A stretch of 64,000 nt of DNA from Ignavibacteriales bacterium (GTDB lineage Bacteria > Bacteroidota > Ignavibacteria > Ignavibacteriales > Melioribacteraceae), in contig JAGUYK010000015.1 in the NCBI GenBank assembly GCA_020061355.1, positions 185,711 through 249,710 of the forward strand. Reading direction: 5' to 3'. Every line of letters begins with the position of its first letter. The first letter of the stretch is position 1. A program made the position numbers and the translations under genes. Below are positions 1-64,000 of the stretch, in pieces. Below the pieces are notes generated by a model. That model was not told the origin of the DNA, did not search any database, and was given only the letters and a program-made list of their open reading frames with translations.

Positions 1-552
1 AGGAATCAACCAGTCTTCTCCGCCATTCATTATAACATCAACGCCGGAAAAAATTGTCTGCCTTGCAATCTCTTCATTCTCTTTACGGGCATTTACCGAG
101 ACAACAAATGCGCCTGTTCCCGGTTCAATGATACTCCCGGAATTTACCAGTCCGGTCTTCATCCCGGCTAGCATGGCTTCCTGCATTATACTTAGTTTTT
201 TCCCCGAACGTGCCGTTGGAATTTCAAGATTATCATCCTTACCATATACATTAACGCCGACCTTTACTCCATATGCATGTATGGTTCCTCCTGCATTCGA
301 AGTTGCAGTTAGGGAATTTGTTAAGTGCCCTAAGTAGATACCAATGTTAGGTAATTTATCCCAGTTTAGTTTGCTGTCCGGCCCAACATAAAGCATACGA
401 ACTGCATTCCAAACAGTGAGAGATGTACCATCCGGATGAATGAAAATAACATTTCCTTTTGGATAATTATTTTGAGAAATTTCATTCGATTTTTGAGCAG
501 AGATAACTGTACTTGCAAAAAATAACAGTGTAAGAATCTTGTAGATTTTCAT
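1..552 (-). CDS. alkaline phosphatase, N-terminal part (cut by window edge)
   Basis: The minus strand stays open from the ATG at 552 to base 1, giving 184 residues of a longer protein whose C-terminus lies outside the window. A signal peptide (MKIYKILTLLFFASTVISAQ) predicts export. The mature start matches the PhoA-type alkaline phosphatase fold: VIFIHPDG holds the Asp that binds metal in the family (usually in a GDG context), and TATSNAGGTIHAYGVK aligns with the nucleophile region, placing the catalytic Ser in ATSNAGG. The later LVNSGSIIEPGTGAF and GGEDW stretches also fit. The expected role is phosphate release from organic monoesters in the periplasm. HPDG in place of the common GDGM marks a divergent subfamily. 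The family is fairly sure; the substrate is not. Confidence 0.8.
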   Translation of the reverse strand, partial: MKIYKILTLLFFASTVISAQKSNEISQNNYPKGNVIFIHPDGTSLTVWNAVRMLYVGPDSKLNWDKLPNIGIYLGHLTNSLTATSNAGGTIHAYGVKVGVNVYGKDDNLEIPTARSGKKLSIMQEAMLAGMKTGLVNSGSIIEPGTGAFVVSVNARKENEEIARQTIFSGVDVIMNGGEDWLIP

Positions 553-706
553 TTATTGCATTCTCCAGATTTTGAATGGTGCAAATTTACAAAATATTTT
601 AAAGTATGCGGTTAATTTGCAATTAAATTCAATTTAACATAATTATAAACTTTCTCAATACTGCATCTCTTTAATGAATCAAAGAGTTTAAAAACTCAAT
701 TTTTCT

Positions 707-714
707 TATATTTG
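707..714 (+). promoter_or_regulatory. possible Bacteroidota -7 box (TATATTTG) before metG
   Basis: TATATTTG matches the Bacteroidota -7 consensus TAnnTTTG. No good TTG lies at the -33 position, so support is partial. If real, transcription would begin near 721, and the TTG at 712 could not be the metG start codon. Confidence 0.35.
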
Positions 715-2808
715 ACCTCATTAAAAACAAGATTCGGATCGATTTTGGGAAATTCTGTAAATAATAGTTCGAAAGAAAAAGTTTTGGTTACATCTGCTCT
801 GCCTTATGCCAATGGTAGAATTCATTTAGGGCATTTAAGCGGGGCATATCTTCCTGCAGATATATACGTCCGTTACAAGCGGTTAAAAGGGGATGACATA
901 ATTTATATATGCGGTTCCGATGAGCATGGCGTTCCAATTACAATCACTGCTGATAATGAAAAGGTCTCACCAAAAGTTATTATCGATCGGTACCATGAAT
1001 TAAATAAACTTGCCTTTGAAAAATTCGGAATGAGTTTCGATATTTATTCGCGAACAAGCCTCCCGCTTCATCATGACACTGCGCAGGAGTTCTTTAAAAG
1101 TTATTTTGATCAAGGATTATTAATTGAAAAAAAATCATTTCAGTTTTATGATGAAAAAGTAAAAATGTTTTTACCCGATAGATATGTTGAAGGAACATGT
1201 CCGCGTTGCGGTTATGAAGAAGCGCGAAGTGATGAGTGCGAAAAATGCGGATCTTTATACGAACCTTCCGAATTGAAAAAGCCAAAAAGCAAAATTTCAG
1301 GAGAAACACCTGTTCTTAAAGAAACATCCCACTGGTATTTCCCACTTGGTAAATATCAGGAAAGACTTGAAAAATATATCAACGAAATGAGTGAAAAGTA
1401 TGGATGGAAGGATAACGTCCTGCAATATTGCCGCGGCTGGTTTAAAGAAGGATTAAAAGACCGGGCATATACTCGTGATCTTGATTGGGGTGTTAAAGTC
1501 CCTCTGGATGGAGCCGATGGCAAAGTTCTATATGTCTGGTTTGAAGCAGTTCTCGGTTATATTTCCGCAACAAAAGAACTCTCTGAAAAAAGAAATGATC
1601 CAGATCTATGGAAAAAATATTGGCAGGATGCAAATACAAAATACGTAGCATTCATTGGTAAAGATAATATTGTATTTCATACAATTATTTTCCCGGCTAT
1701 GCTGATGGCATGGAATGATGTAAATTCAGAAAAGTATATTTTACCACAAAACGTGCCGGCTAATGAGTTCCTCAATTTTGAAGGTAAAAAATTTTCTAAG
1801 TCGCGCGGATGGGGAGTAGATGTTCTTGAATTTCTCGAGCTATTCTCGGCAGACCCGCTAAGATACACTCTTGCCGCAAACCTGCCTGAGAATAAGGATA
1901 CAGATTTCTACTGGAAAGAATTTCAATCGAGAAATAATGGTGACCTTGCCGATATTCTGGGTAACTTCATCAACCGGACATTCACATTTGTAAATAAACA
2001 TTTCGATGGTAAAGTGCCTCCACTCGGTCAGCTTGATAAAATTGATCAAGGTATGATCGAGCTTGTGAGAGACTATCCAAAGAAGGTTGGTGATCTCATT
2101 GAGCGGTATAAAATAAAAGATGCGGTTTTTGAGATGATGAATCTTGCACGTGCTGCAAACAAATATTTTAATGATTCCGAACCATGGGTTAATGTTAAAA
2201 AGAATAAAGAAAAATGTGCCACTACCTTGAACATTTGCCTGAATTGTATCTACACACTTGCAGAATTATTTGAACCGGTCATCCCGTTTTCATCAGCAAA
2301 AATATTTAAAATGTTGAATGCAGAAAATGGTGGATGGATCTCAAGCGGTAATTTTGTTTTGAATGAAGGTCATGTGCTGGGAACTACTGAAATTTTATTT
2401 CAAAAAATTGAGGATAAATTGATAGAGGAACAAACGAGTAAGCTTGGAAAAATTGAAGGTGAAGAAAAACCAGAAGATGAAGAAATTACAATTGAAGAGT
2501 TCAAAAAAGTTAAACTAAAGGTTGCAGTTATTAAAAATGCCGAGAAAGTAAAAAAGAGCGAAAAACTATTAAAACTGCAGATTGATCTCGGCAATGAAGA
2601 AAGGCAATTGGTTGCCGGAGTTGCTAAAAGCTATGAACCCGAACAATTAATTGGTAAGAAGGTATTGGTTGTGGTTAACTTGAAACCGGCTAAACTTTTT
2701 GGATTGGAGTCACAGGGAATGATTCTGGCAGTTGATACTACTGAAGAAGGGAAAGTTAAAATTATTGAAATAGATCAAAGTATAAATCCCGGTACATTAG
2801 CGAAATGA
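712..2808 (+). CDS. metG: methionyl-tRNA synthetase
   Basis: Charges tRNA-Met with methionine in the cytoplasm. The class I signatures are present: HLGH (the HIGH motif, residues 38-41) after LVTSALPYANG, and KFSKS (the KMSKS loop, 360-364). A zinc knuckle is formed by C163, C166, C176 and C179 in the connective domain. Residues from about 597 to 698 form the EMAP/Trbp111-type tRNA-binding domain (FKKVKLKVAVIKNAEKV to MILAVD), joined by an acidic linker; this gives the long dimeric form of the enzyme. The start is uncertain: the open frame begins with TTG at 712, which overlaps a possible promoter box, and a second in-frame TTG at 745 gives a better N-terminus (MGNSVNNSSKEKVLVTS). No Shine-Dalgarno is visible at either. 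Confidence 0.97.
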   Translation: MTSLKTRFGSILGNSVNNSSKEKVLVTSALPYANGRIHLGHLSGAYLPADIYVRYKRLKGDDIIYICGSDEHGVPITITADNEKVSPKVIIDRYHELNKLAFEKFGMSFDIYSRTSLPLHHDTAQEFFKSYFDQGLLIEKKSFQFYDEKVKMFLPDRYVEGTCPRCGYEEARSDECEKCGSLYEPSELKKPKSKISGETPVLKETSHWYFPLGKYQERLEKYINEMSEKYGWKDNVLQYCRGWFKEGLKDRAYTRDLDWGVKVPLDGADGKVLYVWFEAVLGYISATKELSEKRNDPDLWKKYWQDANTKYVAFIGKDNIVFHTIIFPAMLMAWNDVNSEKYILPQNVPANEFLNFEGKKFSKSRGWGVDVLEFLELFSADPLRYTLAANLPENKDTDFYWKEFQSRNNGDLADILGNFINRTFTFVNKHFDGKVPPLGQLDKIDQGMIELVRDYPKKVGDLIERYKIKDAVFEMMNLARAANKYFNDSEPWVNVKKNKEKCATTLNICLNCIYTLAELFEPVIPFSSAKIFKMLNAENGGWISSGNFVLNEGHVLGTTEILFQKIEDKLIEEQTSKLGKIEGEEKPEDEEITIEEFKKVKLKVAVIKNAEKVKKSEKLLKLQIDLGNEERQLVAGVAKSYEPEQLIGKKVLVVVNLKPAKLFGLESQGMILAVDTTEEGKVKIIEIDQSINPGTLAK

Positions 2809-2832
2809 TTTTTTCAATAAGCGGCGAATAGA

Positions 2833-3777
2833 ATGAATAAGAAAATTAAATCACCGCTTAACCGGTCGATAAAACTTACAAAACCTGAAATTGAGAAGTA
2901 TTCCAAATCCCTCATAAAACTTGATTCGGATACTTCTTTACATGAAATTATAAATAAAACTATCTGTCAGGATCTATTTGAGGTTATCGACTTACTGCCG
3001 GCTAATTTTGTTGATCTATTGATAATTGACCCACCATATAATCTTTACAAGTCATTCAATTCCCTGACATTTAAGTCGAGATCTGTCAATGAGTATAATG
3101 AATGGATCGGCTTATTTGTATCGAAGTTAAAACGAATATTAAAAAATACTTCATCAATTTATTTTTGCGGTGATTGGCGAACTTCAATATCGGCCGGACA
3201 GGTACTGGAAAAATATTTTATAGTAAGAAATAGAATTACCTGGGAACGTGAAAAAGGTCGGGGTGCCAAATCAAATTGGAAAAACAATTCCGAAGATATT
3301 TGGTTCTGTACAGTTTCAAACAAATATGTTTTTAATCATGAGGGTGTAAAACTTAACCGAAAGGTTATTGCTCCATATAAAGATTCTAATGGTGAACCGA
3401 AAGATTGGTCAAAAAATAAAAACGGCAGTTTTCGCCTGACCTATCCATCAAATATCTGGACTGATATTTCAGTTCCGTTTTGGTCGATGCCTGAGAACAC
3501 CGAGCACCCGACACAAAAACCTGAAAAACTTATTGCAAAATTAATTCTCGCAAGTTCTAATGAAGGTGATATTGTCCTTGATCCTTTTTTAGGTTCTGGA
3601 ACAACCTCGGTTGTTGCTAAAAAGCTTAACAGGAGATATGTTGGGATCGAACTAGACAGACTGTATGCTTGTTTAGCCGAAAAACGGCTAGAAAAGGCAG
3701 AATCTGATCTCAGGATTCAAGGTTATGATCATGGAATCTTCTGGGAAAGGAACACAATGCCTTTCAAGGTTGAATAA
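2833..3777 (+). CDS. DNA methyltransferase, beta class (N6-adenine or N4-cytosine), apparently orphan
   Basis: Transfers a methyl group from S-adenosylmethionine to an amino group of A or C in a specific DNA site. The catalytic motif IV DPPYN is at residues 66-70 and the SAM-binding motif I DPFLGSGTT at 250-258. Because motif IV precedes motif I, with the target-recognition region between them, this is the beta class. HPTQKPEKL just before motif I is also typical. The gene lies 24 bp after metG, probably co-transcribed. No restriction endonuclease or specificity subunit is nearby, so it may be a solitary regulatory methyltransferase, or its partner may be elsewhere. The target site cannot be read from the sequence. 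Confidence 0.9.
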   Translation: MNKKIKSPLNRSIKLTKPEIEKYSKSLIKLDSDTSLHEIINKTICQDLFEVIDLLPANFVDLLIIDPPYNLYKSFNSLTFKSRSVNEYNEWIGLFVSKLKRILKNTSSIYFCGDWRTSISAGQVLEKYFIVRNRITWEREKGRGAKSNWKNNSEDIWFCTVSNKYVFNHEGVKLNRKVIAPYKDSNGEPKDWSKNKNGSFRLTYPSNIWTDISVPFWSMPENTEHPTQKPEKLIAKLILASSNEGDIVLDPFLGSGTTSVVAKKLNRRYVGIELDRLYACLAEKRLEKAESDLRIQGYDHGIFWERNTMPFKVE

Positions 3778-3870
3778 AGGGAAGAAATTTAGAATTTCTT
3801 GTTATTTTTACATTCCTCATAAATAATTAACAGAAAACAATCATACATTAACTTAATGGAGGATGATTTG

Positions 3871-5856
3871 ATGTTTATCCGAAAGCTTATTTTACCGATT
3901 ATCTCGCTCGCAGTATTATTATTTGCGTGTGTACCCGAACATTCAAAAATAGTTGTTGCCGAATATGGAAATTATAAGGTTTATATGGATGAATTTGAAA
4001 AAGCATATGCAAAAAATTCAGGTGGTATTGAAAAAGCTAAAACTGATTCATTAAAAGCTCTCCAAAAATTTCTTGATCTCTTTGTTAATTATAAGATGAA
4101 ATTGCGTGACGCAGTAGTCCGGGGTTATACCAATGATGCTGATATGAGGAAAGAATTGATTGACTACAAAATAAATATTGGTACAACTTTATTCCTGGAA
4201 GATAAATTATACGAACCTGCCCTTAAAAAAATGTATGAAAGAAGAAAAACCGAATATAATGCTGCTCATATTTTGTTATTGCCGGATTCAACAAGGAACG
4301 AGGCTCAGGTCGAAGAGTTTGGTAATCAGCTTGTTACAAGTATCTTGAATGGAGCAGATTTTGAAAAACTTGCACTTGAATATTCTAAAGACGAATACAC
4401 GAAGGGAAGAGGAGGTGTTGTAGGATGGGTTACCTCGGGGATGATATTAGTACCAGAAATTGAAGAGGCTATTTATAATACAGAAAAGGGTAAAATATAT
4501 CCAAAGTTGGTTAAATCAAATTTCGGCTATCATATTCTAAAAGTTATCGACAAAATACCGCGCCGATCCCAGATAAAAGCACAGCATATTCTGGTAGCTT
4601 TCAGAGATTCTGCGGGTGTTGTTGATTCCGCAAAGGCATTTCAAAAAATCCTTGACATCGAAAAGAAATTGAAAGAAGGTGAGGATTTTAACACACTTGC
4701 AATGCAATACTCAGATGATAAATACTCAGCTGAACGTTTTGGTGACCTGGGATTTTTCGGGCGTGGCAGAATGGACCCCAATTTTGAAAATGCTGCCTTC
4801 AGCTTAAAAGTTGACGAGATTTCTCCCATAGTTGAATCTTCGTTTGGATATCACCTTATAAAGGTTAATGCAGAAACCCCTTATACTTCATATAAGGAAA
4901 ATGTTGAAGAACTAAAAAATCTCTTCAAAAGAATATCTTATAAACAAGAGTACGATAAATTAATACATCAATTAAAATCTGAGCTGGCATATAAAATAAA
5001 TGAAGAAACAATAAAAACACTTAGCGATAATGCAGACTCAATACAAACCGGTAAGGGTTATAATGATAGCTTGATAAGGAAACAATTTGGTTCGAAAATT
5101 ATTTGCTCTTCAACTAATAGATCATTCACGGTTGATTCACTTTTCAATTTTATTAATAATTCCAATCTTTATCTCGGAAGATTTTTTAATGATGGTTTAT
5201 TAAAAGAGGCAATTGATAAATTTATTGAAACTAAAGTTCTGCAGGAAAAAGCATTAACTTATGATAAAGAAGATGCCGATTTTGCAACCCTTATGGAAGA
5301 TTATGAGAACGGAATCTATCTTTTTAAAATTCTTGAGGACGAAGTCTGGTCGAAAGTTGTTGTTGATAGTGCAATGGTTCAAAATTACTTTGATAAAAAC
5401 CGTGAAAACTATAGGTGGAAAGATCGTGTAGAATTCAAAGAAATTTATACATCAAGCGATTCTCTAATTAATCATTATCATTCGATAGCATTATCAGAAG
5501 CAGATTTTGATAGTCTTGTAGTTAAGTATACACAAAGGAAAGGTTATGAGAATATGTCCGGTTATTATGGGCTGGTTGAAGTTGATGTTAATGATTTATC
5601 AAAACAGGCAGATGCTCTCTCAAATATTGGCGATATTTCAAAACCATTTCGCTTCCAGGATGGCTGGTCAATTGTGAAATTGGTGAATAAAGAAAATGCA
5701 CGATTAAAAAATTTTGAGGAAGTTAGAGCAGAGGTTGCAAGCCTATTACAGGAACTGGAGAGTAAAAGATTAGAAGATGAATATGTAAGCAAACTCAAGA
5801 GTGTTTATACTCCAAAACTATTTTATAATGAGTTGGTTAATGCATTTAAGAATTAG
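3871..5856 (+). CDS. peptidylprolyl isomerase lipoprotein with two parvulin domains
   Basis: A periplasm-facing foldase/chaperone of the PpiC/SurA/PrsA type. The N-terminus is a lipoprotein signal (MFIRKLILPI..., lipobox LLFAC). Two parvulin rotamase domains follow: one beginning AAHILLLPD and ending FGYHILKVIDK, the second beginning KAQHILVAF and ending FGYHLIKV. About 300 further residues are mostly helical without a clear family match and may be the substrate-binding part. The start was set at the ATG at 3871 because GGAGG lies 8 bases upstream; an ATG 15 bases earlier overlaps that ribosome site. It is the first of three linked genes that all resemble SurA-type chaperones, suggesting a role in outer-membrane protein maturation. 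Confidence 0.9.
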   Translation: MFIRKLILPIISLAVLLFACVPEHSKIVVAEYGNYKVYMDEFEKAYAKNSGGIEKAKTDSLKALQKFLDLFVNYKMKLRDAVVRGYTNDADMRKELIDYKINIGTTLFLEDKLYEPALKKMYERRKTEYNAAHILLLPDSTRNEAQVEEFGNQLVTSILNGADFEKLALEYSKDEYTKGRGGVVGWVTSGMILVPEIEEAIYNTEKGKIYPKLVKSNFGYHILKVIDKIPRRSQIKAQHILVAFRDSAGVVDSAKAFQKILDIEKKLKEGEDFNTLAMQYSDDKYSAERFGDLGFFGRGRMDPNFENAAFSLKVDEISPIVESSFGYHLIKVNAETPYTSYKENVEELKNLFKRISYKQEYDKLIHQLKSELAYKINEETIKTLSDNADSIQTGKGYNDSLIRKQFGSKIICSSTNRSFTVDSLFNFINNSNLYLGRFFNDGLLKEAIDKFIETKVLQEKALTYDKEDADFATLMEDYENGIYLFKILEDEVWSKVVVDSAMVQNYFDKNRENYRWKDRVEFKEIYTSSDSLINHYHSIALSEADFDSLVVKYTQRKGYENMSGYYGLVEVDVNDLSKQADALSNIGDISKPFRFQDGWSIVKLVNKENARLKNFEEVRAEVASLLQELESKRLEDEYVSKLKSVYTPKLFYNELVNAFKN

Positions 5857-6658
5857 TCTACTTATAATTTTAACCGGGTTGTTTTTTCTTCAATGTAAAG
5901 AAGAAGAAAGACCTGCTAAAAATCTGGTTAAGGTTGGAGATTCGGTTTTAACTGAAGAGTATGTAAATAATGCTCTGGGTGAATTCCATAATCAGGCTAA
6001 GTATAGGGACGAATTTATAAATAATTGGATAGAACGCGAAGTGTTGTTCAAAGAAGCCGGTAATACTGGAATCCTGGATGATAATAATTTCAGTTTGATT
6101 CTGAATCGTTCGCGAAAAGAACTTGCAGCTGCCATGTTGATAAACAAGTATTTAGATGATAATAAATATGAGCCTGCTTCCGAAGAGTCGAAAAAGTTTT
6201 ATGAGCAATACAAAGAGGATTTCATTCTTCCGGATGATGCTTATAAAATTAACATAGCGTATTTCGGAAATAAGGAAAAAGCTATACAATTCAGATCTAT
6301 ACTGATTGAAAGTGATTGGAAAAAGGCAATTAACGCTTTCCGCGGTGATGGTGCCTTACTCAGTAATGAATCTGATAAATTAATTTATATCTATCAACTC
6401 CAGCCGGTTATACTCTATAAAATTATCAACAATCTTTTACCCGGTGAAATTAGTATAGTCCATCAAGCGGAACCGATGAGTTTTGTTATTGTTGAACTTA
6501 TTGAAAAATATTATCGAGGCTCTACACCTGCTTTTGAAATAGTTCAGGACAAGGTAAAAGATCGCATAATTGTATTAAAAAACAAAGAAGTAATAAGAAA
6601 TTATGTTAACAAATTAATCGATGAACACAACATAGAAATTAAAAGGTATAATGAATGA
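5840..6658 (+). CDS. SurA-N-like periplasmic lipoprotein without an obvious rotamase domain
   Basis: A likely lipoprotein (MHLRISLLIILTGLFFLQC, lipobox Cys next to KEEE) with an N-terminal segment like the SurA chaperone domain: VKVGDSVLTEEYVNNAL, then a helix with NNWIEREVLFKEA. Unlike its two neighbours it lacks the parvulin HIL...GYHI signatures, so it is probably a chaperone-only relative. It overlaps the end of the upstream gene, and its stop overlaps the next start (ATGA), so the three genes are translationally coupled. In-frame ATGs at 5801, 5828 and 5840 are possible; 5840 gives the most compact lipoprotein signal, while 5828 is nearly as good. The exact client is unknown. Confidence 0.75.
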   Translation: MHLRISLLIILTGLFFLQCKEEERPAKNLVKVGDSVLTEEYVNNALGEFHNQAKYRDEFINNWIEREVLFKEAGNTGILDDNNFSLILNRSRKELAAAMLINKYLDDNKYEPASEESKKFYEQYKEDFILPDDAYKINIAYFGNKEKAIQFRSILIESDWKKAINAFRGDGALLSNESDKLIYIYQLQPVILYKIINNLLPGEISIVHQAEPMSFVIVELIEKYYRGSTPAFEIVQDKVKDRIIVLKNKEVIRNYVNKLIDEHNIEIKRYNE

Positions 6659-7920
6659 AGCATTTCATAATTTTTATTTTATTTACTGCCAATCTATTGG
6701 CTCAGCAAGTTGGAGATAAGATTGTTGCAGTTGTTGATAACGAAATAATATTGAAATCCGAACTCGATTTTAGAGTGAACTTTGAGTCGGCACAGAAAAA
6801 ACTGAATCCTACTGATCCGGTTATTCAGAATTCAATTCTTAATCAGCTGATTGAAGAAAAACTTCTCTATGCCCAGGCAGAGCTTGATTCTGTTACAGTT
6901 ACTGATGAACAGGTAAATCAACAACTGGATAATCAAATAAATTATTTTATAACGCAATACGGATCCAAGGAGCGACTGGAACAGATCTACGGGATGCCGA
7001 TTGAAAAAATTAGACGGAATCTCCGAGATGACACACGTAAAAATTTAATGGCACAATCTGTTCAACAGAAAAAATTCGGAAATATCCAGGTCTCAAGAAT
7101 GGAAGTTGAAGAATTTTTTAATTCATTTAAAGATTCATTAGGCATAGTGCCTGAGAAATATCAGATTGCTCATATTTTCCAGAACCCAAGAGCGGGGGAT
7201 AGAATTAAACAGAAAGCACGTGAATTAGCGTTGATGTTATTGGATTCGCTAAAAAAAGGGGGCGACTTTGCAGAACTTGCAAAAAAATATTCTAACGACC
7301 CCGGTAGTGCCGCCCAGGGTGGAGATTTAGGATTTGTAAAGCGTGGTGTTTTTTATCCCGAATTTGAAGCGGCTGCATTTGCACTTGCACCCAATCAGCT
7401 ATCGGGAATTATTGAATCACCCGTTGGATTTCATATCATTCAACTTTTAGAAAGACGGGGCGAATCAATTCATTCACGGCATATTTTAATCAAACTAAAA
7501 GCTGATGACGAAGCCGATCTTAAATCAATTGAATTCCTGAACGATATTCGAGACAGTATCGTAAGAGGAACAAATACTTTTGATTATTATGCGAAAAGAT
7601 ATAGTGATGACAAAGAAAATTCCAGATTTGGAGGAGAACTTGGTATTTTCGAAAAGAGTCAATTGGATAAATCCCTGCTTGATATAATATTTAAAATGAA
7701 GGTGGGTGATATCAGCTTTCCAAAAAGATTGGAAATTGACAATAATACATACGGTTATCACATTGTAAAATTGATTAAAAGAACATCGGAACATAAAGCT
7801 GAACTCGATCAGGACTTTACTGAAATAAAGCGTCTTACCGAGTACTATAAAAAACAAAAATTTTATTCAAAGTGGATGGAAGAATTGAAGGAAAAGATTT
7901 TTTGGGAAGTTAGATTATAA
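6655..7920 (+). CDS. surA: SurA-like periplasmic chaperone/peptidylprolyl isomerase
   Basis: Assists folding and delivery of outer-membrane proteins. A cleavable signal (MKHFIIFILFTANLLAQQ) is followed by the SurA N-domain, which opens KIVAVVDNEIILKSELD, a near-standard SurA opening. Two parvulin domains follow: IAHIFQNP... to VGFHIIQLLE, and SRHILIKLK... to YGYHIVKLIK. The 421-residue length and the domain order (N-domain, PPIase 1, PPIase 2, short C-terminal helix) match SurA. It is the last gene of the chaperone operon and shares an ATGA overlap with the preceding lipoprotein gene. Symbol assigned by architecture; paralogues may exist elsewhere in the genome. Confidence 0.9.
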   Translation: MKHFIIFILFTANLLAQQVGDKIVAVVDNEIILKSELDFRVNFESAQKKLNPTDPVIQNSILNQLIEEKLLYAQAELDSVTVTDEQVNQQLDNQINYFITQYGSKERLEQIYGMPIEKIRRNLRDDTRKNLMAQSVQQKKFGNIQVSRMEVEEFFNSFKDSLGIVPEKYQIAHIFQNPRAGDRIKQKARELALMLLDSLKKGGDFAELAKKYSNDPGSAAQGGDLGFVKRGVFYPEFEAAAFALAPNQLSGIIESPVGFHIIQLLERRGESIHSRHILIKLKADDEADLKSIEFLNDIRDSIVRGTNTFDYYAKRYSDDKENSRFGGELGIFEKSQLDKSLLDIIFKMKVGDISFPKRLEIDNNTYGYHIVKLIKRTSEHKAELDQDFTEIKRLTEYYKKQKFYSKWMEELKEKIFWEVRL

Positions 7921-7987
7921 ACAAATTTGTTCAGCAAATTCTGGTCTCTTTTTAAAAAATATTCTTTTGTTACTATTTGGAGTTTGA

Positions 7988-8965
7988 GTGTCAAAAACTA
8001 ATGATATTGAATCCGTTGAAAAATTATGTCTTGCAGTCGGTGAAATTAAAAAAGAAATTGCAAAAGTTATTATTGGTCAGGAACAGATTATAAATGATCT
8101 TCTCGTTAGTCTACTTGCACGGGGGCATTGCCTTCTTATTGGTGTACCGGGTCTTGCTAAAACACTTCTGATAAAGACATTTTCGGAAGTACTCGATTTA
8201 AGATTCAACCGAATTCAATTTACACCCGATTTAATGCCCGGCGATATAACAGGAACAGAAATAATTGATGAGGATCCTGTAACGAAGAGAAGGGATTTCA
8301 GGTTTATTAAAGGTCCAATTTTTGCAAATATGATTCTGGCTGATGAGATTAACCGTACTCCTCCCAAAACTCAATCTGCTCTGCTTGAAGCGATGCAAGA
8401 ACACAAAGTTACTGCTGCAGGAACCACTCATATATTGGATGAACCATTTTTTGTACTTGCAACACAAAACCCGATTGAACAGGAAGGTACATATCCTCTT
8501 CCTGAAGCTCAATTAGACCGGTTTATGTTCAATCTCTGGCTCGATTACCCAAGCATTAATGAAGAGATTGAAATTATCAAGACTACTACTAGTGATTACA
8601 CTCCACATCTTAAAAAAATTCTAAAAGCCGAAGATCTAATTTCTTACCAGGATTTAATTAAACGCGTACCAGTTGCCGATAATGTCATTCAGTATGCAGT
8701 CAATTTCGTAAATAATACGCGTCCAAATACCGGTAATACTCAACAATTTGTAAACGATTGGGTAAGCTGGGGAGCCGGTCCACGTGCTTCTCAGTATTTA
8801 ATTCTTGCAGCAAAGACTAAAGCAGTTATGGAAGGCAGATTTACTCCATCAATTGATGATGTAAAAACTTTTTTAATTCCGGTTTTGCGGCATAGAATAA
8901 TTCCTAACTTTTCTGCCGAGGCGGATGGAATTAATTCGGTTGAAATTATTAAAAAGTTGTTTTGA
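7988..8965 (+). CDS. MoxR-family AAA+ ATPase
   Basis: A cytoplasmic AAA+ chaperone-like ATPase. The Walker A is GVPGLAKT (residues 52-59), the Walker B ILADE (116-120) followed by INRTPPKTQSALLEAMQE, a hallmark of MoxR proteins, and LATQNPIEQEGTYPLPEAQLDRF contains sensor 1. The C-terminal lid carries WGAGPRASQYLI. The start is a GTG at 7988; no ATG fits better. MoxR genes usually sit with DUF58/VWA-domain genes; none follow here, because the next clear gene is an M23 lipoprotein. The partner proteins are therefore either elsewhere or absent. Confidence 0.92.
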   Translation: MSKTNDIESVEKLCLAVGEIKKEIAKVIIGQEQIINDLLVSLLARGHCLLIGVPGLAKTLLIKTFSEVLDLRFNRIQFTPDLMPGDITGTEIIDEDPVTKRRDFRFIKGPIFANMILADEINRTPPKTQSALLEAMQEHKVTAAGTTHILDEPFFVLATQNPIEQEGTYPLPEAQLDRFMFNLWLDYPSINEEIEIIKTTTSDYTPHLKKILKAEDLISYQDLIKRVPVADNVIQYAVNFVNNTRPNTGNTQQFVNDWVSWGAGPRASQYLILAAKTKAVMEGRFTPSIDDVKTFLIPVLRHRIIPNFSAEADGINSVEIIKKLF

Positions 8966-9008
8966 TTTTTTATTGTACTAAAATTTCTCACAAAACTAAT
9001 TTTAATTA

Positions 9009-9113
9009 ATGTCTGGAATTATAGAGTTTATCCTTTACATACTTGATCCTATCTTACATCTTTTTAGAATCAAGTATGATTTAATTTCAGAAAAGAAAAA
9101 AAAGGATATTTAA
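9009..9113 (+). CDS. possible 34-residue small protein
   Basis: A short frame between the MoxR gene and the M23 gene, starting ATG and ending TAA six bases before the next start. It would encode a hydrophobic N-terminal stretch (MSGIIEFILYILDPIL) and a lysine-rich tail, so it could be a small membrane-associated peptide. No ribosome site is evident and I do not recognise it. It could equally be non-coding spacer. Confidence 0.3.
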   Translation: MSGIIEFILYILDPILHLFRIKYDLISEKKKKDI

Positions 9114-9119
9114 CAATAA

Positions 9120-10355
9120 ATGTTTATACCTGTTAAAGTTCTTAACCTTCGAATACTTTTGAAAATTTTGGTAATTGGTCTGCTAATTATCGGATGTTCT
9201 CAAAAGGAAAGTGAAAACCATACAGCTTTAGAAACTATCAATTCATTTGGATTATCAGTAGATACTCTTATTGAAGTACATGGTACTATTAATCAGGGGG
9301 AGACTCTCGGCAACATACTAATACCGCACGGAGTATCTGACAGAAAAATATTTACAATTGCAAAGGAAGCACATGAAATATTTCCGGTTAGAAGCTTTAA
9401 AGCCGGGGATGAGTATTATATCTATGCACAATGGGATACAACAGAAACTGTCCATTATTTTGTTTATGTGAGGAACCCGATTGAATATGTTGTTTTTGAT
9501 TTACGCGATAGTGTCCGGGTATACCATGGTAAAAAAGATGTTGAAGTAAAAGAGAGAATTTTTGCGAGTGCAATTAAAAATTCTTTATGGCAAACACTTG
9601 AATCGCAAAAGATAAATCCTGAAGTGGCTATTAAACTTTCTGAAATTTATGCATGGCAGATCGACTTTTTCAGAATTCAAGCAAGAGATTCGCTCAAAGT
9701 TGTTTTCGAAGAATTATTTGTCGATGACCAACCCACCGGTGTTGGTAAAATTCTAACGGCATCATTCATTCATCGCGGGGAGGATTTTTATGCATTCCGT
9801 TATGAAAAAAATGATGAGGTAAGTTACTATGATGAAAAAGGGAATAGTCTTAGGAAAGCATTCCTTAAGGCGCCACTTAAGTTTAGTAGAATCTCCTCCC
9901 GTTTTACTACAAGAAGGCTTCATCCTGTGCTGGGCAGATACAAAGCCCACCTTGGAACTGATTACGCTGCCCCAGCCGGAACGCCAATTATGACTGTTGG
10001 AGATGGTGTAGTAACTGAAGCAAGTTATACCAGTGGCAATGGAAATTATGTTAAGGTAAGACATAATTCAACTTATTCAACTCAATATCTTCATATGTCC
10101 AAGTTTGCTAAAGGAATTCGCCCGGGTGTTGTAGTTAAACAGGGGCAGGTTATAGGATTTGTTGGAAGCACAGGATTAGCTACCGGTCCGCATGTTTGTT
10201 TCAGGTTTTGGAAGAATGGCAAACAGGTTGATGCACTTCGAGAAAAAATACAGTCTTCTAATCCTGTTGCAAAAGAAAACAGAGAGGATTTTGAAATGGT
10301 AAAAGATTCATTAATTGAAAAGTTGCTTGCTAATACTATCGAATCAAATCCATAG
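9120..10355 (+). CDS. M23-family peptidase-like lipoprotein with a variant H-x-C zinc motif
   Basis: Predicted cell-wall-associated LytM/M23 protein. A lipoprotein signal ends at Cys26 (LVIGLLIIGC). The middle part (about 50-250) contains a LysM/OapA-like region (INQGETLGNILIPHG). The LytM domain spans about 260-375: H277 and D281 lie in HLGTDYAAPAGTP, H325 in TQYLHMSKF, and the last motif is GPHVCF (H358, C360). In canonical enzymes this is HxH, with the second His binding zinc, so a Cys replaces a zinc ligand. It may bind zinc through Cys, or be a degenerate activator of other hydrolases. A similar variant occurs, as I recall, in other Bacteroidota M23 proteins. Confidence 0.85.
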   Translation: MFIPVKVLNLRILLKILVIGLLIIGCSQKESENHTALETINSFGLSVDTLIEVHGTINQGETLGNILIPHGVSDRKIFTIAKEAHEIFPVRSFKAGDEYYIYAQWDTTETVHYFVYVRNPIEYVVFDLRDSVRVYHGKKDVEVKERIFASAIKNSLWQTLESQKINPEVAIKLSEIYAWQIDFFRIQARDSLKVVFEELFVDDQPTGVGKILTASFIHRGEDFYAFRYEKNDEVSYYDEKGNSLRKAFLKAPLKFSRISSRFTTRRLHPVLGRYKAHLGTDYAAPAGTPIMTVGDGVVTEASYTSGNGNYVKVRHNSTYSTQYLHMSKFAKGIRPGVVVKQGQVIGFVGSTGLATGPHVCFRFWKNGKQVDALREKIQSSNPVAKENREDFEMVKDSLIEKLLANTIESNP

Positions 10356-10363
10356 ATAAACCG

Positions 10364-13300
10364 TTAATGTCCGAATGCTTTTTTGATTATCTCTTCCTGT
10401 GTAATTAAATGTTTTCTTGATGAACCGCTTGCCGGACTTGGACTTTCCTGACGACCTACAAATTCCACTTTAAATTTGGAAGAGATTAAATCCAGAAACC
10501 TCGGAAACAGGAAATTCCATGCACCCATATTCTTTGGTTCTTCCTGTACCCATTTTATTGTATTTGCATTTTTATAATTAACTAGAATTTCTTTTAACAG
10601 GTTATCATTAAAAGGATAGTATTGTTCAATCCTTATAATTGCTGCATCTGCGACTTTGTTTAATTCACGATAATTTTTTAAATCATAATAAATCTTGCCG
10701 CTTGTTAATATTATTTTTTGAATGTTTGATTTACCAACTGAATCATCGTCTATAATTTCTTCAAATTCTCCTTCTGTAAAATCAATTATCGATGAACGTG
10801 CGGCAGGGAGTCGAAGCAAACTCTTTGGAGTTAGAACAATAAGCGGTCTTTCAATTGGACCGTTCCCATGAGAAATATTTTGATGAACCTGCCTTCTTAA
10901 AAGGTGAAAATATTGAGCCGGAGTGGTAGGATTGCAAACATACATGTTGTTTTCTGCACAGAGTATTAAGAATCTTTCAAGACGTGCGCTGCTATGTTCA
11001 GGTCCCTGTCCTTCCTGACCGTGTGGCAGAAGCATTACAAGGTTATTTGGTAATTGCCATTTAGTATATGAACCAACAATAAAGTTATCGATAATCACCT
11101 GTGCACTGTTTGCAAAATCCCCGAATTGCGCTTCCCAAATTACCAATGCAAGCGGATCGGCAACACTATATCCAAATTCATATCCAAGTACAGCAGCTTC
11201 CGATAATAGGCTATCAAGCGCTTCAATTTTTGCCTGACCCTCTTCAATTAAGTTATGAGGATTTATCTCTTCTTCAGTATTAGAATCGGTGAATATTAAA
11301 TGTCTTTGACTAAATGTACCACGGGCACTATCCTGTCCGCTTAATCGTATAGGTATTTTTTCTAATAATAATGTTCCGAAGGCTAAAGATTCTGCAAATG
11401 CCCAGTCGATTCTTGCATTACCTGTAAGAAATTCTTTCCTTTTAGCAATATGCTTCTGAAGTTTTAGATTCAAATTGAAGTTATCAGGAAACTTTGTAAT
11501 TCCTTTAACAACTTTTTTCAAGTCATCCATGGAAACTTTCGTTTCCGATTTTTTCGGAAAACTTTTATAATATTCAATCGAATATGCAAGTGGTCTGTCG
11601 GGTCTAAATTTCTCGCTTTTTTTCTTTGTATCCTTTAGAGCTTTTTCAAGTAAATCATAAATATTCTTATCCATCGCATCAATCTCTTTTTCGGTCATCA
11701 CCTTTGATTTTATCAGTTTATCCTGATAAATCTCTTTCACGGACGGATGTTCTTTGATCTTCTTATACATCAAAGGTTGTGTGTAAATCGGATCATCACC
11801 TTCGTTGTGTCCGTGCCGTCTGTAGCCGAAAAGATCTATTACAACATCTTTATTAAAACGCTGACGGTATTCGAATGCAAGGTGTGTCACCCAGAGAGAT
11901 GATTCGGGATCGTCTCCATTGACATGGAAGATAGGGGATTGAACCATTTTTGCAACATCGGTAGCATAAGGTGAAGAACGCGCATCTTCGGGTGAGGTTG
12001 TAAATCCAATCTGGTTATTGATAATAATATGAATTGTGCCGCCGGTTCTATATCCTTTTAACTGCGAAAGGTTAAGTGTTTCTGCAACCACTCCCTGTCC
12101 GGCAAATGCTGCATCACCGTGAATCAATAGAGGCATAAACTGATTCTTTTCAGTATCATTATTCCTTGACTGTTTTGCTCTAATTATTCCTTCTACGACA
12201 GGATTAACCCATTCGAGGTGAGAGGGATTAGATGCTACGGAAACTTTGATTCCCTTGTCGTTCATAGTTTTATAATTACCGGTAGCACCAAGATGATACT
12301 TTACATCCCCGGTACCTTGAGGAGTTTCGGGATCCAGTTCATCTTCAAATTCGGAAAAAATATTAGTATAACTTTTTCCGATTATGTTTGATAATACATT
12401 TAGTCTTCCGCGGTGCGCCATTCCAAGAAAAACTTCTTTAACATTTTCTTCATTAGCCAGATTAAGCAGGTAATCGAGAACCGGAATTAATGTTTCGGAA
12501 CCTTCAAGTGAAAAACGTTTATGACCAATAAATTTAGTGTGTAGAAAATGCTCGAATGCTTCTGAAATAACAAGCTTTTCCATTGTTCTTTTTTTAAGTT
12601 CGTTGCTGAAGTCAGGTTTATTTTTAATCGGTTCCATTTTTGTCTGAAGCCATAACTTTTCTTCCGGGTTTTGTATATGCATATATTCAACACCAATCTT
12701 TTCGCAATATGTTTGATGAAGAATATCTAATATTTCACGAAGCGTTCCGGTCTGCTTACCCTGTAAGTTTCCTGTGATAAAGTGACGGTCGTAATCCCAT
12801 ATTGTAAATCCGTGATTGGATGGGTCTAATTCCTGATGAAATGATTTTGGTGGATGAAGCGGATTAAGATCTGCAATCAAATGACCTCTTACACGGAACA
12901 TATTTATCAACAATACAATTCTTGCTTGCTTTTCAATTTCTTCGATGTTATCAATATTTGAAAATCTTTTCGAGAGTGTATCGAGATCCCAGCCGACTGC
13001 CTTTTGCGGGATATTCAAATCACTAAAAACCGAGTTATAAAAATTCTCTTCACCTAACAAAAGCTTGTCAACATAAGAAAGGAATCCACCCGATTCAGCA
13101 CCCTGGATAATCCGGTGATCATAAGTACTTGTAATGTTCATTACTTTACCGATCCCAAACGAAGCAAGTGCAGATTCATGCATTGCTTTAAATTCTGCCG
13201 GGTAATCAATTGCCCCAACTGCTATGATACAACCCTGCCCGTTCATCAATCGTGGAGTTGATGAAACAGTTCCTATTCCACCCGGATTTGTAAGTGTTAA

Positions 13301-14017
13301 AGTTGAGTTTTGAAAATCTGCCGGTTCTAACTTTCCATTTTTTGCTTTGTTTATCAACTCATCGTAGGCATTTATAAACTCTTCGAAGTTCATCAACTCT
13401 GCACGTTTAATATTAGGAACTATTAATGAACGGGTTCCGTCTTTTCTTTCCATATCCACTGCGATGCCAAGATTTATATACCTCTTTTTAATGAAACTCG
13501 GCTTGTTGCTTACAACTCCGTAAGAATTATTTATGTTTGGATATTTCTTAATTGCTTGAACTATTGAGTAGGCAATTAAATGTGTGAAGGAGATTTTCCT
13601 GCCGCTAATTCTCTTAAGATGATGATTAATTATTCTTCTGTTCTCTTCTAATAGTTTAACGGAAATAGTTCTTAGTGATGTTGCAGTAGGAATGCTTAAA
13701 CTTCCAGTCATGTTTTCAATTATCTTTGCACCAACACCAACAACCGGAATTACTTCGTCATCGGGAGAAATATCAAAAGTGTCTGAAACTACAGGGCTAC
13801 TGTCTCCCTTTTTGGGGGAAGTGGATTTAATTTCTGTGTGCTCAGCATTATCCGTTTTATTATTACCGGTTAATTGTTCAAAATACTCTTTCCAGTAGTC
13901 CGAAACAGATTCTGGGTCATCGAAATACTTTTCCAATAAATCAGATACAAACCCAAAGTTATAACCAAAATGATTAAATAATTCGTTATGATATTTTGTT
14001 GCGTCTTTGCTTTCCAT
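10364..14017 (-). CDS. kgd: fused 2-oxoglutarate decarboxylase/dehydrogenase E1 with succinyltransferase-like E2 domain (Kgd/OdhA type)
   Basis: A 1217-residue thiamine-diphosphate enzyme of the TCA cycle. Residues 1-50 are the helical N-terminal segment of 2-oxoglutarate dehydrogenase E1 (LLEKYFDDPESVSDYWKEYF). Residues about 105-325 form an E2 acyltransferase catalytic domain ending in YDHRIIQGAESGG, which keeps the catalytic His (H301). No lipoyl domain is present. From about 355 the E1 domain follows (GMAHRGRLNVLSN, HGDAAFAGQGVVAETLNLS). This layout is that of mycobacterial Kgd and corynebacterial OdhA, which borrow lipoyl groups from the pyruvate dehydrogenase E2. It stands alone, convergent with the M23 gene and divergent from the lysine operon. 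The product is probably succinyl-CoA in complex, or succinic semialdehyde alone. Confidence 0.95.
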   Translation of the reverse strand: MESKDATKYHNELFNHFGYNFGFVSDLLEKYFDDPESVSDYWKEYFEQLTGNNKTDNAEHTEIKSTSPKKGDSSPVVSDTFDISPDDEVIPVVGVGAKIIENMTGSLSIPTATSLRTISVKLLEENRRIINHHLKRISGRKISFTHLIAYSIVQAIKKYPNINNSYGVVSNKPSFIKKRYINLGIAVDMERKDGTRSLIVPNIKRAELMNFEEFINAYDELINKAKNGKLEPADFQNSTLTLTNPGGIGTVSSTPRLMNGQGCIIAVGAIDYPAEFKAMHESALASFGIGKVMNITSTYDHRIIQGAESGGFLSYVDKLLLGEENFYNSVFSDLNIPQKAVGWDLDTLSKRFSNIDNIEEIEKQARIVLLINMFRVRGHLIADLNPLHPPKSFHQELDPSNHGFTIWDYDRHFITGNLQGKQTGTLREILDILHQTYCEKIGVEYMHIQNPEEKLWLQTKMEPIKNKPDFSNELKKRTMEKLVISEAFEHFLHTKFIGHKRFSLEGSETLIPVLDYLLNLANEENVKEVFLGMAHRGRLNVLSNIIGKSYTNIFSEFEDELDPETPQGTGDVKYHLGATGNYKTMNDKGIKVSVASNPSHLEWVNPVVEGIIRAKQSRNNDTEKNQFMPLLIHGDAAFAGQGVVAETLNLSQLKGYRTGGTIHIIINNQIGFTTSPEDARSSPYATDVAKMVQSPIFHVNGDDPESSLWVTHLAFEYRQRFNKDVVIDLFGYRRHGHNEGDDPIYTQPLMYKKIKEHPSVKEIYQDKLIKSKVMTEKEIDAMDKNIYDLLEKALKDTKKKSEKFRPDRPLAYSIEYYKSFPKKSETKVSMDDLKKVVKGITKFPDNFNLNLKLQKHIAKRKEFLTGNARIDWAFAESLAFGTLLLEKIPIRLSGQDSARGTFSQRHLIFTDSNTEEEINPHNLIEEGQAKIEALDSLLSEAAVLGYEFGYSVADPLALVIWEAQFGDFANSAQVIIDNFIVGSYTKWQLPNNLVMLLPHGQEGQGPEHSSARLERFLILCAENNMYVCNPTTPAQYFHLLRRQVHQNISHGNGPIERPLIVLTPKSLLRLPAARSSIIDFTEGEFEEIIDDDSVGKSNIQKIILTSGKIYYDLKNYRELNKVADAAIIRIEQYYPFNDNLLKEILVNYKNANTIKWVQEEPKNMGAWNFLFPRFLDLISSKFKVEFVGRQESPSPASGSSRKHLITQEEIIKKAFGH

Positions 14018-14166
14018 TTACAACTTCTTTCTTTATTTGCTAAACAAATTAATAAATTGTTTCGTTCGATTAACAACTAAAAAAAATAACATTTCTGATT
14101 TTGTAAATAATTCTTTTTCTTCAATTTCGATATAATCTCTTACTCTTCATTTTCGCTTCACAATTC

Positions 14167-14197
14167 TTGCTATCAAACGATTTGTTTTTTATGTTTG
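14167..14197 (+). promoter_or_regulatory. Bacteroidota-type promoter of the lysine operon
   Basis: TTG at 14167-14169, a 20-base spacer, and TATGTTTG at 14190-14197 match the Bacteroidota TTG-N19-21-TAnnTTTG promoter closely. Transcription would start near 14204, leaving a leader of about 20 bases with GGAG before the lysW start. The two earlier candidate starts at 14167 and 14191 fall inside the promoter and are excluded. Confidence 0.65.
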
Positions 14198-14226
14198 CAA
14201 AACTTAAAAATGGAGTTGTTAATAAA

Positions 14227-14394
14227 ATGAAATTTGAATGTCCCGTTTGCGGTGCAATGGTAGACCTTCCCGAGGGCACTGTCATTGGAGAATTAATTGA
14301 GTGTCCCGATTGCGGAACTGAACTTGAAGTTGTTTCTCTTGATCCTCCTACAGTTAAGGAAGCTCCTCAAGAAGAAGAAGATTGGGGCGAATAG
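14227..14394 (+). CDS. lysW: LysW amino-group carrier protein
   Basis: A 55-residue acidic carrier for lysine synthesis by the alpha-aminoadipate route. Two CPxCG knuckles (C5, C8, C26, C29) bind zinc, and the C-terminus is the conserved EDWGE. The gamma-carboxyl of the last Glu is joined to the amino group of aminoadipate, protecting it while LysZ, LysY and LysJ act. The start at 14227 gives the family's usual length of about 54 residues and follows a GGAG; upstream in-frame starts lie inside the promoter. It is the first gene of a seven-gene operon, and its stop directly abuts the TTG start of homocitrate synthase. Confidence 0.95.
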   Translation: MKFECPVCGAMVDLPEGTVIGELIECPDCGTELEVVSLDPPTVKEAPQEEEDWGE

Positions 14395-15552
14395 TTGGTC
14401 TGGGTTTTAGATTCAACATTACGTGAAGGCGAGCAGACACCCGGAGTATATTTCGACAAACACATTAAGTTAGCAATTGCATCCCTCCTTGATGAAATTG
14501 GTGTAGACATTATTGAAGCCGGTCACCCGATGGTAACACCGGAAATTCATGCTGCAGTTAAATCAATTGCACAGAAAGGTTTCAAATCAATAGTTGGCGC
14601 TCATTCAAGGTCATTAAGAAACGATGTTGATCTTGCGCTTGAATGCGGTGTCGGGTTCATAGGGATTTTTTACTGCGTTTCCGATGAAAGATTATTCAGT
14701 GTATTCAAAAAAGAACTTGATGAAGCAATTGGTCAGATAACAGATGTGATTAAATATGCAAAGAATCAAAAACCTGATCTGTTAATTAGATATACTCCTG
14801 AAGATACGGTACGTTCTCAATTTGAAAATGTTGTAAAAGCAGCTTCAGCCGCAGTTGATGCTGGTGCAGATATTATAAGTGTTGCCGATACAACCGGGTA
14901 CATGGTCCCTGGAACAACCCGAAGTATGTATGATTACATCTCTAGATTAAAAGATGAATTGGCAAATCGAAAATTGTTCCCCAAAATTGCAGTCCATTGC
15001 CACAACGACAGAGGTTTTGCACTTTCAAATGCACTCGATGCATACCGTGCCGGTGCAGATATTATTGATGCTGCGGCTCTTGGATTAGGAGAGCGTGCCG
15101 GTATTGTCGATTTAGCACAATTGCTTGTTACTCTTACAGTCGATTATAATGAGTCGAGATGGAACCTGCAGAAAATTACAGAGCTTTATGATCTTGTTAG
15201 TAAACATTCGGGAATTCCTATCCCATCAAACTATCCAATCACCGGTAAAAATGCTTTCACTCATTGTGCCGGAGTTCATACTCATGCTGCTTCCATTAAC
15301 CCGATGCACTATGAAAGTCTTCATCCCGAAATCTTAGGACGCAAAAGAGATTTTGCTCTCGATCATATGTCAGGTATCGCCTCACTAAGGTATGCCTTAA
15401 AATTAATTGATGAAATTGAAATGGATGATTCACATCAGCAGGATGTACTTAGAGAAGTAAAGTCTGTCGGGCAGCGCGGCCGTACTGTTGACCTCGAAGA
15501 ATTAAAACATATCGTTGATGCGGTTAAGCATCATAAGGCTTACAATAACTAA
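14395..15552 (+). CDS. lysS: homocitrate synthase
   Basis: Condenses acetyl-CoA with 2-oxoglutarate to homocitrate, the first step of the alpha-aminoadipate pathway. It is a DRE-TIM metallolyase: DSTLREGEQTPG (D6, R10, E11) starts the barrel, HCHNDRG gives metal-binding His residues, and GVHTHA lies near the C-terminal part. The 385-residue length matches short homocitrate synthases without the leucine-feedback domain of isopropylmalate synthase. The start is a TTG immediately after the lysW stop, so the genes are coupled. The position between lysW and lysX argues for homocitrate synthase rather than isopropylmalate or citramalate synthase. Confidence 0.88.
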   Translation: MVWVLDSTLREGEQTPGVYFDKHIKLAIASLLDEIGVDIIEAGHPMVTPEIHAAVKSIAQKGFKSIVGAHSRSLRNDVDLALECGVGFIGIFYCVSDERLFSVFKKELDEAIGQITDVIKYAKNQKPDLLIRYTPEDTVRSQFENVVKAASAAVDAGADIISVADTTGYMVPGTTRSMYDYISRLKDELANRKLFPKIAVHCHNDRGFALSNALDAYRAGADIIDAAALGLGERAGIVDLAQLLVTLTVDYNESRWNLQKITELYDLVSKHSGIPIPSNYPITGKNAFTHCAGVHTHAASINPMHYESLHPEILGRKRDFALDHMSGIASLRYALKLIDEIEMDDSHQQDVLREVKSVGQRGRTVDLEELKHIVDAVKHHKAYNN

Positions 15553-15585
15553 TCTCCTAATTTAATGAGCACCGGAGGAATTTAA

Positions 15586-16431
15586 ATGAAAATAGGATTG
15601 CTTCATTCTTTGTTACGGAAAGATGAAAAGTTTCTGATGGATGAGTTTGCAAAAATAAAAGGTGTTGAACTTGTTCTTATAGATGATCGTGAAATAACAT
15701 TTAATCTTGGTCATGATAGTTTTGAGGTTGATGTATTGGTTGAGAGATGCATAAACCACTCACGCGCATTACATGGATTAAGACTATTTGAAGCTGCCGG
15801 TATCAAGTGCGTTAATTCATATGCGGTAGCTACAATCTGCGGTGATAAACTTTTAACCTCTGTAGCATTATCTGAAAATCATGTAGCGCAACCGGAAATT
15901 AGAGTAGCTTTTACTGAAGAATCTGCAATGAAAGCCATTGAAGAAATGGGTTTCCCGGTCGTCTTAAAACCGGCAGTAGGTTCATGGGGAAGATTACTTT
16001 CAAAAATAAATGATAAGGATGCTGCAGAAGCCATTCTTGAACACAAAACCGTTTTAGGATCATATCATCATTCGATCTTCTATATTCAAAAATATGTTGA
16101 GAAGAAAGGAAAAGATATCCGGAGTTTTGTTGTTGGCGATAAATGTATTGCGGCAATATATAGAAATTCATCTCACTGGATTACAAACACTGCAAGAGGT
16201 GGTGTTGCTACGAACTGTCCGGTTACCGAAGAACTGAATGATATTTCTGTTCGTGCTGCTAAAGCAGTCGGCGGAGGTATTGTTGCTATTGATGTTTTTG
16301 AAACGGAAGAAGGACTGATGGTAAATGAAGTTAATTACACAATGGAATATAAAAATAGTATAACAACGACAGGTGTTAATATACCTGGAAAAATGGTTGA
16401 ATATATTCTTCAAGTTGCAGAAGGGAAGTAA
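15586..16431 (+). CDS. lysX: LysX: alpha-aminoadipate--LysW ligase
   Basis: An ATP-grasp ligase (RimK-like) that joins the amino group of alpha-aminoadipate to the terminal Glu of LysW. ATP-grasp features are [30 protein letters not shown] and the metal-binding [13 protein letters not shown] near the C-terminus. The length (281) is that of LysX/ArgX. A strong GGAGG lies 9 bases before the ATG. Its last base is the first base of the next start, so translation is coupled to lysY. Presence of homocitrate synthase in the operon favours aminoadipate over glutamate as substrate, though one LysX can serve both lysine and arginine in some organisms. Confidence 0.93.
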
Positions 16432-17477
16432 TGGAGAAAATTAAAGTATCAATTGTTGGAGGATCCGGTTACACGGGTGGCGAGTTGCTTCGATTGCTCC
16501 TCTTTCATCCTAATGTTGAAATTGCTGAAGTTACTTCCGAAAGTTATACTGGAAAGTTCGTTCATAAAGTACATCCTAATTTACGAAAAGCAACAGCGTT
16601 GAAATTTGTTTCTTCATCGGAACTCAATCCTTGCGACCTTTTATTTCTATGTCTACCGCATAACAGTTCTCAAAATCATATTGATAGATTTAAACAGCTT
16701 GCTTCAAAGATCATCGATCTCAGTGCCGATTTCCGATTAAAAAATTCTGCGGAATATGAGAAGTGGTACGGGCATAAACATGCCAGACCGGAATTATTAA
16801 ATGAATTTGTTTATGGCATCCCTGAGCTGCATCGTGATGAGATGAAGAAAGCATATTATATTTCAAGTGCCGGGTGTAATGCAACAGCAAGTATTTTAGG
16901 ATTGTTTCCGCTTTATAAGAATGGTTTGGTGGAAGAAGATAGAACGGTTATTGAAGTGAAAGCCGGAAGTAGTGAAGGAGGTAATAAAGTAAATGAAGGC
17001 TCACATCACCCTGAGCGTGCAGGTGTTGTAAGATCGTATATGCCAACCCAGCACAGACATTCTGCTGAGATATTACAGGAACTTTCATTCGGTAAAAGAA
17101 TAAATGTCCATTTCTCCGCAACCGCTATTGATATGGTTCGCGGATTGCTTGCTACCTGTCATGTTTTTCTCAAAAATGATCTTCAGGAAAAGGATATCTG
17201 GAAAATTTACCGGGACGCTTACGGGAATGAACCATTTATTCGCATAGTTAAAGAGAACGAAGGGATTTATCGCTATCCTGAACCGAAACTATTGAGCGGA
17301 ACAAATTTTTGCGACATCGGTTTTAAGAAGGATGAGTTTTCAAATCGACTTGTTGTAATAAGTGCAATTGATAATCTTATGAAAGGCGCTGCCGGACAGG
17401 CAGTTCAGGCATTTAACCTTATGTTTGAAATTGATGAAAGGACTGGACTTGAATTCCCCGGTTTGCACCCAATTTAA
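16431..17477 (+). CDS. lysY: LysY: [LysW]-aminoadipyl-phosphate reductase (ArgC family)
   Basis: Reduces LysW-bound aminoadipyl phosphate to the semialdehyde with NADPH. It belongs to the ArgC/aspartate-semialdehyde dehydrogenase fold: the nucleotide motif GGSGYTGGELLRLL is at residues 10-24, the catalytic Cys is C149 in SSAGCNATAS, and the SEGGNKVNEGSHHPER loop, which is characteristic of LysY proteins, follows. DNLMKGAAGQAVQAFN ends the domain. Length 348 is normal. It overlaps the lysX stop by one base. A 56-base gap with a short direct repeat separates it from the amidohydrolase gene. Confidence 0.94.
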   Translation: MEKIKVSIVGGSGYTGGELLRLLLFHPNVEIAEVTSESYTGKFVHKVHPNLRKATALKFVSSSELNPCDLLFLCLPHNSSQNHIDRFKQLASKIIDLSADFRLKNSAEYEKWYGHKHARPELLNEFVYGIPELHRDEMKKAYYISSAGCNATASILGLFPLYKNGLVEEDRTVIEVKAGSSEGGNKVNEGSHHPERAGVVRSYMPTQHRHSAEILQELSFGKRINVHFSATAIDMVRGLLATCHVFLKNDLQEKDIWKIYRDAYGNEPFIRIVKENEGIYRYPEPKLLSGTNFCDIGFKKDEFSNRLVVISAIDNLMKGAAGQAVQAFNLMFEIDERTGLEFPGLHPI

Positions 17478-17480
17478 ATC

Positions 17481-17503
17481 CTTGATCATGATCTTGATCA
17501 TGA
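17481..17503 (+). repeat. short direct repeat of CTTGATCATGA
   Basis: CTTGATCATGA occurs twice (17481-17491 and 17493-17503) in the gap between lysY and the amidohydrolase gene. Each copy contains the palindrome TGATCA. A related GATCAAG-rich stretch lies at 22860-22899, so this may be a dispersed low-complexity spacer rather than an operator. Confidence 0.5.
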
Positions 17504-17533
17504 ACATTATCTCAGTCATAACTATGAAAAGAT

Positions 17534-18178
17534 ATGTGCCGATTACTCTACGTTAATATGAAAACTGAATTTGATATTTCCGATTACTTACAAAAGTTTG
17601 CTGAAATATCAGAGAATAGCCGGGAATATCAGGGACACGGATGGGGTTGTTCATTTTATATAAACGGTAATTGGAAAAATTATAAGAACGTAAAACCAAT
17701 CTGGGAAGATGACTTAACAAATTTCGGTAAGTCGACAAGATTAATTGCCCATGCCCGTAGTGCGTTTCGTGATGAAGGGATTATTATCGAAAATAATATG
17801 CCGTTTTATGATGACAGGTATATTTTTATTTTTAACGGTGAACTCCGGGGTGTTCAAATAAAAGAATCGGGAAGAATTGGCGCTGAAAAAATATTCAATT
17901 ATATCAAGAGATTTGATAAAGGGAATATAAGCGAAGCGATTAGTAAAGGAACTGAAATTATTAAAAAGAAATCTGCTTATATAAGGGCAATGAATATTAT
18001 TATGGCTGATAATAAAAAGGCTTATATTTATTCTCACTTTAGCGAAGATGAAGACTACTTTACAATGTATTTAAAACAAACGGTTGACCGAATAGTTGTT
18101 TGTTCCGATAAATTCATGGGCGATACCGACTGGAGTCCGATCGAGAATAATTCTTTTCTGGAGTTGCAATGTTTATAA
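17534..18178 (+). CDS. class II glutamine-amidotransferase-like Ntn hydrolase in the lysine operon (candidate LysW-lysine hydrolase)
   Basis: A 214-residue N-terminal-nucleophile amidohydrolase. Cys2 (MCRLL) would be the nucleophile after Met removal. Fold motifs include GHGWGCSFY (34-42), RLIAHARSAF (69-78, as in the HVRSAT of EgtC and DUG3), NNMPF (87-91) and FIFNGEL (98-104, oxyanion Asn). No synthase domain is attached, so it is a stand-alone hydrolase like EgtC or DUG3, which cleave gamma-glutamyl amides. It sits between lysY and lysZ and overlaps lysZ by 10 bases. No LysK gene is in the operon. The bond between LysW Glu and lysine is a gamma-glutamyl amide, so I infer that it may release lysine. 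This role is untested. Confidence 0.8.
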   Translation: MCRLLYVNMKTEFDISDYLQKFAEISENSREYQGHGWGCSFYINGNWKNYKNVKPIWEDDLTNFGKSTRLIAHARSAFRDEGIIIENNMPFYDDRYIFIFNGELRGVQIKESGRIGAEKIFNYIKRFDKGNISEAISKGTEIIKKKSAYIRAMNIIMADNKKAYIYSHFSEDEDYFTMYLKQTVDRIVVCSDKFMGDTDWSPIENNSFLELQCL

Positions 18179-18960
18179 TCAAAATTGGTGGCGGTAAAGG
18201 GATAAACTTAAAAGGTGTCATCTCCGATCTCGCTACGTTGAATGAAAAATTCATTATTGTTCACGGCGCGAATGCGTTACGTGATGAATTAGCCGATAAG
18301 ATTGGCTTTCATAAAAAAGTTGTTACTTCACTTTCGGGATACGATTCGGTTCTAAGCGATGAAACTACAATTGATCTGATGATGATGACGTATGCCGGTT
18401 TGAAAAACAAAAGAATTGTTGAATTATGTCAGCAGAACGGAATAAATGCAATTGGATTATCGGGGCTTGATGGAAAAGTAATTCAGGGCAAACGCAACAG
18501 CGGAATAAAAGTTAGAGAAGGCGGCAAAACACTTTTACTGCGGGATTTTTCCGGCAAGCCAAAATCAATAAATAGAGATTTACTTATCCTGCTGTTAGAA
18601 AACGGATATTCACCTGTATTAAGCGTTCCGCTTATTGATGAAAATAATTTTGCTATCAATTCCGAGAATGATGATATCGTTGCTTTACTGCAGTCGGAGT
18701 TCCAAGCAGAAAAAATTGTTTCATTAATTGAAGAACCGGGATTCTTATTAGATAAAAATGATCCTTCATCACTTATAGCTAATATCTCCAAAGCAGAACT
18801 TGAGACAATGGAACAAAAAGTTGATGGAAGAATGAAAAGGAAAATTCTAGCATTAAGAAAATTATTTGAATCGGGAGATACAACTGTAATTCTTAGTGAC
18901 GGAAGAACAGAACACCCGGTTATGGACGCACTAAATGGGAAGGGGACAATAATAAAATGA
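18169..18960 (+). CDS. lysZ: LysZ: [LysW]-aminoadipate kinase
   Basis: Phosphorylates the side-chain carboxyl of LysW-bound aminoadipate. It is an amino-acid kinase of the ArgB family: IIKIGGGKG at the N-terminus is the ATP site, VHGAN follows, and GLSGLDGKVIQGKRNS is characteristic of LysZ/ArgB. The tail HPVMDALNGKGTIIK matches LysZ. Length 263 is normal. The ATG lies inside the 3' end of the amidohydrolase gene, and the stop overlaps the lysJ start (ATGA), so the gene is coupled on both sides. It acts between LysX and LysY. Confidence 0.94.
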   Translation: MFIIKIGGGKGINLKGVISDLATLNEKFIIVHGANALRDELADKIGFHKKVVTSLSGYDSVLSDETTIDLMMMTYAGLKNKRIVELCQQNGINAIGLSGLDGKVIQGKRNSGIKVREGGKTLLLRDFSGKPKSINRDLLILLLENGYSPVLSVPLIDENNFAINSENDDIVALLQSEFQAEKIVSLIEEPGFLLDKNDPSSLIANISKAELETMEQKVDGRMKRKILALRKLFESGDTTVILSDGRTEHPVMDALNGKGTIIK

Positions 18961-20111
18961 AAGATTACAAAGCATTAATCGAGCAGTATGAAATTGATGT
19001 TTATCCTCGGCGTGATGTTGTTCTTGTAAAAGGTAAAGGTGCACACATCTGGGATGACAAAGGAAATGAATTTATCGATATGGCTGCTGGAATTTCTGTT
19101 GCCAATATAGGACACGCAAACGATAAAGTTGTAGAAGCGATTTCAAAGCAAGCTGCAACTCTTATCACATGTCCAAATACATTTTACAATGACACCAAAG
19201 CATTATTCCTTGAAAAATTATTCAGTATAGTGCCGAAGAATCTTACAAGAGCATTTTTGACTAATAGCGGGACAGAAGCTATCGAAGCTGCAATTAAATT
19301 TGCGCGCCTTAATACAAAGAAGACAAAATTTATTGCTGCGATGAAAGGTTTCCACGGTAGAACTTATGGTGCATTAAGTGCAACATTCAAAAAAGAATAT
19401 AGAGAAGGATTTGAACCTCTGGTACCAGGATTCAACTTTGCCCCTTTTAATAATTTTGAAAAACTGTCTGAAATGGTCGATGATGACACGGCTGCAATTA
19501 TTCTTGAGCCTGTTCAGGGTGAAGGTGGAATAAACATTGGTCAAAAAGAATATTTCCAGAAAGTAAGAAAGCTTTGTGATGAAAAAAACATTCTGTTGAT
19601 CATCGACGAAATCCAAACCGGATTCTGCCGTACAGGAAAAATGTTTGCTATTGAACATATTGGAATCGAAGCTGATATGATGACACTTGCAAAATCGATT
19701 GCCGGCGGATTCCCAATGGGGGTGTTACTATGCTCTGACAAAATAAAAATTGAAAAGAGTAAACATGGTTCAACATTCGGAGGTAATCCATTGGCTTGTG
19801 CTGCAGGACTCGCTTCAATTGATTTTATGCTTGAATCAAAATTATGGGAACAAGCAGAAGCAAAAGGCGAATACTTCAAAGAAAAATTAGAAAACTTACA
19901 ACTGTCTAAAGTCCGCGAAATTAGGATTATCGGATTAATGATTGGCATTGAATTAAAAGATAAAGTACAACCGGTTCTAGAGGAGCTATTAAAGAGAAAT
20001 ATAGTTGCTCTTCCGGCAGGTACAACTGTATTAAGGATGCTGCCGCCACTGGTGATAAGTTATGAGGATTTAGACAAGGTAGTTGAGATCTTAAAAGAAT
20101 TATTGAAATAA
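18957..20111 (+). CDS. lysJ: LysJ: [LysW]-lysine aminotransferase
   Basis: A class III pyridoxal-phosphate aminotransferase that converts LysW-bound aminoadipate semialdehyde to LysW-bound lysine. Signs are NSGTEAIEAAIKFAR (phosphate binding), GFHGRTYGAL, LLIIDEIQTGFCRTG and the PLP lysine K246 in TLAKSIAGGFPMG, with STFGGNPLACAAG further on. Its relatives are ArgD (acetylornithine) and GabT; operon position decides for LysJ. It is the last gene of the lysine operon, with nuoA following after about 110 bases. It might also serve arginine synthesis. Confidence 0.92.
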   Translation: MKDYKALIEQYEIDVYPRRDVVLVKGKGAHIWDDKGNEFIDMAAGISVANIGHANDKVVEAISKQAATLITCPNTFYNDTKALFLEKLFSIVPKNLTRAFLTNSGTEAIEAAIKFARLNTKKTKFIAAMKGFHGRTYGALSATFKKEYREGFEPLVPGFNFAPFNNFEKLSEMVDDDTAAIILEPVQGEGGINIGQKEYFQKVRKLCDEKNILLIIDEIQTGFCRTGKMFAIEHIGIEADMMTLAKSIAGGFPMGVLLCSDKIKIEKSKHGSTFGGNPLACAAGLASIDFMLESKLWEQAEAKGEYFKEKLENLQLSKVREIRIIGLMIGIELKDKVQPVLEELLKRNIVALPAGTTVLRMLPPLVISYEDLDKVVEILKELLK

Positions 20112-20225
20112 AATCAAACATCTACCATCTGCATGTTCATTTTTAGAAGCAAATACTAATAAGATTCTTTGACTTTATAACCACTTTTGGCTTATTTTTC
20201 AAATCAAAATTATACCATTATTGAT

Positions 20226-20594
20226 ATGATTCTCAATTACATACCTATTTTTTTAGTCTTAGCATTTGCCGCAATAATTGCCGGTGCAATTGTTTTCTCA
20301 TCGAAACTTTTTGGCCCATTTCGACCAAACAGGATTAAACAGCTTTCTTATGAAAGCGGCAAAAATCCGGTCGGTTCAACACATGAAAGGATTTCAATCA
20401 AATATTATCTGGTTGCAATGCTCTTTATCATTTTCGATATTGAAGTAATTTTTGTTTATCCCTGGGCAGTGCAATTCAAAAGTCTCTTTAGTGAATATGG
20501 AATTATTGCTTTTATGCCGATGTTAATATTTTTAGTTGTGCTTGAACTTGGATTCCTTTACATCTTCGCGAAAGGAGGACTGAAATGGGATTAG
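20226..20594 (+). CDS. nuoA: NADH-quinone oxidoreductase subunit A
   Basis: A small membrane subunit of respiratory complex I with three membrane helices. The conserved loop [20 protein letters not shown] and the motif [15 protein letters not shown] are diagnostic. The ATG at 20226 gives 122 residues, the usual size; an in-frame TTG at 20187 would add 13 unconserved residues and is rejected. It overlaps nuoB by 10 bases. It is the first of six genes, nuoA to nuoF. Confidence 0.95.
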
Positions 20595-21103
20595 AAGCCA
20601 AATTACAACAGGACGGATTTATTACTACCACTATAGATTCAATAATTGCATGGGCGCGTAAAAGTTCTGTCTGGCCTATGCCAATGGGAATTTCCTGCTG
20701 TGCTATCGAAATGATTGCCGCTGCAGATCCTAAATATGATTTAGCGCGATTCGGTTCAGAGGTAATGAGATTTACTCCGCGTCAATGCGATCTTATGATT
20801 GTAGCTGGAACTGTTACATACAAAATGGCTCAGGTTGTCCGCAGAATTTATGATCAGATGCCCGAACCCAAGTGGGTTATTGCAATGGGTGCTTGCACTT
20901 CTTCAGGCGGTATGTACCGTTCATACAATGTAGTTCAAGGAATTGATCAGTTCTTACCGGTTGATGTCTATACTGCAGGATGTCCGCCCCGTCCGGAGAA
21001 CTTAATTAATGCAGTTATGACAATTCAGAAAAAAATATCTAAAACCAGGGCTAGGGATTTTCAGGATATACCAATGCCTAAACCGGAAACCGTAAATAAT
21101 TGA
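20585..21103 (+). CDS. nuoB: NADH-quinone oxidoreductase subunit B
   Basis: Carries the N2 [4Fe-4S] cluster next to the quinone site. The four ligands are visible: the adjacent pair C38-C39 (ISCCAIEM), C104 ([10 protein letters not shown]) and C133 (GCPPRPE). A strong AGGAGG lies just before the ATG, inside the end of nuoA. Length 172 is typical. It is followed one base later by the nuoC start. Confidence 0.97.
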
Positions 21104-21104
21104 T

Positions 21105-21596
21105 ATGGAATTGAAAGAACTTATTGTTGAAAAATTAAAAAAGAATTTTGGCGAATCTGTTGAAGAGGTTACAGATTTTAGAGACGATCTTTCAATAACT
21201 GTAAGCACTAATAAAATTGTGGATGTTGCAAAATTTTTGAAAGAAGATGATGATCTGCTTTTTGTAATGTGCAAAGACGTAACAGCAATTGATTGGGCTA
21301 AGCGTAAAAAAAGATTTACTGTTGTTTATCATGTTTATTCATTCAAGAATAATTATACATTACGTATAAAAACTAATATTGATGAAAACCCACCTAAACT
21401 CGATTCGGTATCCTCCATTTGGTTAAGTGCTAATTGGTATGAAAGAGAAACTTATGATATGTACGGAATCATTTTCACAAATCATCCCGATCTGCGTCGA
21501 ACTTATATGCCCGAAGGATTTCAATATCATCCTTTAAGAAAGGACTTTCCGGTCCTGGGTATACCGGGCTCTTTACCTTTACCTGAAAAAATTTAA
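21105..21596 (+). CDS. nuoC: NADH-quinone oxidoreductase subunit C
   Basis: A 30-kDa-type peripheral subunit. WYERETYDMYGIIFTNHPDLRRTYMPEGF is the signature region (seen as WYERETYDMYGI and HPDLRR), and HPLRKDFPV ends the domain. It is separate from NuoD, not fused as in some Gammaproteobacteria. One base separates it from nuoB and four from nuoD, so it is firmly part of the operon. Confidence 0.95.
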   Translation: MELKELIVEKLKKNFGESVEEVTDFRDDLSITVSTNKIVDVAKFLKEDDDLLFVMCKDVTAIDWAKRKKRFTVVYHVYSFKNNYTLRIKTNIDENPPKLDSVSSIWLSANWYERETYDMYGIIFTNHPDLRRTYMPEGFQYHPLRKDFPVLGIPGSLPLPEKI

Positions 21597-21600
21597 TTCT

Positions 21601-22851
21601 ATGGAACAGAAACTGAACGTATATAACGACGAAAAACTTCTAAAAAAAGTAATAGAGGATAGAAATATTACAATTGAGGATGCTCTTGATAATGAAATGA
21701 TTATCAATATGGGTCCTCAGCATCCCGCTACTCATGGTGTCCTACGACTTGTTTTAAGACTTGATGGTGAATCGGTATTGTCGGCAGTTCCTGAACTCGG
21801 TTATCTCCATCGCGGATACGAGAAGATGGCTGAGGATATGAGCTATATTGAATTTATTCCTCATACAGACCGGCTCGATTATACCGCTACACTCTGTAAC
21901 AATGTTGCATATGTTCTTGCAGTTGAAAAATTACTTGGAATAGAAGCTCCAAAACGTGCTCAATATATACGTATGATGATTGCTGAACTATCACGTCTTG
22001 CAGCTCATATGGTAGCTATTGGTACTTATGCAATGGATGTCGGTGCTGTTACAATGGTAATGTGGACATTCCGCGAGCGTGAGAAAATTCAAGATATATT
22101 TGACCGTCTTGCAGGTGCAAGATTTACAACTAGTTATACAAGAATTGGCGGTGTTGCTTCCGACGCTGACTCCGAGACAATTGGAATGGTTCGCGCTTTT
22201 CTCGATCAATTCCATTCTGCATTGGATGAAATGGATAAACTTCTACTTAGTAACAGAATTTTTATTGACCGACTTGAAGGAATTGGTGTTCTGCCTAAAG
22301 AAGATGCAATTGCTCTCGGTATAACCGGTCCTAATTTACGTGCATCCGGTGTTGAATATGATGTTCGACGTGCGAAACCATATCTATTTTATAACGAAAT
22401 GGATTTCAAAATTCCAACTTATTCCGAAGGGGATTGTTTAGCCAGATATTTTTTGCGCGGTGATGAAGTTAGAGAAAGTGTAAAAATCCTCTATCAGATT
22501 CTGGATAAAATGCCCCAGGGTGAAATAATTGCAAATGAACCGAAACATACACTTGCACACAAATCTGAAATTTATTCCAAGATGGAAGAATTGATTCATG
22601 ATTTTATGATAATCAATTATGGAATCAATCCTCCGGTCGGCGATGTATTTTTCTCTGCTGAAAATCCTAAAGGGGAATTGGGATTCTACATAGTAAGCAA
22701 TGGTACAGGTAATCCGTGGAAAATGAAAATTAGATCTCCCTCATTCTGTAATCTTCAGGCATTAGCTCAGCTTTGCAAAGGCGCGATGATATCGGATGTT
22801 ATTGCGATTATCGGCAGCTTAGATCCTGTAATGGGGGAAGCAGATAAATAA
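21601..22851 (+). CDS. nuoD: NADH-quinone oxidoreductase subunit D
   Basis: A 49-kDa-type subunit that forms the quinone pocket with NuoB. INMGPQHPATHGVLRL is the family signature, followed by ELGYLHRGYEKMAE and YTRIGGVASD. The C-terminus IGSLDPVMGEADK is typical, where the conserved DPVMGEADR ending usually occurs. Length 416 is normal. A GATCAAG-rich spacer lies between it and nuoE. Confidence 0.97.
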   Translation: MEQKLNVYNDEKLLKKVIEDRNITIEDALDNEMIINMGPQHPATHGVLRLVLRLDGESVLSAVPELGYLHRGYEKMAEDMSYIEFIPHTDRLDYTATLCNNVAYVLAVEKLLGIEAPKRAQYIRMMIAELSRLAAHMVAIGTYAMDVGAVTMVMWTFREREKIQDIFDRLAGARFTTSYTRIGGVASDADSETIGMVRAFLDQFHSALDEMDKLLLSNRIFIDRLEGIGVLPKEDAIALGITGPNLRASGVEYDVRRAKPYLFYNEMDFKIPTYSEGDCLARYFLRGDEVRESVKILYQILDKMPQGEIIANEPKHTLAHKSEIYSKMEELIHDFMIINYGINPPVGDVFFSAENPKGELGFYIVSNGTGNPWKMKIRSPSFCNLQALAQLCKGAMISDVIAIIGSLDPVMGEADK

Positions 22852-22859
22852 TTAATAAT

Positions 22860-22899
22860 CTTGATCAAGAGCAAGATCAAGTTCAAGAATAAGATTAAG
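22860..22899 (+). repeat. degenerate GATCAAG-rich spacer repeat
   Basis: Between nuoD and nuoE the sequence runs through imperfect CTTGATCAAG / CAAGATCAAG / CAAGAATAAG / AAGATTAAG units. It resembles the repeat at 17481-17503. It could be a slippage-generated low-complexity spacer; it forms weak hairpins only. Confidence 0.45.
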
Positions 22900-22933
22900 T
22901 TTGGTTTCTTAAATTAGATACAGACAAAGAAAT

Positions 22934-23407
22934 ATGTCATTCAAATTCACAGAAGAAAATTTAACCCTAATTGATAAAGCGCGGAAGAAATATCCAACCG
23001 CTCTCGCTGCAGTTATGGATACTGTCTATATTGCACAGGAACAGAATGGTTATTTAAGCAATGAAGTGATGGAAGAGATTGCAAATGTTCTGGGTATTGA
23101 TAAGGTCAATGTTCTTAGTGTAGTTACCTTTTACACTATGTATCATACAAAACGGATGGGCAAGTATCACATTCAGGTTTGTACAAATGTTTCCTGTATG
23201 CTTCGCGGTGCATATGAAATCTGGGACAAAGTAAAAGAAAAACTCGGTCTGGAGAATATGGAAGTCTCTCCCGATGGTAAATTCTCGCTTGAGGAAGTTG
23301 AATGTATGGGCGCTTGCGGTTATGCACCCATGATCGCAGTTAATGAAGACTATTACGAAAACTTAACTAAAGAAAAAGTTGAAGAAATTCTGGAATCCTT
23401 AAAATAA
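22934..23407 (+). CDS. nuoE: NADH-quinone oxidoreductase subunit E
   Basis: A 24-kDa-type subunit with the N1a [2Fe-2S] cluster, held by Cys in CTNVSCMLRG (CX4C) and CMGACGYAPM (CX3C). The N-terminal helical part (ALAAVMDTVYIAQEQNGYLS) is also conserved. Length 157 is normal. Together with NuoF it forms the NADH-oxidising tip of complex I. A GC-rich hairpin lies between it and nuoF. Confidence 0.95.
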   Translation: MSFKFTEENLTLIDKARKKYPTALAAVMDTVYIAQEQNGYLSNEVMEEIANVLGIDKVNVLSVVTFYTMYHTKRMGKYHIQVCTNVSCMLRGAYEIWDKVKEKLGLENMEVSPDGKFSLEEVECMGACGYAPMIAVNEDYYENLTKEKVEEILESLK

Positions 23408-23414
23408 TTACTTA

Positions 23415-23462
23415 CCCCCGCCAATCTCCACCTCCTTGATAAGGAGGGGGAACGGAAGGGGG
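23415..23462. repeat. GC-rich palindromic element between nuoE and nuoF
   Basis: The core CCTCCTT-GAT-AAGGAGG (23431-23447) is a perfect 7-bp hairpin. Outer CCCCC (23415-23419) and GGGGG (23458-23462) extend the symmetry. Its GC content is far above the surroundings. It looks like a small dispersed palindromic repeat that landed in the operon. It could act as an RNA processing or stalling hairpin, and it contains AGGAGG 30-40 bases before nuoF, too far for a ribosome site. Confidence 0.6.
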
Positions 23463-23479
23463 TGGTCAAAATATCGATT

Positions 23480-24802
23480 ATGGAAAAAATAGTACTACCC
23501 GAAATACTAAACTTGAATCAGATAGAAGTTTATCTTGCTAACTACGGATTTGAATCTGCTAAAAAAGCTTTTAGTCAGACTCCCGATGATATTATTGATC
23601 AGGTAAAAAAATCAGGTTTACGCGGCAGAGGCGGTGCAGCATTCTCTGCAGGTTTGAAATGGAGCTTCATGCCTAAGACAACCGACAAGCCGAAATATCT
23701 CTGCATAAATGGTGACGAAAGCGAACCTGGCTCTTTTAAGGATCGACAGATTTTTGAAGACAATCCTTTCCAGCTTATTGAAGGTGTTATAATAACTTCC
23801 TATGCCATCGGTGCGAAGGTAGCATATTTATATATCCGGGGTGAATATCATAAGTGGATTAAGTTGATGCAGAAAGCGATCGATATCGCTTATGAGCGCG
23901 GATATCTTGGCGAGAAAATGAAATCTACATTTGGAACTGAATTCTATTGCGATTTATATATTCATAAAGGCGCAGGTGCATACATCTGCGGTGAAGAATC
24001 TTCGTTGATGAATTCAATTGAAGGATACCGCGGTTACCCACGTGTTAAACCGCCTTTCCCGGCTCAAAGAGGTTTATGGGGGTGCCCGACAACCATTAAC
24101 AATGTTGAAACAATTACAAATGTTCCTCAGATAATTTCAAAGGGGTGGGAGTGGTTCTCGAAAATTGGCGCGCCTAAACATCCCGGAACATTACTTTATG
24201 GAATCAGCGGTCATGTGAATAAACCGGGTGTTTATGAATATCCGACAGGAATGCTCCTTACTGAACTGATTTATAATGTTGCAGGCGGTGTACCAGGAAA
24301 TAAAAAAATTAAATGTGTAATACCAGGCGGATCATCAATGCCGCCATTACGCGGAGACAGACTTGAAGGCGTACGTATGGATGCAGAATCATTAAAGGAA
24401 GCTGGTTCTGCCGTTGGTACTGCAGGAATTATGGTGATGGATGAAGATACCAATCTGTTGAAAGTTCTGATTCGTATTGCACATTTTTATCATCACGAAA
24501 GCTGTGGCCAGTGTACACCATGCCGTGAAGGTACCGGATGGATGGAAAAAATTCTACATAGAATTTTAGAAGGGAATGGAACTTCAAAAGATTTGGATCT
24601 GCTTATAAGTGTTGCAAATAATATTGAAGGTAATACTATCTGTGCTTTGGGCGATGCGGCTGCATGGCCTGTTAAATTTATGATTGAACGGTTCCGCGAT
24701 GAATTTGAAACATTCGTTAAAAAAGAAGTTTCTCTTCCTGTTCCGAATAAAGTCCATTCAATGAGGCTAACCTCACTACCTCTTGCTGACCTTAAGAAAT
24801 AA
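23480..24802 (+). CDS. nuoF: NADH-quinone oxidoreductase subunit F
   Basis: The 51-kDa-type subunit that oxidises NADH through FMN. GLRGRGGAAFSAGLKW is the nucleotide site, GAYICGEESSLMNSIEG the FMN/NADH region, and SCGQCTPCREGTGWM with the later Cys in NTICALGDAAAWPVK binds the N3 [4Fe-4S] cluster. The ATG at 23480 was chosen over a GTG at 23462 that lies in the palindromic element. The nuo cluster stops here: no nuoG or membrane subunits H to N follow, so they must be elsewhere. Confidence 0.96.
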   Translation: MEKIVLPEILNLNQIEVYLANYGFESAKKAFSQTPDDIIDQVKKSGLRGRGGAAFSAGLKWSFMPKTTDKPKYLCINGDESEPGSFKDRQIFEDNPFQLIEGVIITSYAIGAKVAYLYIRGEYHKWIKLMQKAIDIAYERGYLGEKMKSTFGTEFYCDLYIHKGAGAYICGEESSLMNSIEGYRGYPRVKPPFPAQRGLWGCPTTINNVETITNVPQIISKGWEWFSKIGAPKHPGTLLYGISGHVNKPGVYEYPTGMLLTELIYNVAGGVPGNKKIKCVIPGGSSMPPLRGDRLEGVRMDAESLKEAGSAVGTAGIMVMDEDTNLLKVLIRIAHFYHHESCGQCTPCREGTGWMEKILHRILEGNGTSKDLDLLISVANNIEGNTICALGDAAAWPVKFMIERFRDEFETFVKKEVSLPVPNKVHSMRLTSLPLADLKK

Positions 24803-24914
24803 ATAAGAATAAGTTTGCTTTTATCAAGAGTGAAATAGTCCATTTGCTTTTTATAGATTTTTTTTTATTTGCCTTAGAAATTCCTTCCTATAGAAAAAAT
24901 CAATAGGAGGTTAT

Positions 24915-26192
24915 ATGTATTTCAAAAAACTCACCTTTTATATTTCATTTATTTTTTTCGTTAACTCCATGGTCTTTTGTCAAGAAATGTTTGATGTTGG
25001 ATGGACAACATTAGAATTTCCTGGCGGTAGACCTTATAGTATGTTTTATGACAAAGTTAATGACAACTTATATGTTGGCGGTTACGGCGATTTATATAAA
25101 CTGAATTTAAATACTATGGGATGGAGTTTGGTGGATTCTGATCCAATTTCTGAAATTTTAGCCAACGCTAAAATAATTTCTATATGTAGAGATAAATTGG
25201 GATCAATTTATGCCGGCTGTGATGGAAATACACAATCCTACTTTTCCAACGATGATGGGAAAACGTGGAATCCAATTATGGACATTAAATTTACTCTCAA
25301 TTCGGTTTTAACAATTAAGGAAGGTCCGGATGGTAAAATATGGTTCGGAACTAATAACGGGTTAATTGTCAGCCCTGATCAGGGGGCAACATATAATGAA
25401 TTCCCAAATATGAAAAGGTCTATAGGATCAATAGGATTTACATCTAGTGGAAATATTTTCGTTGGTACAAACGGAGGATTATATTTATCTACCAATAATG
25501 GTGAAACATGGACACAGATGAATTTGCAGTTTAAGGGATCTGTCATTTCTGCAATTGGAATTAACTCGAAAAGTTATATATATGCAGGATCAAGCACTTA
25601 TTTGTACCGTTCAACAAACAATGGTGCAAATTGGGAATCATTAACTCCAAATGGTCAAGTAGGTGGCATAGTCACAGCATTAGATATTTTTTGTTCAAAT
25701 GATAATATAATATACTATGCAGTTAACCAAGGTTTATATATAACACCAGATGAATGTAAAACATGGTTTTTTGCAAATCCATCTCCGGTTCATGTACAAC
25801 CCAAATCGATAGTTGTAGACAAGTCAAATAGAATCTTTGCAATTAACAATCTTGCAACAACAAAACCATATTTCGCTACTGGTAAATTTATTTCTACCAA
25901 TGTCGAGGGTGGAATTTCCGAAATTCCGACTAAGTTTATTCTGCACCAGAATTATCCGAATCCATTTAATCCAACAACAAGAATAAAGTTTGGATTACCA
26001 AATAGTGTACTTACAAAACTTATCATTTACGATATTCTCGGCAGTGAAGTTTCGGTCTTATTGAATAAAGAATTAGAAGCTGGTTATCATGAAGTTAATT
26101 TTGATGCAACTGATTTACCGACCGGGATTTACTTCTATAAAATACAAGCTGGGGAATTTATTCAGACTAAAAAGATGGTATTAATCAAATAA
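24915..26192 (+). CDS. secreted Asp-box (BNR) propeller protein with T9SS sorting domain
   Basis: Exported protein (signal MYFKKLTFYISFIFFVNSMVFCQ). Five or more BNR/Asp-box repeats are visible: SNDDGKTWNPI, SPDQGATYNEF, STNNGETWTQM, STNNGANWESL and TPDECKTWFF, which form a beta-propeller, the fold of sialidases and Ycf48-like sensors. The last 80 residues are a type A T9SS C-terminal domain: HQNYPNPFNPTTRIKFGLP, then IYDILGSEVS and GIYFYKIQAG, ending KKMVLIK. It is therefore exported across the outer membrane and probably anchored. A strong AGGAGG precedes the ATG. No catalytic residues were recognised; the target is unknown. Confidence 0.88.
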   Translation: MYFKKLTFYISFIFFVNSMVFCQEMFDVGWTTLEFPGGRPYSMFYDKVNDNLYVGGYGDLYKLNLNTMGWSLVDSDPISEILANAKIISICRDKLGSIYAGCDGNTQSYFSNDDGKTWNPIMDIKFTLNSVLTIKEGPDGKIWFGTNNGLIVSPDQGATYNEFPNMKRSIGSIGFTSSGNIFVGTNGGLYLSTNNGETWTQMNLQFKGSVISAIGINSKSYIYAGSSTYLYRSTNNGANWESLTPNGQVGGIVTALDIFCSNDNIIYYAVNQGLYITPDECKTWFFANPSPVHVQPKSIVVDKSNRIFAINNLATTKPYFATGKFISTNVEGGISEIPTKFILHQNYPNPFNPTTRIKFGLPNSVLTKLIIYDILGSEVSVLLNKELEAGYHEVNFDATDLPTGIYFYKIQAGEFIQTKKMVLIK

Positions 26193-26810
26193 AGAAGTTT
26201 CTCAGGAAAGTTTTGGTAAATCGTAACAAAATATTTTACCTATCAACTTCGATCATAGAATAGCTTTGTAGAATCTTATCAAGTTTAATCTTGAATTTAT
26301 ATGACTGAATTATAAGAGTAATCTTAGCTATCGTGAAAAATAACTGGAGATATGTGGGATTGAAGGAGTAATCTGACATTTCAAACATTTATGGATCTCC
26401 CATAAATATGATTTCATTAATTAAATTATGCTTATGGTTAAACAATAAAACTTAGATGCTCATTTATAAAAATAACTTTCTGAAATCAGTTGAAATAAGA
26501 GAATAGCGGTAGTGTGTTAAAACAACCCAGCCGAGAATTGTTCTTCCACTACTACCGCCGCCAGGAAACTTTGTTATATAAACTTTATTAATATTATTAC
26601 AAAAGACATGCCGTTTAAATGATGTGATTATGCTGATATTCGAGGTTGGTTTTGAATTCTATTGTTTCATTAAGAGAAAATGTAAAAAAGTAAGTCAGGC
26701 TTGATGATGTTTTATGAATGGAAGAAAATATAGATGAAAATTATAAGCTTATAATCGCCATAATTTATTGAGTTACACTATTAATGAAAAAACTTCTAAA
26801 AAAGAAATCT
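26193..26810. other. gene-free stretch, about 620 bp
   Basis: No credible reading frame was found on either strand. The sequence is AT-rich, with one GC-richer part at about 26500-26570 that holds an inverted repeat (GCGGTAGT near 26506 and ACTACCGC near 26555). This may be a decayed mobile element or a non-coding RNA, but nothing recognisable supports either. Confidence 0.4.
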
Positions 26811-27128
26811 TTAAAGCGGAGAGAGATTCTCCCAAAGGGGTTCCTCCAAAAGAGTCCTTCGGGGACCTTCAGAAGAGCTCTCGGTAGAAGTAATTATGAT
26901 AGAATCAAGAAACTTTCTACCTGCACCTGATTTGAGAAAAAGTTCACGCTTACGGGCATAAGAGTTTGTTTCAAACTGTTCTGAATAAACTAGAGTCCAA
27001 GGAATACCACCTTTTGTAAATTTAGATTTGCCGGAGTTGTGTTCGTTTAATCGTTTTGTGAGATTTGCAGTGGAGCCGACATAACGTTTATTAAGTTTTT
27101 TACTAAATAAAACGTATGTGAAAAACAT
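26811..27128 (-). CDS. GIY-YIG endonuclease-domain small protein
   Basis: A 105-residue protein whose first 80 residues are a single GIY-YIG (UvrC/URI-type) nuclease domain: FTYVLFSKKLNKRYVGST, LTKRLNEHNSG and YARKRELFLKSGAGRKFLDS. It lies on the same strand as tRNA-Ser, 20 bases downstream of it. The last 25 residues are low-complexity and are encoded by DNA that carries an imperfect copy of the tRNA-Ser 3' end interrupted by about 47 bases. Such stand-alone GIY-YIG genes beside tRNAs behave as homing or mobile elements. Its cut site is unknown. Confidence 0.85.
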   Translation of the reverse strand: MFFTYVLFSKKLNKRYVGSTANLTKRLNEHNSGKSKFTKGGIPWTLVYSEQFETNSYARKRELFLKSGAGRKFLDSIIITSTESSSEGPRRTLLEEPLWENLSPL

Positions 27129-27148
27129 TTCTTACTTAAAATTATTTG
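26816..27148 (-). mobile_element. possible GIY-YIG mini-element inserted at the 3' end of tRNA-Ser
   Basis: The element is bounded on one side by the tRNA-Ser 3' end and on the other by an imperfect copy: GCGGAGAGAGATTC at 26816-26829 against GCGGAGAGAGAGAGATTC at the tRNA, and CTCTCGGTAGAAGT near 26878 against CTCTCGGTAGCAGT in the tRNA. In the second copy about 47 hairpin-forming bases split the T-loop. The layout suggests site-specific insertion that rebuilds the tRNA. Inference only. Confidence 0.45.
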
Positions 27149-27237
27149 CGGAGAGAGAGAGATTCGAACTCTCGGTAGCAGTTTCCCACTACGACGGTTT
27201 AGCAAACCGTTGGTTTCAGCCACTCACCCATCTCTCC
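27149..27237 (-). tRNA. tRNA-Ser (anticodon GCU)
   Basis: An 89-base class II tRNA on the minus strand. The acceptor GGAGAGA pairs with TCTCTCC, discriminator G. The anticodon loop reads TTGCTAA with anticodon GCT, so it reads AGC/AGU serine codons. The long variable arm between the anticodon arm and GAGAGTTCGAATCTCTC (T arm) is typical of tRNA-Ser. CCA is not encoded. Confidence 0.97.
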
Positions 27238-27285
27238 GTGAACTGAAATTAGAAATTTTGCAGCGCAAATATAATCATAGCAGAA

Positions 27286-29565
27286 CTAAAATAAAAATTT
27301 ATAGCTTAATCGTACATTTCTTCCGGGCATAAATGCAAATTCCTTAATGGAAGATAGATGATCCCTGTAACTCTGGTTTAGAAGATTTTCTGCCCTTAGA
27401 TTAATTATATGATAATTATTTCCACTAAGTATTTTGGTCCCGACGTATATATCAACCAGGCCATATCCTTTTGTAGGTGATTCATAGGTTGCCACATTGT
27501 TCTGATCTGCAACTAATTTCCAGTTTAGTCCGAACCAGAAATCATCATCAGCATATCTTGGTTCAATCGAGAACCGGAATGGAGGCATTTGAGGTAAGTC
27601 CGCTTCGATATCGCTTTGCTTGCCCCGTACATAATCCACTATAGCTGTAATTGAAAGAAATCTTGTAATTTCATACTGGGCTTTTAATTCAAAACCGTAT
27701 AGCAATGCATCGCCCTGAATATATTCATAAACCGGCAATCCCTTTGATTCATAATTGAATGGAATTAGATCTTCCGGATTATAATACAATCCCGTTGGAG
27801 ACCGGAAAATATAATTGCTCATAATGTTATAATATGCACTTAGTTCAACTAGGTGATGGTATTTTCTTAATCTGAAGCCGGCATCGATACCGAGATTTTT
27901 TTCGTTTAATAATCTCCTGTTTCCTATATCGAATGTAGCTGTTGCTCCGTGAATTGCATAGGATGATAATTCTTCAATTGTCGGAGCTCTGAATGCATTC
28001 GCAATATTTGAAAAGAATGAGATCTCATTTGTCAGGTTGTAAACCAGACCTAATGAAGCGCTTAGAGAATTATAATCCTTTTCTTCTGCAGGTAAGAATT
28101 GACCTGAAATCTCCGCATCAGGAATTTTTACAATATTCTTTTCGAACCTTGCACCAAATTGTAAATTGAATCTGCCAAATTTCAATTGTTCAACAAAATA
28201 TCCGGCGATACCGAAATAATCCGCATTAGGTGTAAATGCTTCTTCGCCATCCACTGTATAATTCTGATTAAAAATCCAGATCCCGAAAACACCCTGAAGA
28301 TTTTCAATTAATGGTTTGTGATTGAATGAAATATCAGCCGAGTAAGTTTTTAACCCGAATGCTGTTTCAACCTCACCGCTTTCCTTTAAAATTTCTTTAT
28401 GATCATATTCCTGGTAACCCGCTTTTATACTTAATGAATTAAATATTGATCCGACCTTTGAACTTTCAAAAAGGAAGCGGAATTCCTGTTTACTCATTTC
28501 AATATCGATAGGACCCTCATGCCCATGACTGTGTTCTTCATCGTGATCCTCTTCTTCATCACCGATAAAACCTTCTTCTGATTTAACAGGTATTCCATAT
28601 TTTGTACTGAAAGATGAATAACTTAATCCTCCAACTCCGAATGAAGGAAAGAAAGAGGCACCGGCTTGATAACCGTAAGAGGATTGGTCGGAATTTTCAA
28701 CTTCCACTCCATTTCCGCCCATGTAATTCGCACTATTTCTTCTGAAGTAGTTCCCATGAAATGCGAATTTGTCGATACCGTAATGAATATCTGCACTGCC
28801 GGCAAATTCTTTATTTACAATTGCCGAAGAAACGTTTATGTTTCCGTCGAGCTGATTAGGGACATAATTAGGGATGGCTTCTGTAATAACATTTATTACT
28901 CCGCCAAGTGCATTGCTGCCGTATAACAAGCTTGCAGGACCTCTAAGAACTTCAAGTTTTTCGGCTCCGCTTCCGTCTGATGAAACTCCGTGATCATCCG
29001 AAGTGTTTGATAGGTCGCCCATTCTTAAACCGTTCTCAAGAATTAATACCCGGTTATTGCTGAAACCGCGAATGACAGGTCTTGCTGTTGAAATCCCGTT
29101 TGACCTCATCGATATACCGGGCTGGTAATTTAATGTTTGAGCTATATTAGAACCACTGAGAATTTGCAGATCTAAATTTGCTATTGAAAGTGTACTTTGT
29201 GATAGCTCCTTTGTGTTAACAGCGAATGGATTTCCCGTTACCACAATTTCATTTAAATCCACACTCCCTTCCTTCAAGAAAACAATTATCTCCTCTTCAT
29301 TTGGGATTTCTAAATTCACAAAGACTGTTTTATGACCGATGTATGAAAACCTTAACCGGTAATTTCCGACTGGGACATTATTAATAATAAAAATGCCTGT
29401 AGCATCTGTTGATGTACCTATCTTTAATTCTTCAACCAGAATATTTACACCAAGCAAAGGTGAGTTGTCTTTTTCGTCGAGTACTTTGCCTTTCATTGTA
29501 AAAGTCTGTGAATATTGTGCTGTAGAAAATAAAACGAGTAAAAAGAAAATCTTTGAATATCTCAT
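27286..29565 (-). CDS. TonB-dependent receptor with His/acid-rich loop, ZnuD-like (metal uptake)
   Basis: An outer-membrane receptor of 759 residues. The signal peptide ends near AQYSQ; residues 22-105 are a carboxypeptidase-regulatory-like domain; the plug follows (PVIRGFSNNRVLILENG, GAEKLEVLRGPASLLYGSNALGG). The rest is the beta-barrel ending in aromatic F. Residues 336-350 (DEEEDHDEEHSHGHE) form a His- and acid-rich loop like those of the zinc receptor ZnuD, so zinc is the likely ligand, with copper or nickel possible. GGAGG precedes the ATG. A small His-containing protein gene lies 41 bases upstream on the same strand and may be co-transcribed. Confidence 0.9.
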   Translation of the reverse strand: MRYSKIFFLLVLFSTAQYSQTFTMKGKVLDEKDNSPLLGVNILVEELKIGTSTDATGIFIINNVPVGNYRLRFSYIGHKTVFVNLEIPNEEEIIVFLKEGSVDLNEIVVTGNPFAVNTKELSQSTLSIANLDLQILSGSNIAQTLNYQPGISMRSNGISTARPVIRGFSNNRVLILENGLRMGDLSNTSDDHGVSSDGSGAEKLEVLRGPASLLYGSNALGGVINVITEAIPNYVPNQLDGNINVSSAIVNKEFAGSADIHYGIDKFAFHGNYFRRNSANYMGGNGVEVENSDQSSYGYQAGASFFPSFGVGGLSYSSFSTKYGIPVKSEEGFIGDEEEDHDEEHSHGHEGPIDIEMSKQEFRFLFESSKVGSIFNSLSIKAGYQEYDHKEILKESGEVETAFGLKTYSADISFNHKPLIENLQGVFGIWIFNQNYTVDGEEAFTPNADYFGIAGYFVEQLKFGRFNLQFGARFEKNIVKIPDAEISGQFLPAEEKDYNSLSASLGLVYNLTNEISFFSNIANAFRAPTIEELSSYAIHGATATFDIGNRRLLNEKNLGIDAGFRLRKYHHLVELSAYYNIMSNYIFRSPTGLYYNPEDLIPFNYESKGLPVYEYIQGDALLYGFELKAQYEITRFLSITAIVDYVRGKQSDIEADLPQMPPFRFSIEPRYADDDFWFGLNWKLVADQNNVATYESPTKGYGLVDIYVGTKILSGNNYHIINLRAENLLNQSYRDHLSSIKEFAFMPGRNVRLSYKFLF

Positions 29566-29606
29566 AGTACCTCCGTATGAATAATTGTATTAAATGTGAA
29601 TTGGGA

Positions 29607-29954
29607 TTAGGAGATAGTAGGAGGTGCTCTCAACTCTGAAAGAAAAAATAACTTTGATATGATTATCGGAGCCTGATAAACCGGAATATATGTTATGAAT
29701 TCACTAAAATAATAATTATGAAAGTTGGGCTGATTCTGAAAACTTGTTCCTGCAAATTGAGTTATTAAGCAATTCGATTCCCCGTCAGAGAAAGGATCGT
29801 GTGTTTCAGTTGAGTTATTCTCTGACTTAAAGAACTCCTTATTAGAGGAATAAAACGAATGATTATGTTGGTGGAATACAGTGACTGCCAGCAATACCAC
29901 ATAGTGAATCAACACTAACCGTGAAATAGATAATATCTGTTTCGTTTTTAACAT
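29607..29954 (-). CDS. small His-containing membrane protein upstream of the ZnuD-like receptor
   Basis: A 115-residue protein with one N-terminal hydrophobic helix (LVLIHYVVLLAVTVF) followed by HQHNH, a single Cys and an ELRAPP ending. Short proteins with a His-rich start after a membrane helix and a C-terminal RAPP often accompany metal-related TonB receptors (DUF2946-like). It is probably transcribed with the receptor and exposed to the periplasm. It may bind or sense metal, but no function is known. Confidence 0.6.
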   Translation of the reverse strand: MLKTKQILSISRLVLIHYVVLLAVTVFHQHNHSFYSSNKEFFKSENNSTETHDPFSDGESNCLITQFAGTSFQNQPNFHNYYFSEFITYIPVYQAPIIISKLFFLSELRAPPTIS

Positions 29955-29991
29955 ATAAATTCTGGTAACCGCTTAAGATCTAAATAAAACT

Positions 29992-30005
29992 TGAAAATAT
30001 TTTCA
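29992..30005. promoter_or_regulatory. 14-bp palindrome, possible operator for the metal-receptor genes
   Basis: TGAAAATATTTTCA is a perfect palindrome 37 bases upstream of the small-protein start at 29954. A metal regulator such as Zur or Fur would be expected for a ZnuD-like receptor, and both bind AT-rich palindromes. The match to a known box is not close, and AT-rich palindromes also arise by chance. Confidence 0.35.
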
Positions 30006-30179
30006 TGACGAAATTATTAACAAGATAGATTCTTTACAAGTTCAATATCAAGTCTCCTGTAACTATTGTATAATTAAACTATAAAAAATTTGGGGTAGCT
30101 TTTAAAGCTGAAAAGTCTATATTAGTGCCCGAAATTATAGTTTTTTATTGTTTATATTAATCGGGGGACATCTTTAAAG

Positions 30180-32417
30180 ATGCCGCAAATAATTTTCCGC
30201 ATGCTATTTTTAATTTCACTGTTAGCTTCTTCGTTAATAGCACAGAACCAGGAAACCGGTAATTTAAGGGGACTAGTAACAGATTCCACAACAAGCGAAG
30301 CACTTGCTTACGGCAATGTATTTATAAAAGAACTTGGTAAAGGTGCCTCAACTGATTCGAAAGGCTATTTTCTAATTGCATCTGTTCCCGCAAACAGAAA
30401 TTTGACTCTGGTAATTTCCTATATTGGTTACAGGACAAAACAAATTTCAATATTCCTTGTAAAGAATAAAGTTACACACTACGATATAAAACTTACTCCG
30501 ACAGGAGTAGAACTTCAAACAATCGAAAAAATTGGCGAAAAGGTTATAGAAAGAAATGAAACCGATATAAGTCTTCAGAGAATAGTTGCACGCGATCTGG
30601 AAGCTTTACCAAAAGGAGTTGAAACAGATATTTTCCGCTCGATACAATATTTGCCGGGAGTTCAATCGACGGGTGATGTATCGGCAAGATTTTATGTAAG
30701 AGGCGGTGCAAGTAATCAAAATCTCGTATTAATTGATGGGGTAACTGTATATAATCCCTTTCATGCACTGGGACTATTCAGCGTTATCGATCCGGATATG
30801 ATCAACAATGTTGAGTTTTATAAAGGAGGATTTTCTGCTGATCTTGGAGGAAGACTCTCATCTGTTATGAGGATCAACACTAAGGATGGTAATAAAAACA
30901 GGTTGAGTGCCAAAGGAACAGCTAGTTTCCTTACAGGCAAGTTTTTACTGGAAGGACCGATACCAGATGGCTCATTCATTTTAACAGGTAGAAAAAGTTA
31001 TTCAAACGAGATCCTTAAAAAATTTCTGAATGAACAGAGCGTTCCAATCGATTTTTATGATTTCTCATTTAAAGCGAATTATTCAAGTCCGGATTTTCTT
31101 CAGGGGGGCAAATTTACAATTAATGGATTTTTCAGCGGCGATAATATCAAGAATAATGATCCCCGTATCGAAGATTTCAAATGGAACAATAACATATTCG
31201 GATTCAAATGGTTCCAGGTGGGTGACAGCCCTCTTTTTTACGAACTTGGAATTTCAATAAGCAGTTTTACCGGTGAAGTTATTCCCAAATTAAGCAGCGT
31301 CCGTCAAACAGAAAATAAAGTTGAGGATGTAAGTCTTCTTATGGACTTTACTTATATGTTTGATAATAAAGATGAGATCGGTGTAGGATTCCACATCAAA
31401 CAGGTTAAGACAGATTTGTTCCTTGAAAATGCAAGGGGTATCCCTACAAACCTGGGCACTGCAGCAGCCAATATTACTTTTTATACCAAATATAAATTTT
31501 TACAATGGGATCTATTCGGAGTGGATGTTGGTACACGATTCAACTTAACCACACTTTCAAGAAACAAACAATCCTCTATTATCGAACCGAGAGTTAATTT
31601 TACATTCAGTTTTATTCCTGAAATTGCTATTAAAGGTGCGTGGGGAATTTATCAGCAGGAAATGACTACAATAAGTGATGAAGATGAAGTAATAAATATT
31701 TTTGAACCATGGATCATTTCTCCGGATTATATGATACCGGCACGTTCAACTCAGTATATCCTTGGGACTGAAATCAAACCGTTTGAATCCTTTTTGTTAA
31801 GTGTTGAAGGTTATTATAAGCTGGTAAATAATCTTCCGCTACTTAACGACGAAAAAATCTTGCCGTCGGATCCCGACTTTTTAGCGGGTAAGGGTGAATC
31901 TTATGGATTGGAAGTAATGACAAAAATAAATCCAAATCCAATAAACTTTACAGGCTCATACACGCTGGCTTATGCTTATAAGGAACTTGATGGATTGAGA
32001 TATTATCCAAGATACGATATTAGACATACAGTTAGTCTTGCACTTGAAATTAATTTCGGTAGCGGATGGTCAGCCAATACGGTCTGGGTATATAACTCGG
32101 GTCTTCCTTTTACCCAATTGCTCGGTTATTACGATAAATATTATTTCAACGACATATTTGCACCTTGGGATGTTTTCGATCCCCGGCAGCCGTTCACTAT
32201 AATAGGTATTCAAAATCTCGGCAGACTTCCGGATTATCATCGTATGGATTTCACAGTTTCAAAAAAGATGAACTTCGACTTTGCAAACATTGAAGTCGAT
32301 GTTAGTATAATAAATCTCTACAATCGTAAAAATATTTTCTACTTTAAAAGAGATACCGGTGAAAAAGTAAATATGCTTCCGTTTTTACCAACTGCTACCG
32401 TAAAGGTGAGTTTATGA
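30180..32417 (+). CDS. TonB-dependent receptor with carboxypeptidase-like N-domain
   Basis: Outer-membrane transporter of 745 residues: signal peptide (to LIAQ), regulatory-like domain (LRGLVTDSTTSEALAYGNVF... IGYRTK), plug (RFYVRGGASNQNLVLIDG, VEFYKGGFSADLGGRLSSVMRI) and a barrel. Its stop overlaps the start of a DUF4249 lipoprotein (ATGA), the usual pairing in Bacteroidota. This differs from SusC, which pairs with SusD. The ligand is unknown. It is the first gene of a three-gene operon on the plus strand, after a 225-base gap from the divergent metal-receptor genes. Confidence 0.9.
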   Translation: MPQIIFRMLFLISLLASSLIAQNQETGNLRGLVTDSTTSEALAYGNVFIKELGKGASTDSKGYFLIASVPANRNLTLVISYIGYRTKQISIFLVKNKVTHYDIKLTPTGVELQTIEKIGEKVIERNETDISLQRIVARDLEALPKGVETDIFRSIQYLPGVQSTGDVSARFYVRGGASNQNLVLIDGVTVYNPFHALGLFSVIDPDMINNVEFYKGGFSADLGGRLSSVMRINTKDGNKNRLSAKGTASFLTGKFLLEGPIPDGSFILTGRKSYSNEILKKFLNEQSVPIDFYDFSFKANYSSPDFLQGGKFTINGFFSGDNIKNNDPRIEDFKWNNNIFGFKWFQVGDSPLFYELGISISSFTGEVIPKLSSVRQTENKVEDVSLLMDFTYMFDNKDEIGVGFHIKQVKTDLFLENARGIPTNLGTAAANITFYTKYKFLQWDLFGVDVGTRFNLTTLSRNKQSSIIEPRVNFTFSFIPEIAIKGAWGIYQQEMTTISDEDEVINIFEPWIISPDYMIPARSTQYILGTEIKPFESFLLSVEGYYKLVNNLPLLNDEKILPSDPDFLAGKGESYGLEVMTKINPNPINFTGSYTLAYAYKELDGLRYYPRYDIRHTVSLALEINFGSGWSANTVWVYNSGLPFTQLLGYYDKYYFNDIFAPWDVFDPRQPFTIIGIQNLGRLPDYHRMDFTVSKKMNFDFANIEVDVSIINLYNRKNIFYFKRDTGEKVNMLPFLPTATVKVSL

Positions 32418-33388
32418 AAAGAAGAATTGCATTTTTAACATTGCTTATAGTTATTACATCCATGTCGTGTGATGATCAGTTAAATCCCTATGGTGATTTC
32501 AAGGAAAGATATGTATTGAATTGTATTATAAGGGGAGATACCACATTTCAGGTTGCAACTTTAACAAAGAGTTATACATCACAGGATTTCGATCCTTATT
32601 CTGCAACGAATGACCCGTCTGTAAAAAATTCGATAATCAGAATATGGAATAAAGAGAAAGTAGCGCTCCTAAGAGATACAACAATTGAGCGTCCTCCGGA
32701 AAGCCTTTATAAAACACCTTATACGGTTTTCTACTCAAAGAATTTTCAGCCGGAGGCAAATTCGCTTCTTGAAATTGAAGCAATTCTTCCTAACGGTAAA
32801 CGACTTGTATCAACTGCAAAAATTCCTGCTGCAATTGATATTGCCGATGTTATTAGTGATAAGATAATTCCGCCGGTTAATAAAAACTTTCTAAAAGTCC
32901 AGTGGCTTAGTTCACAAAAGGATGCGGTTTTTATTACACGGCTTGCAATTTATTATTTCAAACATGAAGGCGGAGTTAAGACAAGAAATCTTGCAATCAT
33001 ACCGATTAATTACGTTCAGTTTAATGATGAGTGGATTCCGAACCTGCCAAAACCGACGAGTGATTTTTCATATACAGTCGATATGTCAACTGTAAATAAA
33101 GCTATGGAATTAATTTCGCAAGGAGATCCAAACAAAGAGAGATATGAAATTTTAAGCTGTATTATTGAAGTCCTTTCATTGGATGAGAATCTTAGCGTAT
33201 ATTATAATTCCACAGCAAGGGGAAGGGATATCTATTCTGTTAAACTTGATGAGACAGACTTTTCCAATATAAGCGGGGGATATGGCATATTTGGTGTTTA
33301 TATGAGAGACTATCATGTTCTCTGGTTTACGCATAATTATATAAGATCATTCGGATATACTCCGGGCTTAACAGATCCTCAGCAATAA
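32414..33388 (+). CDS. DUF4249-like lipoprotein
   Basis: A 324-residue lipoprotein (MKRRIAFLTLLIVITSMSC). The body (YVLNCIIRGDTTFQVATLTKSY, then SIIRIW and LLEIEAILPNGKRL) fits DUF4249, proteins encoded directly after TonB receptors in Bacteroidota and assumed to help the receptor at the cell surface. It overlaps the receptor gene by four bases. No ligand can be assigned. Confidence 0.72.
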   Translation: MKRRIAFLTLLIVITSMSCDDQLNPYGDFKERYVLNCIIRGDTTFQVATLTKSYTSQDFDPYSATNDPSVKNSIIRIWNKEKVALLRDTTIERPPESLYKTPYTVFYSKNFQPEANSLLEIEAILPNGKRLVSTAKIPAAIDIADVISDKIIPPVNKNFLKVQWLSSQKDAVFITRLAIYYFKHEGGVKTRNLAIIPINYVQFNDEWIPNLPKPTSDFSYTVDMSTVNKAMELISQGDPNKERYEILSCIIEVLSLDENLSVYYNSTARGRDIYSVKLDETDFSNISGGYGIFGVYMRDYHVLWFTHNYIRSFGYTPGLTDPQQ

Positions 33389-33407
33389 TTATTAATTGAA
33401 TTTTTCT

Positions 33408-34871
33408 ATGAATAAAATTTCTTTTATCTCTGTTTTAGTATTAATTAGTATTTTGGTTCTTTCATGTGAAAAAGAAGTCTTCACCGGACCGCCGGATGAT
33501 CCGATACCGCAGAATGGAAGAGTTGCAATAGAGAGTAACCCTACCGGAGCTAAGATTTATCTTAATGGCAGGAATATGGGAATTACTACACCCGATACTC
33601 TGAAATGGCTGAAGACAGGTACTTATGTTATTACTCTGAAATTGGGATTATTCAACGATTCAATTTTTACCGTAAATGCTACTGATGGTGCGCTTACTGA
33701 CTTATATATCGATTATTATTTAAATCCCGGACACTTCGGCAGGATTGAATGTAAATCTACTCCTCCGGATGCAGAAATTTTTCTAAATGATGTTGAGACC
33801 GGGTATAAAACACCTCATACTTTTACGGGGTTATTCCCGGGCGATTATAAAGTTAAACTGACTTATCCCGAATGCCGTGATGATAGTTCGATTGTGACAG
33901 TAAGGGGCGGTAAAACTTTTACTTATAATCCTGTATTAGATGATACAACAACATGGGTTACTTATAATGTAAATAATTCACCCGTCAGGGCAAACTATCT
34001 TTCAACGGTTGTGATTGATAAGAATAATACTAAATGGATCGGGTTTGGTGATAGAGGAGTTGCGAGATTCAGCGGAAAGAACTGGACCTTTTATACCAAG
34101 GATAATTCTGCTCTCCCGTTTGATGCAATCAATTCAATTTCTGTTGATTCAAAAAATAATATATGGGTCGGAACTACCGGAGGATTGGCAGTATTCAACG
34201 GTTCCTCCTGGGTAAACTATTCTTCGAATCTGCCCGGCACTTATGTTACATCGGTAGCATTCGACAATCTTGACAGAGCATGGATCGGAACTAATGAAGG
34301 ACTGGTAAGATTCGATGGCTCTACATGGCAGGTTTACAGAACAAATAATTCCGGCATACCCGGCAATTTCGTTTTATCGATCGATATTGATAACCAAAAT
34401 CGTGTCTGGCTTGGAACTAATGCTTTCGGTATTGGAATGTTAGATGGAACGACCTGGAAAGTTTATAACATGGCAAATATGAATCTGGGAGTTAATCTGG
34501 GTAACGGGATAAATTCAATTACCGTGGATAATACCGGAAGTGTATGGGCTGCCCACATCTCTAGCCCGCTTCAGAATGAAGTAGGGGGACTTTCGCGTTT
34601 CGATGGCACGAGCTGGACAAGAATCCTTGTTCCCGGAGTTCAGGTTAATTTAACAGAGAGCATCTATGTTGACGAAAATAATTTTAAGTGGCTCGGTACC
34701 AAAGGCGGTGCAGCAAGATTCACTCAGCCGAACAACCCTCTCATTTTTACTTCTCAGAATTCCAAACTGCCTGTCAACCAGGTAAAAGATTTAGTTATTG
34801 ATAAAAATGGTGACCTCTGGTTTGCTACTTTCGGCGGTGGATTGGCAAAATTGAAGAAAGGGAATTTTTAG
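33408..34871 (+). CDS. lipoprotein with PEGA repeats and a two-component-regulator-type propeller
   Basis: Lipoprotein signal ISFISVLVLISILVLSC. Two PEGA domains follow (VAIESNPTGAKIYLNGRNMG and IECKSTPPDAEIFLNDVETG). From about residue 150 come repeated propeller blades of the type NKTKWIGFGDRGVARF / NNIWVGTTGGLAVFNG / DRAWIGTNEGLVRFDG / DLWFATFGGGLAKL, as in sensory propellers. No kinase domain follows. The ATG at 33408 was chosen over an upstream in-frame TTG. It is the third gene after the TonB receptor and DUF4249 genes and is presumably surface exposed. Confidence 0.82.
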   Translation: MNKISFISVLVLISILVLSCEKEVFTGPPDDPIPQNGRVAIESNPTGAKIYLNGRNMGITTPDTLKWLKTGTYVITLKLGLFNDSIFTVNATDGALTDLYIDYYLNPGHFGRIECKSTPPDAEIFLNDVETGYKTPHTFTGLFPGDYKVKLTYPECRDDSSIVTVRGGKTFTYNPVLDDTTTWVTYNVNNSPVRANYLSTVVIDKNNTKWIGFGDRGVARFSGKNWTFYTKDNSALPFDAINSISVDSKNNIWVGTTGGLAVFNGSSWVNYSSNLPGTYVTSVAFDNLDRAWIGTNEGLVRFDGSTWQVYRTNNSGIPGNFVLSIDIDNQNRVWLGTNAFGIGMLDGTTWKVYNMANMNLGVNLGNGINSITVDNTGSVWAAHISSPLQNEVGGLSRFDGTSWTRILVPGVQVNLTESIYVDENNFKWLGTKGGAARFTQPNNPLIFTSQNSKLPVNQVKDLVIDKNGDLWFATFGGGLAKLKKGNF

Positions 34872-35035
34872 ATTACTTAAAAAAGACTAATCCTTTATTT
34901 TTTTGTTTGCATACTTTCATCAATTCCCACGAGCAATTTGTTTATAAAAATTCTTACTTACCGAAACCTTATTTGAAACCGACTTCCTAAATAAACCAAT
35001 TCTTTGAAGTAATAATAAAAAGAAGATTAAAATTT

Positions 35036-35065
35036 TTGCAGTTTGATTAGAAATTATTAGTTTTG
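35036..35065 (+). promoter_or_regulatory. Bacteroidota-type promoter of the tetR gene
   Basis: TTG at 35036-35038, a 19-base spacer and TAGTTTTG at 35058-35065 match TTG-N19-21-TAnnTTTG. Transcription would start about 35072, at the beginning of the possible operator, giving a very short leader before the ATG at 35087. Confidence 0.55.
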
Positions 35066-35070
35066 CACAT

Positions 35071-35086
35071 ACCAAACGGTCGGTTT
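35071..35086. promoter_or_regulatory. possible TetR operator
   Basis: ACCAAACGGTCGGTTT lies between the promoter and the tetR start codon. It contains the GGTCGGTTT half-site common in TetR/AcrR operators and an imperfect mirror. This position would give autorepression. The symmetry is imperfect. Confidence 0.35.
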
Positions 35087-35689
35087 ATGAGTCATACAAA
35101 GGAATTTATATTAAAAGCAGCTTTTGGCCTCTTTCTTCAGAAAAGTTACAAAGAAGTAACAATGAAAGAAATTGTTGAGAAAACCGGATTATCCAAGGGT
35201 GCATTCTACCATTACTTCACAAGTAAAGAGCAGCTATTTTACGAAGTCATCGATGCATTTTATTTTAAAGCTTTAGTGGTTGATTTCAAGAAATTTAGTA
35301 AGGATTCATTAATTGATTTTTATCGACAATATGCCAATGATATTCAAGTAGGTTTTCGGTATTTAAAAGAAAACTTATTACCAAGCGATACGAGCGTTCA
35401 TATCAATTTTATTACAATTCTTTTTGATGCAATAAACCTTTTCCCCGGGTTCCGGGATAAGTTTATGAAGGCTCTTAAAGAGGAAGCCGATGTATGGACA
35501 GAAGTTGTAAAGATTGCAAGAAGTAGAGGTGAACTCTCTTCACCGATGACGGATGAACAAATTGCAAGAATGTTTATCTATTCGAATGATGGAGTCAGTT
35601 TACGTCTTCTGCTTGAAGGTAAAATGGATTTAATACATTCGGAAATGATTACGCTTTGGGATAATTTTTATGAGGAGGTAAAAAATTGA
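35087..35689 (+). CDS. TetR/AcrR-family transcriptional regulator
   Basis: DNA-binding repressor of about 200 residues. The helix-turn-helix is in the first 50 residues: TMKEIVEKTGLSKGAFYHYF followed by TSKEQLFYEVI. The C-terminal ligand domain is unlike named members. The ATG at 35087 was preferred to a TTG 24 bases earlier that overlaps the promoter. It lies about 170 bases before a tolC-MFP-RND efflux operon on the same strand, the usual target of such repressors, so a toxic compound exported by the pump is the likely inducer. Confidence 0.9.
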   Translation: MSHTKEFILKAAFGLFLQKSYKEVTMKEIVEKTGLSKGAFYHYFTSKEQLFYEVIDAFYFKALVVDFKKFSKDSLIDFYRQYANDIQVGFRYLKENLLPSDTSVHINFITILFDAINLFPGFRDKFMKALKEEADVWTEVVKIARSRGELSSPMTDEQIARMFIYSNDGVSLRLLLEGKMDLIHSEMITLWDNFYEEVKN

Positions 35690-35860
35690 TGAACGTTTGC
35701 AGCTCGTTATTAAAAAATTGTTTATCCGGAAACTTTTAATAAGATGGAATCGTCTATTGTCATGTATTTGAAAAGATTTATGAACCATCTTATCATTAAT
35801 AATCGAATCAATTCATAACAATTTTATAAAAGTATGAGGGATTTAATAGAGGTATAATAT

Positions 35861-37207
35861 ATGAATTACAAAAAGTATCTATTCTTTATTCTATTCTGGT
35901 TGATGCTGATATCGACGGGATCTTATGCTCAAAGAGAAAAACAGATTATCTATTTATCATGGAAAAATGTCGTTGATATTTCATTGAAAGATAATTTGTC
36001 GCTTCAGTCAAAAAAACTTGATTATGAGATTCAGAATCTTGAAACATGGAAATCATTATCCTACTTTTTACCTACAATCAATTATCAGGGAATTGTTCAG
36101 AAAAATATTGAACTCCCTGTATTTGTTTTCATGGGTCAGAGATTTGTTGTTGGAACTCCATATACCTTTCAGCATTCTTTAAGCTTGACTTTGCCGATCT
36201 TTACCGGGGGTAGCAGATGGTTCAATCATGAGATTCAGAAAAATATTAAGAAATCTTTGAGTGAAGAACTTCAAGGTAAGGAGGAAGAAACAGTTCTCAA
36301 TGCTGCACAGTCATATTACGCGATTATCCTTTCAGAAGAAATTAGTAAGACTGCAGAAGAAGCGGTAAATGTTGCAAAGCAGAATCTGGAACAAGTACAG
36401 AAATTTTATAATGCCGGAACCGCAACTGAACTAGATCTTCAAAGAGCGAAAGCTCAGTATTCATCGACGCTTCCGATGCTTGAATCTGCTTTTTCCAATA
36501 GAAAACTTGCAGCACAAAGATTAAAAAGTCTCCTTAATATTTCTCTCACAGACTCACTTGTGATATTGGATGATCTGGATAAAACTGAATTTCTTAAAGA
36601 ATTTGGAGAATACTCCCTCGAGAATTTAAAGGAAATTTCAAAGGAGAATAGGAATGATTTTAAAGCTTTGAAATACCAGCAAGTAGCTGTTAAAGACGGC
36701 GAGAAAATTGCACTGGGACAATTTACCCCTACAGTAGCAGTAGCTGCAAGTGTAGACCACGTGGCCCCTATGGATAATTCTAAAGTAACATGGTCGGACT
36801 ATATACGATCAAAGTCCCTTACGCTATCCGTACAATGGCCATTATTTCAAGGCGGTAGGAAAATTCTCGATTATCAAATTGCAAAAATAAAAACCGATCA
36901 GATGAATCTGTTTATTAAACAGTTTGAATTTGCGGTCGATCTTGATATCGAACAAAGTTATTATACATATAAAGAAGCTTCAAAAAACCTGCAGAGTTTG
37001 AAAGATGCACTCGATCAGTACAAAGAAAGTCTTCGTATTTCTAATTTACTTTATTCGCAGGGAATGAGTAACCAGCTTGATGTGTTAAATGCCCAGCTTC
37101 TCTATACAAAAAGTAAAAGCGATTATTTGCAAGGAATATATAATTACAATATCAACCAGCTTACACTGTTAAAGTCGGTTGGTCTATTAGATAAAATTTG
37201 GAAATAA
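35861..37207 (+). CDS. TolC-family outer-membrane efflux protein
   Basis: Outer-membrane exit duct for an RND pump. Signal peptide MNYKKYLFFILFWLMLISTGSYA; two outer-membrane-efflux repeats follow, each with long helices: QNLEQVQKFYNAGTATELDL in the first and LRISNLLYSQGMSNQLDVLNAQ in the second, the pattern in which the GxxTxLDVL motif recurs. Length 448 is usual. First gene of the efflux operon, 13 bases before the adaptor gene. Confidence 0.92.
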   Translation: MNYKKYLFFILFWLMLISTGSYAQREKQIIYLSWKNVVDISLKDNLSLQSKKLDYEIQNLETWKSLSYFLPTINYQGIVQKNIELPVFVFMGQRFVVGTPYTFQHSLSLTLPIFTGGSRWFNHEIQKNIKKSLSEELQGKEEETVLNAAQSYYAIILSEEISKTAEEAVNVAKQNLEQVQKFYNAGTATELDLQRAKAQYSSTLPMLESAFSNRKLAAQRLKSLLNISLTDSLVILDDLDKTEFLKEFGEYSLENLKEISKENRNDFKALKYQQVAVKDGEKIALGQFTPTVAVAASVDHVAPMDNSKVTWSDYIRSKSLTLSVQWPLFQGGRKILDYQIAKIKTDQMNLFIKQFEFAVDLDIEQSYYTYKEASKNLQSLKDALDQYKESLRISNLLYSQGMSNQLDVLNAQLLYTKSKSDYLQGIYNYNINQLTLLKSVGLLDKIWK

Positions 37208-37220
37208 CATTGAGGATAAA

Positions 37221-38327
37221 ATGAACAAAAGAATTTTTCATCTTATTTCATTCGCTATGATTTTTATGGTCGCATGTTCTCAGCAGGAGAATGATAATAC
37301 TGAAAAATCTGTCCCTGTAAAAATCTATAAAGTAAAATCGGAATCGATTTCGCAATATATCCGGGTAACCGGAACAGTTACTGCTGAAGAAGATGTGGTT
37401 GTATATAGCAAGATTTCAGAGCGAATTGAAAAAATATATGCTAAGCCCGGGCAAAGAGTTACAAAAGATCAGGTTCTTGCCGAACAGAAAAATGAGATTT
37501 ATAAACAGGGACTGGATATTGCTAACGCTGCTCTAAGAACTGCAGATCTCCAGGTCAAAATGACATTACAGGATTTTGAAAGGATGAACAAGCTGTACTC
37601 AGAAAAAGCAATTAGTCAGCAGCAATATGATCAGATTAAAACTGCTAAGGAAACAGCCGAACAGGGATTCAACCAGGCAAAATCCGCTTATGAACAAACA
37701 AAAGAACAATATGAAAATAGTTTTATTAAAGCTCCATTTGCTGGTGTTGTGGCCGCTGTGTATGTTGAAGAGAATCAAACAATTAGTATGGGACAGCCGG
37801 TTGTTCAGGTTCTTTCTCCATCAAAAATGAAATCGAAAGTGAATCTGACCGGAGCGGACATTCAAAATATAAAAGCCGGTCAAAAAGTATTGATAAAATT
37901 TCCAACTATTCGTGGTGAAGAATTTAACGGAAGGGTTGATAAAATAAACAGCAGCATCGATCAAATGTCAAAATCGATGGAAGTTGAAATTATTCTTTTA
38001 TCAAATGACAGCAGAATCAAATCAGGAATGTTCGGAGAGTTTTTGATCGAGACAAAAAAAATAGATAAAAGCATAGTGGTCCCGGAAAGTGCCCTCCTTC
38101 CTCAGACCGAGATAAAAATTGACCGGGATACGGGACTTCAAAACTTAATTAAGAAGTATTACGTGTTTGTGGTTGAAAACGGAAGGGCTAAATTAAAAGA
38201 AGTTAAAACCGGTATTGCAAACAACGGGCAGATAGAAATTACCGGAGGTATTAACATAGGCGATACAATAATTGTAGTGGGACAGAATATTGTTAAGGAA
38301 GATCAACCAGTTAACGTAATTGAATAA
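37221..38327 (+). CDS. RND efflux periplasmic adaptor (membrane fusion) lipoprotein
   Basis: Links the inner-membrane RND pump to TolC. The signal ends in a lipobox (IFMVAC). The halves of the biotinyl-lipoyl-like domain flank a helical hairpin (KISERIEKIYAKPGQRVTKDQ and FIKAPFAGVVAAVYVEENQT), with a beta-barrel and membrane-proximal domain after. Length 368 is normal. It sits between the tolC-type gene and the pump gene, spaced by 13-14 bases. Confidence 0.93.
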   Translation: MNKRIFHLISFAMIFMVACSQQENDNTEKSVPVKIYKVKSESISQYIRVTGTVTAEEDVVVYSKISERIEKIYAKPGQRVTKDQVLAEQKNEIYKQGLDIANAALRTADLQVKMTLQDFERMNKLYSEKAISQQQYDQIKTAKETAEQGFNQAKSAYEQTKEQYENSFIKAPFAGVVAAVYVEENQTISMGQPVVQVLSPSKMKSKVNLTGADIQNIKAGQKVLIKFPTIRGEEFNGRVDKINSSIDQMSKSMEVEIILLSNDSRIKSGMFGEFLIETKKIDKSIVVPESALLPQTEIKIDRDTGLQNLIKKYYVFVVENGRAKLKEVKTGIANNGQIEITGGINIGDTIIVVGQNIVKEDQPVNVIE

Positions 38328-38341
38328 GGAATTGACGTAAA

Positions 38342-41300
38342 ATGTTACTTACAAAATTTTCTCTTAGACGGCAAATAACACTTGTAATGATTTACGGTGT
38401 TATTATCATTTTTAGCTTCTTCTCATTTTCTCAATTAAAGATCGATTTCTTCCCGGATATTTCATTCCCGTTTGCCGGCGTAATTACAAGCTATTCGGGT
38501 GTAGGACCGGAGGATATTGAAAACCTATTAACAAGACCAATTGAGGAAACTGTTACTTCGGTAAAGAATATTGAAAAAGTTACTTCACAGTCATTCAAGG
38601 GTTCCTCGGTAGTTATGCTCGAATTCAAGTATGGAACCGATATGGATAAAGCTGAAAACGATATAAGAAAAAATCTCGATTTTATCAGAGAATTTTTACC
38701 TGCCGATGCAACTGAACCGATTGTTTTTGTTTTTGATCCTTCGATGATGCCAATAAGCTATTTGAGTATAAGTTCTCCTTACCTGGGTCCGGCGGAACTT
38801 AGAAAACTTTCTGAGGAAAAGATTGAACCATTGTTAGAACGAGTTGACGGAGTTGCCTCTGTTCAATCCATGGGAGGGCAGCAGAGACAGATAAATGTTA
38901 ATATCGATCCCGTTCTTCTCGCATCTTATGATTTATCACCAAATGATGTTTTGCAGAGTGTACAATTTGGAAGCGGTCTTCAACCCGCTGGTACAATCGA
39001 AACTGCAAATAAAAATTATAATCTGCGTGTCCTTAGTGAATATTCTTCACTTAACCAGATTAAGAATACAATTATAACTTATAAAAACGGAATAGCGGTT
39101 TACGTTAAAGATGTTGCGGAAGTTGAAGACGGCTTCAAAGAAAATGCTAACGAGGTTCGTGCTGATTATGGTGAAGGTATTATGCTAATGGTGATGAAAC
39201 AATCCGATGCTAATACTGTCATCACAAGTAGAAAAGTTAAAGAGGCGATTCCGGATATTTTGTCGAGACTTCCGCAGGATACTAAGGTTAGTACCATCTG
39301 GGACCAATCCGACTTTATTTTGAAATCGGTAAATAATTTGCGCAATACCGCATTAATAGCATTCATTATGGCTTTTATCGTTATCTATTTCTTCCTTAGA
39401 AATTTCAGGGGAAGTATCATTATAGGAATATCTATCCCCGTTTCTGTAATTGCCACATTCGCTGTTATGTATGCTGCAAATTTAACGTTGAATATAATTT
39501 CAATGGCAGGTCTTGCGCTTGCAATTGGTATGCTGGTGGATAATTCAATTGTTGTACTCGAAAATATTTACCGGCATCGCGAATCTGAAAAGAACCGTTT
39601 TGATTCTGCAGATATCGGAACACAGGAAGTTGGATTGGCAATAACAGTTTCTACTTTAACTACAATAAGTGTTTTTCTCCCTGTTCTGTTTGTCCCTAAT
39701 ATTACAGGACAATTGTTTAAGGATATGGTTCTCACTATTACTTTTAGTCTGCTTGTATCGTTAATTGTTGCAATGACACTTGTGCCATTGTTGTCGGCTA
39801 AGATTCTTAAAGTAGAAGAAGATAAGAAAGGAAATCGGCTTGCAAGATTTAAGTATCGAATCGGTGAGTGGTTATCTAAATTGACCGAAAGATACTCAAA
39901 GACTCTGCATTGGTCTTTGTATCATAAAAAGATTGTTTTAATTTCTGTTACAGTTCTTCTATTAATTTCAATAGGTTTAGCTACTCTTCTTGGAGGAGAA
40001 TTTTTACCTAAATCCGACCAGGGATTAATAAATGTTATTCTGGAATCACCTTCAGGCACACCGATAGAACAAACTAGAATTTATGCTTATAATATTGAAA
40101 ATATAGTGAAAGAAGTTATTGATAAAGAGGATTTTGAATCCCTCTCAATATTTTATGGTGAACGGGAAGGCATAGGTGCATTTGGAACGACATCAAGTAC
40201 TATAGAAATATTTGTTAAACTGACTCCGCTTAGCCAAAGAAAGCATACTCAATTCGAATTGCAGGATCGGTTGAGGGAAAAATTTGACAAGATGCCGGGT
40301 GTTACATACACTTTTCAGGAAGGCGGTGCTTTCAGTATGGAGAAGGATATAGAGGTAAAAATAATCGGGTTTGACGTTTCCGGTGCCAAAGCAATTGCAA
40401 GTGAACTGAAATCTAAAATGGAAAAAGTAAAAGGTCTGGTTGATATTTCTCTGAATACAAAAGAAACTACTCCTGAACTTCAGGTTCATCTTAATAAAGA
40501 TTTATTGAATCATTATAATCTATCTACACTTCAGGTAGCGGGAAATATTTCAACGGCTATTCAGGGTCGTGTTGCCTCGCAATATAGAGAAAAGGGTGAT
40601 GAATATAATATTTATGTTCGATTTGCAAAAGAATACAGAAATAAAAAAGAATCTCTTGAACAGCTTGAAATTGCATTGCCTCTTGGCGGAAGAATAAAAT
40701 TAAAGGATGTTGCAGAGATAGTTGAAGAGGAATCAAGTCCTACTATATTCAGAGAAAACCAGAGTAGGTTTGTTTCTGTCGGCTGTGCATTATCTGGTAC
40801 CGATCTTTCAACAGCAGTTGTTGAAATTAAGAAGATTATTGCCGATACTTCTATCCCTTCAGATTTCCAGGTTATTTTAGGTGGGACAGCTGAAGATCAG
40901 CAGGAAGCATTTTTCTATCTGGCATTGGCATTCTTAGCTGCAATAATATTGGTTTATATGATTATGGCTTCACAATTCGAATCACTTATCGATCCGTTTA
41001 TTATAATGTTTACTGTTCCGTTGTCTATTATAGGTGTATTTATCTTTCTTGCAATTACAGGTACTTCATTTAGTGTTATGGCACTTGTCGGCATTGTTAT
41101 GCTCGTTGGAATTGCTGTTAATAATGGAATCGTTCTCGTTGATTATATAAATCAACAGAGAAGAAAAGGGATGGAATTATTTGAAGCAGTTGAATTTGGT
41201 GCTAAAGCAAGAATGAGACCCGTACTTATGACGGCTCTAACTACAATACTGGGAATGGTTCCTCTTGCAATTGAATTAGGAGAGGGTGCTGAGACATGGT

Positions 41301-41446
41301 CACCGTTAGCAAGAGCTGTGATCGGCGGTCTATCGGCAACTACAATCTTAACATTAATTGTTATCCCAGTTCTATATGTGATGTTTGAGCATGCTGGTGA
41401 AAAAGTTAAAAATTACTTTAGAAAAAAGAGAACGCAGAGTAATTAA
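38342..41446 (+). CDS. RND-family efflux transporter permease (AcrB-like)
   Basis: A 1034-residue inner-membrane proton/drug antiporter with about 12 helices and two large periplasmic loops. The TM4 motif is GMLVDNSIVVLENIYRH, with the proton-carrying Asp but Asn where AcrB has a second Asp, as in other HAE-type pumps outside the Proteobacteria. The second half repeats the fold (GIVMLVGIAVNNGIVLVDYINQ, RPVLMTALTTILGMVPLA). Absence of the metal-pump motif suggests organic substrates rather than metals. It is the last gene of the operon; a hairpin terminator follows. Confidence 0.94.
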   Translation: MLLTKFSLRRQITLVMIYGVIIIFSFFSFSQLKIDFFPDISFPFAGVITSYSGVGPEDIENLLTRPIEETVTSVKNIEKVTSQSFKGSSVVMLEFKYGTDMDKAENDIRKNLDFIREFLPADATEPIVFVFDPSMMPISYLSISSPYLGPAELRKLSEEKIEPLLERVDGVASVQSMGGQQRQINVNIDPVLLASYDLSPNDVLQSVQFGSGLQPAGTIETANKNYNLRVLSEYSSLNQIKNTIITYKNGIAVYVKDVAEVEDGFKENANEVRADYGEGIMLMVMKQSDANTVITSRKVKEAIPDILSRLPQDTKVSTIWDQSDFILKSVNNLRNTALIAFIMAFIVIYFFLRNFRGSIIIGISIPVSVIATFAVMYAANLTLNIISMAGLALAIGMLVDNSIVVLENIYRHRESEKNRFDSADIGTQEVGLAITVSTLTTISVFLPVLFVPNITGQLFKDMVLTITFSLLVSLIVAMTLVPLLSAKILKVEEDKKGNRLARFKYRIGEWLSKLTERYSKTLHWSLYHKKIVLISVTVLLLISIGLATLLGGEFLPKSDQGLINVILESPSGTPIEQTRIYAYNIENIVKEVIDKEDFESLSIFYGEREGIGAFGTTSSTIEIFVKLTPLSQRKHTQFELQDRLREKFDKMPGVTYTFQEGGAFSMEKDIEVKIIGFDVSGAKAIASELKSKMEKVKGLVDISLNTKETTPELQVHLNKDLLNHYNLSTLQVAGNISTAIQGRVASQYREKGDEYNIYVRFAKEYRNKKESLEQLEIALPLGGRIKLKDVAEIVEEESSPTIFRENQSRFVSVGCALSGTDLSTAVVEIKKIIADTSIPSDFQVILGGTAEDQQEAFFYLALAFLAAIILVYMIMASQFESLIDPFIIMFTVPLSIIGVFIFLAITGTSFSVMALVGIVMLVGIAVNNGIVLVDYINQQRRKGMELFEAVEFGAKARMRPVLMTALTTILGMVPLAIELGEGAETWSPLARAVIGGLSATTILTLIVIPVLYVMFEHAGEKVKNYFRKKRTQSN

Positions 41447-41468
41447 TTATAAATGTCGCTGATTTTTG

Positions 41469-41504
41469 TCCTGACGGTTGATTAAAAACTTATTACCGTC
41501 AGGA
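41469..41504 (+). terminator. hairpin terminator after the RND operon
   Basis: TCCTGACGGT (41469-41478) and ACCGTCAGGA (41495-41504) form a perfect 10-bp stem with a 16-base loop, 22 bases after the pump stop. The following T-tract is weak (AATTTCTTTT), so it may stop transcription only partly or protect the 3' end. Confidence 0.7.
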
Positions 41505-41677
41505 ATCTAGAATTTCTTTTAAAATCATTTTGTTGATTTTATTTTTCAGCCATACTTGTCTTAATATCAGAACATTTTATAAATACACACACTTCTAATT
41601 TGATTTTCTTTCCGGCAAACAATAATTTAATCTCAGTTTCAATTCAAAAATCTTATTAAGTTTTATCTGGAGGCAAA

Positions 41678-43570
41678 ATGAATGATAAAAATTTATCCGG
41701 CGAAGTATATTATCCCGGTAAGGAAATAATAGATAATGCAACCATAAATGATTGGGATGCATTAAATAAAAAAGCTAATGAAGATTATCTCGGTTTTTGG
41801 GAGGATAAAGCAAAAGAACTTCACTGGTTCAGTAAGTGGGAAAAGGTTCTGGATGATTCACAAAAACCTTTTTTTAAATGGTTCACAGGTGCTAAGACTA
41901 ATATTTCATACAATTGTTTGGATATTCATGTTAAAACATACAGACGTAACAAGCTTGCTCTTGTTTGGGAAGGTGAAAAAGGCGAATCGGAAACAATGTC
42001 TTACTACCGCCTTCATCAGGAAACATGCAGGTTCGCAAACATTCTAAAGAGTATGGGAGTTGTAAAAGGAGATAGAGTTACAATTTATATGGGTAGGATT
42101 CCAGAAATTGTAATTGCAATGCTGGCTTGTGCCCGGATCGGTGCCATTCATTCGGTGGTTTATGGTGGATTTTCTGTTGAATCACTTCATGAACGGATTG
42201 AAGATAGTCAATCAAAAGTATTAATAGTGGCTGATGGTGCTTATCAGAGAGGCAAGATTGTTCCTTTAAAAGATATTGCAGATGAAGCTCTTCAAAGAGC
42301 CGGCGGAATTGAACATGTAATAGTTGTTAGAAGAACCGGGCAGCCGGTCAATATGGAATTCGGCCGTGATATGTGGTATCATGAATTAAAACATCTCCCG
42401 ATTGCAACTAATGATTGTGCACTCGAAATTATGGATTCTGAAGACCCATTATTTATTCTTTACACATCCGGTACAACAGGAAAACCTAAAGCCATATTAC
42501 ATACTCACGGTGGTTATCAGGTTGGTGTTTATACTTCGTTAAAATATGTTTTTGATATCAAAGAGGAAGACCGTTATTGGTGTGCCGCAGACCCAGGTTG
42601 GATAACCGGTCATAGTTATATTGTCTATGGTCCATTGCTTAACGGCGCAACATCGTTTATGTATGAAGGAGCACCGAATTTTCCGTATCCCAACAGATAC
42701 TGGCAGATGATAGAGAAATACGGGATCAATATTCTATATACTTCTCCTACTGCCATAAGAGGATTGATGAGATTCGGTGACGCATGGGTTAACCGTCATA
42801 ATCTTAGCTCTTTAAGATTGTTAGGTTCGGTTGGTGAACCAATAAATCCCGAAGCATGGAAATGGTATTACAAAACGGTCGGGAAAGAAAAATGCCCCAT
42901 CATGGATACCTGGTGGCAGACTGAAACAGGAATGTTTATGATTACTCCTATGCCATGTGTACCTTTAAAACCCGGTTCCGGTACAAAACCATTCCCTGGA
43001 TTGCAGTTTGATATTCTTAATGAAGCAGGCGAAAGTGTAAAATCTGATGAAGAAGGATATCTTGTAATTAAAAATCCATGGCCATCAATGATAAGAACTC
43101 TTTGGGGTGATTCTGAAAAATATGTTCAACAGTATTGGAGTAAATATCCCGGATATTATTTGACGGGAGATAGTGCACGAAGAGATAAAGATGGATACTA
43201 CTGGATTATCGGTCGGGTCGATGATGTTATAAAAGTTTCAGGTTACAGATTAGGAACTGCTGAAATTGAAAGCGCATTGGTAAGTCATAGATCCGTTGCA
43301 GAAGCGGCTGCTATCGGATTGCCTCATGAAATAAAAGGAAACGCAATTTATTGTTATGTGATTCTTAAATCCGGTCAAACTCCTTCGAATGAACTGATGG
43401 AGGAATTGCGGCTGCATGTGGGGCATGAAGTCGGTCCGATTGCAAAACCTGAACAGATCAAATTTGTTGACTCGCTTCCAAAAACAAGAAGCGGTAAAAT
43501 TATGCGCAGGGTACTTAAAGCCCAAGAATTGGGTCTGGATCCGGGTAATCTTTCTACATTGGAAGAATGA
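41678..43570 (+). CDS. acs: acetyl-CoA synthetase (acetate--CoA ligase)
   Basis: Activates acetate to acetyl-CoA with ATP via acetyl-AMP. Motifs: YTSGTTGKPKAILHTHGGY (P-loop), WCAADPGWITGHSY, DTWWQTETGMFMITP, GRVDDVIKVSGYRLGTAEIE (hinge) and PKTRSGKIMRR, holding the lysine that is acetylated in regulated Acs enzymes. Length 630 is typical. A strong GGAGG lies before the ATG. The gene converges on citF; citrate lyase makes acetate, which this enzyme could recover, so the pair makes metabolic sense. No acetyltransferase or deacetylase is adjacent. Confidence 0.95.
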   Translation: MNDKNLSGEVYYPGKEIIDNATINDWDALNKKANEDYLGFWEDKAKELHWFSKWEKVLDDSQKPFFKWFTGAKTNISYNCLDIHVKTYRRNKLALVWEGEKGESETMSYYRLHQETCRFANILKSMGVVKGDRVTIYMGRIPEIVIAMLACARIGAIHSVVYGGFSVESLHERIEDSQSKVLIVADGAYQRGKIVPLKDIADEALQRAGGIEHVIVVRRTGQPVNMEFGRDMWYHELKHLPIATNDCALEIMDSEDPLFILYTSGTTGKPKAILHTHGGYQVGVYTSLKYVFDIKEEDRYWCAADPGWITGHSYIVYGPLLNGATSFMYEGAPNFPYPNRYWQMIEKYGINILYTSPTAIRGLMRFGDAWVNRHNLSSLRLLGSVGEPINPEAWKWYYKTVGKEKCPIMDTWWQTETGMFMITPMPCVPLKPGSGTKPFPGLQFDILNEAGESVKSDEEGYLVIKNPWPSMIRTLWGDSEKYVQQYWSKYPGYYLTGDSARRDKDGYYWIIGRVDDVIKVSGYRLGTAEIESALVSHRSVAEAAAIGLPHEIKGNAIYCYVILKSGQTPSNELMEELRLHVGHEVGPIAKPEQIKFVDSLPKTRSGKIMRRVLKAQELGLDPGNLSTLEE

Positions 43571-43616
43571 GTATTTGCTGCATAAGATAATTTACAAGTT
43601 GGGTTGACAAAAGGAA

Positions 43617-45170
43617 TTATTTAATTTTATAAACAGAATCTAATACAGTTCCGTCAACCCATTTTACTATTGCAACAACTTTGGATTTATCTACATTTGG
43701 TTTTGCGGGTGGACCACCGCAAATTTCATAAACCTCTTTCTGAATCTCTTTAATTGATCGAATTGGTAATCCGGAATTCATTGTTTCTTCAATTAAATCC
43801 TTTCTTCTCGGATTGATCGCAATTCCTCTCTCAGTTACAATTACATCGATCAATTCACCGGGTCCGCAAAGTGTTGTTACTTCATCAAGAATTACAGGGA
43901 TACGATCACGGAAAGAGGGGATTGCAAGTATTGTACATTTGGAGAATAGGCAGTTTTGCCATCCGCCAATACCATGTAAAAGATATCCATCGGAATGTGT
44001 AACAACATTAGCATTGAAATTAACGTCAACCTCTGTTGCACCTAAAATTGCTGCATCAACTATTGATGCGAAATTTCCTTTACCATGGTAATTATAGCTT
44101 GTGAAAGGAGAGGTCATAACATGATTGGGGTTATCTCTCATAGATCGGACTGCTTCCAGATCAAATGTCTGTCCGTCGAGAATGTAATCGGTTAAGCCAT
44201 CTTCAAGTAGCTCAACTAAATATTTTGTTGAACCGCCTCTAATAAATCTTGCTTTCACACCTTTCTTTTTCATTATCTCTTTAAGAAATAAAATAACGGC
44301 GAGGTTTATTCCACCTGCACCGGCTTGATACGAAAAACCTTCTTTCACAATACCTGCTGCGTCCATAAACTTTGCAATGTATTCGGCAATCAGTAATCTG
44401 TCCGGACTCTTTGTCATTTCCGTAGTACCGCTCACAATTTTTGAAGGATCGCCTAGCGAATCAACCTGAACAACATAATCAACATTGTTTCCCTGTATCT
44501 GCCACGGCACACAAGGGAAAGGAACAAGATTGTCAGTAACCACAATTACTTTATCAGCATATTCGGAATCGGCGAGTGCAAATCCCAATCCTCCACAAGC
44601 GGATTTACCTTGAACCCCGTTCGCATTACCGAATGAATCGGCAGTTGGTGCAGCAATTACGGCAATATCGATCCGAACTTCACCATCTTGAATTGATTGA
44701 TATCTTCCTCCATGCGATCGTAAAACTCCCATCCCTTTCATCTTTCCTTCACTTGTAAATTTACCAAGCGGACCATTCATACTTCCTTCGATATGATGGA
44801 TTGTTCCGTCATGTAAGTATCTTAGCAGATGTGAATGACAAGGAAATGATGCTGAAGGGAACCAACGAAGGTTTTTTACACCCAGAGAATGCGCTGCATC
44901 AAAAATTAAATTTGCTACCGCATCGCCATTCCTTAAATGATGATGTGTCGATATTGTCATCCCGTCTTTTAACCCAGCTTTCTTTAGTGCTTCCTTAAGT
45001 GTCTTGACTAATTTATTACCATCCTCTGGATAGAAAGAACATGATCTGATGGGAGGATTTGCAATTCTACCATCCGGTTTATATTTGCCAACTCCTTTAA
45101 AGGGAATCTGTTTCTGACCATTCACTACTTCAGGCACTAACCTTTGAGCAGAATTCTTTATTAACTTCAT
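43617..45170 (-). CDS. citF: citrate lyase alpha subunit (acetyl-ACP:citrate ACP transferase)
   Basis: A 517-residue CoA-transferase-like protein. The CitF-type start (PFKGVGKYKPDGRIANPPI), DGMTISTHHHLRNGD, FRDRIPVILDEVTTLCGPGE and the DVIVTERGIAINPRR ending identify it. It swaps the acetyl on the lyase ACP for citrate, which the beta subunit then cleaves to oxaloacetate and acetyl-ACP. It is the last gene of the minus-strand tricarboxylate operon, 92 bases after the citDE fusion. No citC, citX or citG genes for making and loading the prosthetic group are in the window. Citramalate lyase has the same subunit layout and cannot be excluded. Confidence 0.88.
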   Translation of the reverse strand: MKLIKNSAQRLVPEVVNGQKQIPFKGVGKYKPDGRIANPPIRSCSFYPEDGNKLVKTLKEALKKAGLKDGMTISTHHHLRNGDAVANLIFDAAHSLGVKNLRWFPSASFPCHSHLLRYLHDGTIHHIEGSMNGPLGKFTSEGKMKGMGVLRSHGGRYQSIQDGEVRIDIAVIAAPTADSFGNANGVQGKSACGGLGFALADSEYADKVIVVTDNLVPFPCVPWQIQGNNVDYVVQVDSLGDPSKIVSGTTEMTKSPDRLLIAEYIAKFMDAAGIVKEGFSYQAGAGGINLAVILFLKEIMKKKGVKARFIRGGSTKYLVELLEDGLTDYILDGQTFDLEAVRSMRDNPNHVMTSPFTSYNYHGKGNFASIVDAAILGATEVDVNFNANVVTHSDGYLLHGIGGWQNCLFSKCTILAIPSFRDRIPVILDEVTTLCGPGELIDVIVTERGIAINPRRKDLIEETMNSGLPIRSIKEIQKEVYEICGGPPAKPNVDKSKVVAIVKWVDGTVLDSVYKIK

Positions 45171-45262
45171 ATTAACCTCTTAATAGAACACGGATGACAC
45201 GATTCTTACTGATTAAAGCAGATAAATCAGTTGATATCCGTTTGATCAGTTCAATCTGTGTG

Positions 45263-46483
45263 CTATTCAGTTTTCCAGTTTTTATTAATTAAACCATTCA
45301 GTAATGCTAACTCTATTGTATGTTTTGCTCTTTTTACAACAGGTGCGTCTATCATTTTACTTCCAAGAGCAACCACACCAAGTCCTTTTTTCTCAGCTTC
45401 TTCAAATGCAAGAACGATTTTTTTTGCTTTTTCAATTTCTTTTTCAGTCGGTGCGAATGCTTCGTGTACAACCTGAATCTGACGTGGATGGATACAACCT
45501 TTTCCTTCAAATCCGAGGGACTTAGCTTCCATTACACTCGCTCTCAATCCTTCCATATCATTAATATCCGAGAATACAGTATCTATTGCCTGAACACCTG
45601 CCGCTTTTGCAGCATTAACAACAGCGCTGCGTGCGTAAAAACTCTCTCTCCCTTCATTTGTTCTTTCAACTCCGAGATCTGCCGTATAATCCTCAAGTCC
45701 AACTGCCAGCGCACAAACTTTATCAGAGGAAGAAGCAATCTCATATGCTTTTAGTACTCCGAGTGCACTTTCAATTATAGGCATAAGGTAAATTGTAGCT
45801 GATATATTTCTGTCAGCTTTAATCATCTTGATTTCTTCTTCTACGTCAATTACAGTTTGTGCCGATTCACATTTCGGAATTAATATAACATGAACATTAT
45901 GAGGAACTATAAAATGGAGGTCATCTAAACCGCGGGGCAGCTGGTTAATTCGCACCATCCTCTCTGCACCATAAAAATCATTAGCACAAAGCGTATTTCG
46001 AACAAGGTAACGTGAAGCATCTTTTTCCGATGGAGCGACACTGTCTTCAAGATCCAAAATAATTGCATCAGGATTGTGAAGTCCGGCATTCGGGTAAAAC
46101 TTGGGTTCATTACCGGGAAGGTACAACCGGCTTCGTCGCATTCGGTCTTTAGTGGTTGTATATAGGTTTTTCTTATTGAATTCCGGCAAGAACTCTCTTT
46201 GATCATCAGGAAAAAGTTTTTTATATGCAGCTTCAAAACGTGCTGCAATTGTAAAAGGAAGTGCGCCATAATCTTCAATGGTTATGATTGCATTCTTCAA
46301 TTCGAAAAATTCACACATCTCAATGAGCAAATCATTAATACTATCGCCGTACATCGAATCAACCTTACTTTGTAGCGAAGTTTTAATCCCGCCTGCCTTA
46401 GTCAATTCGATTTCGATATAACAATCGGATCTGACTTTATCTCCGCATTTTCCGGCAGTACCAATTTTTGCTTTTTTATCCAT
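45263..46483 (-). CDS. fusion of citrate lyase ACP (CitD) and beta subunit (CitE)
   Basis: One 406-residue frame joins two subunits normally encoded separately. Residues 1-92 are the gamma/ACP subunit: KVRSDCYIEIEL, where S19 aligns with the Ser that carries the phosphoribosyl-dephospho-CoA group, then IITIEDYGALPFTIAARFEAA. After a linker, residues 115-406 are CitE of the HpcH/HpaI fold: MRRSRLYLPGNEPK, ILDLEDSVAPSEK, ILIPKCESAQTV and EGKGCIHPRQIQVV. No stop or shift separates them, so the fusion appears real. Together with citF it supplies all catalytic parts of a citrate (or citramalate) lyase. Confidence 0.88.
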   Translation of the reverse strand: MDKKAKIGTAGKCGDKVRSDCYIEIELTKAGGIKTSLQSKVDSMYGDSINDLLIEMCEFFELKNAIITIEDYGALPFTIAARFEAAYKKLFPDDQREFLPEFNKKNLYTTTKDRMRRSRLYLPGNEPKFYPNAGLHNPDAIILDLEDSVAPSEKDASRYLVRNTLCANDFYGAERMVRINQLPRGLDDLHFIVPHNVHVILIPKCESAQTVIDVEEEIKMIKADRNISATIYLMPIIESALGVLKAYEIASSSDKVCALAVGLEDYTADLGVERTNEGRESFYARSAVVNAAKAAGVQAIDTVFSDINDMEGLRASVMEAKSLGFEGKGCIHPRQIQVVHEAFAPTEKEIEKAKKIVLAFEEAEKKGLGVVALGSKMIDAPVVKRAKHTIELALLNGLINKNWKTE

Positions 46484-46582
46484 AATATTTCTCTTGTGTT
46501 AAACCGAATGGTTCAATTGCTAAATGGTTAATAAAAATAAACTCCAATAAACAATTGAACAATAAAACAATGTAGTTATTTT

Positions 46583-48019
46583 TTAACTTAGAACTAATTT
46601 ATCCATAAAATCCTTTGCCTTCATTATATCGCAATTGAAAATCATCTCTTTAATTTCTTTTTGACGTTTTGAATTTAACAAACCGGATGATAATCCGTTG
46701 AATTTATTTTCAAGATCTTCCATTGTCATCGGTTCGCGAGGATCACCTTTAGGATATTCCAGGTATTCGGAAAACTCTCTTCCATCAATTGTTCTTATTA
46801 CAACCTTGGATGGTTGTTTGGCAGGAAACATTTTCTCGAATTCAATTGAAGCTTCACCTTTAATCTTATCAATCACTTCCCAGATTCTCGGATCTTTTAA
46901 TTTCTCATCACTGAAAGATTGTGTAGTAATTTTATGATCAACAATTGCAGCCGCAATGCAGTAGGGAAGCGAGTGATCTGCAGTTTCCCGGGATTCCGGT
47001 CTGTATTTATGAGGATCGAAAAGAATATCGCATGCACGGGCTATAGTTGTAATCGTTACACTTTCAATCTCATCGTATTGGAGATTGTGGTTTATAATTG
47101 TCTTTAGTGTTGCGGAAATATGTGTATGAGTCAATGCTTCTGTGGGAAATGCCTTCATGCTGCATTCGAGTATTTTCCAGGTCTTGCCAAGTCCCCCGAT
47201 TAGTGCTTCAATATCCCAGCTCCATTTAGATTCACCTTCACGACCTTTCATAATCACCGGTTCTAAATTTTCATCTTTTGCATTCCAACCGCCGAAGCAA
47301 TCCAGAAATCCTTCTTTCCCTTCAAAGACTTTTTCAGTTCCGCTGTAACCTTTCTGTGCCATTAATGCTGCAAATACTCCGCTCTGTGTAGCCATCGGGT
47401 CAACTGTATTTTTCATCATTGTAAGTTTTCCGGCTGTAGGACATCCGATAGTATGATTATGTGAACCGCTGATACCAATTGCATTTACCATCTGATCAAC
47501 AGTTAAACCAAGAACTTTTCCGGCAACAATCGGAGAAACAAACTGCGTTAGAGTTGCATGATGCCATTTTCTTTCACGTATTCCGGGTTTTGCAAAAAGA
47601 CAGAGCCGTTGTTCAAATTCGTATGCAAGCACGATCGCAACAATTACTTCTTTCATTGAAGCGCCTACCATTTCTGCGACCGATAATGCTGCCGGAATAA
47701 TATCCGATGGATGAGATGGATCTTCCTTCCAGTAGATATCGTTGAAGTCGAGAGAACGGATCATCAATGAATTTACAAGCGCTGCATTCACCGCAGGAAT
47801 TTTGTCACCAAAAGCAAAAACAGTCGCTTCTTCTCGTCCGCCCATCTGTTTGCAGATATCACGGATTATATTCACATCTTTTGTTTTGTACGCACCAAAT
47901 GCACATCCGATGGAATCGTACAAATATCTTTTTACTTCATTTATTACATCTTTTGGTAAATCTTCGTATTTCAGGTTAACAGCGAACTCAGAAATAACAC
48001 GCGATATGGACTTCTCCAT
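46583..48019 (-). CDS. MmgE/PrpD-family dehydratase
   Basis: A 478-residue member of the MmgE/PrpD fold, which includes 2-methylcitrate dehydratase and cis-aconitate decarboxylase. Family marks: LYDSIGCAFGAYKT, NSLMIRSLDFNDIYWKEDPSHPSD (seen as SLDFND and SHPSDIIPAAL), GSHNHTIGCPTAGKL and KAFPTEALTHTH. It needs no iron-sulfur cluster. It lies between the homoaconitase-like gene and citDE. It could be a methylcitrate or citrate dehydratase, or, by context, the homocitrate dehydratase of lysine synthesis. No PrpC or PrpB is in the window, which weakens a methylcitrate-cycle role. Confidence 0.85.
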   Translation of the reverse strand: MEKSISRVISEFAVNLKYEDLPKDVINEVKRYLYDSIGCAFGAYKTKDVNIIRDICKQMGGREEATVFAFGDKIPAVNAALVNSLMIRSLDFNDIYWKEDPSHPSDIIPAALSVAEMVGASMKEVIVAIVLAYEFEQRLCLFAKPGIRERKWHHATLTQFVSPIVAGKVLGLTVDQMVNAIGISGSHNHTIGCPTAGKLTMMKNTVDPMATQSGVFAALMAQKGYSGTEKVFEGKEGFLDCFGGWNAKDENLEPVIMKGREGESKWSWDIEALIGGLGKTWKILECSMKAFPTEALTHTHISATLKTIINHNLQYDEIESVTITTIARACDILFDPHKYRPESRETADHSLPYCIAAAIVDHKITTQSFSDEKLKDPRIWEVIDKIKGEASIEFEKMFPAKQPSKVVIRTIDGREFSEYLEYPKGDPREPMTMEDLENKFNGLSSGLLNSKRQKEIKEMIFNCDIMKAKDFMDKLVLS

Positions 48020-48291
48020 TGTGGTTATCCTTATAATGTTAATTGGAAAAAGGGATTACTTATTATGCCAGTTGGTTTCAAATATCTTCGGAAAATTGAG
48101 GAAAGGGAAGAATTGTTTTGTAGTATTTGATCTTTCTCTCAGCATTGATCTTTATTATTATTAAAAATCTCTGATGCTAAATTATCTTTTTGCCTGTTTA
48201 AAAAAAAGAGAATAAGGACTTTGTAAATTAATATTTAGCTGTTTTTAATGATAAAATCTGCAGTTATCTAGTGATCCATATTTTCATTCTA

Positions 48292-50268
48292 TCAAGTAAT
48301 TCTATTTTTTACCCACCCTTCCAATCCACCTGCGACTATCAATTCCTGTGCTGCAACTCCTACAGGGTCAATTGAATAGATTTTTTCACCTGCTGATAGG
48401 ATAGATTTCGTGAAGTTAATTACAGCGTTCATGCCCGTTTTAACAGTTAATTTTTCTTTACCGAATTTTAATTTCAGGTCATTTACTAATTCAGGACATT
48501 CAATTAACAAGTAACCATTGTTTAGAGCGTTCCGTTTGTATGTTTCATTGAACGATCCTGCTATAACAAGCTGTACTCCGCGGTACTTTAGTGCTGTAGC
48601 AGCTTGCTCACGTGAACTTCCGGTACCGAAATTAAATCCGCCAACAAGCAAATCACCTTTCTCAACAATCTTTCCGAATTCCGGATCGTAATTTTCCATA
48701 ACTACTGAAGCTTGCTGTTCAGGTGTCATGTCATCCTGGTATGTGTATTTACCAGGATAAATTCCATCGGTGTTTAGGTTATCTTGATAACAGAATATTA
48801 GCTCACCCTCAATAATTGAAGGGAAGCCATCAATAATTTGGACATAAGATTTTACTTTGGTGGTTTTAGAATTGACCTTTATCTCGCCTATTAATTTACC
48901 TGAAGATTCAGAACCGGGATAAGTTATAAATCCGGCAAGCGCTGAAGCAGCAACTACTGCTGGTGATGCGAGATATGCTTGAGCGTTTGGTGAACCCATT
49001 CTTCCTTTAAAATTACGATTAGTTGCAGAGATACCTACTTCTCCGTCTTCAAGTAGCCCAACTCCCATTCCAATGCAAGGTCCGCATCCCGGAGGAAGTG
49101 GAATAGCACCAGAATCGAGCAATACCTTCCAATCTCCACGCTTCTCACTTTCTTTTTGAACTTCACTCGAAGCTGCAGCGATATAGAATCTAACTCCTTC
49201 TGAAATTTTCTTACCACGCAAAACTTCTGCTGCTTCAGCAATATCATCTACCCGCGAGTTAACACAAGATACTAAATATGCTTTATGAATTTTTACCTGC
49301 TTGTTTTTGATTTCTGAAACTGCTGTCATTGTTTTTACAGTATTCGGTCCTGATACATTCGGTTCGATAGTTGATAAATCAATTAAAAGTTCTTTTCCAT
49401 AAAATGCATCATCATCAGGTTGCAGATCGGTCAATTCATTTTCGAGTATTGCAATACGTTCTTTGTTCATTCTTGGATGTTGACCGTTTCCATCAATATC
49501 TGAAGCAACTCCTTCTAGTCCTCTTTTTTTGATAAACTGAGATCGATTTATTAACCACTCAATTGTAATTTCATCGATGGGGAAGACGCCAGCCATTGCA
49601 CCCCACTCGGTAGTCATATTTGCAATAGTAAATCGTTGATCGATTGAAAGAAATTTAACTCCATCACCTGTAAATTCTATTGCATGATTCAATACTTCAT
49701 CATGATTAAAGAATCCGCACAATGCAATAATTACGTCTTTGCCAGTAACACCTTTATTCAATTTCCCTTTTAATTCCACTTTAGCAATAGGAGGAACTTG
49801 CCACCATGTTCTCCCGGTAGCCCAGATTGCAGCAGCATCAGTGCGGACAATTGGAGTTCCAAGGCATCCTAATCCGCCATACATATTTGAATGACTATCT
49901 GAAGCCACCGCCATAGTGCCGGGCCAGGCATATCCTTCTTCACACATTATCTGGTGCCCAATACCTCTGCCTGCCGGATAAAAATCCGCACCCATCGATT
50001 TAGCAAACTCTTCGATCTTTTTATACTTGACTAAATTTTTCTCGTCTTTGTTTTGAATATCATGATCGAGTGTGCAAACTACCTGTCTTGGATTGGCAAG
50101 TTTTGTAGCACCTATACTTTTAAATTTTGGGATTACTGCACCGGTATTATCGTGTGTCATTACATAAGCCGGTTTTATAGAAATATAATCTCCGGAGTGA
50201 ACAATCTGATCTTTATTTAATCCGTATGCAAATTTCTGGGCGATTTTTTCGACTAAAGTCTGATTCAT
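48292..50268 (-). CDS. homoaconitase-like protein, fused large and small domains (fungal Lys4 type)
   Basis: An aconitase-family hydratase of 658 residues with both the iron-sulfur part and the swivel domain in one chain. Cluster ligands are C335 (LVSCVNSR), C395 and C398 (CGPCIGMG). From memory its sequence follows fungal homoaconitase Lys4 almost throughout: VHSGDYISIKPA, TLDHDIQNKDEKNL, AGRGIGHQIM, IANMTTEWGA, NTDGIYPGKYTYQDD, GFNFGTGSSREQAATAL, GGLEGWVK at the end. Bacterial aconitases are longer and LeuC/LysT are split. I therefore expect cis-homoaconitate hydration in lysine synthesis; citrate/isocitrate activity is the alternative given the citrate-lyase neighbours. Confidence 0.85.
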   Translation of the reverse strand: MNQTLVEKIAQKFAYGLNKDQIVHSGDYISIKPAYVMTHDNTGAVIPKFKSIGATKLANPRQVVCTLDHDIQNKDEKNLVKYKKIEEFAKSMGADFYPAGRGIGHQIMCEEGYAWPGTMAVASDSHSNMYGGLGCLGTPIVRTDAAAIWATGRTWWQVPPIAKVELKGKLNKGVTGKDVIIALCGFFNHDEVLNHAIEFTGDGVKFLSIDQRFTIANMTTEWGAMAGVFPIDEITIEWLINRSQFIKKRGLEGVASDIDGNGQHPRMNKERIAILENELTDLQPDDDAFYGKELLIDLSTIEPNVSGPNTVKTMTAVSEIKNKQVKIHKAYLVSCVNSRVDDIAEAAEVLRGKKISEGVRFYIAAASSEVQKESEKRGDWKVLLDSGAIPLPPGCGPCIGMGVGLLEDGEVGISATNRNFKGRMGSPNAQAYLASPAVVAASALAGFITYPGSESSGKLIGEIKVNSKTTKVKSYVQIIDGFPSIIEGELIFCYQDNLNTDGIYPGKYTYQDDMTPEQQASVVMENYDPEFGKIVEKGDLLVGGFNFGTGSSREQAATALKYRGVQLVIAGSFNETYKRNALNNGYLLIECPELVNDLKLKFGKEKLTVKTGMNAVINFTKSILSAGEKIYSIDPVGVAAQELIVAGGLEGWVKNRIT

Positions 50269-50313
50269 TTAATTTCTCCGTGAAAAATGAAACGTGAAAA
50301 GGAAGACGAAAAT

Positions 50314-50673
50314 TTAATTTGAATATTTCTTTATCATATTTGTGAGCATTGCGAAAACACGATTTAATAATTCATCAGTAATACTAATATCCTGGCTTTT
50401 GCAGTATCCTAATTCTATTGAAATTTCTATTTGCGAATCGATCTCTACTATTTAAGATCTAGCAATCTGCAGAAATCTTCTGATATCAAGTTCGGTACTT
50501 CTTGATAAACCTTCAGCTAAATTTGAGACAACGGAAACAGAAGCTCTTCTCAATTGCGAAACTAATCCATATTGTTCATCCTTTGGGAAATCTGAAGTAA
50601 GTTTATAAATATCCTTTACCAACTCAACACTGACTTTCCAAACGTCAAGCTTTTTATGATTTAACTTGAGCAT
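50314..50673 (-). pseudogene. four-helix-bundle protein (23S rRNA intervening-sequence family), interrupted by an in-frame stop
   Basis: The first 73 codons (LDVWKVSVELVKDIYKL, LVSQLRRASVSVVSNLAEG, RRFLQIARS) match the small four-helix-bundle family. TAA at 50452-50454 stops translation, but the same frame continues without a shift (IVEIDSQIEISIELGYC... to KKYSN) to a TAA at 50314, giving 119 codons in all, the usual family length. A single base change from TTA (Leu) would explain it. It sits inside the tricarboxylate operon between the HD-like and homoaconitase-like genes and seems unrelated to that pathway. A sequencing error is the alternative. Confidence 0.8.
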
Positions 50674-50699
50674 ACGTCTCCCGTTTCACTTTTCACGTC

Positions 50700-51236
50700 T
50701 CACGTTTTAAAGGGTTCAAACGATACAAAATCTGCATGGTGAACTATTATCGATTCTACGGAACGCTTTCCCAGATCTCCTTCCTTTGAGTGGTACGCAA
50801 TAATATGGAGCACTTCAGGAGGTAAACCGAATCTATCGGCAATGGCAACTCCGCTAAATGGATGGCGAAGTAATTTACCGGCATGACTTGTAGTTAAGTT
50901 TCCGTTTACCATATCATATTCAATCAACTTGCCTACGTCAATAAGTATTGCCCCGGATATAAGGTAATCCATATTAATCTTAATCGCATCACCGAAGTTT
51001 TCTTTCATTCTGTTTGCAATATCAACTGCAAGTTGTACACAGGTTCTCTTATGATTCATGAAAGATATATTACAATCGGTAATTAAAAGTGAAAATGGTA
51101 TTACCTCCAGGTCATTAGGTGTTAGGACAGAATTCTTAATTGCATACACCCATGCATTTAATGTTTTGTCGCGCAATGATTCGTCTTTAATCCAATTTAA
51201 TTCAGGCCATAACTTTTTTACTTCTTCTATTAACAT
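50700..51236 (-). CDS. HD-domain protein with altered HD dyad
   Basis: A 178-residue HD-fold protein. The first metal His is in MNHKRTCVQLA (H62), the later helices contain HPFSGVAIAD, IAYHSKEGD and VHHADFV, but the central HD pair reads ILIDVGK, with Ile99 where His is expected and Asp100 kept. The domain resembles HD nucleotide phosphohydrolases, and this change may abolish or alter activity. It begins 12 bases after cstA in the same operon, suggesting cotranscription. Substrate unknown. Confidence 0.75.
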   Translation of the reverse strand: MLIEEVKKLWPELNWIKDESLRDKTLNAWVYAIKNSVLTPNDLEVIPFSLLITDCNISFMNHKRTCVQLAVDIANRMKENFGDAIKINMDYLISGAILIDVGKLIEYDMVNGNLTTSHAGKLLRHPFSGVAIADRFGLPPEVLHIIAYHSKEGDLGKRSVESIIVHHADFVSFEPFKT

Positions 51237-51248
51237 TTTTACTCCATA

Positions 51249-52883
51249 TTATTTTACTAATTCAACTTCATTTCCGTTTTTACGTAATATCTGGTAGGCT
51301 TGAAATACAAGAATGATTGCCAGAACAAAAAGTAAAATGGAAATAATAGATAGTATATAATTATTACCAATGATGTTGGTATAAAACAAACTGACTAATG
51401 CCGTTAATGTTACGGTGAACATGAATATCATCGGTATCAATGTGAATAAATAATTTAATTTTAGATTTGAAATCCAAACCGTAATTGCAAGTAAAGCAAT
51501 TGCAGCAAGTAGCTGATTGGCACTTCCGAAAACAGGCCAGAGAGACATTGTCTGCCCGCTGAATGTTAAAGCTGCACCGAATGCGACAGTAATTGTTGTG
51601 GCAACGTATCGGTTCTTAACTAAAATACTCTGTTCTTTCTTGTTTTTAACCTCAAAGAATTCCTGGAATGAGAAACGGGCAAGACGTGTTGCCGTATCAA
51701 GTGTTGTTAAAGCAAAAGCGGAGACTGCTAATGCAGCAAAATTTGTCGCAACATCGGTCGATATATTAAGTAGAGGAATATTATGTATGAAATTCGCTAC
51801 TCCAATAGAAAAAGCCGCAACAGCACCTTTTGTCTCTAACAATTCAAGGAAATGTTGCTGATCAAGAGAAGCAACCGATAATAATGCGAGAACAGCAAGA
51901 ACTCCTTCGATCAGCATACTTCCATATCCAACAATCTTTGCATCTGTTTCCTTATCAAGTTGTTTGGATGTAGTACCGCTGCCGACAATGGAATGAAAAC
52001 CGCTAATAGCTCCGCATGCTACAGTTACAAATAGAGCGGGGAATAAATATCCAAGCTTATCAACAGAAAAATTTGTAACAGGTGCAAGATGAACTTCGGG
52101 CATTGTAAAGAAAAGCCCCACTATTCCACCAATCATTAAAGCATATAAAAAGAATGAGTTTAGATAGTCTCTCGGTTGTAATAATATCCAGACTGGTGTT
52201 ACCGATGCAACAAAAATGTATCCGATTAAAATGTAGATCCAAATTTCACTGCTTAGCTGAATCGGAAATAAATTACCTAGGTAAATACATAAGAATAAAA
52301 ATGCGACTCCTACAATTGATGAAATCCACAGCGGTGCTTTAAATCGATAAACTGTCATTCCAAAGGCAACTGCTAATAAAATAAAAAGTAATGATGATGT
52401 CCCGGAACTTGGTATGCTTGAAAATGTACTTGCAACGATCAGCATGAATACGGCAATAACCAGGATTAGAGTTGCCCATGCGAAAAGTAAAAAAAGTCTT
52501 TTACCATTATGCCCCATATAAGTGTCAATTATTTGACCGATCGATCTACCTTTATGTCTTACTGAAGCTACTATTGCAGTATAGTCGTGAACTCCACCGA
52601 TAAATGTTGCACCGATAAGTACCCAGACATAAACGGGTATCCAGCCAAAACTTGCTGCTATGATGGGACCGACAATTGGGCCGGCACCGGCTATTGATGC
52701 AAAGTGATGCCCGACTAAAACAGGAGTTTTTGCCGGACAGTAATCAACACCGTCATACATGGAATGGGAGGGTGTTTCATTGGAATTCGCTACACTCAAT
52801 TTGCGTGTAATGTATCCGCCGTAATATTTGTATGAAAAAACGAATACAATCATTGCAAATAGAATTATAATTATACCGCTCAT
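51249..52883 (-). CDS. cstA: CstA-family carbon starvation transporter
   Basis: A membrane protein of 544 residues with many hydrophobic helices. CstA marks: HHFASIAGAGPIVGPIIAA near the N-terminus, GATFIGGVHDYTAIVASVRHKGRSIG, GAISGFHSIVGSGTTSKQ and GSANQLLAAIALL. CstA proteins import pyruvate or peptides in bacteria studied so far. Here it lies between the dehydrogenase and HD-like genes, so uptake of a carboxylic acid feeding this pathway is plausible. Length is nearer the short CstA forms of Firmicutes and Bacteroidota than the 700-residue E. coli protein. Confidence 0.92.
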   Translation of the reverse strand: MSGIIIILFAMIVFVFSYKYYGGYITRKLSVANSNETPSHSMYDGVDYCPAKTPVLVGHHFASIAGAGPIVGPIIAASFGWIPVYVWVLIGATFIGGVHDYTAIVASVRHKGRSIGQIIDTYMGHNGKRLFLLFAWATLILVIAVFMLIVASTFSSIPSSGTSSLLFILLAVAFGMTVYRFKAPLWISSIVGVAFLFLCIYLGNLFPIQLSSEIWIYILIGYIFVASVTPVWILLQPRDYLNSFFLYALMIGGIVGLFFTMPEVHLAPVTNFSVDKLGYLFPALFVTVACGAISGFHSIVGSGTTSKQLDKETDAKIVGYGSMLIEGVLAVLALLSVASLDQQHFLELLETKGAVAAFSIGVANFIHNIPLLNISTDVATNFAALAVSAFALTTLDTATRLARFSFQEFFEVKNKKEQSILVKNRYVATTITVAFGAALTFSGQTMSLWPVFGSANQLLAAIALLAITVWISNLKLNYLFTLIPMIFMFTVTLTALVSLFYTNIIGNNYILSIISILLFVLAIILVFQAYQILRKNGNEVELVK

Positions 52884-52959
52884 AGAAATTGCTCTCTTTA
52901 ATTAAGATGTAAGAAGCCAGAAGTAAATTACTTACCTCTAACATCTCGCTTCAAGCTTA

Positions 52960-54138
52960 TTAAAGTTTCTTAATAACAGCATCGGTCATTTGTTGAGTAG
53001 TTGCTGCCCCTTTTTCAAAAACATCGGCACCGCCTTTAAGTTTTAGCATATCGTATGTTTTTACTTTTCCTTCTTCAATAACCTTTGCAATTGCATTTTT
53101 AATCTTAGTTGCAATTTGATTCTCACCAATATGATCAAGCATCATTACGGCGCTCATAAACATTGCTATAGGGTTAACTATCGAAGGGTTCAGTTTCTCA
53201 TATTTTGGAGCACTTCCATGCGTAGGTTCAAACACAGCATAATTATCTCCAAGGTTAGCACTGCATGCAAATCCAAGTCCTCCTATTAAACCGGCAAAGC
53301 CGTCGCTAATGATATCACCGAACATATTTTCAGCAACAATAACACCGTATTCTTCGGGATTCTTAGTCAGCCACATCATTTGTGCGTCAATATTTGTATC
53401 CCAAAGGGTAATGCCAGGATATTCTTTTGCAGTTTGCTTTGCAATCTTAAACATCATACCCGAAGTTTCTCTTAGGACATTTGGTTTTTCACAAAGTGTA
53501 ACATTGGAATACCCATATTTTTTTGCATATTCGAATGCAGCTCTAATAATTCTTTCGCTTGCTTTCTTTGTAACAATTCGTGTTGATATTGCCATCTCTT
53601 CACTTGGAACATCTTTGAATGCTTTCATTTTAGGATTTGTCTCTAAAGCATCCCTTACAACTTTTGGTGGATTAGTCCATTCAACGCCGGCATATAATCC
53701 TTCTGTATTCTGTCTGAATATTACTGTATTAACAATTGGTTCTTCGAATCCCTCATCGGCACTTCTACGAATAAAATTGAGTGGATTTCCTTTGAATGAA
53801 ATACAAGGGCGAATGCAAATATCGAGATTGAATTTTTGACGAAGAGAAACTATAGGTGAAAAATAGACATATCCTTTACCTTGTAAAGATGGATCCAGTT
53901 CCTTCTCTGCAGCATCTTTCGGTTTGCTTGTAATTGCTCCAAACAGTGCGATCTTATGTTGATTAATTAAATCAATTGTTCTTTGAGGAAGGGCGTTTCC
54001 TTCTTTACACCAGAAATCCCAGCCGATATCACCCCAAACATAATCAGCTTTGAATCCGGAAGAATCCAGTAATCTGATTGCTTCCTGCAATACAACTTTT
54101 CCAATTCCATCTCCGGGAAGTGCAACAATTGTTCTCAT
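52960..54138 (-). CDS. isocitrate/homoisocitrate-type beta-decarboxylating dehydrogenase
   Basis: A 392-residue member of the isocitrate/isopropylmalate dehydrogenase family. PGDGIG opens the fold; the substrate loop reads FSPIVSLRQKFNLDICIRP (S94, R100); VIFRQNTEGLYAGVEW and VAENMFGDIISDGFAGLIGG (metal Asp residues) follow, with PTHGSAPK near the cofactor site. In E. coli isocitrate dehydrogenase the loop has SLN; here it is SPI-V, the form I recall in fungal homoisocitrate dehydrogenase Lys12. Homoisocitrate is therefore a real candidate substrate, in keeping with the Lys4-like gene in the operon. Isocitrate cannot be excluded. It is the first gene of the operon. Confidence 0.82.
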   Translation of the reverse strand: MRTIVALPGDGIGKVVLQEAIRLLDSSGFKADYVWGDIGWDFWCKEGNALPQRTIDLINQHKIALFGAITSKPKDAAEKELDPSLQGKGYVYFSPIVSLRQKFNLDICIRPCISFKGNPLNFIRRSADEGFEEPIVNTVIFRQNTEGLYAGVEWTNPPKVVRDALETNPKMKAFKDVPSEEMAISTRIVTKKASERIIRAAFEYAKKYGYSNVTLCEKPNVLRETSGMMFKIAKQTAKEYPGITLWDTNIDAQMMWLTKNPEEYGVIVAENMFGDIISDGFAGLIGGLGFACSANLGDNYAVFEPTHGSAPKYEKLNPSIVNPIAMFMSAVMMLDHIGENQIATKIKNAIAKVIEEGKVKTYDMLKLKGGADVFEKGAATTQQMTDAVIKKL

Positions 54139-54235
54139 TGTTAATCCTTATTGTTTTAAAATTTCTATCTGCAACTTAGATAGTATAGTCATCTTTGGCA
54201 AGGGAATCTGGTGCAATCGAATGGAAAAAGTGAGA

Positions 54236-56233
54236 TCAAAAATTAAAATCAATTTGAAAATTTAATCTATTATCTATGTTACCCTTTATTTCAGAATCAC
54301 CGCTCCCCAAATATCTTTCATTTGGTTTATATAATTCGGAATATTTTAAAGAAAGATTCAACCCGAGCTTTGTTGAATAACGTGCCATAAAATACCATCG
54401 TAACCCTTCGCCATATAATGCAGGATTAGACATTATCCCGATTAAATCATTTTCGAATTCATATATCCGCGAGTTGTATGAATCGGTTGAAAAAAAAACG
54501 AATCTGCCGCTTAGATTTAGATTAGATATTGGTACATATTTGATATCCTGAAAAAATAAATATCCGCTTTCTTTTGATTGCAAAGGCGTTGATGTTAGAT
54601 AAACATACTCAATACGCGTTCTGAGCTGGACATTTTTCGCTGCCTTGTAATTCACCTCTGCTCTAAAATTCTGTTGATTCCGTTTAACAAGAGCCAATCC
54701 ATTATTTAATACCTGCACAAAATCTTTTGTTTCGGTTTTGTATTTGAGTCTTATCTCAGTGTTAGGGAAAATACTGTTTGTGTAATAGACTAAGAAATCA
54801 TTTCCGGTAGAGGAAAAATTGTAATTGCCGCTTGCTAAAGGAAATTTGAATTGGTCATAATAAATATTAAATATTCCGTAATCTGTTCGTAGCCGGATTC
54901 CCGAGTAAAAACCTAATTCATTTTGGGCGGTTCCTCTTTCACCAAAACTGCTAGCATGTATATTGAAATAATTACGCGGGAAATTTCGAAATGAAAAAAC
55001 GATTGAAAAATTTTTATCGACTAAAATAGTTGCATTATGGATAGAGGCTATTGATGTCATATTGTAAGCAATTTCACCACTAAGGTAGAGCTGGTTCAAA
55101 ATTGTTGAATAGGTTCCGGAGAGATATTCATATAAGTTTCCGGATTCTTTTAATTGATTGGTTTTCACAAATTCATTGCTATAAGAAGAGCGGTAATAGA
55201 GCCAACCAAATTTTGTATCCTGATCCAGATTATAATCAATGGATGTACCGAAAACTTTTTCACTTATCATATTTTCTTTTCGACGTTCAGTTTGGGTCCG
55301 GTGAAAGCCATCAATAATCAAAGATGTTATTCGATTTGATATGGAATCAACTGAGGCATCTTTTTTATTGTACGAGAAAAAAGGAGAAATTGTGAAGCGT
55401 CCAAAATTAAGTTTAAGTGCAATCCCTCTTAAAAATTGATTCTCATCGGAACTTGTGTAGGGGACTGCATTACCATCCCCCTTAGATAATACATTTACAG
55501 CATCTGTCCCTTTTGAAAATGAATAGGGACTCCAGATTGCTAAGCCTTGCCCGAACTCAAAGATATAATCACCAAGAATTATTGTTTTGAAAATTGAAAT
55601 GTCGTTTATTCTGATATGCAACGAAGAAAAATCGGCAAATGATTTTTCCCCGGCGTCTTTCTCTAATAGGGTGCCGATATATATTTTATTTGCAACATTG
55701 ATTTTAATGCGATTGTAATATTTCTGTCTGGAACCCTCAAATTTCCCGGTTGAAAATCCTTTGCGAACTTGAAGATCCTGCTGTGCTCTGAATCTATAAT
55801 TGAATTTTACATTGGATAATTGCTTGGCGATATTATCAAAAAAAGAAGTCTCAATATCATCACCAAGTTTTAGAAAGGGTAATATTCTATCAATTATCTC
55901 CTGATCCGCACCTTCGATATTCTGTAAATCTTCCGGTTTATAAACCCCGCCTTTTAGATTTCTATGACGGATTATCGCTCTGGCAGTCTGAATATCCATT
56001 AAAGGAATTCTTAGCAGGTCATTAACTGATGCTTTATTCAAATGAATAGGGTTGTTTATAAGATGCTCTACCAAATCATATATCTGCGAATCTTCATTCT
56101 CTAATGTAGCATCTTCAAGAAGATCTTCTAATTTATCATAAGTCATTACCGTATCTTTTTGCTGGGAATAAAAATCCAAAGCAAGGATAAAAAAGATTAA
56201 ATGGAAGTAAAAATACTTCATGCACTTCTTCAT
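54236..56233 (-). CDS. helix-hairpin-helix protein with a predicted outer-membrane beta-barrel
   Basis: A 665-residue exported protein (signal YFYFHLIFFILALDFYSQ). Residues about 60-125 carry two ComEA-like helix-hairpin-helix units (HLNKASVNDLLRIPLMD, VYKPEDLQNIEGADQEIIDRI). The remaining 500 residues alternate in short beta-strands rich in Tyr and Phe and end in NFQIDFNF, like an outer-membrane barrel. This layout recurs in Bacteroidota and lacks an assigned function; DNA uptake is only a guess from the HhH units. It lies 7 bases downstream of the PorV/PorQ-like gene, so they are probably cotranscribed. Confidence 0.75.
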   Translation of the reverse strand: MKKCMKYFYFHLIFFILALDFYSQQKDTVMTYDKLEDLLEDATLENEDSQIYDLVEHLINNPIHLNKASVNDLLRIPLMDIQTARAIIRHRNLKGGVYKPEDLQNIEGADQEIIDRILPFLKLGDDIETSFFDNIAKQLSNVKFNYRFRAQQDLQVRKGFSTGKFEGSRQKYYNRIKINVANKIYIGTLLEKDAGEKSFADFSSLHIRINDISIFKTIILGDYIFEFGQGLAIWSPYSFSKGTDAVNVLSKGDGNAVPYTSSDENQFLRGIALKLNFGRFTISPFFSYNKKDASVDSISNRITSLIIDGFHRTQTERRKENMISEKVFGTSIDYNLDQDTKFGWLYYRSSYSNEFVKTNQLKESGNLYEYLSGTYSTILNQLYLSGEIAYNMTSIASIHNATILVDKNFSIVFSFRNFPRNYFNIHASSFGERGTAQNELGFYSGIRLRTDYGIFNIYYDQFKFPLASGNYNFSSTGNDFLVYYTNSIFPNTEIRLKYKTETKDFVQVLNNGLALVKRNQQNFRAEVNYKAAKNVQLRTRIEYVYLTSTPLQSKESGYLFFQDIKYVPISNLNLSGRFVFFSTDSYNSRIYEFENDLIGIMSNPALYGEGLRWYFMARYSTKLGLNLSLKYSELYKPNERYLGSGDSEIKGNIDNRLNFQIDFNF

Positions 56234-56240
56234 CTGTTTT

Positions 56241-57047
56241 TTAAAATCGAATTACTATCCCAAATTGATGACTTAAACCAAGGTCAGGGTGTGAAGTAAA
56301 AGCATAATCTGCTTGAATAAATTCATAAAGAATTCCGATTCCCCCCGAAAATAGATTAGGTTCGTTTGAAGTTCCGAAACGTATTTGAATAAATTTGAGT
56401 AGGGAATATTCGGCTCCTATTCTGAATGAAGGATTATAATTCAATTCTTTTATGATTGTTAAAAAGCAGGTTAATGCTTCAAAAGCCTTATATCCGATCC
56501 CGCTAGAAAATACAACAGGAAACTGGTTGGACTCATTACCGACTGATGTTCTTGTTAAATTTTCTAAAACGAAACCCAATTTTAATTTTTTTGTTAGATC
56601 GGCAATTCCCCCAAGGTTAATAGAAAAAAATCCTTTGCTGCCGTAATTACGGATTGAGATATTTTTATAAATCGAAGTGAATCCTAAAGAAAATTTATCA
56701 GCGATTTTGTAACTGTAACCGAAAGCAATCTTTGTTTCCTTGTAAAGCTCGAATCCATATAAAATGAAGCCGCAACTGAAGGATCCAAACCTGGTTGGTT
56801 CTACATATGAACCGGATCCGGTTCTCACCTCTGTTAACCCGTATAAAGTTGGTGAATAAAAGAAACCGATCTCTCGGCTTGAAATGTTGGATAATCCAGC
56901 AGGATTATTGAAAATAGTGAATACATCCTCGGCAAATGAGATGTCAGAGTGAGCTAACGCAATTTGACGGGCACCGGGGTTCACCTGGCTGAAACTTTGT
57001 TGGGGAATAATGAGTACAAAAAGCAATATAATTAATTGCTTTTTCAT
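56241..57047 (-). CDS. PorV/PorQ-like outer-membrane beta-barrel protein
   Basis: A predicted barrel of about 268 residues. After the signal (MKKQLIILLFVLIIPQQSFSQ) comes GARQIALAHSDISFAEDVFTIFNNPAGLS, which follows the PorV/PorQ pattern of an early GAR and a later NPAGL. It ends in aromatic VIRF, as barrels do. PorV and PorQ are T9SS components, and a T9SS cargo is in this window. The ATG at 57047 was preferred to an in-frame start 36 bases earlier because it begins the signal peptide. Exact paralogue unclear. Confidence 0.75.
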   Translation of the reverse strand: MKKQLIILLFVLIIPQQSFSQVNPGARQIALAHSDISFAEDVFTIFNNPAGLSNISSREIGFFYSPTLYGLTEVRTGSGSYVEPTRFGSFSCGFILYGFELYKETKIAFGYSYKIADKFSLGFTSIYKNISIRNYGSKGFFSINLGGIADLTKKLKLGFVLENLTRTSVGNESNQFPVVFSSGIGYKAFEALTCFLTIIKELNYNPSFRIGAEYSLLKFIQIRFGTSNEPNLFSGGIGILYEFIQADYAFTSHPDLGLSHQFGIVIRF

Positions 57048-57118
57048 GCTTTCAAATTTAAATGATTGTAATAAATATGTCAAATGCCTATTTTGAATAA
57101 AAAGAAAAAGTGAGCATC

Positions 57119-58012
57119 ATGAAAAGATTCATCCTCTTATTAGTTATTATCATTTTTATTACAGGTAATAATTATTCCCAGGAAATAGAAGCCACGGTAG
57201 TTGTTAATTACGAACAACTTCCGGTTGCCGCAAAAGAAAGGCTTGTCAATTTCGGGGCACAGGTTAAAGACTATTTAAATAACAATAAATTTACCAGGCA
57301 GAACTGGGAAGGGGATAAAATCAAATGTAATATCAATATTTTCTTTACCGCCTCATCCGATGAGCTCACATATAGTGCACAACTTGTTGTTGCAAGCCAA
57401 CGTGCAATTGAAGGTTCAAGACGAAGTTCACTTATGCTGAACATTATGGATAACAGCTGGCAGTTCCGTTACGAAAGAAATCAAGCTATGTACTTTAACC
57501 AAACCGACTTTGATCCTCTTACAAGTCTGCTTGATTTTTATGCCTACATTATCATTGGGTTTGACCTGGATTCCTATTACCGACTCGGTGGATCGGAGCT
57601 ATTCTCCAGGGCCCTTGATATTTCAGTTCGCGGTGCAAGCGGAGCGTTTTCGGAAGGTTGGCAAACTAAAAGTACTGCCTATAATAGAAGGGGACTGGTC
57701 GAAAATTTACTAAATGCAAAATATCAGCAATTAAGGCAGGATATATTTGATTACCATTACAACGGACTCGATATTTATCATTCACCGGATTTAAAAGCAG
57801 AAGCCCAGGAAAACATCGTTAAGTTGGTTAGAAATCTTGAAAAGACTAAAGATCAGATCGATCCCCGAAGTGTTTTCTTAAAAGTATTTTTTGATGCTAA
57901 AGCGGGGGAGTTTGTTGAGTATCTAAAAGATTATAAGGATCAAAATATTTTTAATATTCTTAAGAAAATTGATGCTCCGCATATTTCAAAATATGATGAG
58001 GCATTAAAATAA
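57119..58012 (+). CDS. DUF4835 family protein, PorD-like T9SS component
   Basis: A 297-residue exported protein (MKRFILLLVIIIFITGNNYS) matching DUF4835: INIFFTASSDELTYSAQLVV, QLRR-like helices, FYAYIIIGFDLDSYYRLGG and YNRRGLVENLLNAKY. DUF4835 proteins are named PorD in T9SS work and act in the periplasm during secretion. The ATG at 57119 is preferred to the GTG nine bases upstream. Divergent from the PorV/PorQ-like gene, with 71 bases between them holding both promoters. Confidence 0.85.
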   Translation: MKRFILLLVIIIFITGNNYSQEIEATVVVNYEQLPVAAKERLVNFGAQVKDYLNNNKFTRQNWEGDKIKCNINIFFTASSDELTYSAQLVVASQRAIEGSRRSSLMLNIMDNSWQFRYERNQAMYFNQTDFDPLTSLLDFYAYIIIGFDLDSYYRLGGSELFSRALDISVRGASGAFSEGWQTKSTAYNRRGLVENLLNAKYQQLRQDIFDYHYNGLDIYHSPDLKAEAQENIVKLVRNLEKTKDQIDPRSVFLKVFFDAKAGEFVEYLKDYKDQNIFNILKKIDAPHISKYDEALK

Positions 58013-58057
58013 AAATGTTTTCGTTTATTTATTTGGTTAATAATAGAATGAGCTATA

Positions 58058-59179
58058 CTAAATCTTAATTTCATAGATACGGTATTTTTTATAAATCTCA
58101 CCGTTCATTGTCTCTGCACCGCGATTCATCATATCATTATCTTCCAAAATCCAGCTTGCTTCACCAAGGAAGATCCCTATTTTTGCTGCACGCTGAACAA
58201 TTTCCCAGTAGAACACCGCATCAAGTCCACGCTTCTGATACTCTGGTATAATTCCGAGAGTAAGAATTCTTGCCCATTTAATTTTTTTCTTTTGTGTTAA
58301 AAGTTTTATTATTCCATATGGAAATAATTTCCCATTCATCTGCTTAAAGATATAATTGTAATCTAAAAGTACGAGTGCAAAACCGACAATTTTACTATTA
58401 ATTTCACCAAACAGAACAAGTGAGGGTTCGATAATCTGTTTTAAATCTTTTGCCATGGCATCAATTTCTTCATCGGTCATCGGTATAAAGCCCCAGTTAG
58501 GGGCCCATGCATTATTATAAACAAGTTTTACTTTTTCTAATTCATGGTCGAAATTTTTTATATCGATTTGGGAAATCTTTATACCGGATCGTTTCTGAGC
58601 GATTTCTGCAACACGTCTTAGTTTATCTGACGCAATTACTTTTTTGTTTTCAAGTTTATAGGCATATAGATCTTTTGCTTTTGTAAATCCGTAATTATTA
58701 CAAAGGTCTAAATAGTATATAGGATTGTATGTCATCATTATGCGGGGCTCATCATCAAAGCCATCTATCAGCATTCCATATTCTTCGTTTGAAGACGGAT
58801 TAGCTGGACCCCGCATTTCTGTTAATCCTTTTTCTTTCAACCATTTTTTTGCTGAATCGAATAAAGCGTTTGCAACTTCCTGATCATTAATCGATTCAAA
58901 AAATCCGAAGAAACCGACATTGTCGTTATGATATTTATTGTGAAGATCATTTTTTATTGCTGCGATTCTTCCTACTAATTCTCCGTTCCTTCTGGCAAGA
59001 AAGAGTTCCATTTCTGCGTGTTTAAAGAAAGGATTTTTAGTCTTATCCAGTATTTTTTTCTTGTCGAATATAAGAGGCGGAACCCAGTATTTATCATTTT
59101 GATAAATCTTCCATGAGAATTTTATGAAATCAAGTAGATCTTTTTTTGAGGATACGGTTACAATATTTACTTTGGCCAT
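58058..59179 (-). CDS. GNAT-fold acyltransferase beside serine palmitoyltransferase (candidate bacterial ceramide synthase)
   Basis: A 373-residue GNAT-superfamily protein: WVPPLIFDKKKILDKTKNPF near the start, FLARRNGELVGRIAAI, and ILTLGIIPEYQKRGLDAVFYW (acyl-CoA loop region). The known bacterial ceramide synthase bCerS of Caulobacter is also of GNAT type and about this size. With the next gene being serine palmitoyltransferase, N-acylation of a sphingoid base is the likely reaction. The start is the ATG at 59179 with GAGGG upstream; the preceding TTG is not needed. Identity with bCerS was not tested by alignment. Confidence 0.75.
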   Translation of the reverse strand: MAKVNIVTVSSKKDLLDFIKFSWKIYQNDKYWVPPLIFDKKKILDKTKNPFFKHAEMELFLARRNGELVGRIAAIKNDLHNKYHNDNVGFFGFFESINDQEVANALFDSAKKWLKEKGLTEMRGPANPSSNEEYGMLIDGFDDEPRIMMTYNPIYYLDLCNNYGFTKAKDLYAYKLENKKVIASDKLRRVAEIAQKRSGIKISQIDIKNFDHELEKVKLVYNNAWAPNWGFIPMTDEEIDAMAKDLKQIIEPSLVLFGEINSKIVGFALVLLDYNYIFKQMNGKLFPYGIIKLLTQKKKIKWARILTLGIIPEYQKRGLDAVFYWEIVQRAAKIGIFLGEASWILEDNDMMNRGAETMNGEIYKKYRIYEIKI

Positions 59180-59237
59180 CAATCCCTCTAAGGTAGAGAA
59201 GCATACATCCCAATGTATGCTTCCTAAGATTTGATTT

Positions 59238-60428
59238 TTAGATTAAACCTAACTCCTTACCTATTTTCTTAAATGTGTCAATAATAAAATCGAGGTGTTC
59301 ATCTTCATGTGACGACATATAAGAAGTTCTCATCATCTGTTTTCCTTGTGGAACACCAGGAGAAATGAAAACGTTAACAAAAATTCCGGAATCATAAAGC
59401 ATCTTCCACATTTTGAAAGCTAACAGGTCGTCACCAACTATAACGGGAACAATGGCAGTACGACCTTCTGGAACATTAAATCCGGCTTGTGTTAATTCGC
59501 TTCTTACTTTAGCTGCATTTTTGATAAGCTTATCAACACGCCATGGCTCCTGTTCTAATATTTCTAAAGCTGCAAGAGCAGCAGCTACTGAGGCCGGTGT
59601 TGGAGACGCGCTAAATATCATTGCAGTTGAATGATGTTTTAAGTAATTAATCACTCTTTCGGGTCCTGCAACAAATCCACCTAAAGAAGCAAATGTTTTG
59701 CTGAAAGTGCCCATTGTTAAATCAACTTCTTTTTCGAGATTGAATTCACTTGCTGTACCCCTTCCTCCTTTTCCAATAACTCCAACAGAATGAGCATCAT
59801 CTATCAGAATTTTTGCGTTATACTTTTTGGCAAGAGATACTAAATGAGGAAGATCAACGATGGCACCACCGGTGCTGAAGACTCCATCGCTTACAATTAA
59901 TTTGCCTGCATCCATAGGTATCTTTTTCAGTACTCTTTCAAGATCATTTAGATCCATATGTCTATATCTTTCTAGACTTGCTGACGCGCCTTTTGCCATG
60001 ATTTGTCCGGCAACTATACATGCATGATTATCTTTATCGGAAACGACATAATCTCCACGCTGTACGAGTGTTGGTATTATACCTTGTGCAGTTTGATAAC
60101 CAGTGCTGTACAGCAAAACAGCCTCGGCACTGAAAAATTTTGCCAGTTTTTCTTCCAATTCGATGTGTAAATCCAATGTCCCGGTTAAATACCTCGAGCC
60201 GGAACATCCGGTTCCATACTTTTCGATTGCCTTTATAGCTGCTTCTTTAACTTTTGGATGCGCTGTCAATCCTAAATAATTGTTTGAGCCGGCCATTACT
60301 ATTTTTCTTCCTTCGATTTGTACAACCGGACCCTCGTTCTCTTCGATTGGTCTGAAGTAAGGATATACACCCAAAGCTTTAATATCATCAGCACGGGTGA
60401 ATTCATAACATTTATTGAATAAGTCCAA
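59238..60428 (-). CDS. spt: serine palmitoyltransferase-like alpha-oxoamine synthase
   Basis: Condenses serine with a fatty acyl-CoA to 3-ketosphinganine. It is a PLP enzyme of the alpha-oxoamine synthase family, with K244 in [11 protein letters not shown] binding PLP and H136 (DKDNHACIV) stacking on it. The start [14 protein letters not shown] and [33 protein letters not shown] agree with Bacteroidota serine palmitoyltransferases, closer than KBL, BioF or HemA, whose N-termini differ. TTG start preceded by GGAGG. The GNAT gene follows on the same strand and the reductase gene is divergent, as expected for a sphingolipid locus. Confidence 0.88.
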
Positions 60429-60541
60429 TATTCCTCCGGATTATTTTTCGTCCTTTATTTTTTATATCTTAATGAAAATTATTTTGCAGATTTTGTAAAT
60501 AACTAAAACAATATAAACAAATTTAGCATTTTTTTAACACT

Positions 60542-61534
60542 ATGGATTCAAAAATAATTTCAGTCGTAACCGGGGCATCAGGCTTTGTCGGTAGTCATTT
60601 AGTTGACAAATTGTTAGAGCAAGGTCATCATGTAAAATGTATTTTAAGAAAGACCAGTTCAAAAAGATGGCTTGAAGGGAAACCGGTTGAAATAGTTGAT
60701 TGCGGACTTTTTGATAAGAAATCTTTGAAAGAAGTTTTGAAGGATGCAGATTATCTATTTCACGTAGCTGGAGTAGTTAAAGCAAAATCTAATGAAGAAT
60801 ACATCGATGGAAATGTTGAGTCCACCCGTGTATTGCTTGAAGTTCTGTTGGAAGTCAATCCTAATATCAAACGGGTTATAATTGTAAGCAGTCAAACTGC
60901 ATGCGGTCCATCAATAAACGGAATTCCATGCACAGAAGAATCTAAAGAAAATCCAATTACTCGATATGGTAAAAGTAAATTTACTCAGGAACAGCTTGCA
61001 AGAAGTTATATGGATCGACTAAAAATAAGTATAATTCGTGCTGTTGCGGTATTTGGGCCTAGAGATACTGAAATTTATTTAGTTTTTAAAACCTATAAGA
61101 AGGGTTTTATGGGATTGATAGGGTTTGATAAGAAACTAGTAAACCTTATTCATGTTTATGATTTAGTAAATGGAATTATATTAGCAGCAAGAAATGAGAA
61201 AGCCATAGGGCAAACATATTTTATTGGATCGCAAGAATATTATGATTGGGTTCAAATAGGTGAAGTAATTTCAAAAGCAATGGGAAAAAAAGCTCTTATA
61301 ATTCGCGTTCCTCATTCCTTAGTCTTTACAGTAGCGGCAGTAGCTGAATCATTCGCACTCTTCAGCTCTAAAGCTGCTACTTTTAATATTGAAAAAGCTC
61401 GCGACTTCGTTCAGAAATATTGGACTTGTGATGTTTCAAAGGCTGTAAATGAGCTAGGGTTCCGTCAGGAAATCTCCCTTGAGGATGGCATAAAACAAAC
61501 TGTTGATTGGTATCGTGAAGAGAAATGGCTCTGA
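60542..61534 (+). CDS. NAD(P)-dependent extended SDR, candidate 3-ketosphinganine reductase CerR
   Basis: An extended short-chain dehydrogenase of 330 residues: TGASGFVGSHL (cofactor site, residues 10-20), HVAGVVK, and the catalytic pair Y142 and K146 in RYGKSK. It ends with a C-terminal substrate domain. In Caulobacter an epimerase-like SDR (CerR) reduces 3-ketosphinganine. Divergent from spt across 113 bases, this gene completes the set spt, reductase, acyltransferase. A different role, such as sugar epimerase, is possible from sequence alone. Its 3' end overlaps the convergent DUF123 gene by 70 bases. Confidence 0.78.
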   Translation: MDSKIISVVTGASGFVGSHLVDKLLEQGHHVKCILRKTSSKRWLEGKPVEIVDCGLFDKKSLKEVLKDADYLFHVAGVVKAKSNEEYIDGNVESTRVLLEVLLEVNPNIKRVIIVSSQTACGPSINGIPCTEESKENPITRYGKSKFTQEQLARSYMDRLKISIIRAVAVFGPRDTEIYLVFKTYKKGFMGLIGFDKKLVNLIHVYDLVNGIILAARNEKAIGQTYFIGSQEYYDWVQIGEVISKAMGKKALIIRVPHSLVFTVAAVAESFALFSSKAATFNIEKARDFVQKYWTCDVSKAVNELGFRQEISLEDGIKQTVDWYREEKWL

Positions 61535-61926
61535 TCAATTCTCTTTCTGCTATAGTAGAGATGCGTTTTACAATTTTTACAATCGGAGTTTCCAAAATGG
61601 TTTGCCGCTATATCGACTCCCGATAGTAAACTTATTTCTCCGGAAAGCAAACACTCGAGTGACTTTGCACTATTATTAAATGTGAAAATCCTTTCTATTT
61701 TTGTTTGCTTAAGAGTCGTAATATGATCGATATGCCAGTGAATGTTTTTCGATTTGAGCAGATGTCGTTTAAGTCTCTGCTTAAGATTTTTTTGTGCACT
61801 ACCTGCATAATAATAGAATCCTTTTCTAAATACCTTTCCGGAATATTTTCTCAGATTTAGAGTGAATGGGTATTGGGCAGAAATCTCCAGAATATATACA
61901 CCTGAATTCTCAATTATTTTTAGCAC
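61465..61926 (-). CDS. DUF123 (GIY-YIG-like) domain protein
   Basis: A 153-residue protein with the DUF123 domain: GVYILEISAQ, FYYYAGSAQKNLKQRLKRHL, NIHWHIDHI and CKNCKTHLYYS. DUF123 is a GIY-YIG relative often fused to endonuclease III, here stand-alone; function unknown. The C-terminal 25 residues run into the end of the convergent reductase gene and are probably not conserved. It overlaps the upstream cytochrome-like gene by 17 bases, hinting at coupled expression. Confidence 0.75.
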   Translation of the reverse strand: MLKIIENSGVYILEISAQYPFTLNLRKYSGKVFRKGFYYYAGSAQKNLKQRLKRHLLKSKNIHWHIDHITTLKQTKIERIFTFNNSAKSLECLLSGEISLLSGVDIAANHFGNSDCKNCKTHLYYSRKRIDQSHFSSRYQSTVCFMPSSREIS

Positions 61927-62314
61927 CTTCTCTAATCCATGTAATGATGCCCTCTCTCTGATTCTTTGTTAAGGGTCTGTAACCCAATGGAGGCATAAGT
62001 GAAGTTGTACGCCCTTCAATTGCCCATGCTAATTTGCTATTATCCGGTAAGCCGGGTGCAACAATAAGAAAATCTGCAGTTGCACTTGCATGATTTGACA
62101 AACTTAATCCCGAAGCTCTGTCGGTACCGTTATGACAGCCTGCATTATTGCATCTTGCATCGAATATTGGTTGGATATACTTGTTAAAACTTACATTACT
62201 CGAAGGAATTACTACAGAATCAAGTTCCTCCTGGTTGATTGTATCATCACATGCTGTAATTAGTGCCAGCAAAATAATTATCGAATACCTTTTCAATGTT
62301 ATTGAATTTTTCAT
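61910..62314 (-). CDS. cytochrome c-like lipoprotein with an unusual CX4CH motif
   Basis: A 134-residue lipoprotein (lipobox LITAC, Cys22). Residues 55-61 read CNNAGCH, a C-x4-C-H spacing instead of the usual CX2CH of c-type haem sites, followed by GTDRASGLSLS, as in c-type cytochrome-like domains. A possible axial Met is in SLMPPLGYRPLT. Whether haem attaches is unknown; CX4CH occurs in some known cytochromes. It would face the periplasm or surface and transfer electrons, or bind something else. Overlaps the DUF123 gene by 17 bases. Confidence 0.72.
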   Translation of the reverse strand: MKNSITLKRYSIIILLALITACDDTINQEELDSVVIPSSNVSFNKYIQPIFDARCNNAGCHNGTDRASGLSLSNHASATADFLIVAPGLPDNSKLAWAIEGRTTSLMPPLGYRPLTKNQREGIITWIREGAKNN

Positions 62315-62421
62315 TTAACCTTTCAGTGATTATGATAAATTAATTTTCTGTTCCGTATCAAACATATAGATATTTTTATTTTATCACTAATCCATTTCTT
62401 TTTTCCAAGACATATTTATTT

Positions 62422-62429
62422 TATCTTTG
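62422..62429 (+). promoter_or_regulatory. possible -7 box (TATCTTTG) before the PhoD-like gene
   Basis: TATCTTTG matches TAnnTTTG, 29 bases before the ATG at 62459. No TTG lies at the -33 distance, so support is partial. Confidence 0.35.
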
Positions 62430-62458
62430 AATCGGACAATAACTTTTTAGGTTATTAT

Positions 62459-63805
62459 ATGAAAACGAGAAATTTTATACTGCCATTAATAATTCTTCTG
62501 ATTCTTTCATTTGAAACTTTTTCACAGAATCTTCTGCAGTCAGGACCAATGGTTGGTTATTCGGCAATGAGGGAAGCTGGTCTATGGGTCCAAACCAATA
62601 CTCCGGCAAAAGTAAAATTCGCTTACTGGAATATTAATGAACCGAAGAAAAAATATTTCACAGATGAAGTGACTACTGAAAAAAGTAATTGGTTCACTGC
62701 CAAATTAGTAGCAGATCAGCTCGAACCCGGTCAAAAATATAATTATGAACTTTATATTAATAATAGAATTGTTAAACGAAATTACCGTTTGCAGTTTCAG
62801 ACTCAGAAACTCTGGCAATGGCGGGAGAATCCGCCAGAATTTAATTTTGTAACCGGCAGTTGTTTTTATGTAAATGAAACGCAATATGATCGCCCTGGTA
62901 AACCATACGGAAGCGATTATCATATAATGAAGAGCATTTATGAAAAAAATCCCGACTTCATGATTTGGCTTGGAGATAATTTTTACCTGCGCGAAGTTGA
63001 TTGGGATTCATGGACGGGTATCCTGAAAAGAATAACTCACACACGTTCTTTACCTGAATTACAGCCTGTACTCGGGTCAATGCACCATTATGCAATTTGG
63101 GATGATCATGATTTTGGTCCGAATGACAGTGACAGGGGATATTTCTTTAAGGAAAAGACTCTTGAAGCGAATAAGCTATTCTGGGTTAATCCTACTTTTG
63201 GTTTTAACGGAATATCTTCTATGACCACTTACTTTCAATGGGGTGACATCGATTTTTTTCTGATGGATGGAAGATATTTTAGAACACCTAATGACCGGAA
63301 AACCGGTTATAAAGAATTAATGGGCGATCCTCAGATTCAATGGCTTGTCGATAATCTTGTTACCAGTAGAGCTCCTTTTAAGATCATTGCTGTTGGCGGA
63401 CAGGTTCTTAATCCGGTTGATGATAAACCTTACCTTGAAACTTATGACAAATTTCCGGAAGAGAAAGCAAAATTGTTATCATTGCTAAAGCAGGAAAAAA
63501 TTGAAGGTGTAATTTTTTTAACAGGGGATAGGCATCATTCGGAATTGACAAAACTTGACCGTGAAGAGGATTATCCTTTGTATGATTTTACAATTTCTTC
63601 TTTTACAGCAGGAGTATCACCCGGCAAAGATGAAAAGAACATTCTCCGTGTTCCGGGCACTTTATCAGATGAACATAATTTTGCAATTTTTAATTTCTCC
63701 GGTCCTTCTAAAAACAGAGTCTTAAAATGCACTGTGTTTAATGTTGATGGGAAGGAATTGTGGAATTACTCTATAAATGAAAATGAGCTGAAGTATAAAA
63801 AGTAG
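62459..63805 (+). CDS. PhoD-like alkaline phosphatase/phosphodiesterase
   Basis: An exported metallophosphoesterase of 448 residues (signal MKTRNFILPLIILLILSFETFS). An N-terminal fibronectin-like PhoD domain precedes the catalytic domain. Metal-site motifs are NFVTGSCFYVN, IWLGDNFYLREVD, AIWDDHDFGPND and FLTGDRHHSEL. PhoD enzymes release phosphate from diesters or wall polymers with Ca and Fe. It lies between the cytochrome-like gene and tRNA-Ala and is transcribed alone. No Pho box was recognised. Confidence 0.9.
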   Translation: MKTRNFILPLIILLILSFETFSQNLLQSGPMVGYSAMREAGLWVQTNTPAKVKFAYWNINEPKKKYFTDEVTTEKSNWFTAKLVADQLEPGQKYNYELYINNRIVKRNYRLQFQTQKLWQWRENPPEFNFVTGSCFYVNETQYDRPGKPYGSDYHIMKSIYEKNPDFMIWLGDNFYLREVDWDSWTGILKRITHTRSLPELQPVLGSMHHYAIWDDHDFGPNDSDRGYFFKEKTLEANKLFWVNPTFGFNGISSMTTYFQWGDIDFFLMDGRYFRTPNDRKTGYKELMGDPQIQWLVDNLVTSRAPFKIIAVGGQVLNPVDDKPYLETYDKFPEEKAKLLSLLKQEKIEGVIFLTGDRHHSELTKLDREEDYPLYDFTISSFTAGVSPGKDEKNILRVPGTLSDEHNFAIFNFSGPSKNRVLKCTVFNVDGKELWNYSINENELKYKK

Positions 63806-63829
63806 GTGGTTCAAAAATCTTTATAACGA

Positions 63830-63860
63830 TTGTTGATTAATCAAAACTTTTTTACATTTG
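63830..63860 (+). promoter_or_regulatory. Bacteroidota-type promoter of tRNA-Ala
   Basis: TTG at 63830-63832, a 20-base spacer and TACATTTG at 63853-63860 match TTG-N19-21-TAnnTTTG. Transcription would begin about 45 bases before the tRNA. Confidence 0.6.
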
Positions 63861-63910
63861 CACAAGTTCTTTTAATCCTCAATTCTACATTCTCAATTCT
63901 AAATTGAAAT

Positions 63911-63983
<73 letters not shown>

Positions 63984-64000
63984 CATGAAAACCTTGATTA

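Follow-up and report, generated by a model that had tools for sequence, protein, structure and literature searches.

The window, that is the whole stretch of 64,000 nucleotides analysed here, carries at positions 14227-20111 a cluster of seven genes, the order of which, as deduced from open reading frames and family scans, is lysW, HCS (homocitrate synthase-like), lysX, lysY, GAT (an amidotransferase-fold protein), lysZ and lysJ (Table 1). The scans bear out the lysW, HCS, lysX, lysY, lysZ and lysJ set of the original prediction, the name of HCS being derived from the operon: HCS scored 342 bits with the homocitrate synthase model TIGR02146 (cut-off 413.55) and best, 349 bits, with a 2-isopropylmalate synthase model (cut-off 517), and as it reaches no curated specific cut-off, both its name and its activity are taken from its neighbours. 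The best match of LysJ, NF042418 (455 bits), lies under its cut-off of 700. The operon was assigned to the LysW pathway because LysW, LysX and LysZ exceed their cut-offs, LysW ends with EDWGE (its translated C-terminus is EEEDWGE) and LysX has an Asn-Thr pair in its substrate signature (TNTARGG, from residue 200). In PMC10433800, Asn-Thr is given as the aminoadipate-type signature, the LysW and ArgW proteins compared carry EDWGE, and the Glu is the attachment point; in the window, this point would be Glu55 (codon GAA, 14389-14391). Elsewhere in the window, the minus strand encodes at 10364-14017 a 2-oxoglutarate dehydrogenase E1-like protein with an N-terminal acyltransferase-like part, presumably resembling the arrangement of mycobacterial Kgd.

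Table 1. Genes of the lysW operon of the window and codons of interest in GAT.
Feature	Position	Strand	Family match
lysW, amino-group carrier protein	14227..14394	+	TIGR01206, 78.5 bits (cut-off 53.2)
Homocitrate synthase-like (HCS), TTG start	14395..15552	+	PF00682 and PF22617, over cut-off
lysX, LysW-aminoadipate ligase	15586..16431	+	TIGR02144, 348 bits (cut-off 275.6)
lysY (argC family), LysW-aminoadipyl-phosphate reductase	16431..17477	+	TIGR01850, 409 bits (cut-off 233.6)
GAT, single-domain class II amidotransferase-fold protein, putative LysW gamma-glutamyl amidase	17534..18178	+	
GAT Cys2 codon	17537-17539	+	
GAT Arg75 codon	17756-17758	+	
GAT Asn101-Gly102 codons	17834-17839	+	
GAT Gly116 codon (TDSE-motif Asp position)	17879-17881	+	
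lysZ, [LysW]-aminoadipate kinase	18169..18960	+	NF010659, 251.5 bits (cut-off 223)
lysJ, aminotransferase making LysW-lysine	18957..20111	+	TIGR00707, 438 bits (cut-off 410)

As originally predicted, the gene lying between lysY and lysZ encodes a class II amidotransferase-like protein (214 amino acids, N-terminus MCRLL) with a cysteine at codon 2, and its 3' end overlaps lysZ by 10 bases. GAT scored 27.3 bits with PF13230 (GATase_4; gathering cut-off 23), with the Cys, Arg and Asn-Gly residues present, and matched no M20 family in the family scans. Its predicted fold is that of an EgtC-like class II amidotransferase (Ntn) with Cys2, the closest folds being EgtC and the glutaminase domains of GlmS and PurF, and profile libraries name its family only as amidotransferase-like. 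The nucleophile, the Arg and the Asn-Gly pair are conserved among relatives, the invariance of Arg75 being partly built in, since one of the two short search patterns covers the residues around it. The GATase_4 proteins (PDB 3mdn and 1te5) have Cys2, Arg and Asn-Gly in common with GAT but carry TDSE and NSHPF-type motifs, whereas GAT has IGAE and NNMPF, with about 15 residues fewer before NNMPF; the same differences separate GAT from four ordinary relatives (40 of the 70 aligned GAT sequences were used in this comparison). The Asp of the TDSE motif, kept in all four ordinary relatives, is replaced by Gly in 70/70 aligned GATs. We take this Asp to bind the amine of glutamine, a role known from GlmS. 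A literature search, which included PMC9140057, returned no published support for this role. The loss of this Asp, like the Gln-ending LysWs described below, is an observation that goes beyond the original prediction.

In the class draw (197 genomes), GAT matches occurred in 22 genomes, 18 of them at E<1e-50, the four weak ones (E 2e-6 to 1e-3) being ordinary relatives in which the motif reads TDSE or TDTE. LysW matches occurred in 19 genomes, namely the same 18 and G195. GAT lies directly 5' of lysZ in all 18 genomes and 3' of lysY in 17; in the exception (G066), GAT is preceded by a dehydrogenase-like ORF and lysY lies on a different contig. This association between GAT and lys genes is more than chance. 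The G195 match (L071/L194) was rejected as a LysW locus, with 45.8 bits, a DEDWDD end and no lys genes nearby; this LysW-like zinc-ribbon gene lies between genes that we take to encode a TerC-like membrane protein and a BadF-type ATPase-like protein. In a draw of 274 gammaproteobacterial genomes, lysW was found in four, all of which have GAT; three of the four, the genome at the centre of the draw among them, had been identified as GAT genomes beforehand.

When species genomes were scanned with the alignment of the 18 GAT sequences and two short patterns that favour close orthologues, 238 relatives came up, of which the best 80, including some class-draw genomes again, were examined. They come from Ignavibacteria, Calditrichota, KSB1, Gammaproteobacteria, deltaproteobacterial and Binatia bins, Planctomycetota and the archaeon GW2011_AR15. 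Far from occurring mostly away from lysW, the possibility held against the proposal when it was made, GAT stands beside lys genes in all 18 class genomes and adjoins lysY and/or lysZ in 80/80 of these best loci, with lysY before it and lysZ after it within 700 bases in 69. Among the remainder, two loci end their contig after GAT, two start it before GAT (one of them, L147, has a piece of lysX directly upstream), four have lysZ without lysY, and three have lysY without lysZ.

These neighbourhoods bear on the view that GAT supplies a neighbour with ammonia, as an ordinary glutaminase or amidotransferase subunit, or that it is a hitchhiking gamma-glutamyl peptidase of the EgtC/DUG3 type. The nearest folds agree with this view, which we nevertheless find highly improbable, given the constant company of lysY and/or lysZ, the invariable Gly at the TDSE-motif Asp position and the absence of a synthase domain. 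To our knowledge, no gene of the operon encodes an ammonia-using enzyme, and a role of GAT as ammonia donor was rejected. Similarly, EgtC (the ergothioneine gamma-glutamyl amidohydrolase; PDB 4zfl, 4zfj and 4zfk) shares the Ntn fold and Cys2 with GAT, which is 18% identical to it, but the neighbours of GAT are lys, not egt genes, and its score with the EgtC model TIGR03442 is 50.7 bits, far under the cut-off of 218.65; GAT was therefore rejected as an ergothioneine EgtC.

LysK, the M20 metallopeptidase recognised by NF003367, catalyses the reaction, at the pathway step, that is proposed here for GAT. LysK is a metal peptidase encoded at the end of the operon, whereas GAT, encoded between lysY and lysZ, belongs to another family and fold and has a cysteine as N-terminal nucleophile. 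A LysK homologue elsewhere in the genome, which would have spoken against the original prediction, was looked for and is absent: the window organism has 13 PF01546 matches, all otherwise assigned, namely seven M28 peptidases and six true M20 proteins (one YgeY type, two PepD type, one PepT, one dipeptidase and one amidohydrolase). None exceeds the LysK cut-off, the best TIGR01902 score being 96 bits (cut-off 163.1). With NF003367 (cut-off 363), no protein passed in the 197 class genomes or in 26 further GAT genomes. As this model recognised 9/9 LysKs supplied as positive controls (378-435 bits; nine of the 12 visible in LysK-type lysine operons), the lack of any passing protein in GAT genomes carries weight.

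The six M20 proteins leave room for another scheme, in which GAT would be an editing hydrolase clearing mischarged LysW (such as LysW-glutamate) while a promiscuous YgeY, PepD or PepT releases lysine. The ArgE/DapE-related protein of YgeY type would be the natural candidate, with 119 bits for NF003367, but it passes the YgeY cut-off and its gene lies beside what we take to be ygeW-like and ygfK-like genes, so that it was rejected as a hidden LysK. As M20 proteins are missing altogether from three archaeal GAT genomes, we give this scheme very little credit.

These archaea belong to the phylum of AR15, of which 193 genomes were searched. Five have a lysW over cut-off, with GAT directly before lysZ in 5/5 and directly after lysY in 4/5 (in G326, lysY lies 4.6 kb upstream). 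Three of the five, G197 (AR15), G240 and G376, have an operon that contains, in this order, lysW, an HCS-like gene, homoaconitase-type large and small subunits, a dehydrogenase, lysX, lysY, GAT, lysZ and lysJ. The middle three genes of AR15 pass family-level models only, not specific ones, these models being common to homoaconitase and isopropylmalate dehydratase, and to homoisocitrate and isopropylmalate dehydrogenase. All pathway steps would thus be present in these three operons, save the general aminotransferase LysN and LysK. No PF01546 match was found in G197, G326 and G376, the only three of the 15 GAT genomes tested that are devoid of any M20, and LysA (diaminopimelate decarboxylase) is over cut-off in none of the five archaeal genomes. 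Such genomes, with no M20 match and no LysA over cut-off, are the strongest genomic argument for release by GAT.

Similarly to the Thermus/Deinococcus LysW aminoadipate pathway, the window operon has lysW, lysX, lysY, lysZ, lysJ and HCS, but that pathway uses lysK, whereas GAT is found here and some GAT-type LysWs end with Gln. Among 246 Planctomycetota genomes, 15 have a lysW over cut-off and five more have one at 48-53 bits (matches below 34 bits were left out of the reading). These 20 regions show lysK at the operon end in 11 cases, GAT in one (G205, which has no LysK over cut-off) and neither in eight, L247 among them. On the Deinococcus plasmid (NW-56, L198), lysK is present and GAT absent. 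The comparison set thus comprises 19 loci (L247, a lone LysW-like protein ending with WSE, was excluded, and L248 was counted as GAT), with lysK visible in 12 (11 from Planctomycetota and the Deinococcus plasmid) and neither gene in seven. That 7/19 comparison loci show neither gene counts against the proposal. No locus among those examined has both lysK and GAT.

Another difference concerns the last residue of LysW. LysW was found in 55 of the best 80 of the 238 loci, 38 ending with Glu and 17 with Gln. In the set of 104 GAT-type loci, where some genomes are represented more than once, a LysW was found in 78 (55 ending with Glu, 23 with Gln) and none was in reach in 26. By comparison, all 19 LysWs of the comparison set (12 with lysK visible, seven with neither gene) and the three LysWs of M20-carrying plasmid clusters (L259-L261) end with Glu, so that Gln was seen only in the GAT-type loci of the sample, an example being that of Stygiobacter electus (L150). 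In a quick LysX+LysY tree (85 rows with readable and distinct LysW, LysX and LysY, L243 being dropped for its short lysY; 67 GAT rows, 21 with Gln, and 18 others; long-branch warnings), the GAT rows form one side of one branch (SH-aLRT 96). On the GAT side, with a branch length of 14.5 units, 10 or more changes of the end residue are counted, and none outside, over 9.9 units. Assuming equal rates, the probability of zero changes outside the GAT side is 0.001 (Poisson) or 0.006 (branch-length share). Since the GAT loci occupy one side of the tree, GAT and LysK types do not offer many independent comparisons, and a test of independent replacement was powerless, with only one independent pair.

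LysX should be unable to load a LysW ending with Gln until the amide has been removed, a job suited to an enzyme of the glutaminase fold. GAT could then be a maturation deamidase only, which converts the Gln of LysW to Glu for loading by LysX, lysine being released by another hydrolase. The restriction of Gln-ending LysWs to GAT-type loci and the glutaminase activity usual for this fold agree with such a role, but 55/78 GAT-type LysWs, including the window's kind, already end with Glu and yet keep GAT, and 3/15 GAT genomes tested, all archaeal, have no M20 that might release lysine. We thus regard a role in maturation alone as very unlikely.

From the observed gene order, co-occurrence, LysK absence, predicted fold, conserved residues, Asp-to-Gly replacement and Gln-ending LysWs, we propose, as the likely explanation, that the putative Ntn amidase GAT takes the place of LysK by acting on the gamma-glutamyl residue at the C-terminus of LysW; the substrate, the catalysis, the roles of the residues and both cleavage reactions are what we infer from them. 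More generally, in some bacteria and archaea that seem to make lysine on LysW but are devoid of LysK, the GAT of the same operon probably performs lysine release. The proposed pathway would run as follows. First, LysX would join aminoadipate to the gamma-carboxyl of the last Glu of LysW. Second, LysZ, LysY and LysJ would convert the loaded aminoadipate into LysW-gamma-lysine. Third, the Cys2 of GAT, freed by removal of the Met, would attack the gamma-amide, with Asn101-Gly102 holding the oxyanion. Fourth, lysine would leave, and water would then free LysW-Glu for the next round. On a LysW that ends with Gln, the primary amide would be cut in the same way, yielding ammonia and mature LysW-Glu. 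The idea of a new release enzyme in LysW lysine synthesis is thus on firmer ground than when first put forward, the release reaction itself being a deduction. We find it an evenly balanced question whether GAT represents a novel type of hydrolase for carrier proteins, an Ntn amidase specific for a protein's C-terminal gamma-glutamyl residue and with two jobs on it (deamidating the encoded Gln, which would switch the carrier on, and releasing the amino acid), which took over from LysK, travelled with the operon into several bacterial phyla and archaea, and so let the LysW end drift between Glu and Gln.

In some lineages, the operon might serve another amino acid (ornithine made from glutamate, or a special metabolite), which GAT would release. 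No clear HCS orthologue was found in any of 20 other GAT genomes whose operon shows no HCS: nine give matches with 27-36% identity in frames of 520-569 amino acids (a LeuA-like length) and 11 give none at E 1e-20. Length is what distinguishes here, as identity alone would not: a Deinococcus-type HCS is 31% identical to the window's HCS (E 8e-33). LysA is present in 14 of these 20 genomes, and both precursor and product are therefore uncertain in those lineages. Operons with lysW and GAT but no HCS occur in gamma- and deltaproteobacterial, planctomycete and other genomes (e.g., L132, L142, L161, L167, L169, L175 and L180). A further point in favour of another product is the presence, in two archaeal operons (G240 and G326), of an additional lysX that lacks the Asn-Thr signature. 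On the other side, Asn-Thr is kept in 67 of the 68 readable LysX loci among the best 80 of 238, although it is also found in LysX-like ligases near M20 genes of other clusters (L200 and L259-L261) and is hence not proof of the substrate, and three archaeal operons have HCS-, homoaconitase- and homoisocitrate dehydrogenase-type genes. We therefore view a different product as unlikely, even for some lineages. The second lysX genes (L189:7044-7859 and L191:2132-2935) perhaps encode ArgX, which suggests joint synthesis of lysine and ornithine on one carrier.

The window organism itself has a LysA (326 bits, cut-off 297.9; L262:5412-6647, contig C43), so that two lysine routes may coexist, which speaks against too simple an account. 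LysA is over cut-off in 12/18 class GAT genomes, this one included; G029, G113 and G155 have matches below cut-off only, and none at E 1e-10 was found in G019, G153 and G191, which share their family with the window organism. In PMC6338057, Ignavibacterium album is stated to lack lysine synthesis. In Caldithrix abyssi, according to PMC5317091, LysWXZYJ and Hcs are encoded in one locus and other pathway homologues are scattered, the pathway involving a possible non-orthologous gene displacement or being incomplete, a question that our hypothesis makes testable. No publication joining LysW with 'glutamine amidotransferase' was found in a search that left subscription journals mostly outside. If true, the proposal would supply the final step that is missing from carrier-protein lysine synthesis in several phyla and in archaea with small genomes, provide a case in which a cysteine Ntn amidase has displaced a non-orthologous metal peptidase, and assign a function to an amidotransferase-like family. 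For Gln-ending LysWs, it predicts a mass gain of 0.98 Da upon treatment with GAT.

LysW-type clusters with M20 genes also occur on plasmids of Streptomyces, Pseudalkalibacillus and Staphylococcus, the M20 protein of a Streptomyces cluster scoring 342 bits with NF003367, below its cut-off of 363. In Staphylococcus epidermidis (L261, plasmid NZ_CP043848.1) and Pseudalkalibacillus (L260, plasmid NZ_CP156675.1), the annotated genes encode a RimK-type ligase, a DegT aminotransferase, an argC-type reductase and an M20 hydrolase.
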